From positions 232,501-296,500 of the forward strand of contig NZ_CP042264.1 in NCBI RefSeq assembly GCF_007855645.1: 64,000 nucleotides of DNA, in the 5' to 3' direction. The DNA is from Qingshengfaniella alkalisoli. GTDB taxonomy: Bacteria; Pseudomonadota; Alphaproteobacteria; Rhodobacterales; Rhodobacteraceae. A program made the translations under genes and the position numbers. Each line of letters begins with the position of its first letter. Position 1 is the first letter of the stretch. Below the pieces are notes generated by a model. It was not told the origin of the DNA. It saw nothing but the letters and a program-made list of their open reading frames with translations, and did not search any database. Positions 1-64,000 of this stretch are shown here, piece by piece.

Positions 1-777
1 GCCGGGTTCCAGATAGACCTCGACGTCGTAGGTTTCGCGAATATACCGAATGAGCTGGACCAGCCCCTCACGATCGTAATCCGCGCGCGTGATGTGATGC
101 CCGCCCCCGAGGTTCAGCCATTTCATCCGATTCAGCCACGGTGCGATTTTTGGCTCTACCGCATCCCAGGTTCGCTTCAGTGGCTCAAAGGTCTGTTCGC
201 ACAAGGTGTGCATGTGCAACCCTTCGACACCTTCAAAATCGGCCTCCGTCAGCAGCGACACCGGTGTGCCCAGCCGCGAACATGGCGCGGCGGGGTCATA
301 TTTCTCGTTCCAGCCTTCGGAATGCTCGGGATTGATCCGCAACCCGACACCACACTCCAGGCCGTCCATCCGCGCGGCGTCTATGATCTCGCGGAACCGC
401 GCAATCTGGCCGGGGCTGTTGAAAATCACGTGATCCGACAGCTGAAGAACCTCTATCAGCTCATCGCCCTTGAACCCGGCATTGAAAGTCGCCACCTTCC
501 CGCCGAACTTTTCACGTCCCAGCCGTGCCTCATGGATGCCGGACGCGGCGGTGCCGGACAGATAGCGCATGACCAGCGGGGCCAGCGCGAACATGGAGAA
601 CGCTTTGAGCGCCAGAAAGACGTGCACGCCTGATCGGTCGGCCACATCTTTCAGGATGATCAGGTTCCGCTCAATTTGTGCTGCATCCACGACAAAACAT
701 GGACTCGGCACCCGATTAAGATCGAAATCCGAGAAGATGCGCCGCGAGTCCGCCGCGATATCCAACCGCTGATCCAT
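1..777 (-). CDS. nspC: Carboxynorspermidine/carboxyspermidine decarboxylase (3' end outside window)
   Basis: The reading frame is open from an ATG at 777 to the window edge, giving 259 codons without a stop. It is a PLP-dependent alanine-racemase-fold decarboxylase that turns carboxy(nor)spermidine into (nor)spermidine in the cytoplasm. Visible motifs are LALKAFSMF with the PLP lysine, ASGIHEARLG, GLHMHTLCE and LNLGGGHHIT; the last residues before the edge are EPG, a motif near the C-terminal third of the family. A Shine-Dalgarno-like GGAAAGG lies a few bases upstream of the ATG. It follows the carboxynorspermidine dehydrogenase gene by 72 bp in the same direction, forming the end of a speA-dehydrogenase-decarboxylase operon. 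Only the C-terminal part is missing, because of the window boundary. Confidence 0.93.
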   Translation of the reverse strand, partial: MDQRLDIAADSRRIFSDFDLNRVPSPCFVVDAAQIERNLIILKDVADRSGVHVFLALKAFSMFALAPLVMRYLSGTAASGIHEARLGREKFGGKVATFNAGFKGDELIEVLQLSDHVIFNSPGQIARFREIIDAARMDGLECGVGLRINPEHSEGWNEKYDPAAPCSRLGTPVSLLTEADFEGVEGLHMHTLCEQTFEPLKRTWDAVEPKIAPWLNRMKWLNLGGGHHITRADYDREGLVQLIRYIRETYDVEVYLEPG

Positions 778-849
778 GCTTTGCCCTTTCCACGTGCGCG
801 CGCACGCCCGCAGGTGACGGGGTCGTTCTCCGCCGCCTGCGGCATGCCC

Positions 850-2055
850 TTAAAATGATACCGGCGCGTCCAGTTCCTCGACCTGCCACGGCAGGCCTTG
901 GGTGTTCAGCATCTCCATGAAAGCATCTGGGTCGAGTTGCTCCATGTTCCACACGCCCGGCTCGGTCCAGTTGCCCTTCAGCACCATTGCCGCACCAATC
1001 ATCGCGGGCACGCCCGTCGTATAAGCGACCGCCTGGCTGCCGACTTCGGCATAGCACTCTTCATGATCGCATATGTTATAGATGTAGAAGGTCTTTTCTT
1101 CCCCGTCCTTCGCGCCCGTCACGACATCACCGATACAGGTCTTGCCCTTGGTCTTCGCACCCAGCTCTCCCGGGTCGGGCAGAACCGTCTTCAGGAACTG
1201 AAGCGGTATGATCTCCTTGCCGTCATGGACCACCGGTTCAATAGACGTCATGCCGATATTCTGCAGAACGGTGACATGGTTGATGTAGGCATCCCCGAAG
1301 GTCATCCAGAACCGCGCGCGCTCTACCTCCGGGAAATGGGTTTTCAGGCTTTCCAGTTCCTCGTGATACATTAGGTACATGTTCTTCTCACCCACGCCGG
1401 GGAAGTCGAACGCCACCTTGTGGCTCATAGCCGGGGTTTCGACCCAGTCGCCGTTTTCCCAGTGCCGCGCAGGGGCCGTTACTTCGCGGATGTTGATCTC
1501 CGGGTTGAAGTTGGTCGCAAACGGCATGCCATTGTCGCCGCCATTGCAATCGAGCACGTCGATCTGGCGGATGCTGTCCAGCTTGTGTTTCATGATCCAC
1601 GTGGCGAAAACGCTCGTCACGCCCGGATCGAAGCCGGACCCGAGGATCGCGGTCAAACCCTTTTCCTTGAAGCGATCCTGATAGGCCCATTGCCAATGGT
1701 ATTCGAACTTGGCTTCGTCCTCGGGTTCATAATTGGCCGTGTCCAGATAGTTTACACCTGCCTCAAGGCAGGCATCCATCAGTTTCAAATCCTGATAGGG
1801 CAGCGCCAGATTGACGACCAGCTCGGCTTCCGTCGTGTTGATCAGTGCAACCGTCGCGCCCACATCCATCGCGTCCAGCGCATAGGTCTGGACCTCGACA
1901 CCTGTGCGCTTCTTAACCTCTGCGGCGATATCGTCGCATTTCGACTTCGTGCGGCTCGCCAAGTGGATTTCCGAAAAGATTTCCGGGTTCATTGCCATCT
2001 TGTGTACAGCTACCGAGCTTACTCCGCCTGCGCCGACTACCAGAACCTTACCCAT
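850..2055 (-). CDS. Carboxynorspermidine (carboxyspermidine) dehydrogenase, saccharopine dehydrogenase family
   Basis: This 401-residue enzyme condenses a diamine (putrescine or diaminopropane) with aspartate semialdehyde, using NADPH, to make carboxyspermidine or carboxynorspermidine. The N-terminal Rossmann motif GAGGVSSV is at residues 8-15, and the body matches the saccharopine-dehydrogenase fold (LDTANYEPEDEAKFEYHWQ, GSGFDPGVTSVF). I chose the ATG at 2055 because AAGGAGG lies about 11 bases upstream and the protein then begins directly with the nucleotide-binding strand; a more upstream in-frame ATG at 2091 would overlap the end of speA. The gene sits between speA and the decarboxylase gene, which fixes its role in spermidine synthesis rather than lysine metabolism. 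Confidence 0.93.
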   Translation of the reverse strand: MGKVLVVGAGGVSSVAVHKMAMNPEIFSEIHLASRTKSKCDDIAAEVKKRTGVEVQTYALDAMDVGATVALINTTEAELVVNLALPYQDLKLMDACLEAGVNYLDTANYEPEDEAKFEYHWQWAYQDRFKEKGLTAILGSGFDPGVTSVFATWIMKHKLDSIRQIDVLDCNGGDNGMPFATNFNPEINIREVTAPARHWENGDWVETPAMSHKVAFDFPGVGEKNMYLMYHEELESLKTHFPEVERARFWMTFGDAYINHVTVLQNIGMTSIEPVVHDGKEIIPLQFLKTVLPDPGELGAKTKGKTCIGDVVTGAKDGEEKTFYIYNICDHEECYAEVGSQAVAYTTGVPAMIGAAMVLKGNWTEPGVWNMEQLDPDAFMEMLNTQGLPWQVEELDAPVSF

Positions 2056-2083
2056 CGCTATTCGCCCTCCTTGGTCGATTGCG

Positions 2084-3956
2084 TCATTCAAAATAAGTGT
2101 AGCCGGCCAGACTGTCTTTGTAGGCCGACATCAGGATCTTGCGCTCATCCAGGTTCACCTCACCCCGCCGCACGGCACGTTCCACCGTTTTGCGGAAGGC
2201 AACCATGATATCCTGCGGGTCATATTCGACGTAGGATAGTACCTCAGCGATGCTGTCACCTTCGGTTTCATGCTCGATCTGGTAGCCCCCGTCATCGGTC
2301 AAAGAGACCGTGACAACATTCGCATCACCGAACAGGTTGTGCAGATCGCCGAGCGTCTCCTGATAGGCCCCGACGAAGAACACGCCGATCAGGTAATTCT
2401 CATCATCTTTCAGATCGTGGACGGGCAGCGAGTTTTCTACCCCGTCTTCCAGCACGAAATGCTTGATCTTTCCGTCGCTGTCGCAGGTGATGTCGGTCAG
2501 GATCGCCCGACGGGTAGGTTCTTCATCCATCCTTTGCAGCGGCATAACCGGATGAATCTGGTCTATAGCCCACACATCCGGCAGCGACTGGAACAACGAG
2601 AAATTGCAGTGGTAGTAATCCACGAAGCTGCCCAACTGCTCTTCCAACTCACCGATGATACCGTTGCTGCGGGCCACTTTCGCGATCAGTGACAGCACAT
2701 GCCAAAAGGCACGCTCCGCCCGCCCCATCTGACGCAGATCCAACTGCCCACGCCGGAACAGCGCCCGCATCTCGTCACGATAAAATACAGCGTCATTAAA
2801 GCATTCCTGCAGCCGCTCAGGCTTGAGATACCCCTCCACGGCCAGCAGATCGGTCAGCATGTGATGATCGTTTTCACGTGGCGTGGGCTTCTGCACCACA
2901 TCGTAAAGCGTTGCGTCCAGCACGTCGAAGACGAGCATCGACGACAGGGCAACCACGAAACGGCCCGATTCCGTCACGATGATCGGATGCTCGATCCCAG
3001 CTTCATCCATGGCGTAGCCAACGGCCTCGATGATGTTCGAACAGTATTCATCGACCGTATAATTGACCGAATTCTCGTTCGACCGCTTTTCGCCGGTATA
3101 GTCGATCCCCAGCCCGCCACCGAAATCCAGATGCCCCAGCGGCGCACCAAGGGATTTCAGCTCGGTGTAGAACCGGCATGCCTCCGTGACCGTCCGCCGG
3201 ATGTCGATGATGTTGGGCACCTGCGACCCCAGATGGTTGTGCTGCAGGATCAGGCATCCCAGAAATCCGGTTTCTTCCAGACGATCCACAAGCTGAACCA
3301 CCTGATCCGTGCCCAGCCCGAAGGTCGACCGATCGCCGGAACTCGCTTCCCCACTTGCCCGACACGGTCTGCGTCAGCTTGATCCGCACACCCAGAAGCG
3401 GCTTGGTACCGATCTCCTCGGAAACACGACGGATGATCTCGAACTCCTTCAGGCTTTCGATCACGATTACCGTCTTGAAGCCCAGCTTGCGCGACAGGAT
3501 GGCCAGCCGGATGAATTCGTCATCCTTCACGCCGTTGCAAATGATCATGCTTTCGTCTGTCAAGGGCTGCGCCAGCGCCACGATAAGTTCGGGCTTGGAC
3601 CCGGCCTCCAGACCATAATGGAACTCGCGACCCATCTCGACCAGTCGATGCACGACTTCGGCCTGCTGGTTCACCTTGATCGGGAAAACGCCGCGATACT
3701 CACCCTTGTAGCCGAACTGGTCGATAGCTTTGGCGAAAGCGGTGTGCAGGCGCCGCAACCCATGTTCCAGAAAAGACTGCACCCGCAACACGATGGGTGT
3801 GCGTATACCTCGCGCGTTGAGATCGGCCATAATGGCTGGCAGGCTGACGGAGGGCTTCTCGGGGTGGATCGGATCGGTCAAAGCGACATCACCATTATCC
3901 TGAACGGTTACAAGCCCGTGCCCCCAATTTTCGATCCCGTATCGAGAAGCGTACAT
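2084..3956 (-). pseudogene. speA: Biosynthetic arginine decarboxylase SpeA, interrupted by one frameshift
   Basis: SpeA decarboxylates arginine to agmatine, the first step of putrescine and spermidine synthesis. The gene starts at ATG 3956, preceded by AGGAGG, and its first part carries GVFPIKVNQQ with the PLP lysine K94. That frame runs as far as SGKW and then becomes nonsense ending at 3048. The rest of the enzyme (SSGDRSTFG, QHNHLGSQ, DFGGGLGIDY, CNFSLFQSLPD) continues in another frame to 2084. Removing one G from the coding-strand GGGG at 3352-3349 joins the two as SGKW-EASSGDRSTFG, with the same number of residues between KW and FG as in E. coli SpeA. The repaired protein would be 623 residues, normal for the family. 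No other damage is visible, so a sequence error is likelier than a true pseudogene. Confidence 0.9.
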
Positions 3957-4103
3957 GCGCGTCCTCCTGCTCTCCCGCGACGTTGCGGTCATCGGTGAAT
4001 TTCCTGCGCCGCCTTTACCCTGACCGCGGCCACCGTCAAGCGCAACCTTTGCATTCTGCGGCTTACAGCCCAACTGCGTCACCGCGATGACGTTCCAACG
4101 GGA

Positions 4104-5015
4104 TCACGGCGCGAGCGACACATCCGTGAAAACAGGATAGTGATCGGACGGCCAGATGCCTTCGAACTTGCGACGCAGCACGGTCGGATCGGCGGCAGGC
4201 AGAAGGTTCTCGCTAACCGCGATGTGATCGATAGCGCCGAACAGATTGATACCCCGGTCGAAATGATAGGTCGCGCCATCGACAGGCAGAAACACCAGCC
4301 CCGCTGCTTCAAGTATCTTCACAGTCTGCGCAAAGCCCAACGCGTTCATATCACCCGCGAGCACCACCCGCTCGCCCGTCTCTACCAGCGGCGCGATGCG
4401 CCCGGCGACCAGTTCAGCCGATTTCAGGCGGTTGGAACCGCTCTTGTGCTCGAAATGCACATTGAACACAGTCAGCGACGCAGAGCCATCATGTGGTGAC
4501 AGCCGCACCCACGACGCGAACGCCGGATACGACCCATCGAAGGTACGAGAATAGATCACGTCCGGTGTGTCAGAGAAGAAGAACCACCCCTGATCAGCCA
4601 CGCGGAACATATCGCGCCGGTAAAAGATCGGCTGTGTTGACGGAAAGTCGCGCCAATCGCCCACTGCTGCCGCCGCCAGACGAGGATTTTGATCCAGAAG
4701 ATAAGCCCGAGCCAGATTGTTGGTATCGGCGTTGCCCCCTGCGAAGCTTTCCATCTCCTGAAACGCGATGACATCTGCGTCTATGAGTTGCAGCGCTTCG
4801 TTCATCGGGCCTTTGCGACTCTCCCAATCCTCCGCTGACCACGGCCCTGTTTGTCGGTTAACCAAGATGTAGTGGACATTGTATGTCGCGACACGCACCC
4901 TGCCATCCGGCTTTGCCGGAACGGCTGCATCGCCCGAGTTAGACACATGCAGCCCGCAAGCCAGCAGAACCAGCCCCATCATCACAAATAGTGGAATTCT
5001 GATCAGAAGCTTCAT
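4104..5015 (-). CDS. Endonuclease/exonuclease/phosphatase-family lipoprotein
   Basis: The 303-residue product has a short hydrophobic leader ending in a lipobox (LVLLAC, cysteine near residue 20), so it is probably anchored in a membrane facing the periplasm. The mature part is an EEP (DNase I-like) domain: RVATYNVHY at the first strand, DADVIAFQEME with the metal-binding glutamate, FNVHFEHKSG, VVLAGDMNA, and a terminal SDHYPVFTDVSL with the catalytic Asp-His pair. All expected catalytic elements are present. The family includes nucleases, phosphodiesterases and phosphatases, and the substrate cannot be told from the sequence. It lies about 150 bp upstream of speA on the same strand and 14 bp after the next gene, with which it may be co-transcribed. 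Confidence 0.8.
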   Translation of the reverse strand: MKLLIRIPLFVMMGLVLLACGLHVSNSGDAAVPAKPDGRVRVATYNVHYILVNRQTGPWSAEDWESRKGPMNEALQLIDADVIAFQEMESFAGGNADTNNLARAYLLDQNPRLAAAAVGDWRDFPSTQPIFYRRDMFRVADQGWFFFSDTPDVIYSRTFDGSYPAFASWVRLSPHDGSASLTVFNVHFEHKSGSNRLKSAELVAGRIAPLVETGERVVLAGDMNALGFAQTVKILEAAGLVFLPVDGATYHFDRGINLFGAIDHIAVSENLLPAADPTVLRRKFEGIWPSDHYPVFTDVSLAP

Positions 5016-5029
5016 CTCTAAGCAGCCAT

Positions 5030-6121
5030 TCAGGCGCTGATACTCCAGTAGCGGAACCGTTCCTGCCCTGTGACCTCCCGCACCAGACCGCGTTTTTCGA
5101 ACAGCAGCATGTTACGCTGAACGGCGGCGCGTGATGCTTTCGTCCTTGCCTCCAGCATGGGTGCCGAGACCAGCGGCCAACGCGCCAGCGCCTCGACAAG
5201 CTGCGGCGGGGTCCGGCCTGAAAGATCAGACGTCGCCTTGGTTGCGCGCTCCGTCCATTCCGCCACCCGGTCGCACTCCATCAATCCACGCAGACAAGCG
5301 CGTTCGATCCCCGTATACCATGCAGACAGACGTTGCCTGACGCCACCGGAGACACGATGCGCGCCTGATCCGCTCATCGCAGCAGGCACAAAACCCAATC
5401 CGCCGTCGCGTTGCCGCACGTCTTCTGCACCCAACCGGGCCGCCACTACAGCGCCTTCCAACTCTGCCTCGTCACCCGACAGCGCATGCCGCCGCCATGC
5501 ATGCCATGCCAGCGCAGAACGGGTCAGCGGATGCAGGTCAGGCGCGTCATCAAACACCGCAAACCAGTCTGCGGCAAGTGAACCGAAATCATCGCCCGTA
5601 GGCCGCATGATCAGATCCGGGTGCTCCGTTTGCTCGGACCGTTCTCGGCCGATGAACCCCGCCAGTGTCCGACGGTTGAGCTCCATCCGCCCTTCCAGCC
5701 GACGCACGGCCCAGGCCGCTCGCGCCAACGCCTGCGCATCATCCGACGCGCCCGACAAGCGGGTCGCCATATAAAGCGCCAACCTGTCGGCGCCGATCCT
5801 GTCACCGAGATGCCACCCCAGATCCGCAACCTCCATCAGGATGATCCGCATCCGCCATCCTTCGGGAGCCTGTCGTAGCCGTTCGTCCAACGCGCCATAG
5901 GCCATCGCGGCCCCCGCAAGCTCCATCGCTAGCGCCGACTGCGCCCGCGCCCAGCCCGAAGGTCGCAAAAGGTCATCGGATGGTTGCACCGCTTTCCAAG
6001 GCAAATCCGTCGGCGCAGAATCCCCATCCGGCGGAGGCGGCACAAACCACAGGTCGTCTTCCTCGGTTTGCTCTCGATCGAAGATCGAACGTGGTGCGTA
6101 TTCCGGGTTGTCTTCTTGCAT
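5030..6121 (-). CDS. DUF1612-like protein with C-terminal winged-helix segment
   Basis: The 363-residue protein is not one I recognise by function. It has an acidic, proline-rich N-terminus (residues 1-50), an alanine-rich helical body, and a C-terminal stretch (about residues 310-363: APMLEARTKASRAAVQRN...) that looks like a winged helix-turn-helix. The layout resembles the DUF1612 / RHE_PE00001-like proteins known mostly from rhizobial and roseobacter replicons. It is probably a DNA-binding regulator, but this is inference. An AGGAGGG site is 10 bases before the ATG at 6121 and 7 bases before an in-frame TTG at 6124, so either could be used. The downstream EEP gene starts 14 bp after its stop. 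Confidence 0.6.
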   Translation of the reverse strand: MQEDNPEYAPRSIFDREQTEEDDLWFVPPPPDGDSAPTDLPWKAVQPSDDLLRPSGWARAQSALAMELAGAAMAYGALDERLRQAPEGWRMRIILMEVADLGWHLGDRIGADRLALYMATRLSGASDDAQALARAAWAVRRLEGRMELNRRTLAGFIGRERSEQTEHPDLIMRPTGDDFGSLAADWFAVFDDAPDLHPLTRSALAWHAWRRHALSGDEAELEGAVVAARLGAEDVRQRDGGLGFVPAAMSGSGAHRVSGGVRQRLSAWYTGIERACLRGLMECDRVAEWTERATKATSDLSGRTPPQLVEALARWPLVSAPMLEARTKASRAAVQRNMLLFEKRGLVREVTGQERFRYWSISA

Positions 6122-6481
6122 CAAAAAGAAGCCCTCCTAACACGCATAATCATGATATTTTGCGCCAACCCAAGTCTTTTTCCACATGATGGCGCTACTG
6201 GGAATGTTGTTCGACATCTAAACAACGGTTTTCTGGAAATCGGTCTTCCATGTACCGCCGCGGAAGCCTGCCTAAAAGTTGCCATGAAGACCGCCGATCC
6301 GCCGGTGCTTTCGTGTCACCAACAATCCCGGCGCAAGCTCGCCTGCCATGACAATGTGATAACACGCGCTTCTACGGCAATGCGCGCTTCTTTGCCGCGT
6401 CGCCCGGCACTGTTACCCAGTCCGTCAAGCATATTTTAGCAAGGAGGAAAGCGCTCCTCCTCCGGAGAACCTTTACCAGCC
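6122..6481. other. 360-bp intergenic region
   Basis: I see no supported gene, RNA gene or repeat family here. It contains the upstream region of the DUF1612-like gene and the 3' flank of the CoA-transferase gene. The only structure I can point to is the hairpin at 6443-6460, listed separately. Confidence 0.6.
6443..6460 (-). terminator. Possible weak terminator after the glutarate operon
   Basis: GGAGGA (6443-6448) and TCCTCC (6455-6460) form a perfect 6-bp stem with a 6-base loop, 22 bp past the stop of the CoA-transferase gene on the minus strand. The bases that follow on that strand are T-poor (TTGCTAAAAT), so termination would be weak. Confidence 0.35.
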
Positions 6482-7627
6482 CTACGATTTGAATCGCCAA
6501 GACCCGCCACCCAGCACAGGCGCGGCTTTTTCTAATGCCAGCGGCGAGCGGGACATGTTGATCGGCGACCGCAGCCCCGGCACGCCTTCAGGCACGATCC
6601 GCATACCCCGCGCGACGATCTGAGGTTCCGAAATCGCCTCTGCCACCGAGTTGATCGGACCACAAGGAACGCCGGCCTGTTCGAGCATTGCGATCAAACT
6701 CTCGCGCGTCATGTCCCGGGTTTTGTCCTCGATCGTTGCACAAACCGCATCCCGATTTGCCACCCGCGCGGGGTTTGTCGCGAACGCGGGATCATCTGCC
6801 AGCCCATCCAAACCAAGGGCAACGCACAGCTTCGCGAACTGGCGATCATTACCGCAAGCTATGATCACATGGCCGTCTTTCGCAGCGAACACGGAGTAAG
6901 GGACAATATTAGGATGAGCGTTGCCGAGCCGCCGCGGCACCACATCCCCCAGCAAAAAATTCGTCGCCTGATTGGCCAAGACTGCAACCCCGCAATCCAG
7001 CAGCGAGAGATCGATGTGTTGGCCTTGCCCGGAACGCGCACGGTCGGATAACGCCGCTTGTACTGCGATAGTACCATAGAGCCCCGTGAAAATGTCGATC
7101 CACGCGACGCCCACCTTTTGCGGTAGTCCATCGGGTTCGCCCGTCAGGTCCATGATCCCGCACATACCCTGGATGAGAAAGTCGTAACCCGGCTGTTTGG
7201 CGCGCGGCCCGTCCTGACCAAAACCGGTGATGGAGACATAGACCAAGCGCGGGTTCGCCTCGTGCAAGCTTTCATAGTCCAGTCCGAATTTCTTCAGCCC
7301 ACCCAACTTGAAGTTCTCAATCAAAACGTCTGCATCAGCTATCAAGGTTTTCAGCCGCTTCAGATCGGCCGGGTTACGGAAATCACATGTAACGGACGAC
7401 TTGCCGCGATTTGCCGCGTGGAAATAGGCAGCAACCGTTTCCGTTTCACCGTCAACGCGTGGCCGCTCGATGAAAGGGGGACCCCAACGGCGGGTGTCGT
7501 CGCCTTCCGGCGCCTCCACCTTAATCACTTCCGCCCCCAGATCGGCAAGCGTCTGACCAATCCATGGACCAGCAAGGATGCGGGCCAGTTCGACAACCTT
7601 CAGCCCCTTCAGCGGTGCATCAGGCAT
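6482..7627 (-). CDS. CaiB/BaiF family III CoA-transferase, probably glutarate CoA-transferase
   Basis: The 381-residue product is a family III CoA-transferase: PLKGLKVVELARILAGPW at the N-terminus, ADVLIENFKLG, PGYDFLIQGMCGIMDLTGEPDG carrying the catalytic aspartate, and the GCGNDRQFAKL-type C-terminal half. It starts 3 bp after the stop of glutaryl-CoA dehydrogenase, so the two are translationally close and surely one operon. That pairing is the known arrangement in which the transferase activates glutarate with a CoA from succinyl-CoA or another donor (SUGCT-like), and the dehydrogenase then oxidises it. The specific substrate is inferred from the neighbour; the family assignment is seen directly. 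Confidence 0.85.
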   Translation of the reverse strand: MPDAPLKGLKVVELARILAGPWIGQTLADLGAEVIKVEAPEGDDTRRWGPPFIERPRVDGETETVAAYFHAANRGKSSVTCDFRNPADLKRLKTLIADADVLIENFKLGGLKKFGLDYESLHEANPRLVYVSITGFGQDGPRAKQPGYDFLIQGMCGIMDLTGEPDGLPQKVGVAWIDIFTGLYGTIAVQAALSDRARSGQGQHIDLSLLDCGVAVLANQATNFLLGDVVPRRLGNAHPNIVPYSVFAAKDGHVIIACGNDRQFAKLCVALGLDGLADDPAFATNPARVANRDAVCATIEDKTRDMTRESLIAMLEQAGVPCGPINSVAEAISEPQIVARGMRIVPEGVPGLRSPINMSRSPLALEKAAPVLGGGSWRFKS

Positions 7628-7630
7628 AGC

Positions 7631-8830
7631 TCAGAAGAACGCCTGCAACCCGGTTTGCGCACGGCCCAGAATGAGCGCATGCACGTCATGGGTGCCTTCA
7701 TATGTGTTCACGGTTTCCAGATTCTGCGCGTGCCGCATCACGTGATATTCGATCTGGATGCCATTGCCGCCATGCATGTCCCGCGCCTGCCGTGCGATGT
7801 CCAATGCCTTGCCACAGTTGTTGCGTTTGACGATGGAAATCATCTCGGGGGCGAAACGACCTTCGTCCATAAGACGCCCCACCCGTAACGATGCCTGCAA
7901 GCCAAGCGCGATTTCGGTCTGCATGTCTGCCAGCTTCTTCTGGAATAGTTGTGTCTGGGCCAAGGGCCGCCCGAACTGCGTGCGATCCAGCCCGTACTGG
8001 CGACTGCGCAGCCAGCAATCTTCGGCAGCACCCATCGCCCCCCATGAAATGCCATAGCGTGCGCGGTTCAGGCAACCGAACGGTCCACTCATTCCTTCAA
8101 CGCCCGGCAGAAGCGCGTCTTCGCCGACCTCTACATCTTCCAGCACGATTTCACCGGTAATCGATGCACGCAAAGAGAGCTTCCCGTCTATCTTGGGCGC
8201 GGACAACCCCTGCATTCCCTTATCCAGAACGAAGCCACGGATTTTCCCGTCATGGGCATCCGACCTTGCCCACACCACGAAGACATCAGCGATTGGACTG
8301 TTCGAGATCCACATCTTTGACCCGTTAAGCACATAGCCCCCATCCGTTTTGCGGGCGCGGGTTTTCATGCCCCCCGGATCAGACCCCGCATCGGGTTCGG
8401 TCAGGCCAAAACATCCTATCAAGTCCCCTGTGGCCAGACCCGGCAGATATTTCTGCCTCTGTTCGTCTGACCCATAGGCCTGTATCGGATACATGACCAA
8501 AGATGACTGGACCGACATCATGGACCGGTAACCGGAATCAATACGTTCGACCTCGCGCGCGACCAAGCCATAGGCGACATAGGACGCGCCGACACCGCCG
8601 TACTCTTCAGGAATGGTAACACCCAGCAGGCCCGCCTGCCCCATTTCGCGGAAGATTTCAGGGTCAGTCTGCTCCTCAAGATAAGCCTTCTGCACGCGCG
8701 GCAACAAGCGGTCAGATGCAAAGGCCTGTGCCGCATCGCGAACCATCCGCTCTTCTTCATTCAATTGATCATCCAGCAGGAAGGGATCCGCCCATGAGAA
8801 AGCCTGCCCACGATGTGATATGTCTGCCAT
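7631..8830 (-). CDS. gcdH: Glutaryl-CoA dehydrogenase
   Basis: This 399-residue acyl-CoA dehydrogenase oxidises and decarboxylates glutaryl-CoA to crotonyl-CoA in lysine, tryptophan and glutarate breakdown, passing electrons to ETF. Diagnostic features are [19 protein letters not shown] (FAD/substrate loop), [17 protein letters not shown], and the C-terminal [17 protein letters not shown] with the catalytic glutamate in the GCDH position. An arginine after the substrate loop ([10 protein letters not shown]) is typical of dicarboxylyl-CoA substrates. I chose ATG 8830 ([13 protein letters not shown]) because the upstream 24 residues of the longer frame are unlike the family. It is divergent from a LysR gene, whose regulator probably controls it. 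Confidence 0.9.
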
Positions 8831-8865
8831 CCATTGCGTCTTTCGTGACGTTTCGAACTGTTGGC

Positions 8866-8915
8866 TTATGCATAAAAGCTTTGCACCGGGAATGAAAATC
8901 AAAGATTATCGATAA
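8866..8915. promoter_or_regulatory. Paired palindromes between gcdH and the LysR gene, likely regulator operators
   Basis: TTATGCATAA (8866-8875) and TTATCGATAA (8906-8915) are both perfect 10-bp palindromes of the form TTATSSATAA. Their centres are 40 bp apart, close to four helical turns, which is the typical two-site pattern of LysR-type regulators. They lie in the shared 104-bp region between the divergent starts. Confidence 0.55.
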
Positions 8916-8934
8916 AAACATGCATGGAATGCAT

Positions 8935-9816
8935 ATGAGGCCCCGTCGCTTTCTTCCCTCGCTCAGCCTGCTTCTCGCATTCGAAGCCGTTATGCGCGCG
9001 AAATCTGTTAGTGCCGCTGCACGTGAGTTGGATCTCAGCCAAAGCACAGTGAGCCGCCTCATCCAGAACCTCGAAGCCCAGATTGGGCAGCCCCTGTTTC
9101 ATCGTGAACACAAGCGGCTGATCCCCAGTGATGCGGCCAACCGATACTTCGCTGACATTTCCCGGGCCTTGGACATGGTTCAGCGCGCCAGCATGGGCCT
9201 GGCGACCAATGCCAGCGGCGGCAGCCTGTCATTGGCGGTCCTTCCGACCTTTGGAACCCGCTGGCTTGCCCCCCGCCTGAGCGGCTTTTTCGACGCGCAT
9301 CCCGGCGTGTCCATCAATCTGGCCACGCGAGTAAAACGGTTCAGTTTCGATGTAGAACCCTTCGACGCCGTCATATTCTTCGGCGCAGCTGACTGGCCCG
9401 GCGCCGATTATCTGAAACTTTTCGATGAAAGCTATACAGCCTGCGCATCACCGGGCTTTCTGGCCCGTCATCCAATTGCATCCGCCGAAGACGCCTCACG
9501 CCTGCCATTGCTACAACTGGAAACCCGGGGACCAGCTTGGGAACAATGGTTCGCGGGGCAAGGCTTGGCCACGGATGCCTCGCCGGGCATGCTGATGGAC
9601 CAGTTCTCAATGATGATACAAGCCGCGATCAGCGGGCTTGGGATCGCATTGTTGCCCGACTACCTCGCACAGATGGAAATCGCCGAAGGACGTTTGGAAA
9701 AGGTGCTCACGCCTGCCATCGTGGGTGGTGGTTCCTACTGGCTTGCATGGCCGCAGGAGAAGCAAAGCTACGCGCCACTACAATCGTTCCGCGATTGGAT
9801 CGCGCAAGCCTCTTGA
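8935..9816 (+). CDS. LysR-family regulator, probably of the glutarate operon
   Basis: The product of about 293 residues has a LysR N-terminal helix-turn-helix (SVSAAARELDLSQSTVSRLIQNLEAQ) followed by a substrate-binding domain of the GcvA/AmpR-like group (LAVLPTFGTRWLAPRLSGF). Divergent placement 104 bp from gcdH suggests it senses glutarate or glutaryl-CoA and controls gcdH and the CoA-transferase; this is inferred from position. Start choice is uncertain: in-frame ATGs occur at 8920, 8929 and 8935 and none has a clear Shine-Dalgarno. I chose 8935 because the protein then starts RPRRFLPSLSLL, as in relatives. The gene is convergent with the next one, with 6 bp between stops. Confidence 0.82.
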   Translation: MRPRRFLPSLSLLLAFEAVMRAKSVSAAARELDLSQSTVSRLIQNLEAQIGQPLFHREHKRLIPSDAANRYFADISRALDMVQRASMGLATNASGGSLSLAVLPTFGTRWLAPRLSGFFDAHPGVSINLATRVKRFSFDVEPFDAVIFFGAADWPGADYLKLFDESYTACASPGFLARHPIASAEDASRLPLLQLETRGPAWEQWFAGQGLATDASPGMLMDQFSMMIQAAISGLGIALLPDYLAQMEIAEGRLEKVLTPAIVGGGSYWLAWPQEKQSYAPLQSFRDWIAQAS

Positions 9817-9822
9817 GGTGGA

Positions 9823-11262
9823 TCAATCCTCGCCCTCGAACCGGAAGATCGCCAGGCTCCGCTCCTGTTCGTTGATCGTTAGTCGGCGATTGATCGGAGC
9901 CTGTGCACGCGACGCGCAATTCGGGCGTTCGCACAGGTAACAATTCAATCCGATTTCCGTGGGCTGAATACGATCCAGATTCAGACGGTCCGCATAGATC
10001 AGCCGCGGCGCGTAGGCCACATCGCAACCCAATCCGATCACCAATCGAGGAGCGGGATTATAATGTGTTCCCCCTGCCCGCGTCACCGTTCGCGCGATAG
10101 AGAAATAGCTGTTTCCATCCGGTATTCGTATGATCTGCGCGCGCACCTGATCCGGCGTCTCAAATGCTCCATGGATGTTCCAGAGCGGGCATGTCCCGCC
10201 GAACTTCGAAAACGGAAACCGGCCCGCGCTGAAACGCTTTGAAACGTTTCCCGCCCGGTCCACCCGAATGAAGAAGAACGGAATGCCACGTGCTTCAGGC
10301 CGTTGCAGCGTCGACATCCGGTGTGCGGTTTGCTCGTAGCTCGTCCCAAAACGGTGGCTGAGCAGTTCGACATCATATCGTTCGGACTCACACGCGGCCA
10401 GAAACCGGCGATAGGGCATCAACAGCGCCGCGCCGAAGTAGTTTTCCAAGCTGACCCGCGCCAGCGCCATTTCAGCTTCGCCTGACAGTCCCGACTGCTT
10501 CAGCGTGTCCTCAATCACATCGCTTTGTTCCAAGCTGCCCAAGAGCATCCCGATCTGGAAACGACGACTGGACTGGCCCAGAAGCTCCGACAACATCAAT
10601 TCGTGGCGCGCCGGGTCATAGCGTCGCAGCCTTCCCTCCATTTCATCACCCGGAAGGATCCTTACCCGAATGCCATGGGCCGCCAAACGACCCGTCATTG
10701 CGGTGTGCGGCTCCGACCGATGCAGAGCAAGCTCCTCCGCCATGGTTTCCGCGGCTCGATCAACCACATCAAAATAATTTCGCGATTCATAAAACCATTC
10801 GCGGACAGCGTCGACAGGCTTTGATGTCTCCTCCAACACTTCCACCTTGTCGCGGTCGGACAAGGGGTTCGATTCCGATTGCGTGCGCAGAACCAAAGAT
10901 CGGTACTTCTCGTGCATCCTCACGAGAGCCTGAGCGATGCCCGGTGCCGACTGAAGTGCTGCATCAACTTCCGCGCGCGTAACGTCGGCTGCTTCGAGGG
11001 TCGGGTCTTTCACCGCCGCCGCCAGATCGGACGCAAGCTGCGCGTTCGAACTTGGCGCCAGCTCCGACACATTCAGGTCATAAACCTCTGCTAGGCGCAT
11101 AAGAAGCTTGACAGAAACCGGACGCTGGTTGGATTCGATCAGCGTTATATAACTCGGCGACACCTCAAGCTCCGCCGCCATTTGGGCCTGCGTCAGGCTC
11201 AATGAGTGGCGCAGCGCTTTCAGTCTTGCGCCAATCATCAGCTTCTCGCCCCGTGTGCTCAT
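9823..11262 (-). CDS. XRE-family / short-chain-acyl regulator divergent from the glyoxylate shunt
   Basis: The 479-residue protein has an N-terminal Cro/CI helix-turn-helix (residues about 10-65: IGARLKALRHSLSLTQAQMAAELEVSPSYITLIES), a central IrrE/ImmA-like region, and a conserved C-terminal domain with cysteine clusters GGTCPLWNIHGAF and LNCYLCERPNCASRAQAP. This is the RamB/ScfR/MccR type of regulator, known in other bacteria to control acetate, propionate and glyoxylate-shunt genes in response to acyl-CoA. It is divergent from aceB across a 146-bp region rich in TGACA motifs. Regulation of aceB-aceA and of itself is inferred. The ATG at 11262 is preceded by AAGGAT. Confidence 0.82.
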   Translation of the reverse strand: MSTRGEKLMIGARLKALRHSLSLTQAQMAAELEVSPSYITLIESNQRPVSVKLLMRLAEVYDLNVSELAPSSNAQLASDLAAAVKDPTLEAADVTRAEVDAALQSAPGIAQALVRMHEKYRSLVLRTQSESNPLSDRDKVEVLEETSKPVDAVREWFYESRNYFDVVDRAAETMAEELALHRSEPHTAMTGRLAAHGIRVRILPGDEMEGRLRRYDPARHELMLSELLGQSSRRFQIGMLLGSLEQSDVIEDTLKQSGLSGEAEMALARVSLENYFGAALLMPYRRFLAACESERYDVELLSHRFGTSYEQTAHRMSTLQRPEARGIPFFFIRVDRAGNVSKRFSAGRFPFSKFGGTCPLWNIHGAFETPDQVRAQIIRIPDGNSYFSIARTVTRAGGTHYNPAPRLVIGLGCDVAYAPRLIYADRLNLDRIQPTEIGLNCYLCERPNCASRAQAPINRRLTINEQERSLAIFRFEGED

Positions 11263-11263
11263 C

Positions 11264-11414
11264 GTGACAATCCTTACAATGTTTCTGTCACAAATCTGAC
11301 ATCAATGACAGCGTGACCCTTTTTTACAAGAACATGCTGCGCTGCAACAATGACATTACTAATGTGACATTACGATACGTATACTTTTGCACACAGGGAA
11401 AACCTACAATGTCA
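11264..11414. promoter_or_regulatory. Cluster of TGACA/TGTCA motifs between regulator and aceB
   Basis: TGACA occurs at 11265, 11297, 11306, 11351 and 11365, and TGTCA at 11286 and 11410. GTGACA (11264-11269) and TGTCAC (11286-11291) are inverted copies just ahead of the regulator start. TGACATTAC is directly repeated at 11351-11359 and 11365-11373, and AATGTGACATT (11361-11371) is a near-palindrome with a central base. The arrangement suggests operators for the divergent XRE-type regulator. Confidence 0.5.
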
Positions 11415-13034
11415 CTCGACCTCGCCCCACCGACCAACGCCACACGGCCGATTATCCTGCGCGCTGTTGCGGGTCAGGGCCGAGTGTTGACGCCCGACGC
11501 GCTGGCCTTTCTGGCTGAACTACAATCGCGCTTTGGCAGCAAGCTGCACGCGCTGATGGTTGCACGGGAACGCCGGCAGGAACGCATCGATGCCGGTCGC
11601 CTGCCCGACTATCTGGAAGACACCAAGAGTATCCGCCAGGGCATCTGGTCTGCCGCGCCCGTTCCGCCGGTCCTGTCCGACCGCCGCGTCGAAATCACCG
11701 GTGCCGTCGATCGCAAGATGATGATCGCCGCACTGAACTCCGGCGCGAAAGTGTTCATGGCCGATTTCGAGGACGCGACGGCACCCAGCTTCAGCAATAT
11801 CATCGCGGGGCATGCCAATATGCTCGACCACCGCGACGGAACGCTGGAACACGAGGACAGCGAAACCGGGCAGACCCACCGCTTGAATTCCGATCCCGCG
11901 CTGATCTTCGTTCGCCCACGCGGCCTGCACATGACCGAAGCCAACGTCATGATCGGAGGTCATCCCATGTCTGCAGCCCTGTTCGATCTCGGGCTGAATA
12001 TCTTCCACAACGGGCGGGCATTGGCCGTCACCGGTCGCGGGCCGTTCTATTACCTGCCGAAGATCGAAAGTCACCGCGAAGCGCGATTCTGGAACGAAGT
12101 CTTCTGTTTTGCACAGGATCGCATCGGCCTGTCTCACGGCTCCATCAAGGCCACCGTGCTGATCGAAACGCTGCCTGCTGCCTTCGAGATGGACGAAATC
12201 GTCTGGGAACTGCGCGATCACATCTGCGGGCTGAACTGCGGGCGCTGGGACTATGTCTTCAGCTACATCAAGACGCTTCGGAACCATCCCGAATTCATCC
12301 TGCCCGACCGCCAGCAGATCACGATGGATCGGGCCTTTCTCGCCACCCATCTCGCGCGTCTGGTCAAGGTCTGCCATCGCCGCGGTATTCACGCGATCGG
12401 TAGCATGGCAACGCAGATGCCGGTTACCGATGCGGATAAAAACGCCTGCATCTTTGCCAAAGTCCGTGAGGACAAGTTGCGCGAGGCGCGCGCGGGCTAT
12501 GATGGAACATGGGTTGCGCACCCCGATCTGGTCGCGACAGCACTGGAGGCCTTCGCCTCAGAGATGAGCGGCCCGAACCAGGTTAACGTCCAACGCCAGC
12601 ATCATCGGATCGAGCCGGTGATGCTACTGCAGCCCCATCAGGGCGAGGTCACGGAAGAAGGCCTGAAAACCAACATTCGCATCGGCATCGAATATCTCGG
12701 ACAGTGGCTGACGGGTCACGGAACCGTTTCGATCAACGATCTATGGGAAGACGCCGCCACCGCCGAGATCAGCCGCGCGCAGGTCTGGCAGTGGATCCAT
12801 CACCGTGTCGAGATCCAGATGCAGGACGGGACGACCCGGACCATGTCTGCGGATTGGCTGAACCAGCTGGTGCAGGCAGAAATCGAACGGATCATCGACC
12901 AGCTTGGACCAAACGGCTTCTGTCGTGGGCGCTACGCCTCGGCGGCTCGGATCTTCCAGGAAGCGGCAACTGCCGATGTGCTGCCCGATTTCATGACCAC
13001 ACCGGCCTATGACGTTCTGAACGCCATCGACTGA
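11409..13034 (+). CDS. aceB: Malate synthase A
   Basis: The 541-residue enzyme condenses glyoxylate with acetyl-CoA to malate, the second step of the glyoxylate shunt. The malate synthase signature RDHICGLNCGRWDYVFS is intact, as are DFEDATAPSFSN, GRGPFYYLPKIESHREARFW and TVLIETLPAAFEMDEI, and the length is normal for the A isoform. The frame is open 96 bp further upstream, but I chose ATG 11409 (MSLDLAPPTNATRP) because upstream residues look like translated promoter DNA, including the TGACA repeats. It is followed after 84 bp by aceA and is divergent from the XRE-type regulator, its probable controller. Confidence 0.95.
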   Translation: MSLDLAPPTNATRPIILRAVAGQGRVLTPDALAFLAELQSRFGSKLHALMVARERRQERIDAGRLPDYLEDTKSIRQGIWSAAPVPPVLSDRRVEITGAVDRKMMIAALNSGAKVFMADFEDATAPSFSNIIAGHANMLDHRDGTLEHEDSETGQTHRLNSDPALIFVRPRGLHMTEANVMIGGHPMSAALFDLGLNIFHNGRALAVTGRGPFYYLPKIESHREARFWNEVFCFAQDRIGLSHGSIKATVLIETLPAAFEMDEIVWELRDHICGLNCGRWDYVFSYIKTLRNHPEFILPDRQQITMDRAFLATHLARLVKVCHRRGIHAIGSMATQMPVTDADKNACIFAKVREDKLREARAGYDGTWVAHPDLVATALEAFASEMSGPNQVNVQRQHHRIEPVMLLQPHQGEVTEEGLKTNIRIGIEYLGQWLTGHGTVSINDLWEDAATAEISRAQVWQWIHHRVEIQMQDGTTRTMSADWLNQLVQAEIERIIDQLGPNGFCRGRYASAARIFQEAATADVLPDFMTTPAYDVLNAID

Positions 13035-13118
13035 CGGGTGGAGCCCGCCCCGTCCTGACCTCAACGGGCCTGCAATGCGAGCCCGCTCTCTCAACATGCC
13101 TCAACGAAAGGACAGACA

Positions 13119-14738
13119 ATGGCATCGCGCAAACCCTACCACCAGCTTCGGGAGGAAGCCCTTGCACGGTACCCGTCCGGCCAGACGCCCGGCGGTATAA
13201 GCATCGACGACATCGTGCAATTGAAAGTACAGAACACCTACAACACGCATCTCGATATCGCGCGCGACATGGCGGTCGTGATGCGAGCAGACATGGCCGC
13301 TTATGACGCCGATCCGACGCAGTTCACGCAAAGTCTTGGCTGCTGGTCCGGCTTTCACGCGCAGCAGATGATCAAGTCGGTCAAGCGCCTGCATGGCACG
13401 GCGAAGGGGGCCTATGTCTACCTGTCCGGCTGGATGGTTGCAGGCCTGCGCAATCGTTTCGGGCATCTGCCCGATCAGTCCATGCACGAGAAAACCGCCG
13501 TCGCCGATCTGATCGAAGAGATCTACGTTTCGCTCCGCCAGGCGGATGAGGTCGAACTGAACGACCTGTTCAAGGATCTGCGCGCCGCGCGCGAGGCTGG
13601 TGACGACACGGCAGAGCAGCATGCAATCGCCGCGATCGACGGCTTTGAAAGCAATGTCGTCCCGATCATAGCCGATATCGACGCGGGCTTTGGCAATGAA
13701 CACGCCACCTACCTGCTGGCGAAGGAACTGATCAAGGCGGGTGCGTGCTGCTTGCAGATCGAAAACCAGGTGTCCGACGCCAAGCAATGCGGCCACCAGG
13801 ACGGCAAGGTGACTGTCCCGCGCGAGGACTTCATTGAAAAGCTGCGGGCCTGTCGCCTGGCATTTGAAGAACTCGGGGTCGATGATGGCGTCATCGTTGC
13901 GCGCACGGACAGTCTGGGCGCAGGTCTGACGCAAAAACTGCCTGTCAGCCAACAGCCGGGGGATCTGGCAGCCGAGTATCTGAAATGGGTCGCGACCGAA
14001 GACATCACGGACACCAACCCGCTGCGGGACGGAGAACTGGCGCTTCAGCGTGATGGCAAGATCGTGAAGCCCGTCCGCCTGCCCAACGGCCTGTTCCGGT
14101 TCAAGGAAGGCTCGGGGCGCGCCCGCGTGATCGAGGACTGCGTTGCTTCCCTTCGCGATGGTGGCGCCGACCTGATCTGGATTGAAACGGACACACCGAA
14201 TGTCGTCGAAATCGCCAGAATGGTTGATGAAGTGCGCGAACAGGTGCCGCATGCCAAGCTGGCCTACAACAATTCGCCGTCCTTCAACTGGACACTCAAT
14301 CTGCGCAAGCAGGTGCGCGAGGAATGGCTGGAAAGCGGCAGGATCACCGAGGCCGACTACCCCGATGGTCAAACGCTCATGTCCGCTGATCTGGACGACA
14401 CGGAACTGGGCCGCGAGGCCGATGCGCGGCTGGCACGCTTCCAGCACGACATTTCGACCAAGGCAGGTGTGTTCCACAACCTGATCACATTGCCGACCTT
14501 CCACCTGACCGCCAAATCCGTGGACGAGCTGTCCCGCGGCTATTTCGGTGAAGACAAGATGCTGGCCTATGTCGGCACGGTGCAGCGCGAAGAAATCCGG
14601 CGCGGGATTTCGGCCGTGAAGCACCAGCACGAAGTGGGGTCCGACCTCGGTGACAGCTTCAAGGAAATGGTTTCTGGCGACCGCGCATTGAAGGCAGGCG
14701 GGCATGCCAACACCATGAACCAGTTCGCTGCCGAATAG
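13119..14738 (+). CDS. aceA: Isocitrate lyase (large, ~540-residue subgroup)
   Basis: The 539-residue product cleaves isocitrate to succinate and glyoxylate, the first glyoxylate-shunt step. Its active-site motif is AKQCGHQDGKVTVPR, with the catalytic cysteine at about residue 224; the KQCGHQ form, rather than KKCGHL, belongs to the longer Pseudomonas-type isocitrate lyases, as does the length. LGCWSGFHAQQM, IIADIDAGFGNEHATY and LAYNNSPSFNW are also intact. AAAGGA is about 8 bases before the ATG. It follows aceB by 84 bp with no terminator between them and ends at a strong hairpin, so aceB-aceA is probably one unit. Confidence 0.95.
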   Translation: MASRKPYHQLREEALARYPSGQTPGGISIDDIVQLKVQNTYNTHLDIARDMAVVMRADMAAYDADPTQFTQSLGCWSGFHAQQMIKSVKRLHGTAKGAYVYLSGWMVAGLRNRFGHLPDQSMHEKTAVADLIEEIYVSLRQADEVELNDLFKDLRAAREAGDDTAEQHAIAAIDGFESNVVPIIADIDAGFGNEHATYLLAKELIKAGACCLQIENQVSDAKQCGHQDGKVTVPREDFIEKLRACRLAFEELGVDDGVIVARTDSLGAGLTQKLPVSQQPGDLAAEYLKWVATEDITDTNPLRDGELALQRDGKIVKPVRLPNGLFRFKEGSGRARVIEDCVASLRDGGADLIWIETDTPNVVEIARMVDEVREQVPHAKLAYNNSPSFNWTLNLRKQVREEWLESGRITEADYPDGQTLMSADLDDTELGREADARLARFQHDISTKAGVFHNLITLPTFHLTAKSVDELSRGYFGEDKMLAYVGTVQREEIRRGISAVKHQHEVGSDLGDSFKEMVSGDRALKAGGHANTMNQFAAE

Positions 14739-14748
14739 CGAGCGCCCT

Positions 14749-14781
14749 GATCTGCGGGCCTCATCCCTCGACCCGCAGATC
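14749..14781 (+). terminator. Stem-loop terminator after aceA
   Basis: GATCTGCGGG (14749-14758) and CCCGCAGATC (14772-14781) pair perfectly over 10 bp with a 13-base loop, starting 11 bases past the aceA stop. The following T-run is short (GTTTCTT about 12 bases later), so it may act as a processing/stability hairpin as well. Confidence 0.7.
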
Positions 14782-14948
14782 GCAAAACACCCGTTTCTTG
14801 CACATCAGATGCGCCAGACCGGACGGAAATGTGCGAAAATATCACGGCTAGGCATCAAATCGTGGTGTACAGCCTGCTATGACGAGGACTCCGTCCGATA
14901 TTTTAGGTATGGCTCGGGTCAGAAGACCAGCTGACGGGACGTAAAACA

Positions 14949-15686
14949 ATGAGCACATACACACAACCTACCCGCCGCGCGGCACTGATGATCATGACCG
15001 GCGGGGTGGTGTCAGCCTGTGCTCCACAGATCACCGAAATCGAGTCACCTATTCCTGGTAGTAATCTGCCACCCGAAGTGCTCCGGCGCTATGATCAGAT
15101 CGAAGATGATGGGCGGATCATCCCCGCCGTCAATCCCGCCTATCTGAAACCACACCTGGTTCGTCAGGAAGTCCCGTTCGACACGAGCCGCCCAGTGGAC
15201 AGCATCGTAGTAGATCCGTTCAACCATGCGCTCTATCTTGTCCTAGGTGGCGGTCGTGCGCTTCGTTACGGCGTCGCTGTCGGAGATGCAGGGCGGAATT
15301 TCCGTGGCGGTGCAACCATATCGCGCAAGCAGCATTGGCCAAGTTGGACCCCGACAGCGAATATGATCCGCCGCGAGCCGAACGTTTACGGCCCCTTCGC
15401 GGGCGGTGTTCCAGGTGGGTTGGACAACCCTTTGGGCGCACGAGCACTATACCTGTATCGCAATGGGCGTGACACTTATTACCGGATTCATGGCACGTCT
15501 CAGCCTTGGTCGATCGGCATGTCCGTGTCATCTGGCTGTATCCGCCTTTACAATCAGGACATCATCGATCTGTACGAACGGGTTCCCAACGGAACGCGCG
15601 TTCATGTTATGTCGCGCACAGAATCCGACGCCCGTTTTGCGCAGCAGTCGGCGGCAATGCCCGGCGAAATGGACGCCGGGCTGTAA
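14949..15686 (+). CDS. L,D-transpeptidase (YkuD/ErfK family), lipoprotein or Tat-exported
   Basis: The 245-residue protein makes 3-3 cross-links in peptidoglycan or attaches proteins to it. The YkuD catalytic motif HGTSQPWSIGMSVSSGCIRL is complete, with H181 and C197. The N-terminus has a twin arginine (TRRAAL) and a hydrophobic stretch ending VVSAC, giving a lipobox with C24; it could be a Tat-exported lipoprotein. The ATG at 14949 follows a weak ribosome site. It stands alone: upstream is the aceA terminator, and downstream the convergent thuB stop is only 6 bp away. Confidence 0.9.
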   Translation: MSTYTQPTRRAALMIMTGGVVSACAPQITEIESPIPGSNLPPEVLRRYDQIEDDGRIIPAVNPAYLKPHLVRQEVPFDTSRPVDSIVVDPFNHALYLVLGGGRALRYGVAVGDAGRNFRGGATISRKQHWPSWTPTANMIRREPNVYGPFAGGVPGGLDNPLGARALYLYRNGRDTYYRIHGTSQPWSIGMSVSSGCIRLYNQDIIDLYERVPNGTRVHVMSRTESDARFAQQSAAMPGEMDAGL

Positions 15687-15692
15687 GATCGG

Positions 15693-16766
15693 TTAATCAT
15701 ATGTCGCAAGCAGTGTCTTGCAATCCTGTGCGCTCGATATTTCCGACAGATCCAACACCTTTTGCAGCTCCGCCCCACGATCAAAGGTTGGCTCCGGCGG
15801 CCTTTCTTCCCGTATTGCCGCGATAAATCGTTCATAGATCGTAGGCACTTCGGGTGTGTCTATTTCGGTCCATTCCTGTGCCAGCATCGCGGGTGCGCCA
15901 ATGCATCCGCGCAGGATACTCTTGAAGTTTTCCAGCTTAACCTCTAGCCCGCCGTAATCGCCGTAGATCCTCAACTGCAAATCATTATGGTGCCCGGACG
16001 CAAAGCGGGTGGCGGATATTGTCCCGATGGCGCCGTTTTGCAACTTCATGTGCATCGCAAAGCTGTCGTTGGCGTCGAGCGTATATTCTCCGATCTTGCC
16101 GCCTTCCGCCTTGTCGAAGGTTTCCAGGCGACAGGACACCTCCGCCGGCAGTGATCCGGCGATGAAGGTTGCGAAATCCACAATGTGGATGCCCACATCG
16201 CCCAGAACGCCCTTTGACCCGTGTTCCCTGGATAGACGCCACAGCCACGCGGATTCGGTGCGCCAGTCACCCCATGCGGGCTGGGTCAGCCAGCTTTGCA
16301 GATAGGACGCCTCGAAATGGCGAACCGTGCCGAGTGTGCCGTTGCGGATCATTTCCGCCGCGTATTGCAGCGCAGGCACATTGCGATAGCTAAGATTAAC
16401 CATGCTAACGACGCCCTTTTCCCTGGCCCTGTCGGCCATTTCGGCGGCGTAGCCATATTGTGTCGAAAGAGGCTTTTCGCACAAGATGTGCTTGCCCTGC
16501 TCCAGAATCATCATTGTCGTCGGATAATGCACTGCGTCAGGCGTCACATTGGCGACGGCATCAAACTCACCCCATTCCAGCGCATCATCCAGCAGGCCAA
16601 ACGCGTTTGGAATACTGTGCTTTTCACAGAAAGCCTTCAGCACATCGGGCCGGTTGTCCACGCCGCCCACCACCTCGACACCGTCAATCGCGGCGAAGCT
16701 TTGCGCGTGAACATTGGCCATCGTCCCTGTTCCCAGGATCAGGATACGGACAGGTTTCTTGGTCAT
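15693..16766 (-). CDS. thuB: ThuB-like Gfo/Idh/MocA-family oxidoreductase
   Basis: The 357-residue protein is an NAD(P)-dependent sugar oxidoreductase: Rossmann GTGTMANVHAQSF at residues 12-24, GEFDAVANVTPD, and HILCEKPLSTQYG with the conserved lysine of the family. In Sinorhizobium ThuA/ThuB act together on trehalose, maltitol and related disaccharides by way of 3-keto derivatives, in the cytoplasm. The gene closes an operon with the exact order thuE-F-G-K-A-B. AGGAGT lies about 8 bases upstream of the ATG, and thuA ends 11 bp before it. The substrate is inferred from operon order. Confidence 0.85.
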   Translation of the reverse strand: MTKKPVRILILGTGTMANVHAQSFAAIDGVEVVGGVDNRPDVLKAFCEKHSIPNAFGLLDDALEWGEFDAVANVTPDAVHYPTTMMILEQGKHILCEKPLSTQYGYAAEMADRAREKGVVSMVNLSYRNVPALQYAAEMIRNGTLGTVRHFEASYLQSWLTQPAWGDWRTESAWLWRLSREHGSKGVLGDVGIHIVDFATFIAGSLPAEVSCRLETFDKAEGGKIGEYTLDANDSFAMHMKLQNGAIGTISATRFASGHHNDLQLRIYGDYGGLEVKLENFKSILRGCIGAPAMLAQEWTEIDTPEVPTIYERFIAAIREERPPEPTFDRGAELQKVLDLSEISSAQDCKTLLATYD

Positions 16767-16777
16767 TTCCGAAACTC

Positions 16778-17563
16778 CTAGCGGAAGCCTTCTTCGCCGT
16801 CCTGATGCAGGCGCGGGCCGCGTTCTTCGATCTGCTCGGGTGCGTCTTCCACCGGAACGTTCGGCGCAACGGTCGGGTCAACCAACCGGGGGGCGGGGTT
16901 ATGTGCCCAATGGACCGCATTCTTCAGCACCCGACGCACATCATCATTGTAATAGGTCGGGTAGGTTTCATGGCCCGGTCGAAAATAGAACACATTGCCC
17001 GCCCCGCGCTTATAGGTCAGGCCAGAGCGGAACACCTCTCCCCCTTGGAACCAACTGACAAAGACGGTTTCCAGCGGCTCGGGCACGCCGAACGGCTCGC
17101 CATACATTTCTTCATGCTCGATCTCGAAACTATTGCCCATACCGGCGGCGATGGGATGGTTGCGCGATGTCAGCCACAGCCGCTCGCGCTCTCCAGCCTC
17201 GCGCCAACTCAGGTTGCACGGTGTCCCCATGAGCCGTTTGAAGGGTTTGGAGAAATGCGCAGAATGCAGGAAGATCAGCCCCATGCCAGCCCAAACAGCT
17301 TCGCAGACACGCTCGGCCACCTCGTCTTTCACATCGCCATGCGCCGCGTGGCCCCACCACAGCAGCACGTCGGTTTCAGCCAGCCGTTCAACCGTCAGGC
17401 CATGGTCGTCCTCCTGAAGCGTGGCCGTGGTTGCGGATATGGCGTCATCTTCATTCAGCGCGTCGGCAATACAGCCGTGCATACCCTTGGGGTATAGGTC
17501 GCTGACAATCTTGTTCGTCTGCTCATGAACGTTCTCGCCCCAGACGACCGTACGAATGGCCAT
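16778..17563 (-). CDS. thuA: ThuA-like sugar utilisation protein
   Basis: The 261-residue protein belongs to the ThuA family (class I glutamine-amidotransferase-like fold), recognisable by VLLWWGHAAHGDVKDEVA, GLIFLHSAHFSKPFKRLMGT and FYFRPGHETYPTYYND, all characteristic of ThuA. It is thought to work with ThuB in turning over 3-keto-disaccharides. I chose ATG 17563 because AGGAG lies 8 bases upstream; a second in-frame ATG 15 bp earlier has no such site. It lies 39 bp after thuK and 11 bp before thuB. Confidence 0.87.
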   Translation of the reverse strand: MAIRTVVWGENVHEQTNKIVSDLYPKGMHGCIADALNEDDAISATTATLQEDDHGLTVERLAETDVLLWWGHAAHGDVKDEVAERVCEAVWAGMGLIFLHSAHFSKPFKRLMGTPCNLSWREAGERERLWLTSRNHPIAAGMGNSFEIEHEEMYGEPFGVPEPLETVFVSWFQGGEVFRSGLTYKRGAGNVFYFRPGHETYPTYYNDDVRRVLKNAVHWAHNPAPRLVDPTVAPNVPVEDAPEQIEERGPRLHQDGEEGFR

Positions 17564-17602
17564 GGTAGTCTCCTGCATTTTGGTTTGATGTCACGCGGAG
17601 GA

Positions 17603-18610
17603 TCAGCGAATTGGCTGACCGTCCGTGTCGAAGCGGTGTAAAAAATCAGGCTTTGCCCGCAGTTTGATCTGAGTGCCGTGCTTGATATCGCGCTTTCCCG
17701 GGCGACGGACGACCAAAGGCTCGCCTTCGGCGATATCGACGAACAGGAAGTTATCAGAGCCGAGATCTTCGGCATGAATGACCTTGCCCGTCCAATCTGC
17801 CGTACCCTCATCAATTACGTCGATATGCTCCGGCCGGATGCCCAAGGTTGTGCACTCCGCTCGTGCGGCAAGGTCTCCCGTCAGGAAATTCATCTTGGGG
17901 GATCCGATGAAGCCCGCGACAAACAGGCTGGCCGGGCGCTCATACAATTCCTCCGGTGTCCCCACCTGCTCGACCAGCCCGTCCCGCAGCACACAGATGC
18001 GGTCGGCCAGGGTCATGGCTTCGACCTGATCATGCGTGACGTAGATCATCGTCACCTTATCCATCTCATGGTGGAGCTTGGCTATTTCCAGTCGCGTCTG
18101 GACACGAAGGGCCGCATCGAGGTTCGATAGCGGTTCATCGAACAAGAAGACGCGAGGATCGCGTGTGATAGCCCGGCCGATGGCCACGCGCTGTCGCTGA
18201 CCACCGGACAGTTGTTTTGGCAAGCGGTCTAGTAAATGGTCGATTTGCAGCAGCTTGGCCGCGGCCTCCACCCGTGCCTTCACATCTTGAGCCGAAGCCT
18301 TCGCAAGCTTCATTCCGAAAGCCATGTTGTCGTAAACGGTCATATGCGGATAGAGCGCATAGGACTGGAAAACCATCGCCACACCGCGCTTGGACGGGAT
18401 CACGTTGTTCACCCGCTGACCATCAAACATGAGATCGCCGCCAGTGATATCTTCCAGCCCGGAAATAAGACGCAAGAGCGTGGACTTGCCGCAGCCGGAC
18501 GGGCCAACGAAGACCATGAACTCTCCGGGTTCTATGTGCAGGTCGATCCCCTTGATGACCTCTAGCGCACCGTAGCTTTTACGAACGTCTTTAAGTTGGA
18601 TTTCAGCCAT
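17603..18610 (-). CDS. thuK: Sugar ABC transporter ATP-binding protein (ThuK/MsmK/MalK type)
   Basis: The 335-residue ATPase powers sugar uptake through ThuF/ThuG. Walker A GPSGCGKST, signature LSGGQRQRVAIGRA, Walker B VFLFDEPLSNLD and the switch histidine in IYVTHDQVEAMTLAD are all present, and the C-terminal third is the TOBE-like regulatory domain of CUT1 ATPases. I chose ATG 18610 (MAEIQLKDVRKSYG), since the extra upstream residues in the open frame overlap thuG and are unlike the family. It begins just after the thuG stop. Confidence 0.92.
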   Translation of the reverse strand: MAEIQLKDVRKSYGALEVIKGIDLHIEPGEFMVFVGPSGCGKSTLLRLISGLEDITGGDLMFDGQRVNNVIPSKRGVAMVFQSYALYPHMTVYDNMAFGMKLAKASAQDVKARVEAAAKLLQIDHLLDRLPKQLSGGQRQRVAIGRAITRDPRVFLFDEPLSNLDAALRVQTRLEIAKLHHEMDKVTMIYVTHDQVEAMTLADRICVLRDGLVEQVGTPEELYERPASLFVAGFIGSPKMNFLTGDLAARAECTTLGIRPEHIDVIDEGTADWTGKVIHAEDLGSDNFLFVDIAEGEPLVVRRPGKRDIKHGTQIKLRAKPDFLHRFDTDGQPIR

Positions 18611-18614
18611 ATGA

Positions 18615-19448
18615 TCAGCCTTTGACACCGCCAGCGGTAAGACCCGCGACGATCTTGCGTTGGAAGATGAGGACAAGAAGAACGAGTGGCACCGTCACGA
18701 TGACGGATGCGGCCATGATCGTGCCCCATGGTGTTTCGAATTCGCTGGCGCCAGACAGCAATGCGATGGCGACCGGAACCGTGCGTTGCGCTTCGGACGC
18801 GGTAAAGGTCAGTGCGAAGAGGAACTCGTTCCATGCACCGATAAAGGCAAGCAGCCCCGTTGTTACCAGCGCGGGCCAAAGAAGCGGCATGAATACCTTT
18901 GTGATGATGACCCAAGGCGTTGCACCATCCATGATGGCGGCCTCTTCGATTTCCATCGGCAAATCCCGCATGAAGGTGGTCAACACCCAGACCGTAAAGG
19001 GCAGCGTGAAAATCGTGTAGCTGAGGATCATCGCCCAAGGCGTGTTGTAGATGCCCAAGAACCGCACCAGCTCAAAAAGGCCAGCCAGCACGGCGATCTG
19101 CGGAAACATTGACACCGCAAGGATCGTCATGAGCAGGAGAGCCCTGCCCCGAAACCGGACTCTCGCCAAAGCGTAGGATGCTGTGACCGCCAGAAACAGC
19201 GCGAAGAGCACGGTTGTCGTCGCGATGAAAACCGAGTTGACGATGCTGCGGGGGAAGTTCCGACTGGTCAATACGGCGGTGTAGTTGCCCCAGTCAAACT
19301 GTGTCGGAAGGTAATCTACCCGAAACAACGCTGTGCCCGACTTAAAACTTGTGATCACCGCATAGTAAAAGGGAAAGATCGAGATCACCACGATCACGAC
19401 AACCAACAGGTAGAAGGCCATCTTTTTGACGTAATCCATTGCGGTCAT
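18615..19448 (-). CDS. thuG: Sugar ABC transporter permease (MalG type)
   Basis: The 277-residue inner-membrane protein has about six predicted transmembrane segments and the conserved cytoplasmic loop EEAAIMDGATPWVIITKVFMPLLWPA, which couples to the ATPase. It is the second permease of a CUT1 carbohydrate importer. Its ATG overlaps the stop of thuF (4 bp), so the two are translationally coupled. Confidence 0.92.
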   Translation of the reverse strand: MTAMDYVKKMAFYLLVVVIVVISIFPFYYAVITSFKSGTALFRVDYLPTQFDWGNYTAVLTSRNFPRSIVNSVFIATTTVLFALFLAVTASYALARVRFRGRALLLMTILAVSMFPQIAVLAGLFELVRFLGIYNTPWAMILSYTIFTLPFTVWVLTTFMRDLPMEIEEAAIMDGATPWVIITKVFMPLLWPALVTTGLLAFIGAWNEFLFALTFTASEAQRTVPVAIALLSGASEFETPWGTIMAASVIVTVPLVLLVLIFQRKIVAGLTAGGVKG

Positions 19449-20407
19449 TTTCGGCCTCCCCCGCTTAGATCAACCTTGCCGAGCCAGATATAGGCCGAGA
19501 CGAAAATCGCGATCATGGCGAACAGCAACGTCGACTGAGCGGACCCATAGGCGAACTTGTCGAAATCGATCAGGTTCTCGCGACTGATAACGGACATGGT
19601 CTTGGTCGCCGCCGAATTCGGCGTCAGCACATAGACCAAGTCAAAGATCCGCAATGCGTCCAGCATCCGGAAGATCACGGCCACCATCAGCGCGGGCTTC
19701 ACCAGCGGCAGGGTCACGCGAAAGAAGGTCTTGATCGGATTGACCCCGTCCAGCTTCGCAGCCTCGTATATGTCGCGCGGGATCATTTGCAGACCGGCCA
19801 AACACAGCAATGCCATGAAAGGTGTAGTTTTCCACACATCTACAACGATGACAGCAATCATGGCGGTTTCGATATTCGCGGTCCACGCGATCTTTTGTTC
19901 GATCAGCCCCAGACGCAGCATCATGTCGTTGATGATTCCGAACTGATCATTGAGCATCCAGCCCCACATCCGGGCGGATACGATGGTCGGGATGGCCCAG
20001 GGAATCAGGATCGCCGCACGCACGAAGCCCCGGCCCTTGAACTCAGCGTTCAGCACCAGCGCCACGATCAGACCAAAGAAGGTTTCCAGTGATACTGAAA
20101 TCACTGAGAACTTGACCGTGTTCCAGACTGCGTTCCACCATGCCGGGTCGACCAAAGTGCCGCGCCAGATCACGCGACCGGAGCTGAGCTGTCGATAGGA
20201 CAGGTAGTTGTCGAACCCGATCCATTCGCCGCCATACAGATTGGTCAGCGACGTGTTGGTGAAAGAAAAGTATATCGTGCGCATCAACGGCCAAGCCGCG
20301 ACGATCAATAAAGCAACCAGCATCGGGGCAAGGAACCAGAACGCGGATCTTGCGCGTTGCTGTGCCAAGCTGCGATCCCGCACGACGGAGTCTTCCGGTA
20401 GGCTCAT
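19445..20407 (-). CDS. thuF: Sugar ABC transporter permease (MalF type)
   Basis: The 320-residue inner-membrane protein has about six transmembrane segments and the coupling loop YEAAKLDGVNPIKTFFRVTLPLVKPA. It is the first permease of the CUT1 importer and is coupled by a 4-bp overlap to thuG. It is separated from thuE by 79 bp containing a strong hairpin, which may lower expression of the permeases relative to the binding protein. Confidence 0.92.
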   Translation of the reverse strand: MSLPEDSVVRDRSLAQQRARSAFWFLAPMLVALLIVAAWPLMRTIYFSFTNTSLTNLYGGEWIGFDNYLSYRQLSSGRVIWRGTLVDPAWWNAVWNTVKFSVISVSLETFFGLIVALVLNAEFKGRGFVRAAILIPWAIPTIVSARMWGWMLNDQFGIINDMMLRLGLIEQKIAWTANIETAMIAVIVVDVWKTTPFMALLCLAGLQMIPRDIYEAAKLDGVNPIKTFFRVTLPLVKPALMVAVIFRMLDALRIFDLVYVLTPNSAATKTMSVISRENLIDFDKFAYGSAQSTLLFAMIAIFVSAYIWLGKVDLSGGGRK

Positions 20408-20440
20408 GGCAAATATTCCGGATCAAGCGTGACTTGAAGA

Positions 20441-20465
20441 GGCGGGCAGCCACGGGCAGCCCGCC
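20441..20465 (-). other. Hairpin between thuE and thuF
   Basis: GGCGGGC (20441-20447) and GCCCGCC (20459-20465) form a 7-bp GC stem with an 11-base loop in the 79-bp gap after thuE. It lacks a T-run on the minus strand, so it looks like an mRNA-stabilising or partial-readthrough hairpin of the kind often found after binding-protein genes. Confidence 0.5.
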
Positions 20466-20486
20466 GGGAGGACTGTCGCGCGTGGC

Positions 20487-21758
20487 TTACCAGCCACCAC
20501 CTTTCAAATCCTCAAGCTCAAGCTCCAGAAGTTCGAGGTTCTCGGCTGCCGTGCCATCACCTGACAGCGTATTGTGAACCGCCGACCAGAATTTGGACGA
20601 TACCTCATTATACTTCACCTTGGTCGGTGCAGAGGGGCGCGGAACAGCCTGGAGGAACACGTCTTTCCACTGCGGGATGATCGGCTGCTGCTCCGCAATA
20701 TCCGCATCGTCATACAGTTCGATGATCGTCGGCAGGTTCGACGCGATCAGGGTGCGTGTCTTCTGTGCTTCCTTGCCGGCCAGGTAGAGCACCAGCGACG
20801 TCGCGGCCTCTTGGTTCTGCGAATACTTGGATACGGCCACGTTCCAACCGCCTAGTGTCGCGGCGGATTCGTCATTACCGCCGCCGGTTGGCAGCGTAGT
20901 CGCACCGAACTTGCCCTTTACCGCAGAATCGTCGCTGTTGCCGAGCGTGTAAGCGTAGGGCCAATTGCGCATGAAAACCGCGTTACCCGTTTGCCAGACG
21001 CCACGCGCTTCTTCTTCCTGATAGGCCAGCACACCTTCAGGCGAGATCGTTCCGGGCCAGCTTGCCGCCAGTTCCACAGCCGCAATAGCCTGATCATTGT
21101 AGATCGAGATGGTCCCATCAGGTTCCACGATCTGCCCACCACCAAAGGACTTGACCCATTCCAGCGCGTTACACGTCAGTCCTTCGTAGGCATTCCCCTG
21201 CCAAACAAAACCCCAAAGATCGGAATTGCCTTCCGCGCGTTCAGCATCCTGGATCATCTGCGCGGTTTCTGTCAGTTCTTCCCAGGTCTTGGGAACTTCG
21301 GCACCGTGCTTCTCCAGAAGGTCAGTCCGGTAGTAGAGCGCCGGCGCATCGGTGTAGATAGGAAGGGCGACAAGGCGACCGTCCACGGTCTGGCTTTCAA
21401 TGATGGACTCGAAATGTTGCGGTGCCAGATCCGCGGCCGCCTCGGTCAGGTCAATGAACTGATCGGCAAGTTGTGGAGCCCAGATGACATCAGTTTGGTA
21501 AACATCGATGTCTTCGTTTCCAGCAGCAAGCCACAGGCGATACTGACCGAACTGGTCCGTGGTCGACGACGGCATTGGCACCAACGTGACCGTGTGGCCA
21601 GTGGCTTCTTCCCACGGCTTCACAATTTCCTTGAAGTTCTCGACCGCGTTACCGACGATACCTGAGACATACGTAATCTCGTCCGCCGCAGCAACTCCAC
21701 CCAGCAAAACACTGAACGCGACCGAGCCGTAGAATGCCTTCCTGATAGTCTGCGCCAT
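20487..21758 (-). CDS. thuE: Sugar ABC transporter substrate-binding protein
   Basis: The 423-residue periplasmic protein has a cleavable signal peptide (residues 1-25, ending GGVAAADE) and the features of a family 1 solute-binding protein (DVYQTDVIWAPQLADQF, YRTDLLEKHGAEVPKTWEEL). It binds the transported disaccharide, in Sinorhizobium trehalose, maltose or sucrose, and delivers it to ThuFG. A strong GGGAGGA is upstream of ATG 21758. The promoter region carries two LacI-type palindromes, and the LacI-family gene thuR lies immediately upstream in the same direction. Confidence 0.92.
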   Translation of the reverse strand: MAQTIRKAFYGSVAFSVLLGGVAAADEITYVSGIVGNAVENFKEIVKPWEEATGHTVTLVPMPSSTTDQFGQYRLWLAAGNEDIDVYQTDVIWAPQLADQFIDLTEAAADLAPQHFESIIESQTVDGRLVALPIYTDAPALYYRTDLLEKHGAEVPKTWEELTETAQMIQDAERAEGNSDLWGFVWQGNAYEGLTCNALEWVKSFGGGQIVEPDGTISIYNDQAIAAVELAASWPGTISPEGVLAYQEEEARGVWQTGNAVFMRNWPYAYTLGNSDDSAVKGKFGATTLPTGGGNDESAATLGGWNVAVSKYSQNQEAATSLVLYLAGKEAQKTRTLIASNLPTIIELYDDADIAEQQPIIPQWKDVFLQAVPRPSAPTKVKYNEVSSKFWSAVHNTLSGDGTAAENLELLELELEDLKGGGW

Positions 21759-21806
21759 AACTGTTCCTCCCTTGATGGCACGAAACGATATCTTTGTTCT
21801 CTGTTC

Positions 21807-21842
21807 TCCGAAACGTTTCGGATTAGTGGTAGCAAGCGCTTG
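21807..21842. promoter_or_regulatory. Two LacI-type operators ahead of thuE
   Basis: TCCGAAACGTTTCGGA (21807-21822) is a perfect 16-bp palindrome with a central CG, and CAAGCGCTTG (21833-21842) is a perfect 10-bp palindrome. Both match the central-CG design of LacI/GalR operators, and their centres are 23 bp apart. They lie 49-84 bp upstream of thuE, between it and thuR. Confidence 0.72.
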
Positions 21843-21870
21843 ACGATTCCGTCAACAGAATTCTTAGGGG

Positions 21871-22899
21871 TCAACCCTTCTTGGGTGACGTAGCGGAGCC
21901 TCGCTCGATGAACTCAACGTCACCGACGCTTTGCAATTCGCTCAGCGGGCGCCCCCGTATCCGGCCAGTCAAATATTCCGCGAGCGGCGCCCAACTCTCG
22001 GATAGTGGCGCACGGGTAACGGTAAGCGGTGGATCGAACGCCGTGGCGCGCACATCAGAAAAATCATCGTCATGGGCAACCACCGACAGATCATCGGGCA
22101 CGGACAGTCCCAATTCTGCCGCAGCTTTATAGACCCCGCTGACGATCAGGGTGCTGCTGCACAGGATCGCTGTCGGAGGATCGTCAAAGCTGCACATTTG
22201 CACGGTCGACACCAGACCCAACGGTTCCGTCATGCGCCCATGTCTGATCAAATCAGCATCAACCGAAAGACCTGCGCGGCGCAGGGCAGCGCAATAGCCG
22301 ATCTCTCGATCACGCGCGTAGCTACGGTTTTCCAGACCGTTGATCAACGCGATCCGACGGTGACCCAGCCCGATCAGGTATTCCGTCAACCGAACCGCAA
22401 GACCGTGATTGTCAATGTCGAAATACGGGTACTGCGGGGCATCCACCGTGCGGCCGTGCACGACCAGGGGAACGTCCTGTTCTTGCAGATAGGTAACGCA
22501 AGGATCATCCACATACGGCTCTATAATAACGAACCCGCCAAGAGATCCACCATGGATCAGCCGATCATACACATCGATAAGTTCTGTCCCCTCCGGCGCA
22601 ATATGCAGAACGAACTGCATGTCCCTGCTGGAAAACTGCAACGACAATCCCGTGACCGTTTCCAAGAAGTTCCGGTTGGTCGTAATCCCTGAGTAGTTCT
22701 GGGACACCAAACCAACCATCGCGGATCGGCCCGACACCAAGGCCCGGGCAGGCAGGTTCGGGCGGTAGCGGAGCTGTTCCGCAGCCTCCATGACACGGAC
22801 ACGGGTTACCTCGGACACATCCGAATGACCATTCAGCGCGCGGCTGACCTGCGTGACGGAAATACCCAGATGATTGCTGATGTCTTTAAGTGTAGCCAT
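21871..22899 (-). CDS. thuR: LacI-family repressor of the thu operon
   Basis: The 342-residue regulator starts with a LacI helix-turn-helix (ATLKDISNHLGISVTQVSRALNGHSDVSE) and continues with a periplasmic-binding-like sugar-sensing domain (VSGRSAMVGLVSQNYSG). It probably represses thuEFGKAB and is released by a sugar or derivative. I chose ATG 22899, which is preceded by GAGG; the open frame extends 17 residues further but these do not resemble the family. Two palindromes just downstream of its stop are the likely binding sites. Confidence 0.88.
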   Translation of the reverse strand: MATLKDISNHLGISVTQVSRALNGHSDVSEVTRVRVMEAAEQLRYRPNLPARALVSGRSAMVGLVSQNYSGITTNRNFLETVTGLSLQFSSRDMQFVLHIAPEGTELIDVYDRLIHGGSLGGFVIIEPYVDDPCVTYLQEQDVPLVVHGRTVDAPQYPYFDIDNHGLAVRLTEYLIGLGHRRIALINGLENRSYARDREIGYCAALRRAGLSVDADLIRHGRMTEPLGLVSTVQMCSFDDPPTAILCSSTLIVSGVYKAAAELGLSVPDDLSVVAHDDDFSDVRATAFDPPLTVTRAPLSESWAPLAEYLTGRIRGRPLSELQSVGDVEFIERGSATSPKKG

Positions 22900-22971
22900 G
22901 CGCCCCTCGTTTCGAAGGTATAGGCACAAATGGGCGTGGCACCCAAACATCTTTTACTGACGACTTGGGAC

Positions 22972-23133
22972 CTAATCCTGCGGCGGTTCGTCATCCCAAT
23001 CGGAATTAAGGATGCGGCGGCTGTCGCCCTCGGGGTCGTCATACTGGTTCGACCGCAACGTCCAGATGAAGGCGATCAGGCCAACTGCCCCCAGAAAAAG
23101 CGATGCCGGAATGAGATAAACCAGAACATCCAT
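22972..23133 (-). CDS. ccoS: cbb3 oxidase assembly protein CcoS
   Basis: This 53-residue protein has one transmembrane segment (about residues 2-22: DVLVYLIPASLFLGAVGLIAF) followed by a short acidic tail (NQYDDPEGDSRRIL), the CcoS pattern. It is needed for cofactor insertion into the cbb3 oxidase. I chose ATG 23133, which overlaps closely with the ccoI stop (TGACATG). It is the last gene of the ccoGHIS cluster. Confidence 0.9.
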   Translation of the reverse strand: MDVLVYLIPASLFLGAVGLIAFIWTLRSNQYDDPEGDSRRILNSDWDDEPPQD

Positions 23134-23134
23134 G

Positions 23135-25355
23135 TCAGGCGTCGTTCCGCCACTGCCCCAGACGCAGCGCATTCAACGATACGGTCACGGAGGATGTGGA
23201 CATCGCCAGCGCCGCCATCAATGGCGTTGCGAGACCAGCAATCGCCAAGGGCACAGCAAGGATGTTGTAAAGCGTCGCAATGCGGAAATTCTCATGAATA
23301 CGCTTGGTCGCTGTCAAAGCCACATTGCGAGCATCGAACACAACGGAAATGTCGTTTCCTATCAGCACTATATCCGACGCGACACGGGCCGCATCCAGGG
23401 CGCTGGCTGGTGAAATCGACACATGAGCGGCCGCCAAAGCTGCCGTATCGTTCAGCCCGTCACCGATCATCAGAACCTTGTGGCCGTCCTTCGTCAACGC
23501 CTGCACCGATGCGGCTTTGTCCTGCGGCAACATTCCAGCGCGATGGTCATCTATGCCAAGGCTCTGTGCCAGCTTGCCGACCGGCCCCACCCCATCCCCT
23601 GACAACAACATGGTGCGTAACCCGCACGCGCGAAGCTGTTGTATCAACTCCGCCGCACCAGGGCGCGGGTTGTCGATGGACACGAATGGGACAGGCGCGG
23701 CATCGCCGATACGTAGCCACGACGTCGATAGAGATTGCGGCGCATCTACAGCACCAACCCATTCGCCGCGCCCCAGTCGCACGACAAGCCCCCGCCAAAC
23801 CGCTTCGACACCATAACCGGGATGCTCACAGATATCGGTCAGCTTGGCGGGTTGAATACCTTCAGCATGGAGCATTTTCACCAAACCCTTCGACATCGGG
23901 TGTGCTGACCCGGTCGAAAGGGCCAGCGCGATGGCTAGATCGTCCGGAGAAACTCCGGCGGGCAGCTCGGGTTTGGGTACCCCCAGCGTCAGTGTGCCCG
24001 TCTTGTCGAACACGACGGTATCGATTTCGGCCAAACGCTCCAGCGCTGTGCCATCCTTGATCAACAATCCATTGCGGAACAAGCGACCCGAAGCCGCTGT
24101 CGTGACCGCAGGGACAGCCAATCCCAATGCGCAGGGGCATGTAATAATCAGAACTGCGGCAGCGATGTTCAACGCAACCCGCATATCGCCGGTGCCAAGA
24201 TACCAGCCGAGGCAAGACAGCGCAGCAAGGATATGCACGCCCGGCGCATAGAGCCGTGCAGCACGATCCGCCAAGGAAGAATAGTTCGCACGCCCGCTTT
24301 CGGCGACGGCCACGAGGTCGGCGAGCGCATGCAGGGAACTGTCCTTGCCCGCCGCGCTGACCCGTACTACGATCGGACCCGTCAGGTTGATGTCCCCCGC
24401 GCTTAGCGCCACGTCGAGACCGGCAAAAACAGGTGTTGTCTCTCCCGTCAGAAGCGAGCGGTCGACCTCCGTCTCACCCTCGGCCACCACGCCATCGGCT
24501 GGCAAACGCGCACCGGGCAGCACACGGATCAGATCACCGGGGCGCAGCTCAATCACCCTGACCACATGATCGCCATCTGCATCGACGCGCATCGCATTCG
24601 GCAGTTCCAGCGCTGCCAGCTCTGCGGCCGCAGACTTTGCCGCGGATCGCGTACGATGATCCAGATAGCGCCCCGCCAGCAGGAAGAAGGTCAGTGTCAG
24701 GGCGGCGTCGAAATAAGCGTGCTCGCCGCTATGAGCCGTTTCATATAATGATGTCCCAAGCGCCAAAAGGATCGCCAAGGCAATCGGTACATCCATGTTC
24801 ATGTGCTGCCGCCGCAGCGCCGACCATGCGCTCACGAAGAACGGCTGCGCGGAAAAGGCAATGGCCGGAAGTGTGATCGCTGCCGAAATCCAATGGAACA
24901 TGTCCCGCGTGGAGTCGACCGCACCAGACCATACCGCGACCGACAACAGCATGACGTTCATCGCGGCAAATCCAGCGACACCCAATCGCATCAGCAGATC
25001 GCGCCCAGATCGATCCGCATCGGCCCCCTTCAGTGTTGTCGCATCCAACTCATAGGCATCATACCCAGCATCGTTCAGCACACGGATCATGTCATCCGCA
25101 TACACCGAACCCTCCGCGTCAATAATCGCGCGTTTCAGCGTAAGGTTAACCCGAGCGGACTTAACACCAGACTGCGCGTTTAGCGCTCGTTCCACCCTTG
25201 AGATACAGGCAGCACAATGAATGGCCGGAACCGACAAAAGGATATGCGCATCCGCTTCAGACGGCAGGTCGACGATCTCACCCCGATACAGCAACACAAC
25301 CCGGACAGGCGACTGGCCGAGGACCATTTCGACCGGATATGTCGCTCAGGGCCAT
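23135..25355 (-). pseudogene. ccoI: Copper-transporting P-type ATPase CcoI, interrupted by one frameshift near the N-terminus
   Basis: CcoI exports copper across the inner membrane for cbb3 oxidase assembly. The family's start is ATG 25355, 1 bp after the ccoH stop, reading MALSDISGRNGPRP and then ACPGCVAVSG with the expected CPxC metal motif; that frame stops at a TGA after SG. The rest, from EIVDLPSEADAHILLSVP onwards, is in the next frame and holds VPAIHCAACISRVERAL, the TM6 CPC motif, DKTGTLT and AHPMSKGL, ending at 23135. Removing one G from the coding-strand GGGG at 25284-25281 joins both as CVAVSG-EIVDLPSEAD, giving 739 residues. Otherwise translation would have to begin at an ATG inside the frame and lose the CPxC motif. 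Confidence 0.85.
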
Positions 25356-25356
25356 C

Positions 25357-25818
25357 TCAGTTCCGCTCGTCCCGGATATAAAGCGGAATACGCTGACGAA
25401 ATTCCGTGCCGTCCTCCGCGACGGCGATCAGACGGATGTTCCAGTTACCCGGTTCCAGCTTCGCCGGTGCGATGAAGGCATCTCCATCCCACGCAAAGGC
25501 GGGGTTGATGTCGTCATGCGTGCTGGTCGCCCAGCCGACCGTCGCCAGAACCGAAGCCGCGTGAACGGGCCTGCCGTCCCCATCTGTGATCGCGATACGC
25601 AGCATGCCATTGTCATAGGAGGCGGCGATATCCCAACCCAAGGCAAGCTGTACGGCCCGCTTGCGGTCGAATTCCTGGCTGGCAACATAGGAATTGGCGA
25701 CCTCCAGACCAGGAAAGGTACGCACCGCTTGCACGGCAAGCACGAGGTTCACGCCGATAATCACACCAAACGCCGCCGCCACGCCGATGAAAACCTGTTT
25801 GCCCGTCAGAGGCGCCAT
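25357..25818 (-). CDS. ccoH: cbb3 oxidase assembly protein CcoH (FixH family)
   Basis: The 153-residue membrane protein has one N-terminal transmembrane segment (VFIGVAAAFGVIIGVNLVLAV) and a periplasmic FixH-type domain (GRPVHAASVLATVGWATSTHDD). It helps assemble the cbb3 oxidase. Its ATG overlaps the ccoG stop (TAATG) and the next gene, ccoI, begins one base after its own stop. Confidence 0.88.
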   Translation of the reverse strand: MAPLTGKQVFIGVAAAFGVIIGVNLVLAVQAVRTFPGLEVANSYVASQEFDRKRAVQLALGWDIAASYDNGMLRIAITDGDGRPVHAASVLATVGWATSTHDDINPAFAWDGDAFIAPAKLEPGNWNIRLIAVAEDGTEFRQRIPLYIRDERN

Positions 25819-27257
25819 TACTGTCCCGTTCCCGTAAAGACCGTCGACTTGCCAACCCGTTCATTGCTTTGCGGATCAGTCGCCCAAATCGTCAAACCCG
25901 TGTTCTGCGTCATCGCGGCAGCCGAGCCCGGCGCAGCAGTCACATAGACCCTCACCAGCTGCGTCGCATCGGGCGCCACGGTCGCAATCTGATTGTCGGA
26001 GCCTTCCACCGACAAGGCAAGCTCTGCGTCAGACGCGAAAGAAATCTCGAACGCGCGCTCATCACCATGCTGGTTGCCGATGCGCACATCATAAGTGTTA
26101 CGAATGGTCCCATCTGACAGCGTTACATAGACCGGATTTCGCACCGGCGCGACGGACAGGTTAATGTCCGACCGCATGAACAACGCCACAAGCATCGCGA
26201 CGCCAAACCCGGCCCAAAGGACGGTGTAAAGAATCGTGCGGACCCGGAAGATGTGCCGCCACACGGGGGTCGGTTTTTCGCCGGCGCGCTCGTGCGGCTC
26301 GTCCGACAGGGCGAGATAGTCGATCAACCCACGCGGCTTGCCGAGCTTGGCCATCACCTCGTCGCAGGCATCAATGCAGAGAGCGCATGTAATACATTCC
26401 ATCTGCTGACCGTCGCGGATGTCGATACCAGTCGGGCAGACATTCACACAAGCGTTGCAGTCGATGCAGTCTCCCAAGGCCGTACCATCCTTGGCCACAT
26501 CAGACCCCGGCCGACGATGACCACGCGGCTCGCCACGCCAATCGCGATAGCCGACAGTAAGGGTCTGTTCATCCATCATGGCACCCTGAATTCGAGGCCA
26601 TGGGCACATGTAAATACAGACCTGTTCACGCATGAAACCACCGAACGTGAAGGTCGTTGCAGTAAGGATAGCAATGGTCGAATAGGCCACCGGATGGGCC
26701 TGCCCCGTCACCAGATCATGGAGCAACGTCGGAGCATCGGCGAAGTAGAACACCCAAGCCCCGCCCGTCGCAACCGCGATCAGAAGCCAAGCGGCCCATT
26801 TGGTGATCCTGAGACGCGCCTTCCGCACATCCCATTTCTGCCGGAGCAGACGAATGCGCGCGTTCCGGTCGCCCTCGATCCAACGCTCGACAAGGATGAA
26901 CAGGTCTGTCCAAACCGTCTGCGGGCAGGCATAGCCGCACCACACGCGTCCAAGGGCCGAGGTGAACAGGAACAGCCCCAATCCTGCCATGATCAACAGC
27001 CCGGCGACGAAGTAGAATTCATGCGGCCATATCTCGATCCAGAAGAAGAAAAAGCGGCGACCGGCCATGTCCACAAGCACCGCTTGATCTGGCAGGTTCG
27101 GCCCGCGATCGAACCGGATCCACGGGGTCACATAATAGATCCCCAGCGTGATCAGCATGATGATCCATTTGAGCCGTCGAAACTTTCCCGAGACGCGCTT
27201 CGGAAATATCGGCTCCCGCGCCGCGTATAGCGATGGTGCTGGGTTCGTGTCGCTCAT
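25818..27257 (-). CDS. ccoG: cbb3 oxidase accessory protein CcoG (FixG/RdxA)
   Basis: The 479-residue polytopic membrane protein has two 4Fe-4S ferredoxin motifs in its second half, CIDCNACVNVCPTGIDIRDG and CITCALCIDACDEV, after the conserved GYACPQTVWTDLF segment. In related bacteria it reduces copper for delivery to the cbb3 oxidase. I took ATG 27257 (MSDTNPAPSLY) rather than 27266; both follow AAGGAACAGG and the difference is small. It is separated from ccoP by 129 bp. Confidence 0.92.
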   Translation of the reverse strand: MSDTNPAPSLYAAREPIFPKRVSGKFRRLKWIIMLITLGIYYVTPWIRFDRGPNLPDQAVLVDMAGRRFFFFWIEIWPHEFYFVAGLLIMAGLGLFLFTSALGRVWCGYACPQTVWTDLFILVERWIEGDRNARIRLLRQKWDVRKARLRITKWAAWLLIAVATGGAWVFYFADAPTLLHDLVTGQAHPVAYSTIAILTATTFTFGGFMREQVCIYMCPWPRIQGAMMDEQTLTVGYRDWRGEPRGHRRPGSDVAKDGTALGDCIDCNACVNVCPTGIDIRDGQQMECITCALCIDACDEVMAKLGKPRGLIDYLALSDEPHERAGEKPTPVWRHIFRVRTILYTVLWAGFGVAMLVALFMRSDINLSVAPVRNPVYVTLSDGTIRNTYDVRIGNQHGDERAFEISFASDAELALSVEGSDNQIATVAPDATQLVRVYVTAAPGSAAAMTQNTGLTIWATDPQSNERVGKSTVFTGTGQ

Positions 27258-27386
27258 CTTCGGCACCTGTTCCTTGTTGGTCTGTGCCGCCGCAGCGCAG
27301 ATCAGTCATGATGCTGAATCTGGGCCACTGGTCGGAAAATGGAATGCGGCAAAGTGGCGGTGTCGTTTTGTCGCGCTTCCTTATAT

Positions 27387-28298
27387 CTACTGCACGGTTG
27401 TATCCGGCATGTCTTCGCTCTCGTCGGTGGCCATTTCCTCGCCCCCGCCAAGCTGGTGAACATAAGCGGAAACCGCGTTGAGCTGCGCATCGCTTAACCG
27501 GCCGGACCAGTGCGGCATCACTCCATAACGCGCATAGGTGACGGATTCGACCAACGTATTGTAATCGCCCGAATACAGCCAGATCGCGTCGGTGAGGTTG
27601 GGCGCGCCTTGTGATCGATCACCCGTTCCGTCATCCGCATGACAGGTGGCGCAATTATCTGCATAGAGTTGCGCGCCGGTTTCAGCCGCGTCGGCATCCC
27701 TTGGCTCACCCGACAGACTCATCACGTAATTAACGACCTGGTCGATTTCTTCGCGCGAGAGAATTTCACCGAAAGCTGGCATCTGCGAAAAGCGTGCATC
27801 GGGATCTTCTTCATTACGAATACCGTGCGCGACGGTGTAGTGAATGTCCTCAATCGTACCGCCCCAGAGCCAGTCATCGTCCAGCAAGTTGGGAAAGCCC
27901 CGCGCACCCGCAGCGCCCGATCCATGACACTGAGCGCACCAGGTCCGGAAAATCGCGCCACCTGCATTGATCGCATACTGGTTCAGTTCCGGATCGTCCT
28001 CGATCGCATTCAGATCAGCGCCCGCGAGCTGAGCGTTGATCTGGGCATTTGCCTCGTCCACGGCCGCAATGTCCCGCGCCACTTCCTGGCGCGTAGAAAA
28101 ACCGAGCAAACCTGGTGTGGCTTCCCGGATCATCGGCCAAGCCGGGAAGGCGATGGTGTATCCGATGCCCCAAACGATGGTCGCATAGAAGGTCCAGAGC
28201 CACCAACGCGGCATTGGATTGTCGTATTCCTGAATCCCATCCCATGAGTGGCCGGTAGTGGGAATTTCCTGTTCGCTTTCCGGAGTTTTCTTGCTCAT
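27387..28298 (-). CDS. ccoP: cbb3 oxidase diheme cytochrome c subunit
   Basis: The 303-residue protein has one N-terminal transmembrane segment ([20 protein letters not shown]) and two covalent heme sites, CAQCH and CATCH. It carries electrons into the cbb3 terminal oxidase from the periplasmic side. Order and spacing after ccoN-O-Q are standard. Confidence 0.95.
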
Positions 28299-28309
28299 GC
28301 GCCGTTCTC

Positions 28310-28513
28310 CTAGGCTTTCCCGTTCTCGTCACGGGTTGGCTCGTCCTTGTCGGACGCGGGCTGATCCTGATGGCGAAAGATTGAATTCGCCGCGTCGTCG
28401 AATTTTCCGCGCTTTCGTGTCAGCACCCAGATGACCACCCCGACGAAGAACAGCGTCAGGAACAGGAGCATCCAGCTATCCGCGAATTGGCGCAGGAATG
28501 AATAGTTTTCCAT
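28310..28513 (-). CDS. ccoQ: cbb3 oxidase small subunit CcoQ
   Basis: The 67-residue protein has a single transmembrane segment ([20 protein letters not shown]) and a short polar C-terminus. It stabilises the cbb3 complex and has a defined place between ccoO and ccoP. Assignment rests on size, topology and position. Confidence 0.85.
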
Positions 28514-28519
28514 CGTGCA

Positions 28520-29245
28520 TCACCGACTTTCGTCCGGAGTGAAGGTCGAGAAATCGACAAGCGTACCAAGCATTTGCAGATAGGCCACCAGCGCATCCAT
28601 TTCCGAGATGCCGGGCTGCATGTCGAAGTTGCGCACCTGCGCTCCAGGGTAGCGCTCCAGCACCGCGTCATAGTCGCTGTCGGGATCAGCCTGCGCCCGG
28701 AAGTCGGCAGAAGCGTTTTCGATCATCTCGTCGCTGTAGGGCACGCCAACGGCCCGGTGCGACCTGAGCAGATCTTCGATGTGATTCGAGTGGATCGGCG
28801 TGCGTTCCAGGAAGGCATACTTCGGCATAACCGATTCAGGAACGACCGACTGCGGATCCTTCAGGTGTTCCACATGCCATTCATCCGAGTAACGTCCACC
28901 GACCCGCGCCAGATCCGGCCCCGTGCGCTTAGACCCCCACTGGAACGGATGATCATACATCGATTCCGCGGCGAGGCTGTAGTGCCCGTAGCGTTCGACT
29001 TCGTCCCGCATCGGACGGATCATCTGGCTGTGGCACACATAGCAACCTTCGCGGACGTATATCTCTCGTCCGGTCAGTTCCAGCGGTGAATAGGGCCGGA
29101 CGCCTTCAACCTCTTCAATGGTGTTTTCGAGGTAGAACAGCGGCACGATCTGCACCAGCCCGCCGATCGTTACGACGATGAAGCTGAAGATGAACAGCAG
29201 CGTTACATTGGTTTCCAGAACCTTGTGCTTATCAAGAATTGCCAT
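28520..29245 (-). CDS. ccoO: cbb3 oxidase monoheme cytochrome c subunit
   Basis: The 241-residue subunit has one N-terminal transmembrane segment and the heme site CYVCH within [13 protein letters not shown]. The motif [23 protein letters not shown] is typical of CcoO. It passes electrons to the CcoN catalytic subunit. It starts 13 bp after ccoN. Confidence 0.95.
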
Positions 29246-29257
29246 GGTCCTGTCTCC

Positions 29258-30859
29258 TTATTCCGCAGCCACGGTTGTGGTGCTGGCCTTTTTCGGCTCA
29301 GCCCGCGTTGCGGTCATCCACAGGTTGTAGGTCATGATCAGCGCGCCAGCGACATAGAGCACCCCGCCAAGCGCGCGCACTACATACATCGGGAACTTGG
29401 CCGCGACCGTGTCCGCGAAGGAGTTCACGAGGAAGCCATTCGCATCAACTTCACGCCACATCAGGCCTTCCATGATGCCGCTGACCCACATCGACGACGC
29501 GTAGAGAACGATACCGATCGTGGCCAGCCAGAAGTGCCAGTTCACCAGCGACAGCGAATACAGGCTCTGCCGTTTCCACAGTGCCGGCACCAGATAGTAG
29601 AGCGCACCGAAGGTGATCATCCCGTTCCAGCCAAGCGCGCCGGAATGGACGTGACCAATGGTCCAGTCGGTATAATGACTGAGCGAATTGACCGCGCGGA
29701 TCGACATCATCGGCCCCTCGAAGGTGGCCATGCCGTAGAACGCGACCGCAATCACCATCATGCGGATCACCGGGTCGGTACGCAGCTTGTCCCACGCGCC
29801 CGACAAGGTCATCAGCCCGTTGATCATGCCGCCCCAGCTCGGCATCCACAAGATCACCGAAAACACCATGCCAAGCGTCGACGCCCAGTCGGGCAGCGCT
29901 GTGTAATGCAGGTGGTGCGGGCCAGCCCAGATATACAAGAAGATCAGCGCCCAGAAGTGGATGATCGACAGCTTGTAGCTGTAGACCGGGCGCTCCGCCT
30001 GCTTGGGAATGAAGTAGTACATCATCCCCAGGAAGCCGGCGGTCAGGAAGAAGCCCACCGCATTGTGGCCATACCACCACTGCGTCATGGCATCCTGGAC
30101 GCCAGCGAATGCCGCCACCGAACGCGATCCAAACAGTGACACCGGCAGCGCCAGGTTATTGATGACATGCAGCATCGCGATGGTGACGATGAAGGACAGG
30201 TAGAACCAGTTCGCGACATAGATGTGCGGCTCTTTGCGTCGCGCGATAGTGCCCAGATAAATGACCAGATAGGCGACCCAGACGATGGTCAGCCAAAGGT
30301 CAATATACCATTCGGGTTCTGCGTATTCCTTGGACTGGGTGCCACCGAGCACGTAACCCGTCGCCGCCAGAACGATGAACAACTGGTAGCCCCAGAACAC
30401 GAACCAAGCCAGATTGCCGCCCCAAAGCCGCGTCGCGCAGGTTCGCTGGACCACGTAGAATGACGTTGCAATCAGCGCGTTGCCGCCAAAGGCGAAGATC
30501 ACCGCTGAGGTGTGCAGCGGGCGAAGGCGCCCGAAATTCAAATAGGGTTGCGCCCATTCGAAATTGAGAACCGGAAACGCGAGTTGAAAGGCAATGAATG
30601 TGCCCGCCACAAAGCCAACCACACCCCAGAACACCGTGGCAATGATGCCCGCACGGATCACATCATCCATATAGCCGGACCGATCCACAACCCGTTTCGG
30701 CTCATCGATCCGGCGCAGGGTCCACAAGAAGAGCCCACCCGAAATCAGCATGATCAGAAGCGCGTGGACATTATAGGACAGATCCCGCGCGAAATTCGCC
30801 GCAATCGCGGCAAAAAGCGTCATCAGCCCGAACAGAAGTAGCTTAAGGTAATCTGCCAT
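29258..30859 (-). CDS. ccoN: cbb3 oxidase catalytic subunit I
   Basis: The 533-residue inner-membrane protein reduces oxygen at a heme-copper centre and pumps protons. It has about 12 transmembrane segments and the heme/copper ligand histidines in [20 protein letters not shown] and [16 protein letters not shown]. Its promoter region carries an FnrL-type box at 30949-30962, fitting induction at low oxygen. Confidence 0.96.
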
Positions 30860-30948
30860 GCTCGCGTTCCTTCGCTGGCGCCCGTTAAGCGCGTAGCCAA
30901 CATCTCAGCCGAAGGACGGCGGGCGGTTGACGCGAAACGGATATAGCC

Positions 30949-30962
30949 GTGATTTCGATCAA
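30949..30962 (-). promoter_or_regulatory. FnrL-type binding site upstream of ccoN
   Basis: On the minus strand TTGATCGAAATCAC matches the Fnr consensus TTGAT-N4-ATCAA in nine of ten fixed positions. It lies about 90 bp before the ccoN start, in the 285-bp divergent region shared with the acyl-CoA dehydrogenase gene, and fits the known oxygen control of cbb3 oxidase genes in this group. Confidence 0.75.
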
Positions 30963-31144
30963 CTTTACTTTACTGTAGTTTGCCGAAGTATCATCATGAC
31001 ACAAGGCCGCAGTGCGATTTCTTTCGCTAAACGTGTGATTTAGTTGTGTGACTTGGTCATATGCGCTTCGCGATTGCCTCTCCTGACCGTTGCTCATAGG
31101 CTTGATGAAACACAGGGTCGACTGAACAGGGGAAGGAGCAGTCG

Positions 31145-32308
31145 ATGTTCGATTCATCTATGGCGTTTGATCTCGGTGACGACATCCATGCACTGCGGGA
31201 GTCCGTCCATCGCTGGGCACAGGATCGCATCGCGCCAGTGGCGGCAGAGATCGACAAGACCAACGTATTCCCGAACGAGCTTTGGCCGGAACTGGGTAAC
31301 ATGGGCCTGCTCGGCATTACGGTGCCGGAAGAATTCGGCGGCGCCGATATGGGGTATCTGGCGCATTTGGTCGCGCTCGAAGAAATCTCACGTGCATCGG
31401 CATCGGTCGGCCTGAGCTACGGCGCCCATTCAAACCTGTGTGTCAACCAGATCAAGCTGAACGGGTCCGATGCCCAAAAACACCGCTATTTACCCGATCT
31501 TGTCAGCGGTCGGAAAATCGGCGCATTGGCCATGTCTGAAGCAGGCGCCGGATCCGATGTCGTCAGCATGAAGCTGAAAGCAGAGCGCAAGGACGGCTTC
31601 TATCTGCTGAACGGCACAAAATACTGGATAACCAACGGCCCGGACGCCGACACGCTGGTTGTCTATGCCAAGACGGATCCGGACGCCGGGTCAAAAGGCA
31701 TCACCGCATTCATTGTCGAAAAGTCAATGAATGGGTTTTCCACCAGCCCCCACTTCGACAAGCTGGGCATGCGCGGATCCAACACGGCAGAACTCGTGTT
31801 CGAGAACGTGGAAGTCCCGTTGGAAAACGTCTTGGGCCAAGAAAACGGCGGTGTTCGAGTGCTCATGTCCGGTTTGGACTACGAACGTGTCATTCTGTCC
31901 GGGATCGGCACGGGCATCATGGCGGCCTGTCTGGACGAGGTGATGCCTTACGTCGCGTCCCGCAAACAGTTCGGCGAAGCCATCGGCAGCTTCCAACTGA
32001 TGCAAGGCAAGATCGCAGATATGTTCACCAGTCTCAACACCGCCCGCGCCTATGCCTATGAAACCGCGAAGGCCTGTGATCGGGGACAGATAACACGTCA
32101 GGCCGCAGCGTCCTGTGTGCTCTACGCCAGTGAACAGGCGATGGCGGTTGCGACGCAGGCCGTGCAAGCGCTTGGCGGTGCGGGCTTCATGAACGAGTCC
32201 CCCGTCAGCCGACTGTTCCGCGATGCCAAGCTGATGGAGATCGGTGCAGGCACGTCCGAAATACGCCGCATGCTGATCGGGCGTGAACTGCTTGCGGCGG
32301 CTCAATGA
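31145..32308 (+). CDS. ivd: Isovaleryl-CoA-dehydrogenase-type acyl-CoA dehydrogenase
   Basis: The 387-residue flavoenzyme oxidises a branched short-chain acyl-CoA and reduces ETF. The catalytic base is placed as in isovaleryl-CoA dehydrogenase: E247 in [12 protein letters not shown], with [17 protein letters not shown] at the C-terminus, where other acyl-CoA dehydrogenases instead carry a glutamate (YEGTxxI). AGGGGAAGGAG lies upstream of ATG 31145. Its stop overlaps the next gene (ATGA), which belongs to valine breakdown, so its true substrate could be isobutyryl-CoA or both. Name by residue pattern; substrate uncertain. Confidence 0.82.
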
Positions 32309-33363
32309 CTTCATCCACCCCAACGGTTCGCATAGAGACGACTGGCAATGCCGGGCGTATCACGCTGACGCGTCCCAAGGCGCTGAACGCGTTGGACCGG
32401 GGTATGTGTCTTGCGGTCACACGCGCACTCGACTCGTGGGCAGAGAACGACACCATATCGCTCGTAATTCTGGCGGCGGAGGGCGACAAAGCCTTTTGCG
32501 CTGGCGGTGACTTGGCCAAGATCTACCATGCGTATCTGGCCGGCGACATAGACGCTGCCACACAATTTTGGCGTGACGAATACCGGATGAATGCACGGCT
32601 GGCCAATTTTCCAAAACCGATCGTCAGCCTGATGCAGGGCTACGTTATGGGCGGCGGCGTCGGACTGGGTTGCCATGTGTCACACCGTATCGCGTGTGAA
32701 AGCACGCAGATGGCAATGCCAGAGGGAGCCATCGGATTGATCCCTGACGTCGGTGCAACACGCCTACTAGCCAACGCACCCGGACGTGTGGGACTTTACA
32801 TGGCGCTCTCGGGCGCGCGTCTTGATTCAGCGGACGCGATACATGCGGGCTTCGCAGATTGGCATGTTCCGCGCGACCGCTGGCCCGAATTGATCAACGC
32901 CCTGGCTGACACCGGCGATACCACCGCAATTGGCGCTTTCTCGTCCGGTCCGGAAAAATCCGCCATCGCCACTCAGCAGGCCGAAATCGACCGGATGTTC
33001 AGCGGCTATGACCCTCGCTCGATCATCGCCGAGCTAAATGATGAGGGCTCGGAACTCGCCCTTCAATGCTCCGAAAAGCTGCAGGCCGCCAGCCCTCTTT
33101 CGCTTTTTTGTTCTGCGGCCCTGATCAAAGACTTTCCGGCAGGTGGCACGGTTGAAGACGCATTGCACGCTGAGTTCCGCTTCACCTCCCGCGCCTGCGA
33201 ATATGCCGATCTGATCGAGGGGATTCGCGCGGTCTTGATCGACAAGGATCGCACCCCAATGTGGCAGCATCAGCGGCTCGAAGACGTTACCGAAGATGAT
33301 ATCGAACAGATGCTGGCGTCGCTTGGCGCGCGGGAGCTAAGCTTCAGAGGGAGAACACCATGA
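32305..33363 (+). CDS. 3-hydroxyisobutyryl-CoA hydrolase (enoyl-CoA hydratase family)
   Basis: The 352-residue protein is of the crotonase fold and longer than a plain enoyl-CoA hydratase, as the hydrolases are. It releases 3-hydroxyisobutyrate from its CoA ester in valine degradation. It shows [26 protein letters not shown] and [15 protein letters not shown] with the E140/D148 pair expected of the hydrolase. It is coupled by 4-bp overlaps to the acyl-CoA dehydrogenase before it and to mmsB after it. Confidence 0.88.
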
Positions 33364-34232
33364 AAGTCGGCTTCATCGGGCTCGGAAACATGGGCGCGCC
33401 GATGGCCAGAAATCTGGCGAAGGCGGGCCATGACGTGCAGGGCTTCGACCCGGTCGCGCGGATGCCGGATGGAGTTTCCAGTGCAGCCACTGCCGTGGAA
33501 GCGGCTGCTTATGGCAAGGTTGTCATCACGATGCTGCCGAATGACGAGATTGTGCTCGACGTTGCCCGTCAGATCATGCCCGCGATGCGCCGGGGAACGA
33601 TCCTTCTGGATTGCTCTACCGTGACCGTCGATGCGGCATGCCAACTGGCTGCACGCGCCACGCAAGGAGGGCTCGACGCAATAGATGCCCCGGTTTCCGG
33701 CGGAATTGCAGGCGCAGCGGCAGGCAGCCTGACCTTCATGGTTGGCGGATCAAAAGATGCGCTGGAAACGGTAACGCCGCTTCTGGACATCATGGGTGGC
33801 CGGATCGTCCACTGCGGTTCCAACGGAGCGGGACAAGCCGCGAAGATCTGCAACAACATGATTCTGGGCGCGACCATGGCCGTGACATGCGAAGCCTTTG
33901 CCCTCGCCGACGGGCTTGGGCTGGATCGCGAGAAGCTATTCGATGTCGTTTCGACGTCCTCGGGATCAAGTTGGTCAATGAACAGTTACTGCCCTGCTCC
34001 GGGCGTAGGACCGGTATCCCCATCTGACAATAACTACCTGCCAGGGTTTGCAGCCGAATTGATGCTCAAAGACCTCCGTCTATCGCAACACGCCGCCGAG
34101 GCGGTTGGCGCGATGACTCCGCTAGGTGCGCGAGCGATGGAACTATACTCGGAATTCGTCGAACAGGCGAACGGGCGCGGGCGTGACTTTTCCGCCCTCT
34201 TGCCCTTTTTCACCGACCGGAAGCGCGGATAG
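33360..34232 (+). CDS. mmsB: 3-hydroxyisobutyrate dehydrogenase
   Basis: The 290-residue NAD-dependent enzyme oxidises 3-hydroxyisobutyrate to methylmalonate semialdehyde. It has the N-terminal FIGLGNMGAPMARNL dinucleotide motif, DAPVSGGIAGAAAGSLTFMVGG and the catalytic lysine in GAGQAAKICNNM. It is the third gene of the operon and its stop lies 1 bp from the convergent ior stop. Confidence 0.93.
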   Translation: MKVGFIGLGNMGAPMARNLAKAGHDVQGFDPVARMPDGVSSAATAVEAAAYGKVVITMLPNDEIVLDVARQIMPAMRRGTILLDCSTVTVDAACQLAARATQGGLDAIDAPVSGGIAGAAAGSLTFMVGGSKDALETVTPLLDIMGGRIVHCGSNGAGQAAKICNNMILGATMAVTCEAFALADGLGLDREKLFDVVSTSSGSSWSMNSYCPAPGVGPVSPSDNNYLPGFAAELMLKDLRLSQHAAEAVGAMTPLGARAMELYSEFVEQANGRGRDFSALLPFFTDRKRG

Positions 34233-34233
34233 A

Positions 34234-37200
34234 TCACGCGGCTTGTTCTATCTCGCTCGACTTGTCACGCATCGCCAATGCTCGTTCGATTGCCTTCGCC
34301 TTGACGGGTCCATAACCGCGGATTTGGTCGGGCCAGCTTAGCGCCACCGCAAGCGGTGCATCATCTGACCGACTTCCTGCTGCCAGCGCCTTCGCCAAGT
34401 CTTCTTCGTAGATCGCGATCAACCGCCGCTCCTGCCTACGCTCAGCCAAATAGCCAAAGGGATCGAACAGCGTGCCGCGCAGGAAGCGCAGGCGGGACAG
34501 AATTGGAAACATCCATCCCCCCATTCGCCGCTTCTTGGGACGCCCGGAGGCGTCCGAGCCATGCAAGATGGGCGGTGCCAGATTAAAGGACAGCTTGAAC
34601 TCCCCGGTCATTGTCCTTTCTATTTCCTCGCGCCATTCGGCCTGACAAAACAGGCGGGCCACCTCGTATTCGTCCTTATAGGCCAGCAACTTGGCGTACT
34701 GTATGGCAACGACCCGGCGGGTTTTTGGCCCGATGCCGGCACTTTCCAGTCGTGCCAGCATATCCGTGTAGCGTTTCGCCAGCCCTGCATTTTGATAATC
34801 AGTAAGATGGTCAGCGCGATGGGCAGTAATTTCCTCCAGCGACATTTCGGCAAGCGAGGTTTCGCGTCGCTTCGGTCGCGCGCGCGCATGGACCATCGCC
34901 GGATCGATCATCAGCAGACGACCCCAGATCAGTGCATCCTGATTGGCCTGCACTGCGACACCGTTCAGTCGAATCGCCTGTTCGATCGCCTTCAATCCGA
35001 CCGGGACCAGACCAGCCTGAACCGCATAGCCAAGCATCATTACATTGGCGAAAATCTCGTCGCCCATCAGCCCCACGGCCAACTCCGAGAAATCGTGAAA
35101 ATGCGCGTCGGGCCGGACAGCACCACGCACGACCCGATCCACGCTTCGCGTCTTGAAGTCGAAATCGCGATGCCGAATGAAGTCGCTAACGGGAGTCAGT
35201 TTTGTATTGATTACCCCATAAGTGCGGTCCGGATCGCAAAGGGAATAGCCGTCCCGCGACGCCGCCACGACACTATCCGCCGCCAACAGTAGATCCGCAC
35301 CTCCATTCACGATACGCGGCGCAGTCACGCGTCCGTCGGATCTTGAAATCCGGATATGCGATAGAACCGCCCCGCCCTTTTGCGCAAGTCCGGCCATGTC
35401 CAGAACCAGTGGCGTCTTGCCTTCAATATGTGCCGCCATGCCAAGGATCGCGCCGATGGTCAGGATACCCGTGCCACCCACGCCGGTCACCGCGATGTTC
35501 CAGGCCGCATCCAGAGATGGCTGCGTCGGCGAAGGCAGTTGGCTGTCATCGGGACTGTCGATCTTTTCCGGCTTCCGCATGTCACCACCATCCACTGTCA
35601 CAAAGGATGGGCAGAACCCACGCATGCAGGAGAAATCCTTGTTGCAGGTGGATTGGTTGATTTCACGCTTGCGTCCAAAAGCCGTTTCACGCGGCTCGAC
35701 CGCGATGCAGTTCGACTGATCTGCGCAGTCACCGCAGCCCTCGCAAATCCCCGGGTGGATAAAGACGCGTTTGGCCGGATCTGGCGCTTTACCGCGTTTG
35801 CGCCGCCTGCGCAGTTCTGCCGCACAGGTTTGTTCGTAGACAATGACGCTGACGCCTTCGACCTCTCGCGCTTCCAGCATCACCGCATCCATGTCGTCGC
35901 GATGCCGAATGATGACCCCCGGCGCGAGGTCCACCTTGCGGTAGGCCTCCGGCGCATCACTGACCAGCCAGATTTTCGATACGCGTTCATGATACATCTG
36001 ATGCGTGATCTGCGCGGGTGACAATTCGCCATCGACGTGCTGTCCACCCGTCATCGCCACCGCGTCATTATAAAGGATCTTGTAGGTGATGTTCGCCCCG
36101 GCAGACACCGATTGGCGCACCGCAAGATGCCCGGAATGGAAATAGGTTCCGTCACCCAAATTCACGAAGCGATGCTTTTCGTCAGTGTAACGGCTTATCG
36201 CGGCCCAGGGCACGCCCTCCCCGCCCATATGAGTGATCGTTTCCGTGTTGCGATCCATCCACTGCACCATGTAGTGGCACCCGATCCCCGCCATCGCGTT
36301 CGACCCTTCCGGCACGCGGGTCGAGGTATTGTGCGGACACCCCGCACAATAGTGCGGCAGGCGGATGACAGGCGCTTCGTGCTTCGCGCCGATCTCATGG
36401 CGGCGTTCAAAATAATGCAATCGCTCAGCGATCCGATCATGCAGACCTTCGGGCAAGTTCAAATGCAGCAGGCGGTCGGCAATGGCACGCGCGATCCGGC
36501 CCACGGTGAAGCCCTGTGACAGCGGCAACACATGGCGGTCGCGGTCATCCATCTTGCCAACAATCCGGGGCCGCACATCCGCCCGCCAGTTGAAGAGCTG
36601 CTGCTTGATCTGGTTCTCGATGATCTCGCGGCGTTCCTCGACGATCAGGATCTCGTCCAGCCCCTCCGAAAAATGCCGGATACCTTCGGGTTCCAGCGGC
36701 CATGGCATCCGCACCTTGTAGAGCCTCAGACCAATAGCTTCGATTTCCGCCTTGCCGATGCCGAGATTGTAGAGCGCCTGCCTAACATCCTCGAACGCCT
36801 TGCCGGACGCGACGATCCCGAACCGCGCATTGGGCGTGTCGATCGTGATCTCGTCCACCTTGTTGGCGCGGGCAAAGGCGATCGCAGCATACCCTTTGTA
36901 CTCCTGCAACCGGTCATCCTGCACCAGCGGCGGGTCGGGCCAGCGTAGATTCAGCCCACCCTCCGGCATCTCGAAATCCGTCGGCAGAACGAAACGGCGC
37001 TCCTCCTGCATCAAATCGATGGATGTGGCCGTTTCAACGGTGTCCGCGATCACCTTGAAGCCCACCCAGCACCCCGAATAACGTGACATGGCGATGCCGA
37101 GCAGCCCCATCTCCAGAAACTCCTGCACCGAAGACGGGTAAAGCATCGGCATCAGGGCAGAGATAAACGCATGATCGGACTGATGCGGGATCGAAGACGA

Positions 37201-37665
37201 CTTGGCGGTATGATCATCTCCGGCAATCGCCAATACCCCGCCATGCCGTGCAGAGCCCGCCGCGTTCCCATGCTTGAACACGTCACCGGACCGGTCGACG
37301 CCCGGCCCCTTTCCATACCACACCCCCAGCACGCCATCCTTGGTGGCCCGTTTGGACAGCCCGACTTGCTGAGTGCCCCAAATCGCTGTCGCGGCGAGAT
37401 CCTCGTTGACCCCGGGCTGAAAGGTGACATCGTGGCGGTCCAGATGTGCCTTGGCGGCCATCAGTTGCAGGTCATACCCGCCAAGCGGCGAGCCGCGGTA
37501 GCCGCAGACATAGGCCGCCGTATTCAGGCCCGCTGCATGATCAAGACGCATCTGCGTCATGGGCAGGCGCACCAGCGCCTGAATACCAGTCAGAAAGATT
37601 CGACCACTCGTCGCCGTGTATTTGTCATCGAGCGCGATCTCGGGAAAACTGACAGGGGCGTTCAT
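34234..37665 (-). CDS. Fused indolepyruvate/2-oxoacid:ferredoxin oxidoreductase
   Basis: The 1143-residue protein oxidatively decarboxylates aryl- or branched-chain 2-oxoacids to acyl-CoA. It is the fused IorA-IorB type: N-terminal pyrimidine-binding part, TPP-binding region (PHYCAGCPHNTST, MGGEGVPWAAISR, NLGDGTYFHSG), a ferredoxin cluster region (CEGCGDCADQSNCIAVEP, TCNKDFSCMRGFCPSF) and a C-terminal gamma domain (GVGGTGILTIGAILGMAAHIEGK). Length is normal for the fused form. Its ATG overlaps the stop of the preceding amino-acid dehydrogenase by 4 bp, so it most likely acts on the 2-oxoacids that enzyme makes. Confidence 0.9.
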   Translation of the reverse strand: MNAPVSFPEIALDDKYTATSGRIFLTGIQALVRLPMTQMRLDHAAGLNTAAYVCGYRGSPLGGYDLQLMAAKAHLDRHDVTFQPGVNEDLAATAIWGTQQVGLSKRATKDGVLGVWYGKGPGVDRSGDVFKHGNAAGSARHGGVLAIAGDDHTAKSSSIPHQSDHAFISALMPMLYPSSVQEFLEMGLLGIAMSRYSGCWVGFKVIADTVETATSIDLMQEERRFVLPTDFEMPEGGLNLRWPDPPLVQDDRLQEYKGYAAIAFARANKVDEITIDTPNARFGIVASGKAFEDVRQALYNLGIGKAEIEAIGLRLYKVRMPWPLEPEGIRHFSEGLDEILIVEERREIIENQIKQQLFNWRADVRPRIVGKMDDRDRHVLPLSQGFTVGRIARAIADRLLHLNLPEGLHDRIAERLHYFERRHEIGAKHEAPVIRLPHYCAGCPHNTSTRVPEGSNAMAGIGCHYMVQWMDRNTETITHMGGEGVPWAAISRYTDEKHRFVNLGDGTYFHSGHLAVRQSVSAGANITYKILYNDAVAMTGGQHVDGELSPAQITHQMYHERVSKIWLVSDAPEAYRKVDLAPGVIIRHRDDMDAVMLEAREVEGVSVIVYEQTCAAELRRRRKRGKAPDPAKRVFIHPGICEGCGDCADQSNCIAVEPRETAFGRKREINQSTCNKDFSCMRGFCPSFVTVDGGDMRKPEKIDSPDDSQLPSPTQPSLDAAWNIAVTGVGGTGILTIGAILGMAAHIEGKTPLVLDMAGLAQKGGAVLSHIRISRSDGRVTAPRIVNGGADLLLAADSVVAASRDGYSLCDPDRTYGVINTKLTPVSDFIRHRDFDFKTRSVDRVVRGAVRPDAHFHDFSELAVGLMGDEIFANVMMLGYAVQAGLVPVGLKAIEQAIRLNGVAVQANQDALIWGRLLMIDPAMVHARARPKRRETSLAEMSLEEITAHRADHLTDYQNAGLAKRYTDMLARLESAGIGPKTRRVVAIQYAKLLAYKDEYEVARLFCQAEWREEIERTMTGEFKLSFNLAPPILHGSDASGRPKKRRMGGWMFPILSRLRFLRGTLFDPFGYLAERRQERRLIAIYEEDLAKALAAGSRSDDAPLAVALSWPDQIRGYGPVKAKAIERALAMRDKSSEIEQAA

Positions 37666-38723
37666 GCTGTTTTCCTTTGCGTTCGGCTGGACAGGATCTC
37701 GGCAACCATGTCATTGGCGACTTCGGTCGGTGTCCGATGTTCACGATCTGCAATCGCCAAAATCTCCGCAAGCCGCCGCGAGATCGCTCTCAATCGGGCA
37801 TTGCACCAATCATCGGAGTTTTCGCGCAGGATTTCTTTCGCCACGTTGACGATCCCACCCGCGTTTACGATGTAGTCGGGGCAATAAAGCACCCCGCGTT
37901 CCATCAGCACCGACGCCATATCAGGCACCGCAAGTTGATTGTTCGCCGCCCCACATATGACCGGCGCGGCAATCTGGTGCACCGTCTGATCATTCACCGT
38001 TCCGCCAAGCGCACACGGAGCAAACACATCGGCAGAAGCCTTGTGAATTTCTTCCGGCGGCACGACCCTCGCGTCCAGTTCCGCAGCCGCAAGCCTTGTC
38101 GCACCACGGTTCACATCCGCAACGATCAGATGCGCGCCTTCACGATGCAACATTCGGACCAAGGCCATTCCGACATGACCCAGTCCTTGCACAGCAATCG
38201 TCTTGCCTTTGAAATCCGGCGCGCCGAACCGCGCACTCAGCGCGACGCTCATACATTCGAATACCCCCATCGCAGTGACAGGCGACGGATCGCCGCTGGC
38301 AAACGGTCCATCCTGCAAGCCTGCTACATACGTCGTCTGGGAAGCCACTTCGCGCATGTCCTCCGGCGAAGTCCCCACATCTTCCGCCGTTATGTAGCGC
38401 CCGTTAAGCGCCTCGACGAACCGTCCGAACGCACGCATCAGTTCAGGAGTTCCGGCGGATGCCTCGTCGACACAGATGACAGCCTTGCCGCCCCCCAATG
38501 GAAGACCTGCAGCGGCATTCTTGTATGTCATGGCACGCGCCAGCCGCATCGCGTCCTGTCGCGCCGCGCGTTCACCGAGATAGGCCTTCATGCGGCACCC
38601 GCCGACCGCCGGGCCGAGCGCGGTCGAATGAATTGCAACAAACGCCAACAAACCCGTCTTGGCATCACTCCCGCGATAGACCCCCTCAAATTCGGGGTTC
38701 ACATCCAGCCGTTCGATCAGCAT
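37662..38723 (-). CDS. Leu/Val/Phe-type amino acid dehydrogenase
   Basis: The 353-residue NAD-dependent enzyme deaminates branched-chain or aromatic amino acids. It contains GGCRMKAY, KNAAAGLPLGGGKAVI with the catalytic lysine, TAEDVGTSPEDM and the dinucleotide-binding GLGHVGMALVRML. I chose ATG 38723 because AGGAGGGAGG sits just upstream; the frame is open further but those residues are not family-like. It is coupled to the 2-oxoacid:ferredoxin oxidoreductase by a 4-bp overlap and lies 127 bp downstream of an Lrp-type regulator in the same direction. Confidence 0.88.
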   Translation of the reverse strand: MLIERLDVNPEFEGVYRGSDAKTGLLAFVAIHSTALGPAVGGCRMKAYLGERAARQDAMRLARAMTYKNAAAGLPLGGGKAVICVDEASAGTPELMRAFGRFVEALNGRYITAEDVGTSPEDMREVASQTTYVAGLQDGPFASGDPSPVTAMGVFECMSVALSARFGAPDFKGKTIAVQGLGHVGMALVRMLHREGAHLIVADVNRGATRLAAAELDARVVPPEEIHKASADVFAPCALGGTVNDQTVHQIAAPVICGAANNQLAVPDMASVLMERGVLYCPDYIVNAGGIVNVAKEILRENSDDWCNARLRAISRRLAEILAIADREHRTPTEVANDMVAEILSSRTQRKTA

Positions 38724-38773
38724 CCACACCTCCCTCCTGTATAGAAACAGCATAGCGCGGATTGCGTAGCGAC

Positions 38774-38851
38774 TTTCGCCTATCCGAAGCGCACACCTCG
38801 GAACTATCGGCGAATTTCGCCGACTGTGCGCCGGATTTTGGTGATTTTCGC
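38774..38851. promoter_or_regulatory. Palindrome and phased TTTCGC motifs ahead of the amino acid dehydrogenase gene
   Basis: CGGCGAATTTCGCCG (38808-38822) is a perfect palindrome around a central T. TTTCGC recurs at 38774, 38815 and 38846, that is 41 and 31 bp apart, near whole helical turns. Spaced sites of this sort suit an Lrp-type octamer, and the lrp-type gene is next door. Confidence 0.45.
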
Positions 38852-39312
38852 TAATTCTCTGGAAGGCGTTGGCGATATATGAACCTGTTGATCGCGAATT
38901 GGGATCGAAGCGAGGCGATATGACTTTCATTCATCAGCCGATGCTGAAGGAAGTTTTCAAACCCTGCCACATCCGCCACATTTACAATCAGCAGGAAATC
39001 CTCATTTCCGGACGTCGTATAGGCCGCCACGACCTCGGGGAAGGTTTTGAGCTTTTCCTTGAAAGCGCCGAAGACTGCATTGTCCTTGTGGTCCAGGCGG
39101 ATCGACACGAAAATCGTCACTGGGAATCCCGCCTTCGTGCGGTCGATTACCGCCCGGTAACCGGAGATGACGCCCGCCTCTTCCAGCAGTGACACGCGCC
39201 GCCTGCACGCCGTGGGCGACATGCCAACACGTTCGGCAAGTTCCGCGATCGTCATTCGACCGTCATCGGCCAGAAACCCCAGCAAACGTATGTCGGATCG
39301 GTCAAGCTGCAT
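38851..39312 (-). CDS. Lrp/AsnC-family regulator
   Basis: The 153-residue protein has an N-terminal helix-turn-helix (MTIAELAERVGMSPTACRRRVSLLEE) and a C-terminal RAM ligand-binding domain (DHKDNAVFGAFKEKLKTFPEVV...). It lies directly upstream of the amino-acid dehydrogenase and oxidoreductase genes in the same direction and probably activates them in response to leucine or a related amino acid, as BkdR does in pseudomonads; the inducer is inferred. Confidence 0.88.
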   Translation of the reverse strand: MQLDRSDIRLLGFLADDGRMTIAELAERVGMSPTACRRRVSLLEEAGVISGYRAVIDRTKAGFPVTIFVSIRLDHKDNAVFGAFKEKLKTFPEVVAAYTTSGNEDFLLIVNVADVAGFENFLQHRLMNESHIASLRSQFAINRFIYRQRLPEN

Positions 39313-39634
39313 CCATCCCCCCCATTACGCAGCGTATTTATTCGCATGGCGTGTGGATGCGTCAATTCATTTGCGTCGCCTGACAATGGCACGGAACACG
39401 ACCCGTTACATCCACAAGTTCGGCGCGCCTACGGTTATCAACGTCCACAATGCAGTATAGATCACAAAGATTGAGTGTTCAGAAAAGTTGGTGATGGGGC
39501 TGTGTTGCCGTTGATCCGTCTTGGGTGTGGCAGTGTCTGACAGTTGTAGAATGCCACCACCGGCAAGCAATTTCACGCTCGGACAGTACCGAAGGTGCCC
39601 CACCCCCGCTGACGCGGAAGTGAGGCAGCGGGCA
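39313..39634. other. 322-bp intergenic region
   Basis: No convincing gene, RNA gene or terminator is visible between the Lrp-type gene and metQ. The stretch is less GC-rich than its surroundings in 39440-39510 and has no ribosome site in front of its short frames. It could be remnant DNA, but I cannot match it to a known element. Confidence 0.5.
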
Positions 39635-40411
39635 TTACCAGGACGTGATAACCGCGCCTTGGTATTTTTCGTCTATGAAGGCTTTCACTTCGTCGGTGTG
39701 GTAGGCGTCGATCAACGTCTGAACCCAAGGCTGCCCCTGATCACCATCGCGCACGACGATGATATTCACGTAGGGGCTGTCGGCTTTTTCCATGGCTATG
39801 GAATCGTCCTTGGGGCTCAGCCCGGACGCAATGGCATAGTTGGTGTTGATGATCGCGACGTCTGCATCAGCCAATGTGCGCGGCAGTTGGGCCGCGTCGA
39901 GTTCAAGGAATTTCAGATCCTTCGGGTTTTCGACGATGTCTAACGGGCTCGGGACGAGACCCGTTCCCTCGGCCAGCTTGATAATGCCCAGATCCTGCAA
40001 CAGAAGCAGCGCACGCCCACCATTGGTCGGGTCATTTGGGATGGCGACCTGCGCACCATCGGTCAGATCATCCATCGAGGTGATCCTGTCCGAATAGATG
40101 CCCATCGGTGTGGTGATCGTCGTTGCGACAGGCACCAGCGCGAAACCACGGTCATTGATCTGGTTGTCGAGATAGGGCTGGTGCTGGAACGAGTTCGCCT
40201 CGATATCCCCATCGGCCAGCGCCTGGTTCGGCACGACATAGTCAGAGAACTCGACGACATCGATGTTCAAGCCCATCGGTTCCGCGACTTCAGCGACGAC
40301 TTCCATGATCTCGGCATGCTCACCCGGAGACACGCCGACCTTGATGTCCTCTGCAGAGGCGGAGGCAGCGATCAGTGCCAGAACAGAAACGAGAGTTGTC
40401 TTGCGCAACAT
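39635..40411 (-). CDS. metQ: Methionine ABC transporter substrate-binding protein
   Basis: The 258-residue NlpA/MetQ-family protein has a signal peptide ending in SASAEDIKVG, without a lipobox, so it is soluble in the periplasm. VGVSPGEHAEIMEVV and EANSFQHQPYLDNQI are typical MetQ motifs. It binds D- or L-methionine for uptake by MetNI and is the last gene of the metN-I-Q operon. Confidence 0.92.
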   Translation of the reverse strand: MLRKTTLVSVLALIAASASAEDIKVGVSPGEHAEIMEVVAEVAEPMGLNIDVVEFSDYVVPNQALADGDIEANSFQHQPYLDNQINDRGFALVPVATTITTPMGIYSDRITSMDDLTDGAQVAIPNDPTNGGRALLLLQDLGIIKLAEGTGLVPSPLDIVENPKDLKFLELDAAQLPRTLADADVAIINTNYAIASGLSPKDDSIAMEKADSPYVNIIVVRDGDQGQPWVQTLIDAYHTDEVKAFIDEKYQGAVITSW

Positions 40412-40443
40412 GAGAAATTCTCCTTTTCAGCAAGAATAGAGGG

Positions 40444-41118
40444 CTACTGCCCCCGATTTCGAGGCGCACGCTTGTCGACACGGGCGGCCAGCCGCTCGCC
40501 GGCAGATTGCACGAGTTGAACCAGCACGACCAAAATGACGACGACGGCGAGCATCACATCCGGCATAAAACGCTGGTATCCATAGCGAATCCCTAGATCG
40601 CCAAGCCCTTCGCCACCGACAGCCCCGACCATCGCCGAATAGCCGATCAGGCTGACGACAGCGAGCGTCAGGCCCAGCATGATGCCGGGCAATGCTTCAG
40701 GAATCAGCACCTTGCGGATGATCTGGAAGGGTGTCGCGCCCATCGCACGAGCCGCTTCGATCAACCCGCTGTCCACGTCGCGGATGGCGTTTTCGATCAG
40801 CCGCGCGATGAACGGGATCGCGGCGACGGTTAGCGGCACGATCGCAGCTGCTGTGCCGATCGATGTACCGACGATTGCCCGCGTGAACGGAATGATCGCG
40901 ACCACCAGAATGATGAACGGCACCGACCTTGTGGCGTTGACCAAGAGCCCCAGTACGCGGTTCACCGTGGGCGCTGACAGCATCTCGCCCTTTTGCGAAG
41001 TTGCCAGAAAAACGCCCAACGGCAGGCCGAAGATGGTGCCGATGATGGACGACATCGCCACCATGTAGAGCGTCTGAAGCGTCGCCTCATAAAGAAGGCT
41101 GATGATATTAGCCGACAT
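40444..41118 (-). CDS. metI: Methionine ABC transporter permease
   Basis: The 224-residue inner-membrane protein has about five transmembrane segments and the ABC coupling loop GLIEAARAMGATPFQIIRKVLIPEALPG. It overlaps the metN stop by 11 bp, so it is translated together with it. Confidence 0.92.
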   Translation of the reverse strand: MSANIISLLYEATLQTLYMVAMSSIIGTIFGLPLGVFLATSQKGEMLSAPTVNRVLGLLVNATRSVPFIILVVAIIPFTRAIVGTSIGTAAAIVPLTVAAIPFIARLIENAIRDVDSGLIEAARAMGATPFQIIRKVLIPEALPGIMLGLTLAVVSLIGYSAMVGAVGGEGLGDLGIRYGYQRFMPDVMLAVVVILVVLVQLVQSAGERLAARVDKRAPRNRGQ

Positions 41119-42175
41119 AGCCGAGCACCTCCGTCAACAGGCCGTGGCGTTCGAGGAAGGCGCGCGCCTCATCCGCTCGCAGCGCATCAACAGAGATCAG
41201 CAGATTGCCGAAAGGCTTATCGCTGATTTCCTCGATTGCACCCGCCAGAATATTCACCGACACGCCCAGATCCTTCGCAAGCAGCGCCAACATCGGGTCG
41301 GTCGCGTGCTGGCCCGTGAAGGTCACGCGGATGACCTGCTCACCACCACTGTCGAGGCGCTCCTCACGCAGGCGCCCCGCGATAAACGCCGGCAGGGTAA
41401 CGCCAGTGATACCGCCCAGGAATGATCGTGTGGTCGGGTGCGACGGGCGCACGAACAGGTCATAGGTTGATCCCTCCTCGACGATCCGACCGGCGTCAAT
41501 GACCGCCACTCGGGTCGCGATATCGCGCACGACGGCCATCTCATGGGTAATCAGCAGAACGGTCAGGCCTAGATCGCGATTGATGTCCTTCAGCAGCCCC
41601 AGCACAGTCTGCGTCGTCTCGGGGTCTAGCGCGGAAGTCGCCTCATCCGACAAAAGCACCTTGGGCTGGGTTGCCAAGGCCCGCGCGATCCCCACCCGTT
41701 GCTTCTGGCCGCCTGACAGTTCAGCCGGATAGCGTTGCGCGTGATCTTGCAGACCCACCCGCGCGATCAGATCCTGCACGCGCGACCGGATTGCGGATGA
41801 CGCTACGCCCGCGATTTCCAAAGGCAATGCCACGTTGTCATAGACGGTGCGCGATGACAGCAGATTGAAATGCTGGAAGATCATGCCGACATCCCGCCGG
41901 ATCGTCCGCAGCGCAGCACCGCGCGCCGTGCCGACATCCTGACCGCCGACCAACACCTGACCGGCGCTTGGTCGTTCCAGCCCGTTGACCATGCGCAGCA
42001 TCGTGGACTTGCCCGCGCCGGACCGGCCGATGATCCCCGCGATCTCTCCGGGCTTTACATCGAAACTCACATCCTGAAGCGCGGCGAAGCTCTGCCCGCC
42101 CTTTTTGTCGAAAGTCTTGCTAACCTTGTCAAAACGGATCGAGGCGCCTTGCGCGGAAGGTTTTGGGCTGTCCAT
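41108..42175 (-). CDS. metN: Methionine ABC transporter ATP-binding protein
   Basis: The 355-residue ATPase drives methionine uptake. It has Walker A GRSGAGKST, signature LSGGQKQRVGIARA, Walker B VLLSDEATSALDPETT and a C-terminal NIL domain (about residues 270-355) that binds methionine and inhibits the transporter. The frame starts with MDSPKPSAQGASIRFD. It is the first gene of the metNIQ operon. Confidence 0.94.
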   Translation of the reverse strand: MDSPKPSAQGASIRFDKVSKTFDKKGGQSFAALQDVSFDVKPGEIAGIIGRSGAGKSTMLRMVNGLERPSAGQVLVGGQDVGTARGAALRTIRRDVGMIFQHFNLLSSRTVYDNVALPLEIAGVASSAIRSRVQDLIARVGLQDHAQRYPAELSGGQKQRVGIARALATQPKVLLSDEATSALDPETTQTVLGLLKDINRDLGLTVLLITHEMAVVRDIATRVAVIDAGRIVEEGSTYDLFVRPSHPTTRSFLGGITGVTLPAFIAGRLREERLDSGGEQVIRVTFTGQHATDPMLALLAKDLGVSVNILAGAIEEISDKPFGNLLISVDALRADEARAFLERHGLLTEVLGYVG

Positions 42176-42298
42176 TATCCAAGCCTGATTGATGAAAGAG
42201 GTAATCGGCGCTTGCGCGGGCTTTATCTTTCGTCAGGTAGATGATGCAAGCAGTTTAGGGCACAGTCACCGCCAATACGCGCCTGCGACGCGGCGGAA

Positions 42299-43105
42299 TC
42301 AACCCGTTGCGCCCCCTTCAGCCAGATACCGGGTAACGCGCGAGAAAAGCTCCGCCTGCGATGATATCCCCAGCTTGCTGTAGGCATGGCGACGGTGAAC
42401 CTTCACCGTCCCTTCCGCAATCCCCAGCTGTGCCGCAGCAGATGGTGTGGAATGGCCAAGCAAGACCAGATGCAGAACCTCCGCCTCTCGCGGACTGAGA
42501 GCATCACCCGCGAAACCGGTCATCCGCTGTTCGAGCGGCAGGACCAACCCCTTTGTGCCGGGGTCGGCACTACCCGACCAGTGCCGCAACACGGCGGCGG
42601 AAATCGTTTGGAATGAACCGCTCAACGCCGCCAGCTCGTGATCATCGAAGACCGGACGTCGCGCGCCACGCGCCAGCGACATAATGATCCAGCGTGTATC
42701 ACCGTTACGCAGAACGATCCCCAACTCGTCCTTGATACGAACCCGGCGATAGAATGTCCGGTAATATTCGGACCGAAAGAATGCCTTCGGTGCAAGGTCC
42801 AGAAGACGATACACGCCCGCCACCAACCCGTCACAGCACGCCAGATAGAACGGGTCGAGCAAATAAGGCCCGCTTTCGTAGAACGCCACATGGATTGCCG
42901 CCCTGACTTCATCAAGATCATGGAACAATGCATTCGGTCGGCCACCTGCCGCGAACTCCGTGACTACAAGAGAATCGAAATCGGCATGAAAAGACAGCGC
43001 CCCGCGCAGCACCTGCGGAAACGCTGGCTCCCCTATGGTTTCGATCAGTCTGGCAACGGCGGCGTCCCAGCTTTCGCCTGCCAGTCCTGTTGGCTGATGG
43101 GTCAG
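42299..43105 (-). CDS. LuxR-family transcriptional regulator, probable CTG start
   Basis: The product of about 268 residues ends in a LuxR/GerE helix-turn-helix (LSPREAEVLHLVLLGHSTPSAAAQLGIAEGTVKVHRRHAYSKLG). The N-terminal part is GAF/PAS-like, not an autoinducer-binding domain I can identify. A GTG at 43012 lacks a ribosome site. Coding continues upstream (AVARLIETIGEPAFPQVLRG) to a stop at 43111-43109, with no ATG, GTG or TTG. The only good initiation signal is AGGAG (43118-43114) eight bases before CTG at 43105. The gene is divergent from speB, across a near-palindrome, so it may regulate agmatinase. Confidence 0.72.
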   Translation of the reverse strand: MTHQPTGLAGESWDAAVARLIETIGEPAFPQVLRGALSFHADFDSLVVTEFAAGGRPNALFHDLDEVRAAIHVAFYESGPYLLDPFYLACCDGLVAGVYRLLDLAPKAFFRSEYYRTFYRRVRIKDELGIVLRNGDTRWIIMSLARGARRPVFDDHELAALSGSFQTISAAVLRHWSGSADPGTKGLVLPLEQRMTGFAGDALSPREAEVLHLVLLGHSTPSAAAQLGIAEGTVKVHRRHAYSKLGISSQAELFSRVTRYLAEGGATG

Positions 43106-43110
43106 CGGCT

Positions 43111-43128
43111 ATACTCCTATAGGCGTAT
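43111..43128. promoter_or_regulatory. Near-palindrome between the LuxR-type gene and speB
   Basis: ATACTCCTATAGGCGTAT is symmetric around CTATAG apart from one mismatched pair (T/C). It sits where the LuxR-type gene's ribosome binding site is read on the minus strand, and 72 bp before speB, so it may be an operator for autoregulation. Confidence 0.4.
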
Positions 43129-43199
43129 GTCTTTCGCTGAGTTTACTCCGCCCGTGAAACGCGGTCAATTTGGCCCAAAGACCAACCACAGGCCCCCCA

Positions 43200-44174
43200 A
43201 TGTCGACCGACTCAGCCGTCACACCCGTCGCCGGAGACCAGGCCTTCACCCGCCGCAACCCGCGCGGCACCGTTCCGGAAGCCTCCTATGCCGGGGCGCT
43301 TAGCTTCATGCGCCGCCGATACACGCGTGATCTGGCGGGGGTCGATGTAGCCGTGATGGGGGTTCCCTTCGATCTGGCTGTGTCTGACAGGTCTGGCACG
43401 CGGCTCGGCCCCCGCTCCGTGCGAGCCGCGTCCAGCCACATCGCATGGTCCAGCCCATGGCCATGGACCTTCGACCCGTTCGCCGAGATGACCGTCATCG
43501 ATTATGGCGACTGCATGTTCGATCCGGGTCGGCCAGACAAGGTACCAGATGAAATCACCGCCGCTGCCGCCAAGGTTCTGGCACAGGGCACGACGCTTCT
43601 GTCCATCGGTGGAGATCACTTCATCACCTACCCGCTTCTGAAAGCCCATGCCGCCAAGCACGGGCCTCTAAGCGTCATCCAGTTCGACGCACATTCGGAC
43701 ACCTGGGCGGATGAACCCGGCCGGATCGACCACGGCACCATGATGTGGCATTCGGTGCGGGACGGGCTGGTGGACCCGTCCCGCTCCGTCCAGATCGGCA
43801 TCCGCACGCATAACCCTGACCCGCTGGGCTTCAACATCATCGACGCTCGGGACGTACATAAAACGACACCCGAATCCATCGCCGCACAAGTCCGGCAAAT
43901 CGTGAGGGATCAGCCGAGCTACCTCACCTTCGACATCGATGCGTTGGAACCGGCCGCTGCGCCCGGAACCGGCACGCCGGTGATCGGAGGCCTCAGCCCC
44001 TATCAGGCGCAAGAAATCCTGCGCGGGCTCGACGGGATCAACCTTGTCGGCATGGACATCGTCGAGGTCGCGCCCGCCTATGACGTGTCGGAGATCACCG
44101 CATTGGCAGCCGCGACAATCGCGAATGATCTGCTATGCCTTTACTGCACGCGCAAAATGCGTGGGGGGCGCTAA
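43200..44174 (+). CDS. speB: Agmatinase (ureohydrolase family)
   Basis: The 324-residue manganese enzyme hydrolyses agmatine to putrescine and urea. The metal-ligand motifs are intact: LSIGGDHFITYP, VIQFDAHSDTW and LTFDIDALEPAAAPGTGTP, and GTRLGPRSVRAAS is typical of the agmatinase branch. I chose ATG 43200; the frame is open from a TTG at 43170 but neither has a strong ribosome site. Together with speA and the two carboxyspermidine genes it completes an arginine-to-spermidine path. Related ureohydrolases such as guanidinobutyrase cannot be wholly excluded. Confidence 0.85.
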   Translation: MSTDSAVTPVAGDQAFTRRNPRGTVPEASYAGALSFMRRRYTRDLAGVDVAVMGVPFDLAVSDRSGTRLGPRSVRAASSHIAWSSPWPWTFDPFAEMTVIDYGDCMFDPGRPDKVPDEITAAAAKVLAQGTTLLSIGGDHFITYPLLKAHAAKHGPLSVIQFDAHSDTWADEPGRIDHGTMMWHSVRDGLVDPSRSVQIGIRTHNPDPLGFNIIDARDVHKTTPESIAAQVRQIVRDQPSYLTFDIDALEPAAAPGTGTPVIGGLSPYQAQEILRGLDGINLVGMDIVEVAPAYDVSEITALAAATIANDLLCLYCTRKMRGGR

Positions 44175-44531
44175 CCAGGGCTTTTGACAAGCATCGCGAC
44201 ACTCTCGGCAACTCCCATCACGACCACGACGTGAGCTAGAATCCTGAGAGCGAATATCCCGAAGCGGACGATCCCGAAAAGACGCTTGCAGCGTCAAGCC
44301 GCGGGGTGAACCCGATCCGTCCTTTAACAGCACAAACGACCACCGACTTCTGAGGCCCAGAGACAAAGCCGGAGCGGATCCCATTCGGCGCGCAGGCTTC
44401 GAGCTGGTGGTCATGTCTGGCTCCGAACCGTCTGAGCGAGTACTAAACAAACCTTCCCGAAACCGCCACTATGCCCGTGCCCGGCAAAAGCGTCAGACGA
44501 TTCGCCGCGCGGCATCCGCAATGGAGGCAAG
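44175..44531. other. 357-bp intergenic region before the P450 gene
   Basis: No gene or RNA is supported. A hairpin GACGCT-TGC-AGCGTC lies at 44281-44295, followed by no T-run. The stretch next to 44532 should hold the P450 promoter, but I can point to no clear -35/-10 pair. Confidence 0.5.
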
Positions 44532-45884
44532 ATGACCCGCTTCGTTCCACCAACCGTTGAACCACCCGCCAAGGTTCTGGGTGTATGGAGCAGCCTGCGT
44601 GCCGTCCGCCGCAACGTCCTGAGCATCCTGCCCGCCATTTCCTACACCCAGCCGATCGTCACGGGAACAACCGGCCCGGCGCGCTGGCACATGGTGCAGG
44701 GGCCGGAAGCTATGCGCCAAGTGTTTCTGGACAATGCGCATAATTACCCGAAATCCGAAGTCATGATCCGCATGCTGAGGCCGGCCATCGGGTCCAGCCT
44801 GTTTACCTCGGAAGGGGCGGATTGGCGCTGGCAGCGCCGCGCCATTGCCCCTGTGTTTTCGGCACGCAATGTATCGACGCTGGCGCCGCTGATGACGCAA
44901 ACCGCTGACCGCACGGCGCGACGTCTTTCGGACCAGCCCGGTCCTGTCGAGATCGTCGAACAGATGCTGTCCGCCACCTTCGACGTCATTTGCGACGTTG
45001 CGCTGTCGGGCCGTGAACATTTCGACGTAGACACCTACAGTGCCGCAATCACACGTTACTTTCTGACGGTCGGTCGCGCATCGCTTCTGGACTTTCTGGA
45101 AGTGCCACCGTGGTTTCCGCGACCGGGCGAATTGCTGGGGGCCTCGGCCGTCAGGACAATGCACCGCATGGTATCCCGCGCGATCGAGGCGCGCCGCGCC
45201 GAGACATGTCGAGACAGCGACGACCTCCTGGACTACATGCTGGATGCACATGACCCTGAAACCGGGCGGCGTATGGATGCCAGAGATTTACTACACAACA
45301 TGCAGTTCTTTATCGTCGCGGGGCACGAAACGACGGCCTTGGCAATTTCATGGGGTTTGTACCTGTTGGCCAACGATCCTGACGCTCAATCGCGCGCAGC
45401 AACCGAAGCGCGCGACCTGATCGGACAACGCGCAGCAACCGCCGAAGACCTGGCCGCTCTGCCCCTGACCAAAGCCGCACTGGACGAGGCCATGCGACTT
45501 TATCCGCCCGTTGGTCTGCTTGCCCGAAATGTGCTCGCACCGGACACGCTCTATGGCCGCGACATCGGCACAGGCGAAACAGTTTTTCTGAATATCTACG
45601 CTTTGCACCGCCATCAGGACTACTGGGACGCACCCGAGATGTTCGACATCAATAGATTTTCGCCGGAAGCCAGAAAATCCCGCGACAAATACCTGTATCT
45701 GCCGTTCGGCGCGGGTCCGCGCGTGTGTGTCGGCGCGAATTTCGCGATGATGCAAGCTCAGATCATTCTGGCCACCCTGCTGGCGCGCTTCCATTTCGCG
45801 CCCTCTGGCCCTGCGCCGGAACCCGTCATGCACATGACCATTCGCCCCGAACCGGGGGTTACGCTGGCAGTGACGGAAAGGTGA
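44532..45884 (+). CDS. Cytochrome P450
   Basis: The 450-residue heme monooxygenase has all class motifs: I-helix AGHETT (263-268), K-helix ExxR (E319-R322) and the heme loop PFGAGPRVCVG with C399 as heme ligand. There is no signal or membrane anchor, so it is soluble. The sequence is of the CYP family with the longer bacterial ~450-residue form and the FGAGPRVCVGANFAMMQAQ signature, often fatty-acid or alkane-type hydroxylases, but the substrate is not determinable. It is followed after 58 bp by a secreted protein gene; no ferredoxin gene is adjacent. Confidence 0.9.
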   Translation: MTRFVPPTVEPPAKVLGVWSSLRAVRRNVLSILPAISYTQPIVTGTTGPARWHMVQGPEAMRQVFLDNAHNYPKSEVMIRMLRPAIGSSLFTSEGADWRWQRRAIAPVFSARNVSTLAPLMTQTADRTARRLSDQPGPVEIVEQMLSATFDVICDVALSGREHFDVDTYSAAITRYFLTVGRASLLDFLEVPPWFPRPGELLGASAVRTMHRMVSRAIEARRAETCRDSDDLLDYMLDAHDPETGRRMDARDLLHNMQFFIVAGHETTALAISWGLYLLANDPDAQSRAATEARDLIGQRAATAEDLAALPLTKAALDEAMRLYPPVGLLARNVLAPDTLYGRDIGTGETVFLNIYALHRHQDYWDAPEMFDINRFSPEARKSRDKYLYLPFGAGPRVCVGANFAMMQAQIILATLLARFHFAPSGPAPEPVMHMTIRPEPGVTLAVTER

Positions 45885-45942
45885 TCCTGTGACCGGTCGG
45901 GCTTGAGTGATGCCGTGCCAGGTTGCAGGTAGGAGGATCAAA

Positions 45943-46632
45943 ATGGGTCTGGTTCTGCGTCAAACCATGGCTGTCGCATTGGCCGCAATGCTATTCGGTG
46001 CCACCGGTATCGTCCCGCTTTCTGCAGACACGCCACGCACCGGACTGATGTGGAACCGAAGTGGCTTGCCCGCCGCCTTCCCACTGCAGGTCAAGACACC
46101 GTCCGGGCAGAACTATTTCCTGGTCCTGCGCGACGCCGAGAATGACCGGCAGGCATTGGCGGCCTATATCAATGGTGGTGAATTTTTCAAAGTCCTCGTC
46201 CCTCCCGGCCGCTTCACTCTTCAATTTGCTATCGGCCAGGAATGGCAGGGTGAGGACACGTTGTTCGGACCGGACGCGCAGACCCGCTTTGTTGAACTGG
46301 GTCCGCCGCTGACTTTCAAGACCCGTGGTATAGGAACAAAGGCCGGGCATATCGTCGAAATCCTCAGGGCGGATCCAGAGAAACCCCTGCAAATTTCCAT
46401 CAGGGAGCAGGCGATCTGCCAGACAGTGCTGCCGCCCGTTCCATCGCCCGATGCGCGTGATCTAGCCATTCCTTATGAATACACCCATCGGCCATCGACA
46501 CGCCGAATCCGTCCTGTCGCTCGACCGAGCTTTGCGGATGATCCGCTCGCGGATCGCCCTGCCGATGCTGACCGCACTGCCTATCGCTATACCGCGCCGG
46601 GATATGAATTGTATTCGAACTATTGCGACTGA
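45943..46632 (+). CDS. Secreted protein of unknown function
   Basis: The protein of 229 residues begins with a signal peptide (MGLVLRQTMAVALAAMLFG..., cleavage after PLSADT) and has no motif I recognise. It contains aromatic-rich beta-like segments (FFKVLVPPGRFTLQFAIGQ) and an Arg/Pro-rich tail. I chose ATG 45943 because AGGAGG lies just upstream. It sits between the P450 gene and the small exported protein that precedes the ExbB/ExbD operon; a shared role is suspected but not shown. Confidence 0.6.
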   Translation: MGLVLRQTMAVALAAMLFGATGIVPLSADTPRTGLMWNRSGLPAAFPLQVKTPSGQNYFLVLRDAENDRQALAAYINGGEFFKVLVPPGRFTLQFAIGQEWQGEDTLFGPDAQTRFVELGPPLTFKTRGIGTKAGHIVEILRADPEKPLQISIREQAICQTVLPPVPSPDARDLAIPYEYTHRPSTRRIRPVARPSFADDPLADRPADADRTAYRYTAPGYELYSNYCD

Positions 46633-46727
46633 TCTCCTACGCAACGCTTGACCCAAGGGCGGGTACCTTGCCTAGAATAAGCCGCGACGAGACGCGCACA
46701 ATGTTTGCGCAACGGGGAGGACGAGTT

Positions 46728-47165
46728 TTGCGAATACGATCTGCTTTCCGATTTTCTGGCGCAATGATCGCCGTAAGCGCGCTGGCACAAGCCGCGATGG
46801 CGCAGAGCACGGACGGGCGACTGTCCATAGAGTTGAACAAGTTCGAAGAAACCGATGACGGCGCGTGTCAGGCGTATTTCCTGTTTGGCAACGACACGGG
46901 ACTGGGGCTGGAAAGCTTCGAGCTGTCATTGGCCATACTTGACAGCCAAGGCGTCATCGACAGCCTGCTGACCATCGACGCGTCACCTCTGCCACCGGCG
47001 CGAACCACGCTGAAGCTTTTTGCGATCCCCGAGATTTCTTGCAGCGACATTTCCGAGATACTTCTGCACGACATCCCTGCGTGCAAGCCGCAAAACGCGG
47101 ACCCACTGGACTGCTTCGACTTGGTCGATCTGGACAGCAAAGCCTCCGCGCCACTGGTGAAATAG
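46728..47165 (+). CDS. Small exported protein upstream of the ExbB/ExbD operon
   Basis: The product of about 145 residues has a signal peptide ending AQAAMAQSTDG and a mature domain with paired cysteines (DGACQAYF, EISCSDIS, PACKPQNADPLDCFD). I know no function. GGGGAGG lies 7 bases before a TTG at 46728, the best initiation signal; an in-frame ATG at 46701 has a poorer site. Its stop is 3 bp before exbB, so it is the first gene of that operon. Its cysteines suggest a disulfide-stabilised periplasmic domain. Confidence 0.65.
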   Translation: MRIRSAFRFSGAMIAVSALAQAAMAQSTDGRLSIELNKFEETDDGACQAYFLFGNDTGLGLESFELSLAILDSQGVIDSLLTIDASPLPPARTTLKLFAIPEISCSDISEILLHDIPACKPQNADPLDCFDLVDLDSKASAPLVK

Positions 47166-47168
47166 GTC

Positions 47169-47795
47169 ATGCTGAATTTGTCCGACCTGATGCGCGGCGG
47201 CCCCATCATTGCTGTTCTGGCAGTGTTGTCCGTGGTTTCCGTCGCCCTGATCGTTGTCAAAGCCATCGAATTGCGGGGCGTGACATCCGGCACGGGCCGT
47301 CGCAGCGCGGCTGTGGATCATTGGCGCAAAGGTGAAACGCGCGAAGCTGTCAACCTGACCCAATCCGGGACGGCCCCTGCGGACCGCGTCCTTCTGGCCG
47401 CAATGGAAGGCATGTCCCGCGACACCAGCCCCGCATTGCTGGAAACGGATCTTGTACGGCGTGGCAACGAAGAACTCGAACGCATGAACCGGCATATCAG
47501 GCTTCTGGAACTGATCGCCATGATCAGCCCCCTTCTTGGTTTGCTCGGCACCGTGCTGGGAATGATCCAGTCGTTTCAACAATTGGAACTGGCGCAAGGT
47601 TCCGCCAATGCCGCTGTGCTGGCCGGAGGCATCTGGCAGGCGCTGCTGACCACGGCGGCGGGTCTTCTGGTTGCCATTCCAGCCGCTATCGGCGCCTCGC
47701 TCCTCAGTTCTCGTGCGGAAAGCGCGGGGCATCTGATCGAAAGCTCTGTGGGTGCGCTGATGTTGGCCGAGGACGCCCGCCACCGCCGCGACTAG
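47169..47795 (+). CDS. exbB: MotA/TolQ/ExbB proton channel subunit
   Basis: The 208-residue inner-membrane protein has three transmembrane segments: about residues 12-32, 112-137 and 155-180, the last two flanking the conserved ISPLLGLLGTVLGMIQSF and TTAAGLLVAIPAAIG regions that line the proton path. It forms a pentameric ring around an ExbD dimer and uses the proton motive force. It is followed after 15 bp by two exbD genes. Confidence 0.88.
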   Translation: MLNLSDLMRGGPIIAVLAVLSVVSVALIVVKAIELRGVTSGTGRRSAAVDHWRKGETREAVNLTQSGTAPADRVLLAAMEGMSRDTSPALLETDLVRRGNEELERMNRHIRLLELIAMISPLLGLLGTVLGMIQSFQQLELAQGSANAAVLAGGIWQALLTTAAGLLVAIPAAIGASLLSSRAESAGHLIESSVGALMLAEDARHRRD

Positions 47796-47810
47796 CCGGA
47801 GCACACCATC

Positions 47811-48233
47811 ATGCAACTCAGACAACCAAGGCCGCTGAGACCCTTGATTTCGCTGGTTCCATTGATCGACGTAATGCTGATCTTGCTGGTGTTTTTCATG
47901 GTGACCTCGACCTTCCTGGATCTGGATATGTTTCCCACCGTAGGCGGGAACGACCTACAGACAAGCCGTTCGGAAGCCACCGATCAGGTCAACCTCACAC
48001 CTGTTCTGCTGCGGCTGAACAGCAACGGGCGTGTGACGACACAAGGGCGCAGCTACGACGTCAACGAGCTCGGCGAAATCCTGGCCCTGCGCCTGAGCGA
48101 GGTTCCCGCTACCGAAATTCTTCTGCTGCCCTCGCCCGCCGCGTCGCTACAAAGCCTGATCGACGTGATGGACCGCGTGACGCAGGTTGGTGCGCAGAAC
48201 CTGCGGGTTATTCGGCTGGAGGCGCGTCAATGA
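47811..48233 (+). CDS. exbD: ExbD-type proton channel subunit (first copy)
   Basis: The 140-residue protein has one N-terminal transmembrane segment, SLVPLIDVMLILLVFFMVT, with the essential proton-carrying aspartate, and a periplasmic domain (TEILLLPSPAASLQSLIDVMDRV). It overlaps the next exbD gene by 4 bp (ATGA). Confidence 0.88.
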   Translation: MQLRQPRPLRPLISLVPLIDVMLILLVFFMVTSTFLDLDMFPTVGGNDLQTSRSEATDQVNLTPVLLRLNSNGRVTTQGRSYDVNELGEILALRLSEVPATEILLLPSPAASLQSLIDVMDRVTQVGAQNLRVIRLEARQ

Positions 48234-48634
48234 AACTACGCGCGCAAACGCGGCGGCCCCACCACGAAACCATCATCGCGCTGATCGATGTGGTGTTTTT
48301 CCTTCTGGTTTTCTTCATGCTGATCGGCCGCATGGAAGCGACCGCCCCGTTTGATGTCGTCCCTCCAATCGCCCAGACCGGCTCGGATCTTCCCGCCGGC
48401 GGGTTGGCAATATCCGTGGACAATGACGGTGCGTTGGCGTTGGGTGACACACTAGTCGAACACGATGCACTTCTGGCCCATGTCGCCGAAGCTATTACAC
48501 ATCAACCGGACAAACTGATCAGGGTCACGGCAAACGGCTCAACCCGGCTGCAACAGGTGCTGCCTCTTGTCGCCGAAATCGAAGCGCTTGGCGCGAAGGA
48601 GGTGGCGCTCGTCGTAACGCCCGACCCGACATGA
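48230..48634 (+). CDS. exbD: ExbD-type proton channel subunit (second copy)
   Basis: The 134-residue protein has the segment IIALIDVVFFLLVFFMLIG with the conserved aspartate and a divergent periplasmic domain. It is only distantly similar to the copy before it, so the pair may form a heterodimer. It overlaps the next gene by 4 bp. Confidence 0.88.
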   Translation: MKLRAQTRRPHHETIIALIDVVFFLLVFFMLIGRMEATAPFDVVPPIAQTGSDLPAGGLAISVDNDGALALGDTLVEHDALLAHVAEAITHQPDKLIRVTANGSTRLQQVLPLVAEIEALGAKEVALVVTPDPT

Positions 48635-50055
48635 AGACACGGCTGTGGATCATCGGGCTCGCATGTTCCGCAGGGTTGCACGCGCTGGCACTCGGTGGGC
48701 TGCGACTGTCCACCGACCCAGCCGAGATAATGCCTCAAACCGTATCTGCCAGCCGCCTAGATGTGACCGCTTACGAGGTAGATCAGGCGAATGCGACGCC
48801 ACAACAGGTGGATAGCCCAACGAAGGAAGGGGTTGTTCCAGATCAGTCACGGGTTCAGGGCACCTCCATTCAGCGTATAATAGCTGCCGAGACCGTTCTC
48901 CGATCAACCGACGCTGCAGAGGTCATTTCTCGGCATGCAGCGGCATCTTCTGTCAAGCCTCGCAGCAAGGTCACCCATAACGTTCGGTTGGACAGCGCCT
49001 TGGCGCAACCCATTGGACAACCCGCGTCACGCACCAAAGCGACCGCCCCGGCGACCGTAGTAGCCAATACCCAAGCAATCCCTACCAAACGATCGCCCAC
49101 GGCGACACTTCCCACTCAACGCGCCCAGGAAACACCCCGAGAAACCTCAATTCCAAGCGCGCCGCAAACCGTCACAGCGGTGTCAGCTACAGCGCTGCGT
49201 CCTGCCGCCCTGAACCAGGCCCCGGCGGCTTTACCGTCCGAAACCTTGGTCGCGTCCCTTGCCTGGAGCGGCGATGCCAGCCTGGACCCTGTTTCATTTG
49301 CGGCCGTTACGTCCTTCATGGCCCCCAACCTACCGCAGACCGGTACTGATCCGGTGCGTGACGGGATGGAGGGTCTGCTGTCCTCCGTTCCCTGCGCACG
49401 CTTGCAAGCCGTGTTCGAGCCGGACAGCGGGTCAATTCTCTTGACCGGGCATGTCCCTGAGGAGGCACTTCTAACACCCGTCACAGACAGCTTGCAGCAG
49501 TTGCTGGGCGGCGCGATCCCGGTGCGCGACTCGGTGCGTGTCCTGCCGCCCCCGCAATGCGGTGTGCTACGTGCTGTTTCAACCGTCGGTCTACCGCAAT
49601 CGACGGATCAGTTCACCGACAGCCGGTTGATCGGTCAAACTGCGCAAGCTCGGGAATACTTCTACAATGGCGGAGACAGGCTCAGCTTCGATCTGACCGG
49701 CCCGGACTACGATGCGTATCTCTATGTCGACTATTTCGACGCTTCCGGTCAAGTAATCCATCTCGAGCCGAACACACAGGTGCCGCTACGCCAGCTATCC
49801 TCTGATCAAGAGGCAACAATTGGCGCGCCATCCGCGAACCACCCGTCGTTGGAGATTTCCATCGGCCCGCCTTATGGTCAGGAAATCGCACTCGCCATCG
49901 CGACCTCCGTGCCACTGCATGACGGCACACGACCGATGGTAGAACCCGCCGATCCCTACCTCGACTTTCTGCGCGAGCGCGTCGCTGTTCTTCGCACAGA
50001 ACAACCTGATTTTAAAGGAGAATGGGTCTATTTCTTCCTGACCACGCGTCCATGA
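48631..50055 (+). CDS. TonB-like anchored periplasmic protein with BON-like and DUF4384-like domains
   Basis: The 474-residue protein starts with a TonB-like membrane anchor (residues 5-24) and an extended Pro/Thr/Ala/Gln-rich linker (about 30-210). It has no TonB C-terminal domain. Instead residues about 254-308 look BON-like (ARLQAVFEPDSGSILLTGHV), bracketed by C255 and C310, and residues 343-470 look like DUF4384 (FYNGGDRLSFDLTGPDYDAYLYVDYFD, QEIALAIATS). It is coupled by overlap to the two exbD genes, so it is presumably the part moved by the motor. Function unknown; domain calls are by eye. Confidence 0.7.
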   Translation: MKTRLWIIGLACSAGLHALALGGLRLSTDPAEIMPQTVSASRLDVTAYEVDQANATPQQVDSPTKEGVVPDQSRVQGTSIQRIIAAETVLRSTDAAEVISRHAAASSVKPRSKVTHNVRLDSALAQPIGQPASRTKATAPATVVANTQAIPTKRSPTATLPTQRAQETPRETSIPSAPQTVTAVSATALRPAALNQAPAALPSETLVASLAWSGDASLDPVSFAAVTSFMAPNLPQTGTDPVRDGMEGLLSSVPCARLQAVFEPDSGSILLTGHVPEEALLTPVTDSLQQLLGGAIPVRDSVRVLPPPQCGVLRAVSTVGLPQSTDQFTDSRLIGQTAQAREYFYNGGDRLSFDLTGPDYDAYLYVDYFDASGQVIHLEPNTQVPLRQLSSDQEATIGAPSANHPSLEISIGPPYGQEIALAIATSVPLHDGTRPMVEPADPYLDFLRERVAVLRTEQPDFKGEWVYFFLTTRP

Positions 50056-50076
50056 GACACACCACGTGCCCAGACC

Positions 50077-50117
50077 ATAAAAGCCCCGGAGTTCGGTATG
50101 AACTCCGGGGCTTTTAT
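50077..50117. terminator. Strong bidirectional terminator between the ExbB operon and ptsN
   Basis: An 18-bp perfect stem (50077-50094 with 50100-50117) ends in AAAAGCCCC/GGGGCTTTT with a five-base loop. It separates two convergent operons and has the A/T runs needed to act both ways. Confidence 0.93.
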
Positions 50118-50141
50118 CGTTTTCGGGGACAAGGAACGCGA

Positions 50142-50606
50142 TCAGGCCGCCTGGTTGGCCTCCAAACCCGTCAGGATCGCGTGCAGCGTGCCGGCTTCTT
50201 CGTTGGAACGCAACTTGGTGCAGGTCGACCCGTCCCTCATCACGCGCGATACCAGCGCCAGTGCGCGCAGGTGGCTGACGCCCGCATCCTTTGGCGCGAA
50301 CAGAGAAAAGACCAGATCGACAGGCTGGCGGTCGACGGACTCGAACGGTACGGGCTGGTCGAGGCGCATAAAGACACCGACAATACGGTCGATACCATCC
50401 ATGCGCGCATGCGGCAGCGCAACACCTTTGCCGACACCGGTCGGACCGATGCTTTCGCGGTCAAGCAGAGCCTCAACCGCGTCATCCACATCCAAGCCAT
50501 AGCAGGACGCGGCGATTTCGCCGAGTTCCCGCATCAGACGCTTCTTGCTGGTCATGCTGCCGACGACCTTCACGGCCTCCGGCTTCAACAACGCTGCCAG
50601 TTCCAT
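50142..50606 (-). CDS. ptsN: PTS IIA-like nitrogen regulatory protein
   Basis: The 154-residue EIIANtr protein is phosphorylated on the histidine in GVALPHARMDGI and affects nitrogen, potassium and carbon control. It follows hpf by 31 bp on the minus strand. I chose ATG 50606 (MELAALLKPEAVK), the usual family start, over a second ATG three codons upstream. Confidence 0.9.
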   Translation of the reverse strand: MELAALLKPEAVKVVGSMTSKKRLMRELGEIAASCYGLDVDDAVEALLDRESIGPTGVGKGVALPHARMDGIDRIVGVFMRLDQPVPFESVDRQPVDLVFSLFAPKDAGVSHLRALALVSRVMRDGSTCTKLRSNEEAGTLHAILTGLEANQAA

Positions 50607-50637
50607 TCGCCTCAACTTTCCGGTCGGGCTCTCGCCC

Positions 50638-51213
50638 TTATGTCGCGCTGCCGGGCTCGATCCAGCCTATATTGCCGTCGTCACGACGGTACACGACATT
50701 GACCCCTTTCGTGCCCTCGTTACGAAACACCAAGACTGGCGCTCCGATGAGTTCCATTTGCATAACAGCTTCACCGACGGAAATCGACGGGATGCGGGTT
50801 TCCATTTCTGCGACGATCACCGGCTGAAGCGTGTCCGGCTCGGAATCGTCCGCATCGTCATTCGAGGCGATGATATAGGACGAGCCGCCCAAAGCTTCAA
50901 CCGGCTGCGCGCGCACCTTGTGGTGGTCTTTCAGGCGGCGCTTGTAGCGGCGAAGCTGCTTTTCCATTTTTTCGCCGCACTGGTCGAAGGCAGGATATAT
51001 TTCATTGGCCGTCGCACGCGCCTGCGCAGTCAGCCCGGTGGACAGGTGAACCACGGTTTCGCACACATACTCATGTCCACGCTTGGAAAAGACAATCTGC
51101 GCATCGGTGGGGCGTTCGGCGTATTTGTCGACAATCACACCAAGTTCATTTTTGACATAGGTTTGAAGGGCTTCCCCAATGTCTATTTGCTTCCCGCTTA
51201 TTTGGTAACGCAT
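50638..51213 (-). CDS. hpf: Ribosome hibernation promoting factor, long form
   Basis: The 191-residue protein has an N-terminal S30AE domain (RYQISGKQIDIGEALQTYVKNEL) and a C-terminal dimerisation domain (MQLIGAPVLVFRNEGTKGVNVVYRRDDGNIGWIEPG). It drives 100S ribosome formation in stationary phase. Confidence 0.93.
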   Translation of the reverse strand: MRYQISGKQIDIGEALQTYVKNELGVIVDKYAERPTDAQIVFSKRGHEYVCETVVHLSTGLTAQARATANEIYPAFDQCGEKMEKQLRRYKRRLKDHHKVRAQPVEALGGSSYIIASNDDADDSEPDTLQPVIVAEMETRIPSISVGEAVMQMELIGAPVLVFRNEGTKGVNVVYRRDDGNIGWIEPGSAT

Positions 51214-51450
51214 AGCGCCTCCTGTGTGTTGAGAACCCCGAACGCTTATGAAGCGACGAAGTTCAATGAAACGGAGAGTGTCGGGTTGAAAACGTTCCGG
51301 GAATGTCTTGCGCAGCCGCAGGACGCATTCGCGAGCAAATCAGGTGCGATTTCGTGTAAGGTGGAACAACCGCTGTCATGGCCCCATTTGGCGACAAATA
51401 TTGCCCTTGTGTCAACTGTCTCGCACCGAGAATAATCGCGACCGGTTGCC
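51214..51450. other. 237-bp intergenic region between hpf and lptB
   Basis: In many proteobacteria rpoN lies between lptB and hpf. Here there is no coding sequence; the space would hold the hpf-ptsN promoter, but I see no clear -35/-10 pair. Confidence 0.6.
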
Positions 51451-52203
51451 TCAGTCGATTCGGAAGCTGTCACCCAGATAGACCTCGCGCACCTTCTTGT
51501 TGCGGATAACGTCATCGGTCGTGCCACTCATCAAGACCTGCCCATCATGCAAGATATAGGCGCGGTCCACGATCTCCAGCGTCTCACGGACATTGTGATC
51601 GGTGATCAGCACGCCGATCCCACGTGTCTTGAGCTGGGACACCAGCGCGCGAATATCGCCAACCGCAATGGGATCAACCCCTGCGAATGGCTCGTCCATC
51701 AGCACATAACGCGGATTCGCTGCCAGGCAGCGGGCAATCTCCACGCGACGGCGTTCACCCCCTGACAACGCAAGGGCTCGCGCGCGACGCAGATGCTCGA
51801 TCGAGAACTCCGCCAGAAGTTCTTCCAGATGTTCGTGCCGCTTGGTGCGGTCAGGTTCGGCGATTTCGAGGATCGAGAGGATGTTGTCCTCCACGTTCAA
51901 GCCCCGGAAGATACTGACCTCCTGCGGCAGATACCCGATTCCCATCTTGGCGCGGCGATACATCGGCATGGTGGTCACATCACGGCCATTGATCAGCACC
52001 TGCCCGCCATCCGCAGGAACCAGCCCCGCGATCGAATAAAAGCATGTCGTCTTACCCGATCCGTTGGGGCCCAGGAGCGCCACGACCTCGCCGCGGTTGA
52101 GCTTCAACGACACATCGCGGATCACTGGCCGTTTGCGATAGCTTTTGCGCAGCCCGACGACTTCCAACCCCGCGGGTGACTTATTGTCCCGCTTGGGGCT
52201 CAC
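51451..52203 (-). CDS. lptB: LPS export ATP-binding protein LptB
   Basis: The 250-residue ATPase powers LPS extraction by LptFG. Walker A GPNGSGKTT, signature ALSGGERRRVEIARC, Walker B YVLMDEPFAGVDP and the switch GVLITDHNVRE are intact. The start is a GTG that overlaps the lptA stop (GTGA). It follows lptC-lptA. Confidence 0.94.
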   Translation of the reverse strand: MSPKRDNKSPAGLEVVGLRKSYRKRPVIRDVSLKLNRGEVVALLGPNGSGKTTCFYSIAGLVPADGGQVLINGRDVTTMPMYRRAKMGIGYLPQEVSIFRGLNVEDNILSILEIAEPDRTKRHEHLEELLAEFSIEHLRRARALALSGGERRRVEIARCLAANPRYVLMDEPFAGVDPIAVGDIRALVSQLKTRGIGVLITDHNVRETLEIVDRAYILHDGQVLMSGTTDDVIRNKKVREVYLGDSFRID

Positions 52204-52700
52204 TCGTTGGCACCCGGCTGCAGAACTGTACGAACGCGACCGTCGATCTGGCCGTTTCCGGTTTCCAGATCCACCGTCAGGCGTTGACCAGCAAGCGTGT
52301 TCTGGCCCTGCGTCAGAAGAACATCGCCCGACATCACGATCTCGTTGCGGGCGGGCGTAAAGACACCCTCCGCCGCCTCGGCTGCCTCATCCGGCGTCAC
52401 CAAGGTCACACCACCACTGGCAGTGATCGTGTCGATCTGCCGGTCGTCGCCCTCTGCCGATTCCAGATAGCGTACGACAATCTGCGCGGCGGTCAGGCGC
52501 ATATCACCCTGAACGACAACAACATTTCCCGAAAACTTGGCGCTTCGGCCGGTTTGATCGAGCTGAAGCTGATCGGCCTCAACCTCGACCGGGGCGCTGG
52601 TATCGGTCTGCAAACCTCCCAGATTCACACCAGCCCCCTGCGCCCAGACACCATGCCCAGCGATCAAAAAGATGAAAACGACGACAAACCGCAGGCCCAT
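52200..52700 (-). CDS. lptA: LPS transport periplasmic protein LptA
   Basis: The 166-residue protein has a signal peptide (MGLRFVVVFIFLIAGHGVWAQG) and an OstA/LptA jellyroll domain (FSGNVVVVQGDMRLTAAQIVV). It bridges inner and outer membrane for LPS. It overlaps lptB by 4 bp and follows lptC by 12 bp. Confidence 0.9.
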   Translation of the reverse strand: MGLRFVVVFIFLIAGHGVWAQGAGVNLGGLQTDTSAPVEVEADQLQLDQTGRSAKFSGNVVVVQGDMRLTAAQIVVRYLESAEGDDRQIDTITASGGVTLVTPDEAAEAAEGVFTPARNEIVMSGDVLLTQGQNTLAGQRLTVDLETGNGQIDGRVRTVLQPGANE

Positions 52701-52712
52701 GAAACAGCTTTC

Positions 52713-53321
52713 TTAATTTCCCGGTTGGTATAGCAGCCGCACACCGTCCTTGAAAACAACTACTGCATTGTTGCCGGAGTCAGGATTGCCCGTCATGACC
52801 ATCTTTCCCGCGGTAAGTTGCCCAAGCGGTCCGGATGCCTGAATTGCACCTTCGGTTTCGATATGGTTCAGATCGGTGCTGACAAACGCTGTATCGGTCT
52901 GGATACGATAGCCGGTCGAGGTCGTGATCTGCACGTTTTCCGACAGGGTGGTTTGGCCAGTTTCCTCGTCGATCCGGCCTGCGCCTGACGCAATCTGATA
53001 CCCGAAACCGTTCTTGTTGAACAACGTCGCGCGCAATTCCGTCCCGATGATCACACCCGGTTGATCAGAATCAGGCCGCAGCGTTTCAGCAGACAAGTTA
53101 ACCTTGGACCCTTCGGCCGTCACGCCGTCATAGCTTGGCGCACCGAGCCTTTGTTCCCGGGCCAGTTCGCGAATGGTAATGTCGGTGATCGCCATCGGCT
53201 CCCCGGTCCGCTGCCCCCGTGGGAACAGAAAAAGCGTCGACAGAATAGCCAGCGCGATCAGCGGCAGAACCAGCTTCGCAACGGCGACCGCGCGGGAATA
53301 GCCGTTATCGAAGCGGGCCAC
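52713..53321 (-). CDS. lptC: LPS export protein LptC
   Basis: The 202-residue protein has an N-terminal transmembrane segment (AVAKLVLPLIALAILSTLFLF) and a periplasmic beta-jellyroll (TSTGYRIQTDTAFVSTDLNHIETEG), the LptC/YrbK pattern. Position between kdsD and lptA agrees. Confidence 0.88.
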   Translation of the reverse strand: MARFDNGYSRAVAVAKLVLPLIALAILSTLFLFPRGQRTGEPMAITDITIRELAREQRLGAPSYDGVTAEGSKVNLSAETLRPDSDQPGVIIGTELRATLFNKNGFGYQIASGAGRIDEETGQTTLSENVQITTSTGYRIQTDTAFVSTDLNHIETEGAIQASGPLGQLTAGKMVMTGNPDSGNNAVVVFKDGVRLLYQPGN

Positions 53322-53324
53322 GGA

Positions 53325-54293
53325 TCAGACAACCCCGGCGCGCAGGCAATCATGGATTGTCAGAATTCCTGCCGCCTTGGACGTATCTTCCGCGCGCACC
53401 GCGAATAGACTCGTGATCTTGGTGTTTTCCATAACCCGCACGGCCTGCTCCGCCAATGCGCCCATGTCGATCGTCTTGGGGTCCATCGTCATCACCTCGC
53501 CGGCTGTGCGGTCGAGCAAGCCATCCATGTGTCGCCGCAAATCACCATCGGTGATGATTCCCCGGAGTTCGCCTTGCGCACCCTCGACGCCCAGTACGCC
53601 GAAGCCCTTCCGGCTCATCGTAACCAACGCATCGCCCATCGGTGTCGTGTCGGATACCATGGGCATCTCGTCGCCCACATGCATCAGGTCAGAAACCTTC
53701 GAAAGCTGCGCCCCGAGCTTTCCGCCAGGATGAAACTGCCGGAAATCCTGGGGTGTGAACTGACGGTGTTCCATCAATGCAACGGCCAGCGCATCCCCCA
53801 ACGCAAGCGTCATGGTCGTCGAGGTCGTCGGCACGATGCCCTGCCCACAGGCTTCTTCCGCCTTGGGCAGAACCAGCGCGATATCGGATTGGCGCAACAA
53901 GGTGCTGTCAGGACGGCTCGCAATACCGATCAGCGGTATCTCGAAACGTCTGGTATGCGCGATCATGTCTGCCAGTTCGGGTGTTTCCCCCGAGTTGGAC
54001 AACATCATCACCACGTCACCCTTGGTAAGCATACCCAGATCGCCGTGGCTCGCCTCGCCCGGATGCACAAATTGCGCGGGGGTGCCGGTGGATGCCAATG
54101 TCGCCGCAATCTTGCGCGCGATGTGACCCGATTTGCCCATGCCGGAGACGATCACGCGCCCCTGTGCTTCGAGCAGGCGGGCCACGGCCTTTGCAAAACT
54201 GTCATCCAGCGCCTCGGCCAGAAGTCTCAGCGCATCCGCCTCGATGCCAACAACGCGACGGCCAACGGAAAGAAATGTCTCGTTCTGTGTCAT
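53325..54293 (-). CDS. kdsD: D-arabinose 5-phosphate isomerase
   Basis: The 322-residue enzyme makes arabinose 5-phosphate for KDO and LPS. It has an N-terminal SIS domain (VSGMGKSGHIARKIAATLASTGTPA, MLSNSGETPEL) and two C-terminal CBS domains (from about residue 205). It precedes lptC by 3 bp. Confidence 0.93.
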   Translation of the reverse strand: MTQNETFLSVGRRVVGIEADALRLLAEALDDSFAKAVARLLEAQGRVIVSGMGKSGHIARKIAATLASTGTPAQFVHPGEASHGDLGMLTKGDVVMMLSNSGETPELADMIAHTRRFEIPLIGIASRPDSTLLRQSDIALVLPKAEEACGQGIVPTTSTTMTLALGDALAVALMEHRQFTPQDFRQFHPGGKLGAQLSKVSDLMHVGDEMPMVSDTTPMGDALVTMSRKGFGVLGVEGAQGELRGIITDGDLRRHMDGLLDRTAGEVMTMDPKTIDMGALAEQAVRVMENTKITSLFAVRAEDTSKAAGILTIHDCLRAGVV

Positions 54294-54919
54294 CAGTGCG
54301 CAAAAATATCCTGCTCAGGCCAGCCCTGCAAATCCAGAACGGCACGCGTGGGTAGAAAATCGAAACAGGACTGCGCAAGTTCCATGCGTCCTTCCCGTTC
54401 CAGTCGTTCGTTCAGCTTGTCACGCAACGCATGAAGATACAGCACATCGGATGCGGCGTAGCTTAGTTGCGCGTCCGTCAGTTCCGGCGCGCCCCAGTCA
54501 CTCATCTGCTGCTGTTTGGAAATGTCGATATCGATCAGTTCCGACAGCAGGTTCTTCAGCCCATGACGATCAGTGTAGGTCCGCACCAGCTTTGACGCGA
54601 TCTTGGTACAATAGACCGGCGCGGCCAGCGCACCGAAGGCATGATACATCGCGGCAATGTCGAAGCGCCCGAAATGGAACAGCTTCAGCACTTCGGGATC
54701 GGTCAACATACGCGACAGGTTGGGGGCTGCAGTCTGCCCCTTGGCGACCTGCACCAGATGCGCGTTTCCGTCACCGTCAGACATCTGGATAACGCACAGC
54801 CTGTCCCGATGCGGGTTCAGCCCCATGGTTTCGCAGTCAATCGCGACAACCGGCCCAAGATCCAGCCCATCAGGAAGATCGTTTTGATAAAGGTGATTGG
54901 CCACGCCGCGCCCTTCCAT
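54293..54919 (-). CDS. rnd: Ribonuclease D-like 3'-5' exonuclease
   Basis: The product of 208 residues is a DEDD exonuclease with only the catalytic domain: VVAIDCETMGLNP carries the D/E metal ligands, FHFGRFDIAAM the second Asp, and AQLSYAASDVLYLHALRDKL the last. The HRDC domains of full RNase D are absent, as in the short alphaproteobacterial forms. The start is uncertain; ATG 54919 has GGAGGA 10 bases upstream and the family-like LYQNDLPDGLDLGP follows. Confidence 0.87.
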   Translation of the reverse strand: MEGRGVANHLYQNDLPDGLDLGPVVAIDCETMGLNPHRDRLCVIQMSDGDGNAHLVQVAKGQTAAPNLSRMLTDPEVLKLFHFGRFDIAAMYHAFGALAAPVYCTKIASKLVRTYTDRHGLKNLLSELIDIDISKQQQMSDWGAPELTDAQLSYAASDVLYLHALRDKLNERLEREGRMELAQSCFDFLPTRAVLDLQGWPEQDIFAH

Positions 54920-54977
54920 ACCATCTGCGTCCTCCGCAGACATGCCCTTTGCGCGGCGCATTGTCTATCCCTTGGCG

Positions 54978-55442
54978 CTACTGCCCGGTGCCAAAGCGTT
55001 CCGACCGCATCACGCGAACGCGGTCCGACCACGTGGATTCGATAAAGGCGAGCGTGTTACGGATTTCCGCGTCGCTTAGCACACCCTCGAAGCCTGGCAT
55101 CCCGCTGACCATGTCCAGGCCCTGCTGCTTCATCAACGCCGCGCCACCAAACTTGGTGTAGGTAAACAGCATCTCAGGCGCATGGTGCCATGTGTGACCG
55201 GTTTCGTCATGCGGCGGCGCAGGAAGCCTGCCATCAGGTCCGGGCGTCTGCCAATCCGGCTGTCCTTCCAGATTGGACCCGTGACAGGTCGCGCAATATT
55301 GTTGATAGATCCGCTCACCAGCCGCAATGTCAGCTGTCTTCTCCGAAGTCTTGGTCTCTTGGGCCTGCGGTCGCACAAGCGCGAACACACACCCCGCAAC
55401 TGCAACGGTAATCGCGCCAACCAACAACTTAGCTGTCTTCAT
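54978..55442 (-). CDS. Exported c-type cytochrome
   Basis: The 154-residue protein has a signal peptide (MKTAKLLVGAITVAVAGCVFALV) and one heme site CATCH in YQQYCATCHGSNLEGQ, with later methionines as possible axial ligands (VSGMPGF). It is a small class I-type periplasmic or membrane-tethered cytochrome. Partner unknown. Confidence 0.85.
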   Translation of the reverse strand: MKTAKLLVGAITVAVAGCVFALVRPQAQETKTSEKTADIAAGERIYQQYCATCHGSNLEGQPDWQTPGPDGRLPAPPHDETGHTWHHAPEMLFTYTKFGGAALMKQQGLDMVSGMPGFEGVLSDAEIRNTLAFIESTWSDRVRVMRSERFGTGQ

Positions 55443-55656
55443 GATTCATCCTTGGCAGTTTTTCGTGAATCGAAACCGACCCTCCCGCGCTGGAAGGCAA
55501 CCCGACATATAAAGCGACGGATGTTAAAGTATTAGTAAAACTCAGTGCTTACTCCCGACCCAACGTAAAAGTAACACTTTTGTGTTGTTTTCACGACGGC
55601 CGTCCTTTAGCCAGCCCACTAATTCGTCACACAAACTAATCCCAAGACAGCCGAAG

Positions 55657-56151
55657 ATGACACACGCTGACCCGGTAGAAATCGAACGCAAATTCCTTGT
55701 GAAGCGGCTACCAGACTTGGCCCGCGCGAGGTGCTACACCGTTCGGCAGGGATACTGCACGCATCCCGACGACTCGATTTCCATGCGCCTGCGGCAGAAA
55801 AGCGACCAGCTTTTCCTGACCGTCAAAACCGGCGAAGGTCCTGTTCGGTCCGAACGCGAGATTCCGATCGAAGCCGAACAATTCAACGTGCTCTGGCCTG
55901 CAACGACCGGACGCCGGATCGAAAAGAAGCGTTGGATCGGACCGCTGGGCAACGGGCATCTGTTCGAGCTGGATATTTTCTGCGGCGCCCACCAACCCTT
56001 GCAGATGGTCGAGGTCGAGTTTGATACACTGGAAGACGCCGAAGCCTTTACGCCGCCGGATTGGTTCGGACGCGAAGTGTCAACCGATAAGGCCTATCGC
56101 AACAAATCCATCGCGCTATGGGGTGTTCCTCAACAACCGATGAGCGTCTGA
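55657..56151 (+). CDS. CYTH-domain phosphohydrolase
   Basis: The 164-residue protein starts MTHADPVEIERKFLVK, the CYTH ExExK signature, and continues with SMRLRQK, FLTVKTGEG and ELDIFCG, the strands of the triphosphate tunnel. The likely activity is inorganic triphosphatase, with other nucleotide substrates possible. I chose ATG 55657 (family start) over the longer open frame. Confidence 0.87.
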   Translation: MTHADPVEIERKFLVKRLPDLARARCYTVRQGYCTHPDDSISMRLRQKSDQLFLTVKTGEGPVRSEREIPIEAEQFNVLWPATTGRRIEKKRWIGPLGNGHLFELDIFCGAHQPLQMVEVEFDTLEDAEAFTPPDWFGREVSTDKAYRNKSIALWGVPQQPMSV

Positions 56152-56170
56152 CCCGCCGCGCGCACCGTCC

Positions 56171-57493
56171 CTAGCGCATGTGCTGAAGCAACCCGTAGGA
56201 CGGATAGCCGTCCGGCAACAATCCGCGCGCCTGTTGATAGTTCTGGATCGCCTCAATCGTATTCGGCCCGATCCGTCCGTCGATGCCCTTCGTACTGAAT
56301 CCCGCCGCGCTTAGCCGCTGTTGCAACTCCTTGCGCTCGGACAGTTTCAGTGATCGATCCCCACGTGGCCATGAGGCACGGATGCCGGGGCCGCCTTTCA
56401 AGCGGTCGGACAGATGCCCGACGGCGATTACGTAACTGTCGGCAGCGTTGTAGCGCTCCAGCACTTCGAAATTGTTGAAGATCATGAAGGCGGGACCGCG
56501 TGCGCCCGCTGGCAAAAGGATCGACGCCTCCCCATAGTTCGGCACAGCACGGCCTGCCATGTCGCGCACGCCCATCTGCGTCCAGCGTTGCACGGACCGC
56601 TTCGTGTGATCGCCCGCCTGCGCATAGTTGAAACCTTGCGGAAGCTGGACCTCGACCCCCCAAGGGTGCCCCTGCCGCCAGCCAAAACCCGCCAGATATG
56701 CAGCGGTTGACGCCAGCGCATCCGTCGGATCGTCCGACCAGATGTCGCGGCGCCCATCCCCACGGAAATCAACCGCATGATCAAGATAGGATGTCGGCAT
56801 GAACTGCGTATGCCCCATCGCCCCGGCCCATGACCCTTTCATCGCCCGTGGGCTGATGTCACCGGCCTGGACGATCTTCAACGCCGCGACCAACTGTTCC
56901 TCGAAGAACGCGCCGCGGCGCCCATCATAGGCCAAAGTCGCCAGTGCAGAGATTACATCGGTTGACCCGCGATTGCTGCCATAAGCACTTTCCAGCCCCC
57001 AAATGGCGACGACGACTTCTTTATCGACACCGTATTTCCGTTCGATCTGGTCCAACGTCGTTGCATATCGGGTCAGCCCTGCCCGGCCATTCGCAATACG
57101 GCTGCTGGATACCGCGCTGTCGAGATATTCCCAAAGCTGCTTGCTGAACTCGGACTGGTTTCCGTCCAGCCTGATAATACTGGAATCATAGGTAATGCCC
57201 GTCAAGGAACCTCGTAGCGTGGAATCGCTGATCCCTTGGCGTCGCGCGCGTGGCACGAACCCGTTGATCCAGTTCTGGAACCCGGCGGCGGAAGCCTCGG
57301 TCACAATTGTCTCCGGCTTTGCGGGGCGCAGCATCGGTCGCGGTGACATGATTGCGGATGCGGGCACCGGCTGTGCCTCGGCTATGGGCCGAGACGGAGG
57401 TTGCGGGCTGGAATGAATCGCAAGGGTTTGGGCGGCGGCGGGCAGATATATCCCCCCGATCGCCAGAACTATCGCGGTCAGAAGATGTCGCAT
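56171..57493 (-). CDS. Lytic murein transglycosylase with peptidoglycan-binding domain
   Basis: The 440-residue protein is exported (signal peptide 1-20) and of the MltB/SltB family: ATTLDQIERKYGVDKEVVVAIWGLESAYGSN contains the catalytic glutamate, and GAMGHTQFMPTSYLDHAVDF is typical. The C-terminal 60 residues (LQQRLSAAGFSTKGIDGRIGPNTIEAIQNYQQ) form a PG_binding_1 domain. It cleaves peptidoglycan to 1,6-anhydro products. Confidence 0.92.
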   Translation of the reverse strand: MRHLLTAIVLAIGGIYLPAAAQTLAIHSSPQPPSRPIAEAQPVPASAIMSPRPMLRPAKPETIVTEASAAGFQNWINGFVPRARRQGISDSTLRGSLTGITYDSSIIRLDGNQSEFSKQLWEYLDSAVSSSRIANGRAGLTRYATTLDQIERKYGVDKEVVVAIWGLESAYGSNRGSTDVISALATLAYDGRRGAFFEEQLVAALKIVQAGDISPRAMKGSWAGAMGHTQFMPTSYLDHAVDFRGDGRRDIWSDDPTDALASTAAYLAGFGWRQGHPWGVEVQLPQGFNYAQAGDHTKRSVQRWTQMGVRDMAGRAVPNYGEASILLPAGARGPAFMIFNNFEVLERYNAADSYVIAVGHLSDRLKGGPGIRASWPRGDRSLKLSERKELQQRLSAAGFSTKGIDGRIGPNTIEAIQNYQQARGLLPDGYPSYGLLQHMR

Positions 57494-57655
57494 GGGCTGG
57501 CCTGTGGTCTGCTCGTTGGTCTTAGTTTTAAGGAAATCCTAACCCAATTTTCGCCAGACGCATAGGATTTGTTGGCACCCATTCGCTTACGATTGGCGCG
57601 CGATGGCAACGCGTGCTAGCGTCCGGTCAACGCACCGAACAAAGGATGTTTTCCG

Positions 57656-57985
57656 ATGACAGGCAATCTGACCCGGCTAAAGGTCGCATCATTGGGGGCA
57701 GTCGCCGTGGCGCTTGCCGCGTGTGGAGGTGAGCCGCTCGGCCCGATCCCTTACGGCAACTCTCCGACCCCGCCGCTGCAACTTCTGGGCGGCTACCGCT
57801 CGCCCGAGGATCCGTGTCAGTTGACAGGCGAAACCCCCCTGACCATAGATTATCTCGATGACGCCGCCGATCTGGTCGGTTGTCCAACAGGCAGCGAAGC
57901 CGAAGCATCGCTGCGTGCAACTCATGGCGTCGAAAAACTGGCCCAGATCGGCGGCTCGTCGCTTTACAGCATTCCGCGCCGCTAA
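57656..57985 (+). CDS. Small lipoprotein of unknown function
   Basis: The 109-residue protein has a lipoprotein signal ending AVALAACGG (lipobox cysteine near residue 23) and a cysteine-containing mature part ([16 protein letters not shown]). It is convergent with rppH, whose stop overlaps its own by 4 bp. Confidence 0.65.
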
Positions 57986-58467
57986 GTCAGATGGGGGCGG
58001 AACTCATCGAGAACCGCCTCATACACAACACGCTTGAAAGGCACGATCTGACCCGGCAGTTCTTCCGGGTCCAGCCAACGCCATGCGGAAAATTCGGGAT
58101 GATCAGTGTCGATGCGGATATCGGCATCCGTCCCGTAGAAGCGTAACAGGAACCAAAGTTGCAGCTGCCCGCGATAGCGCCCTTTCCAGATTTTGGGCAC
58201 CAGATCATGCGGCAGATCATAGGCGATCCGCTCGACGGTCTGCGCTTCCACCGTAACCAGATCAGAGGTCACGCCGGTTTCTTCCCAAAGCTCGCGCAAG
58301 GCTGCGTCACGCGGATCTTCTCCCTTGTCGATCCCACCCTGTGGCATTTGCCAAGCGGGGCCGGGATTGTCGATGCGCTGGCCCACGAAGACTTGCCCGT
58401 CCTTGTTCACCAGCATGACGCCGACACAGGGACGGTAGGGTAAAGCTTCGATCTGTTCAGGGGTCAT
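57982..58467 (-). CDS. rppH: RNA pyrophosphohydrolase RppH
   Basis: The 161-residue Nudix enzyme removes pyrophosphate from mRNA 5' ends and starts decay. Its Nudix box is complete ([23 protein letters not shown]), and [21 protein letters not shown] is the usual RppH start. I chose ATG 58467 ([13 protein letters not shown]) rather than the longer open frame. It is the last gene of a block with ctpA, envC and gpmI. Confidence 0.93.
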
Positions 58468-58516
58468 GGAAGGCTCCGCCGGCGCGCATCCGGAGACGCG
58501 CGCCGTTGTGATGTGA

Positions 58517-59857
58517 TCATTCAGGCTTGGCGACAGCCGAAAGCCCCTTGAGGATGTCGATGGCATAGGCCAGCTGGTAATCCTCTTCGCGCAGACGGGC
58601 GGCGTCTTCGGCCTTCTGCTGTTCTTCTTCCAGCAGCTTCTTCTCGTCCTCGGACATAGAGTCGTTATTCAAATGCCCGCGCAGGTCATTTTCCGAGCGG
58701 GCGAAGCTGGGCGCTTGGTCCTCATCTTCGTCCTCGGATTCCGGACGGCGTGGCGGCTGTTCAACGACGATATCCGGCGATACCCCGAGTGCCTGAATGG
58801 ACCGGCCCGACGGCGTGTAATACCGCGCTGTCGTCAGACGCATCGCACCGTTGCCGCGCAGCGGAACGACCGTCTGAACGGACCCTTTGCCGAAGCTCTT
58901 GGTACCCACGACGATGGCTCGACGGTGATCTTGCAATGCGCCCGCCACGATTTCGGAAGCGGAGGCCGACCCGCCATTGATCAGCACGACGACCGGCTTG
59001 CCTTCAGCTAGATCGCCTTCAGATGCATTGAACCGCTCGCCATCTTCGACGCTGCGTCCCCGGGTGGACACGATTTCACCCGCATCGAGGAACGCATCGG
59101 ACACCTGGATCGCCTGATTCAACAACCCGCCCGGATTGTTTCGCAGGTCCAGAACAATGCCGTTGACGCTATCCATGCCGCCCAATTCCTCGATAGATTC
59201 CTTTAGTTGTTCTTCGAGGTTGGGGTAAGTCTGGTCGTTGAACGTGGTGACGCGCAGAACCACGGTGTCACCCTCCACGCGCGAGCGCACGGCGGTCAGT
59301 TTAATGGTGTCGCGGGTTATGGTGACGTCGAACGGCTCGTCTTCACCTTCACGCACAATCGTCACAACGATGTCCGAACCGACAGGACCGCGCATCAGTT
59401 CAACCGCATCGTCCAGGGTCAGGCCAAGCATGCTTTCACCGTCGACATGGGTGATGAAATCGCCCGCCTCGATCCCAGCCTCGAAGGCCGGTGTATCGTC
59501 CATAGGCGAGACGACCTTCACGAAGCCATCTTCTTGCGTGACTTCGATGCCCAGTCCGCCGAATTCTCCACGCGTCTGCACGCGCATGTCTTCGGCATCT
59601 TCCGGCGCGAGATAGCTGGAATGCGGATCGAGCGAGGTCAGCATGCCGTTGATGGCCGCCTCGATCAGTTCGCCTTCCTCGACCTCTTCGACATACTGCG
59701 CGCGGATGCGTTCGAATATATCACCAAACAGATCAAGCTGTTCGTAAACCGAAGTCTTGTTGTCCGTTTCCTGCGCAAGAAGCGGTCCGGCGATTTGTGT
59801 CGTTGCGACGACCCCTGCGATGGTGCCGCCGAGAGCGGCCATCATGAATGATCTCAT
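58517..59857 (-). CDS. ctpA: Carboxyl-terminal processing protease (S41 family)
   Basis: The 446-residue exported protease has a signal peptide, a PDZ domain ([23 protein letters not shown]) and the Ser/Lys dyad in [17 protein letters not shown] and [13 protein letters not shown]. The C-terminus is acidic and charged. It works in the periplasm on cell-wall enzymes and other proteins. Confidence 0.94.
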
Positions 59858-59860
59858 CTT

Positions 59861-60970
59861 CTATCCGTCCTTTCGAACCGTAAACCACTCGGCGGGGTCC
59901 ACGGGCGTGTTGGATTGTCTTAGCTCTATATAGAGCGTTTCCGGGCGCAGAGTGCCAGCAGGATTCCCGCGTTCTGGCGCGATTGTGTTTTCGTCCTCAC
60001 CGACATCCCCCATCAGCCCCAGCGGGGCGCCCTCCGCGACCACCTGATCCTCGCTTACATAAAGCGTTTCCAGCCCCGCAAGGATAAGCAATGCGTCACG
60101 CACCGGTTCCAGGACGACGACCATGCCGAAATCCAGCAAAGGCCCGGCAAAGCGCACAGTGCTGGCGGCGGGTGCTGTCACCAGCGCCTCTGCCGCAGTC
60201 GCAACGGTGAACCCGGGGCGCGTTAGGCCGGTGGCGTCAGGTTCGTCATAGCCGTAAAGCACCGTTCCCGAAACCGGCAGCGGCAAGTTGGTCAGGTCGA
60301 TTTCCGCGGCCGGTCGAAGATCGTCGGGCAATGGCGGGAACGTTTCACTTAGCTCCGACAAGCCCATCGTGACTTCGAGCAACTCGTCTATGTCCGACTG
60401 ATCAGGCAGCGTTCCATTGGCTTTCAGGGCCGCGATCAGTTCGGTTCGCGCGGTCTGTGCCTGCGACAGCGCCTGCTGCAATCGCGACTGTGCTTGCTTG
60501 CGAGCTTCGGTCAATTCCGCCAGTTCCGCCAGTTCAGTTCTGACAGACGCCACCCGATCATTCAGCGCAGGCGCCATATCCGCCGCCAACAAGCCAGCGC
60601 GGGCACTCGCCAGCGCTCCAGCAGGATGCAGTAGCAATGTGCGATCTTTATCCTGTTCGATGGTCTGTATGGCTGCGACGAGATCTGACAATGCCCCGCT
60701 CTTGCTGTCGAGTTCTTTCTGCAAGGCCTGCTCCCGCAACACCGCGCCACGAAGATCGCTGCGAAGATCGGTCATGGACGCCTCGAAGGCACGGATGGCA
60801 TGGGTCAGCCTTGGCACCGGGTCGCGGCTGTCCTTGGCGTCGGCCAATGCCTGCGCCGCCTCTTGCAGCTTCTGATTGGCGCGGGAAGGCCCGGCAAGGG
60901 GAATAATCAGGGCGGTCAGAACGACCACCCCTACAGCAGCACTCAAAACTGAACGGATTAGCGCCTTCAT
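59861..60970 (-). CDS. EnvC-like murein hydrolase activator
   Basis: The 369-residue exported protein has a signal sequence, a long coiled-coil (about residues 35-200) and a C-terminal LytM/M23-like domain that is degenerate: the usual LHFEIR motif reads LYIELRQ and metal-binding histidines are missing. That pattern suits an activator of amidases (EnvC/NlpD type) rather than an active peptidase. It lies between gpmI and ctpA, the standard order in this group. Confidence 0.85.
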   Translation of the reverse strand: MKALIRSVLSAAVGVVVLTALIIPLAGPSRANQKLQEAAQALADAKDSRDPVPRLTHAIRAFEASMTDLRSDLRGAVLREQALQKELDSKSGALSDLVAAIQTIEQDKDRTLLLHPAGALASARAGLLAADMAPALNDRVASVRTELAELAELTEARKQAQSRLQQALSQAQTARTELIAALKANGTLPDQSDIDELLEVTMGLSELSETFPPLPDDLRPAAEIDLTNLPLPVSGTVLYGYDEPDATGLTRPGFTVATAAEALVTAPAASTVRFAGPLLDFGMVVVLEPVRDALLILAGLETLYVSEDQVVAEGAPLGLMGDVGEDENTIAPERGNPAGTLRPETLYIELRQSNTPVDPAEWFTVRKDG

Positions 60971-62487
60971 GTCCGGATCAGGCTCGTCCCGGTCATTTCC
61001 CGTGGCTTCTCAAGTCGCATCAGTTCGAGGATGGTAGGGGCCAAATCCGCCAACCGCCCATCGACCAGTGATGCGCCAGCAGGCCCACCAATCAGCGCTA
61101 CAGGTACCGGGTTCAGCGTATGCGCCGTGTGCGGCCCGCCTGTATCCGGGTCCACCATCGTCTCACAGTTGCCATGATCAGCGGTCAGGATCATCGCCCC
61201 GCCCGACTTGTCGAGCGCCTCGACCACGCGCGCGAGCCCGCGATCCACGGCTTCGCACGCCGCAATCGCCGCATCCAGATCACCCGTGTGCCCCACCATA
61301 TCGGGATTGGCATAATTGGTGACGATCAGATCATATCCAGCCTCGATCGCTTTCACGAATTGATCCGTTACTTCAGCGCAGGACATCTCGGGCTGCAAAT
61401 CATAGGTCGCGACCTTGGGCGAGTTGGGCATGGAGCGGTCTTCGCCTTCCTCCGGCACCTCTCGCCCGCCATTCAGGAAGAAGGTGACATGCGGGTATTT
61501 CTCCGTTTCGGCCAAGCGGAACTGGCGCAATTCGTGCTTGGCCACCCATTCGCCCAGAGCGTTAACGATTTCGCGCTTGGGAAAGACCGTCTTGAGCCAT
61601 GCGTTATGCTCGTCAGAATATTCGACCATGCCCAGCAGCGCGGCGAAGTCGGGACGCGGGCCGGTGTCGAAGCCGTCGAAATCAGGTTCTGCAATAGCGC
61701 GGAGAATTTCGCGGGCGCGGTCGGCGCGGAAGTTCAGACAGAAGAATCCATCCCTGTCCTTTCCACCGGTATAGTCGCCGACAATACGCGGCTCGATGAA
61801 CTCATCGGTTTGGCCCGATGCATACGCGTCTTCGACGGCTTGCCCGGCGCTGTCACAGTGGATTCCTTCGCCCTTGATCACTGCGTCATAGGCTTTCTGG
61901 ACCCGTTCCCACCTGTTGTCGCGATCCATCGCGAAATAGCGGCCCGTCACCGTAACGATGCGTGCATCGTCAGGCAGTGTCGACTCAAGGGTCTCGATGA
62001 ATCCGTCCGCCGACTTCGGCGCCACGTCGCGCCCGTCCGTCACGGCATGCAAAGCAACGGGCACGCCTGCTTTCGTAATGGCCTTGGCGGCGGCAAGGAT
62101 GTGGTTGATATGCCCGTGAACACCACCATCGGAGGTTACGCCCATCAGATGCGCCGTTCCGCCGCTGTCTTTCAGGGCGGCGATGAAGTCTTTCAGCGCC
62201 GCTATTTCGAAAAAGCTGCCATCCTCGATGGACAGGTCGATCTGACCCAGATCCATGGCAACGACGCGGCCCGCACCGATATTCGTATGACCCACCTCGG
62301 AATTGCCCATCTGTCCGCTTGGAAGCCCGACATCCGGTCCGTGCGTGATCAGCTGTGCGTTCGGGCAGGTCGCCATGATGCGGTCGAAGGTCGGCGTCGC
62401 AGCAAGCTTTGGCGCATTGGCGGTCGGATCATCGCGCAGGCCCCAACCATCGAGAATACACAGAACAACGGGTTTCGGCGCGGTCAT
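60967..62487 (-). CDS. gpmI: 2,3-bisphosphoglycerate-independent phosphoglycerate mutase
   Basis: The 506-residue manganese enzyme interconverts 3- and 2-phosphoglycerate. Its active-site motifs are LCILDGWG, GQMGNSEVGHTNIGAG with the catalytic serine, VTGRYFAMDRDNRWE and TADHGNCETM. It overlaps the envC-like gene by 4 bp. Confidence 0.96.
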   Translation of the reverse strand: MTAPKPVVLCILDGWGLRDDPTANAPKLAATPTFDRIMATCPNAQLITHGPDVGLPSGQMGNSEVGHTNIGAGRVVAMDLGQIDLSIEDGSFFEIAALKDFIAALKDSGGTAHLMGVTSDGGVHGHINHILAAAKAITKAGVPVALHAVTDGRDVAPKSADGFIETLESTLPDDARIVTVTGRYFAMDRDNRWERVQKAYDAVIKGEGIHCDSAGQAVEDAYASGQTDEFIEPRIVGDYTGGKDRDGFFCLNFRADRAREILRAIAEPDFDGFDTGPRPDFAALLGMVEYSDEHNAWLKTVFPKREIVNALGEWVAKHELRQFRLAETEKYPHVTFFLNGGREVPEEGEDRSMPNSPKVATYDLQPEMSCAEVTDQFVKAIEAGYDLIVTNYANPDMVGHTGDLDAAIAACEAVDRGLARVVEALDKSGGAMILTADHGNCETMVDPDTGGPHTAHTLNPVPVALIGGPAGASLVDGRLADLAPTILELMRLEKPREMTGTSLIRT

Positions 62488-62576
62488 CGGAGATCCTTCG
62501 TGTTGCGTGTCGGCAGCAGGACTAGCAAGAAGATCGAAGGTCTGCGAGCAAAAAGGGGAAGCCTCCGCCCGTCATC

Positions 62577-62628
62577 GGCGCGATATCGCGCCTCTTGCCG
62601 TTGGGCCGGGCGCGGGCGTCGCCCGCGC
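62577..62628 (-). terminator. Hairpins after rlmH
   Basis: GCGCGGGC/GCCCGCGC (62610-62628, 3-base loop) is followed on the minus strand by the perfect palindrome GGCGCGATATCGCGCC (62577-62592) and then a CCCCTTTTT run at about 62559-62551. This could end the rsfS-rlmH transcript before gpmI. Confidence 0.45.
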
Positions 62629-62631
62629 TGG

Positions 62632-63102
62632 TCAGACGCGATGATACGGACTGCCCGCCAGGATCGAAGCGGCGCGGTAAAGCTGTTCGGCCAGCATCAC
62701 GCGCACCAGCATATGGGGCCAGACCATCGGGCCGAAGGACAGTTTGAAATCGGCCGTCGCCCGAAAGGACGGGTCAAGCCCGTCCGCGCCACCGATACAG
62801 AAGCACGCTTCGGGCCGACCTTCATCACGCCACTTGGCGAGTTGAGCCGCGAAATCAGGGGAAGAAAGCTGCTTGCCGCGTTCATCGAGCATCACACGAA
62901 CGGCGCCATCAGGGCAGGCGCGTTCCAGAAGCTGCGCCTCGGCCGACATACCGCCGCCCTTGCGGTCGTCGACTTCGCGCACTTCTGAAGGCCCCAGCCC
63001 TAGCGCCCGGCCGCCGCGGTCGAGCCGCGTCAGGTAATCGTCGATCAGCGCCTTTTCCGGACCTTTCCGGAGGCGTCCGACCGCACAAACAGTCAGCTTC
63101 AT
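62632..63102 (-). CDS. rlmH: 23S rRNA (pseudouridine1915-N3)-methyltransferase
   Basis: The 156-residue SPOUT methyltransferase has the family's conserved CFCIGGADGLDPSF motif and the C-terminal LPHMLVRVMLAEQLYRA-like region (WPHMLVRVMLAEQLYRA). It directly follows rsfS, which stops one base before it; the pair is conserved in many bacteria. Confidence 0.95.
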   Translation of the reverse strand: MKLTVCAVGRLRKGPEKALIDDYLTRLDRGGRALGLGPSEVREVDDRKGGGMSAEAQLLERACPDGAVRVMLDERGKQLSSPDFAAQLAKWRDEGRPEACFCIGGADGLDPSFRATADFKLSFGPMVWPHMLVRVMLAEQLYRAASILAGSPYHRV

Positions 63103-63513
63103 TCAGACGGTCTTGGCTCCCGCAGGCTGCCACATCTTTTCGACCTGGTAGAAGTCCCGAACCTCGGGGCGGAAGATATGCACGATCACGTCGCCTGAAT
63201 CGATCAACACCCAGTCGCCCTGATCCTTCCCTTCGGTCTTGCAGATGATGCCGTAATCCTGCTTCAGCGCATCCGTCAACTGTTGGGCCAGTGCGGACAC
63301 CTGACGGGTCGAACGACCCGACGCGATCACCATGTGATCAGCCATCTCGGACCGGCCTCGCAGGTCGATCTTGACGATGTCTTCGGCTTTGTCATCGGAA
63401 AGGGTTGTCACGATGTGGTCCAGCAATTCGGCCACCGTGAAACTGGGTGCGGCCCCGCCCTGCGGAGCGGCTGGTGCGGTGTCATGTGAAACCGCTTGGG
63501 CTGAGTGAGACAG
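63103..63513 (-). CDS. rsfS: Ribosome silencing factor RsfS, probable CTG start
   Basis: The product is of the RsfS/DUF143 family: DDKAEDIVKIDLRGRSEMADHMVIASGRSTRQVSA, DWVLIDSGDVIVHIFRPEVRDFYQVEKMW. It binds L14 and blocks subunit joining. The first GTG (63435) has no ribosome site and leaves only two residues before the conserved start (AELLDHIV). Coding continues 26 codons upstream (QGGAAPSFT) to a CTG at 63513 with GGAGGA seven bases ahead; no ATG, GTG or TTG precedes it. With that start the protein is 136 residues, with a Ala/Gln-rich leader. Confidence 0.75.
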   Translation of the reverse strand: MSHSAQAVSHDTAPAAPQGGAAPSFTVAELLDHIVTTLSDDKAEDIVKIDLRGRSEMADHMVIASGRSTRQVSALAQQLTDALKQDYGIICKTEGKDQGDWVLIDSGDVIVHIFRPEVRDFYQVEKMWQPAGAKTV

Positions 63514-63709
63514 GACTTGGTCCTCCGTATGATGCGCCTCAACACCGGCGCTGGCTCTCTAAAGGTAACATCGGGGATATGAAATCTCAACGACAGCCCC
63601 TCGAAATCCCTGCGTCATATGCAGACTGTGAACGAAATATATGCTTCTGGTGAACATCGGCATGCCGTGTTGACTTGATAGACTCGGATCGCGGGTGTAT
63701 TTGCTTCGC

Positions 63710-63796
63710 ATGACCCGCGTGTTCGACATTGATGACCGGTCGCGCCTGCCTTGGCGCTTTTACGGCCTGTCCCGCACGATCACCGCGCACCTATGA
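63710..63796 (+). other. Possible 28-codon leader reading frame before leuC
   Basis: An ATG at 63710 opens a 28-codon frame, with three leucines in its second half, ending in a TGA at 63794-63796. The stop lies in the loop of a hairpin (63782-63804). There is no good ribosome site, so its translation is doubtful. Confidence 0.3.
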
Positions 63797-63819
63797 TGCG
63801 CGGTGCGCATTCGCGCACC
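63782..63819 (+). promoter_or_regulatory. Two mutually exclusive hairpins in the leuC leader
   Basis: ACCGCGCA/TGCGCGGT (63782-63789 with 63797-63804) and GGTGCGC/GCGCACC (63802-63808 with 63813-63819) share bases 63802-63804, so only one full stem can form at a time. They end 42 bp before leuC. An attenuation role is possible, but no T-run follows. Confidence 0.4.
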
Positions 63820-63861
63820 TTCTCTACATGCCAGGACGAAACCAAGCGGGAGAGGATGAAA

Positions 63862-64000
63862 ATGACCGCCCCGAAGACACTCTATGACAAGATCTGGGAT
63901 GCCCATCTGGTGAATGAAGCCGATGATGGCACCTGCCTGATTTATATCGACCGCCATCTGGTCCACGAAGTGACCAGCCCGCAGGCTTTCGAGGGCCTGC
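63862..64000 (+). CDS. leuC: 3-isopropylmalate dehydratase large subunit (5' end only)
   Basis: The first 46 codons, beginning [17 protein letters not shown] and continuing with [21 protein letters not shown], are those of LeuC, an aconitase-family subunit in leucine synthesis. GGGAGAGGA lies upstream of ATG 63862. The gene runs off the window. Confidence 0.93.

What the first reader, a model, noticed from the sequence alone, without database searches (positions are those of the whole stretch)
45943..50055. Proton-driven ExbB-ExbD-ExbD motor linked to a TonB-like protein ending in a DUF4384-like domain
Five genes from 46728 are packed with 3-15 bp gaps or 4-bp overlaps: a small exported cysteine protein, ExbB, two different ExbDs, and a protein with a TonB-like anchor and linker but no TonB C-terminal domain. 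In its place are a BON-like and a DUF4384-like segment. A further secreted protein lies just upstream. No TonB-dependent receptor gene is nearby. This looks like a motor that moves an unusual periplasmic arm, possibly acting on peptidoglycan or an exported partner; that role is inference.
Basis: partly seen in the sequence, partly recalled or inferred. Interest (0 to 1): 0.65.

Follow-up and report, generated by a model that had tools for sequence, protein, structure and literature searches.

The report
Proton motor tied to T6SS weapon
Five linked genes encode a proton-powered motor and a TonB-like arm that, in every sampled relative carrying them, come with a type VI secretion system, and the arm's tip is the same kind of domain as the sensor of that weapon's controlling kinase, which suggests that membrane energy helps to control or anchor the weapon.

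Summary
46728-50055 encodes a small exported cysteine protein, ExbB, two ExbDs and a TonB-like protein ending in DUF4384 (E=1e-9) after a BON-like segment, without TonB_C. The gene upstream (45943-46632) is not part of it. It is in 31 of 295 family genomes, all among the 71 with TssC; 26 of 31 lie within 11 kb of tssC, though not in the window's own genome. The arm tip is homologous to the periplasmic sensor of the T6SS kinase (hhalign E=1.4e-14), and 31 of 31 have that kinase. A second T6SS lineage has an analogous module whose different tip matches its own kinases (E=4e-19). Modules and the outer-membrane lipoprotein TssJ nearly exclude each other (1 of 71 genomes has both, 8 neither; kinship not corrected). 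Best reading: a proton-driven arm that works with the T6SS kinase, perhaps in place of TssJ. Shown: anatomy, linkage, homology. Inferred: function.

The parts
46728..47165 (+). small exported protein (145 aa; TTG start with GGAGG upstream) with four invariant cysteines; weak paralogues open other ExbB-ExbD operons of the family
   Evidence: C47, C105, C119, C129 in 32 of 32; paralogues; no Pfam family for the window protein
47169..47795 (+). ExbB/TolQ-like proton channel
   Evidence: PF01618 E=2.9e-30; T128, T161, T162 in 32 of 32
47811..48233 (+). first ExbD/TolR-like subunit, proton-site Asp kept
   Evidence: PF02472 E=3.8e-19; D20 in 32 of 32
48230..48634 (+). second ExbD/TolR-like subunit, proton-site Asp kept
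   Evidence: PF02472 E=8e-17; D20 in 32 of 32
48631..50055 (+). TonB-like arm (474 aa): inner-membrane anchor, long linker, BON-like plus DUF4384 tip
48631..48723 (+). anchor helix of the arm with the TonB/TolA-type S-x3-H motif (S13, H17)
   Evidence: S13 in 32 of 32, H17 in 30 of 32 (Asn in L036 and L088)
49348..49581 (+). BON-like domain of the arm, carrying two conserved cysteines (C255, C310)
   Evidence: C255 32 of 32, C310 31 of 32 (one row, L094, is cut by a contig end)
49663..49911 (+). DUF4384 domain of the arm
   Evidence: PF14326 E=1e-9; in 31 of 31 homologues
50079..50115 (+). terminator-like hairpin after the last gene; its T run lies in the 3' arm
   Evidence: folded, -29.8 kcal/mol; function not tested

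Best explanation
The five genes encode a proton-motive-force-driven ExbB-ExbD motor that actuates a TonB-like periplasmic arm dedicated to the type VI secretion system. The arm is anchored next to the motor by a TonB/TolA-type helix and crosses the periplasm on a long linker. It ends in a BON-DUF4384 tip of the same family as the periplasmic sensor of the T6SS Ser/Thr kinase (PpkA-like). The most likely working: arm tip and kinase sensor bind the same envelope partner, or each other; motor strokes load or release that contact, so that proton energy and envelope state gate the kinase, which licenses T6SS assembly by phosphorylating Fha or TssL. Shown: gene set, motor residues, tip homology to the kinase sensor, co-occurrence with T6SS and with the kinase. 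Inferred: that the motor is active, that the tip contacts the kinase or its ligand, and that the output is control of T6SS.
For: Module in 31 of 295 family genomes, all among the 71 with TssC (hypergeometric 1.5e-22, not corrected for kinship). 26 of 31 within 11 kb of tssC (in three of them measured from the small-protein gene, the module being split by contig ends) and 2 more within 5 kb of the kinase. Annotated plasmids show it beside tssA-H and a caspase gene in Ruegeria conchae and Leisingera caerulea, and in the same region as tssK, tssL, tssM, tagF, phosphatase and kinase in strain SC52. Kinase with this sensor in 31 of 31 module genomes. Arm tip vs kinase sensor: hhalign 98.3%, E=1.4e-14; reversed-sequence control 0.8%. 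A second module in another T6SS lineage has a tip with no detectable likeness to the first (0.8%) that matches the kinases of its own loci (99.1%, E=4e-19). Motor and S-x3-H residues conserved.
Against: No experiment. In the window's own genome the module is on another contig than tssC and the kinase, as in G205; in G093 it is 0.7 Mb away. The kinase occurs without the module in 6 of 11 further T6SS genomes tested (29 of the 71 TssC genomes were not tested). The arm tip is closer to kinase sensors of other alphaproteobacteria, and of G121 in the same family, than to its present partner kinase, so direct partnership is not read off the sequences. The whole tip could not be modelled (pLDDT 45.7).
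Confidence: 0.55

Rival explanations
1. The module replaces TssJ: the motor-driven arm is the outer-membrane-facing anchor or pulling element of the TssM-TssL complex in T6SSs that have lost the TssJ lipoprotein. Signalling is secondary.
For: TssJ (PF12790) in 14 of 71 TssC genomes, an arm module (A 31, B 19) in 50; both in 1, TssJ only 13, module only 49, neither 8; Fisher p=4e-8. Roseobacter T6SS1 clusters are reported to have all core genes except tssJ (PMC9515649, passages). On the TssC tree (70 rows) module and TssJ go opposite ways in 1 to 4 of 5 independent pairs, 3.5 on average, and never the same way.
Against: Kinship: the sign test on independent pairs reaches only p=0.125, and that tree is a quick one with long branches. 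G031 has TssJ and the module in one cluster. Eight genomes have neither. TssJ is a divergent lipoprotein and may be missed by one family model.
Confidence: 0.25
2. The module is a TolA-like envelope helper used during T6SS assembly or firing, acting on peptidoglycan or outer membrane and not on the kinase.
For: BON-type segment (best structural matches include CdsD, DolP and YscD, all under Z 8); TssL with an OmpA-type domain, an OmpA-family protein and an M15 peptidase gene lie in the T6SS region of the same genome.
Against: The tip is shared with T6SS kinase sensors in two lineages, which a general envelope role does not predict.
Confidence: 0.12
3. It is a nutrient-uptake TonB system with an odd transducer, beside T6SS by descent only.
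For: The gene order (small Cys protein, ExbB, ExbD, ExbD, transducer) is that of the genome's own TonB operon, which lies beside a receptor-like gene (L125; receptor by reading).
Against: No TonB_C, no receptor seen nearby, all 31 module genomes have TssC, tip shared with T6SS kinases.
Confidence: 0.04

Closest known systems
ExbB-ExbD-TonB and TolQ-TolR-TolA force transducers
   Same: ExbB and ExbD families, proton-site residues, S-x3-H anchor motif, long periplasmic linker, one operon
   Different: C-terminal part is BON-DUF4384, not TonB_C or TolA; linked to T6SS, not to receptors or Pal
vWA force transducers (PMC12204202; section 8 read, other passages by term search)
   Same: SHLS-type anchor, disordered linker, non-TonB end, motor with a pair of different TolR-like genes
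   Different: the end domain there is von Willebrand A; the terms 'type VI' and 'DUF4384' do not occur in its text
PpkA-type T6SS kinase pathway with its envelope inputs (TagQRST in Pseudomonas, RtkS in Serratia, TssW in Acidovorax; PMC10482370 and PMC12607579, passages)
   Same: periplasmic or outer-membrane partners act on the T6SS kinase
   Different: in the passages seen none is an ExbBD-driven arm or carries the kinase's own sensor domain; 'ExbB' occurs in neither text
TssJ (SciN) outer-membrane lipoprotein of T6SS
   Same: possible position: nearly every T6SS genome sampled has at most one of the two (1 of 71 has both)
   Different: the arm is inner-membrane anchored and motor-linked; no TssJ domain in it

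Membership tests
ExbB-ExbD proton motors | MotA/TolQ/ExbB and ExbD/TolR domains | tested here: met
   PF01618 and PF02472 over cut-offs
ExbB-ExbD proton motors | ExbD proton-site Asp and ExbB pore threonines | tested here: met
   D20 of both ExbDs and T128, T161, T162 of ExbB in 32 of 32; equivalence to the known sites judged by eye
ExbB-ExbD proton motors | 5:2 complex and proton flow | not testable with these tools
   needs biochemistry
TonB/TolA transducers | anchor helix with S-x3-H | tested here: met
   S 32 of 32, H 30 of 32
TonB/TolA transducers | TonB_C or TolA C-terminal domain | tested here: not met
   no hit at E<=1; own-genome TonB hits at 9.6e-11
TonB/TolA transducers | binding of a TonB-dependent receptor or Pal | not testable with these tools
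   no receptor gene seen nearby
T6SS-associated module | occurs only with a T6SS | tested here: met
   31 of 31 module genomes of the 295 sampled have TssC
T6SS-associated module | lies in the T6SS cluster | tested here: inconclusive
   26 of 31 within 11 kb of tssC, but not in the window's own genome
T6SS-associated module | needed for T6SS activity | not testable with these tools
   needs a deletion strain
T6SS PpkA-type kinase sensor (BON-DUF4384) | arm tip homologous to the kinase periplasmic domain | tested here: met
   hhalign 98.3%, E=1.4e-14; reversed control 0.8%
vWA force transducers | von Willebrand A end domain | tested here: not met
   DUF4384 in 31 of 31, no vWA among the Pfam hits at E<=10
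BON domain proteins | BON domain in the 49348-49581 segment | tested here: met
   modest: PF21923 in 25 of 31 members at E<=10, best 1.7e-4, not the window protein alone; YscD profile hit E=3.7e-4; segment model with BON-like order. Foldseek gave no match at E<=0.001 and structural Z values are 6-7, below what stands alone

The most novel reading that the evidence does not exclude
T6SSs of this bacterial family have exchanged the passive TssJ anchor for a proton-driven arm that carries a kinase-sensor domain, so the weapon is mechanically energised and triggered through the envelope by the proton gradient: a dedicated rotary-type motor as part of a T6SS, found with two tips without detectable likeness, each matching the kinases of its own lineage.
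Probability: 0.25. Interest if true: 0.9.

Novelty: new variant of a known kind. Interest (0 to 1): 0.72.

Why it matters
How T6SS is triggered and how TssJ-less T6SSs meet the outer membrane are open questions. A motor-driven arm that shares the kinase's sensor domain would give T6SS an energy input from the proton gradient and make both questions testable by simple deletions and point mutants (ExbD Asp, arm His). In ten searches of the open-access library I saw in the listings no paper describing an ExbBD module in T6SS or a DUF4384 transducer. Several listings were capped (30 of 109, 15 of 35, 10 of 16), and subscription papers and preprints are not held there.

Tried and rejected
The upstream gene 45943-46632 as part of the module: rejected, no homologue in the 28 other loci with the full gene set searched. 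Four of the 35 hits (G121, G161, G196, G239) are kinases, not arms, by reading and by the absence of a close small-protein homologue, and were dropped from the arm count. For module B, of 24 profile hits 19 were counted as arms: 16 were seen with ExbB and two ExbDs (in G158 the arm runs off its contig), and 3 (G056, G146, G165) were counted from an arm hit and a small-protein hit on one contig. Not counted: G004, G120, G130 and G272 (weak hits; G120 keeps only the small protein and G272's region only the kinase in the stretches seen) and G028, where fragments of arm or kinase and small protein lie on short contigs; G028 is the only one of the 24 without TssC and may be a counter-example (86% complete). 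An ExbB glutamate-to-glutamine change that looked special is not conserved and was dropped. Arm A tips group with kinase sensors of other alphaproteobacteria and not with the present partner kinase (quick tree with long branches; the G121 kinase, which matches the arm best, was missed by the script and is not in the tree). Full-tip structure: unusable, not searched. Outside the family: among 347 class genomes 8 besides the window's own had a hit to the arm; G344, G625 and G424 are kinases by reading, the other 5 were not examined; arm B gave one genome of the same family and two weak hits. The first hhalign run held one wrong reading frame (L122) and was repeated; results agree. Of the 12 kinases A used there, two (G196, G239) come from genomes without module A, and of the 14 kinases B one (G246) from a genome with neither module. 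Gene starts were picked nearest to the preceding stop, so overlap counts lean towards tight packing. The TssC tree lacks G165.
Full report
1. What is there. Pfam gives ExbB, ExbD, ExbD and DUF4384; there is no TonB_C at E<=1, while the same library finds TonB_C in the genome's own TonB. Among 31 homologues of the tip, DUF4384 is found in 31 and, at the loose limit E<=10, BON_like in 25 (best 1.7e-4); the profile's best solved chain is the periplasmic part of YscD (E=3.7e-4). A model of the BON segment from two sequences has the expected order of elements. Foldseek gives no match at E<=0.001; CdsD, DolP and YscD are among the best, at Z values too low to stand alone. The whole tip could not be modelled. 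A strong hairpin follows the last gene.

2. The unit is conserved. The window, 27 other family genomes, one named contig and three plasmids carry the five genes in the same order (32 loci); three more genomes are broken by contig ends. In these 32 the arm's S13 is in 32 and H17 in 30; the Asp of both ExbDs, three ExbB threonines and four cysteines of the small protein are in 32. The gene at 45943-46632 does not travel with them.

3. The unit belongs with type VI secretion. P0006 finds 35 of 295 family genomes; 31 are arms, and the same 31 have a close homologue of the small protein (E<1e-38). TssC is in 71 of the same 295, and all 31 are among them. In 26 of 31 the module (arm or small-protein gene) is 2.4-10.7 kb from tssC, in 2 more it is 4-5 kb from the kinase; in G000 (the window's genome), G093 and G205 it is elsewhere. 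Annotated plasmids show the same neighbourhood: beside tssA-H and a caspase gene in Ruegeria conchae and Leisingera caerulea, and with caspase and OmpA genes, kinase, phosphatase, TagF, TssM, TssL and TssK in strain SC52. The window's genome has on contig C3 TssM, TssL (with OmpA domain), VgrG, a ClpV-like ATPase, TssF, TagJ (ImpE), TssC, a caspase, a PP2C phosphatase, an M15 peptidase and the kinase, but the motor is on C4.

4. The tip is a kinase-sensor domain. The arm tip aligns with the periplasmic part of the T6SS Ser/Thr kinase (hhalign 98.3%, E=1.4e-14; reversed control 0.8%; 31 arms and 12 kinases). This kinase is in 31 of 31 module genomes, and in 6 of 11 other T6SS genomes tested (42 of 71 TssC genomes examined). 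A second T6SS lineage has its own module: small protein, ExbB, ExbD, ExbD, arm, with the kinase next door in opposite orientation in 13 of 16 loci seen. Its tip has no detectable likeness to the first (0.8%) but matches the kinases of its own loci (99.1%, E=4e-19; 9 of 19 arms and 14 kinases used). Nineteen genomes were counted as carrying this second form, all with TssC; a possible further one, G028, has no TssC in an incomplete assembly. A tree places the first tip nearer to kinase sensors of other alphaproteobacteria than to its present partner, so the tip probably came from a kinase, but the tree is weak.

5. TssJ. Of the 71 TssC genomes 14 have TssJ. One has TssJ and a module, 13 TssJ only, 49 a module only, 8 neither (Fisher p=4e-8). 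Kinship weakens this: on the TssC tree only five independent pairs exist, of which 1 to 4 (3.5 on average) go opposite ways and none the same way (sign test 0.125). G031 has both in one cluster. The absence of tssJ from roseobacter T6SS1 clusters is in print (PMC9515649, passages); ExbB and ExbD do not occur in that text (term counts).

6. Reading. A proton-driven ExbBD motor moving an arm with a kinase-sensor tip, in service of T6SS, is the best explanation. That the arm gates the kinase, or stands in for TssJ, is inference. Known kinase inputs are outer-membrane, periplasmic or transporter-like proteins (TagQRST, RtkS, TssW; PMC10482370 and PMC12607579, passages); in the passages seen none is an ExbBD-driven arm. 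Recently proposed vWA transducers show that ExbBD-type motors may carry other end domains (PMC12204202, section 8). The motif name SHLS and its role come from that paper's passages. The roles of the ExbD Asp and ExbB threonines in proton flow are established knowledge; the Asp-threonine contact is also described in that paper's section 8.

Noticed in passing
L118-L124, L127, L165, L168-L174 (second module) and L125:8862-9610 (own TonB operon): The first ExbD keeps the proton-site Asp (16 of 16 second-module loci), but the second has Asn in its place in 14 of 16 (in 2 the second ExbD was not matched by the pattern), as in the genome's own TonB operon; the window's module keeps Asp in both. This suggests ExbD heterodimers with a single proton site.
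   Followed up: partly
G000 contig C3, L106:2-3451: TssB-TssC fusion sheath protein of 1150 aa beside normal TssB and TssC; known in roseobacters as TssCL (PMC9515649, passages).
   Followed up: yes
L106:16207-18261, L036:12419-13981, plasmids: Caspase-family genes sit beside the T6SS and the module; the two scanned also have Sel1 repeats. Function unknown.
   Followed up: no
L117:9859-10200 (G120): A lone homologue of the small cysteine protein beside T6SS genes, with no ExbB or arm in the stretch seen: a possible remnant of the second module.
   Followed up: no
window 45943-46632: Exported protein of 229 aa without a Pfam or NCBIfam hit at E<=1 and without a homologue beside the module elsewhere.
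   Followed up: partly
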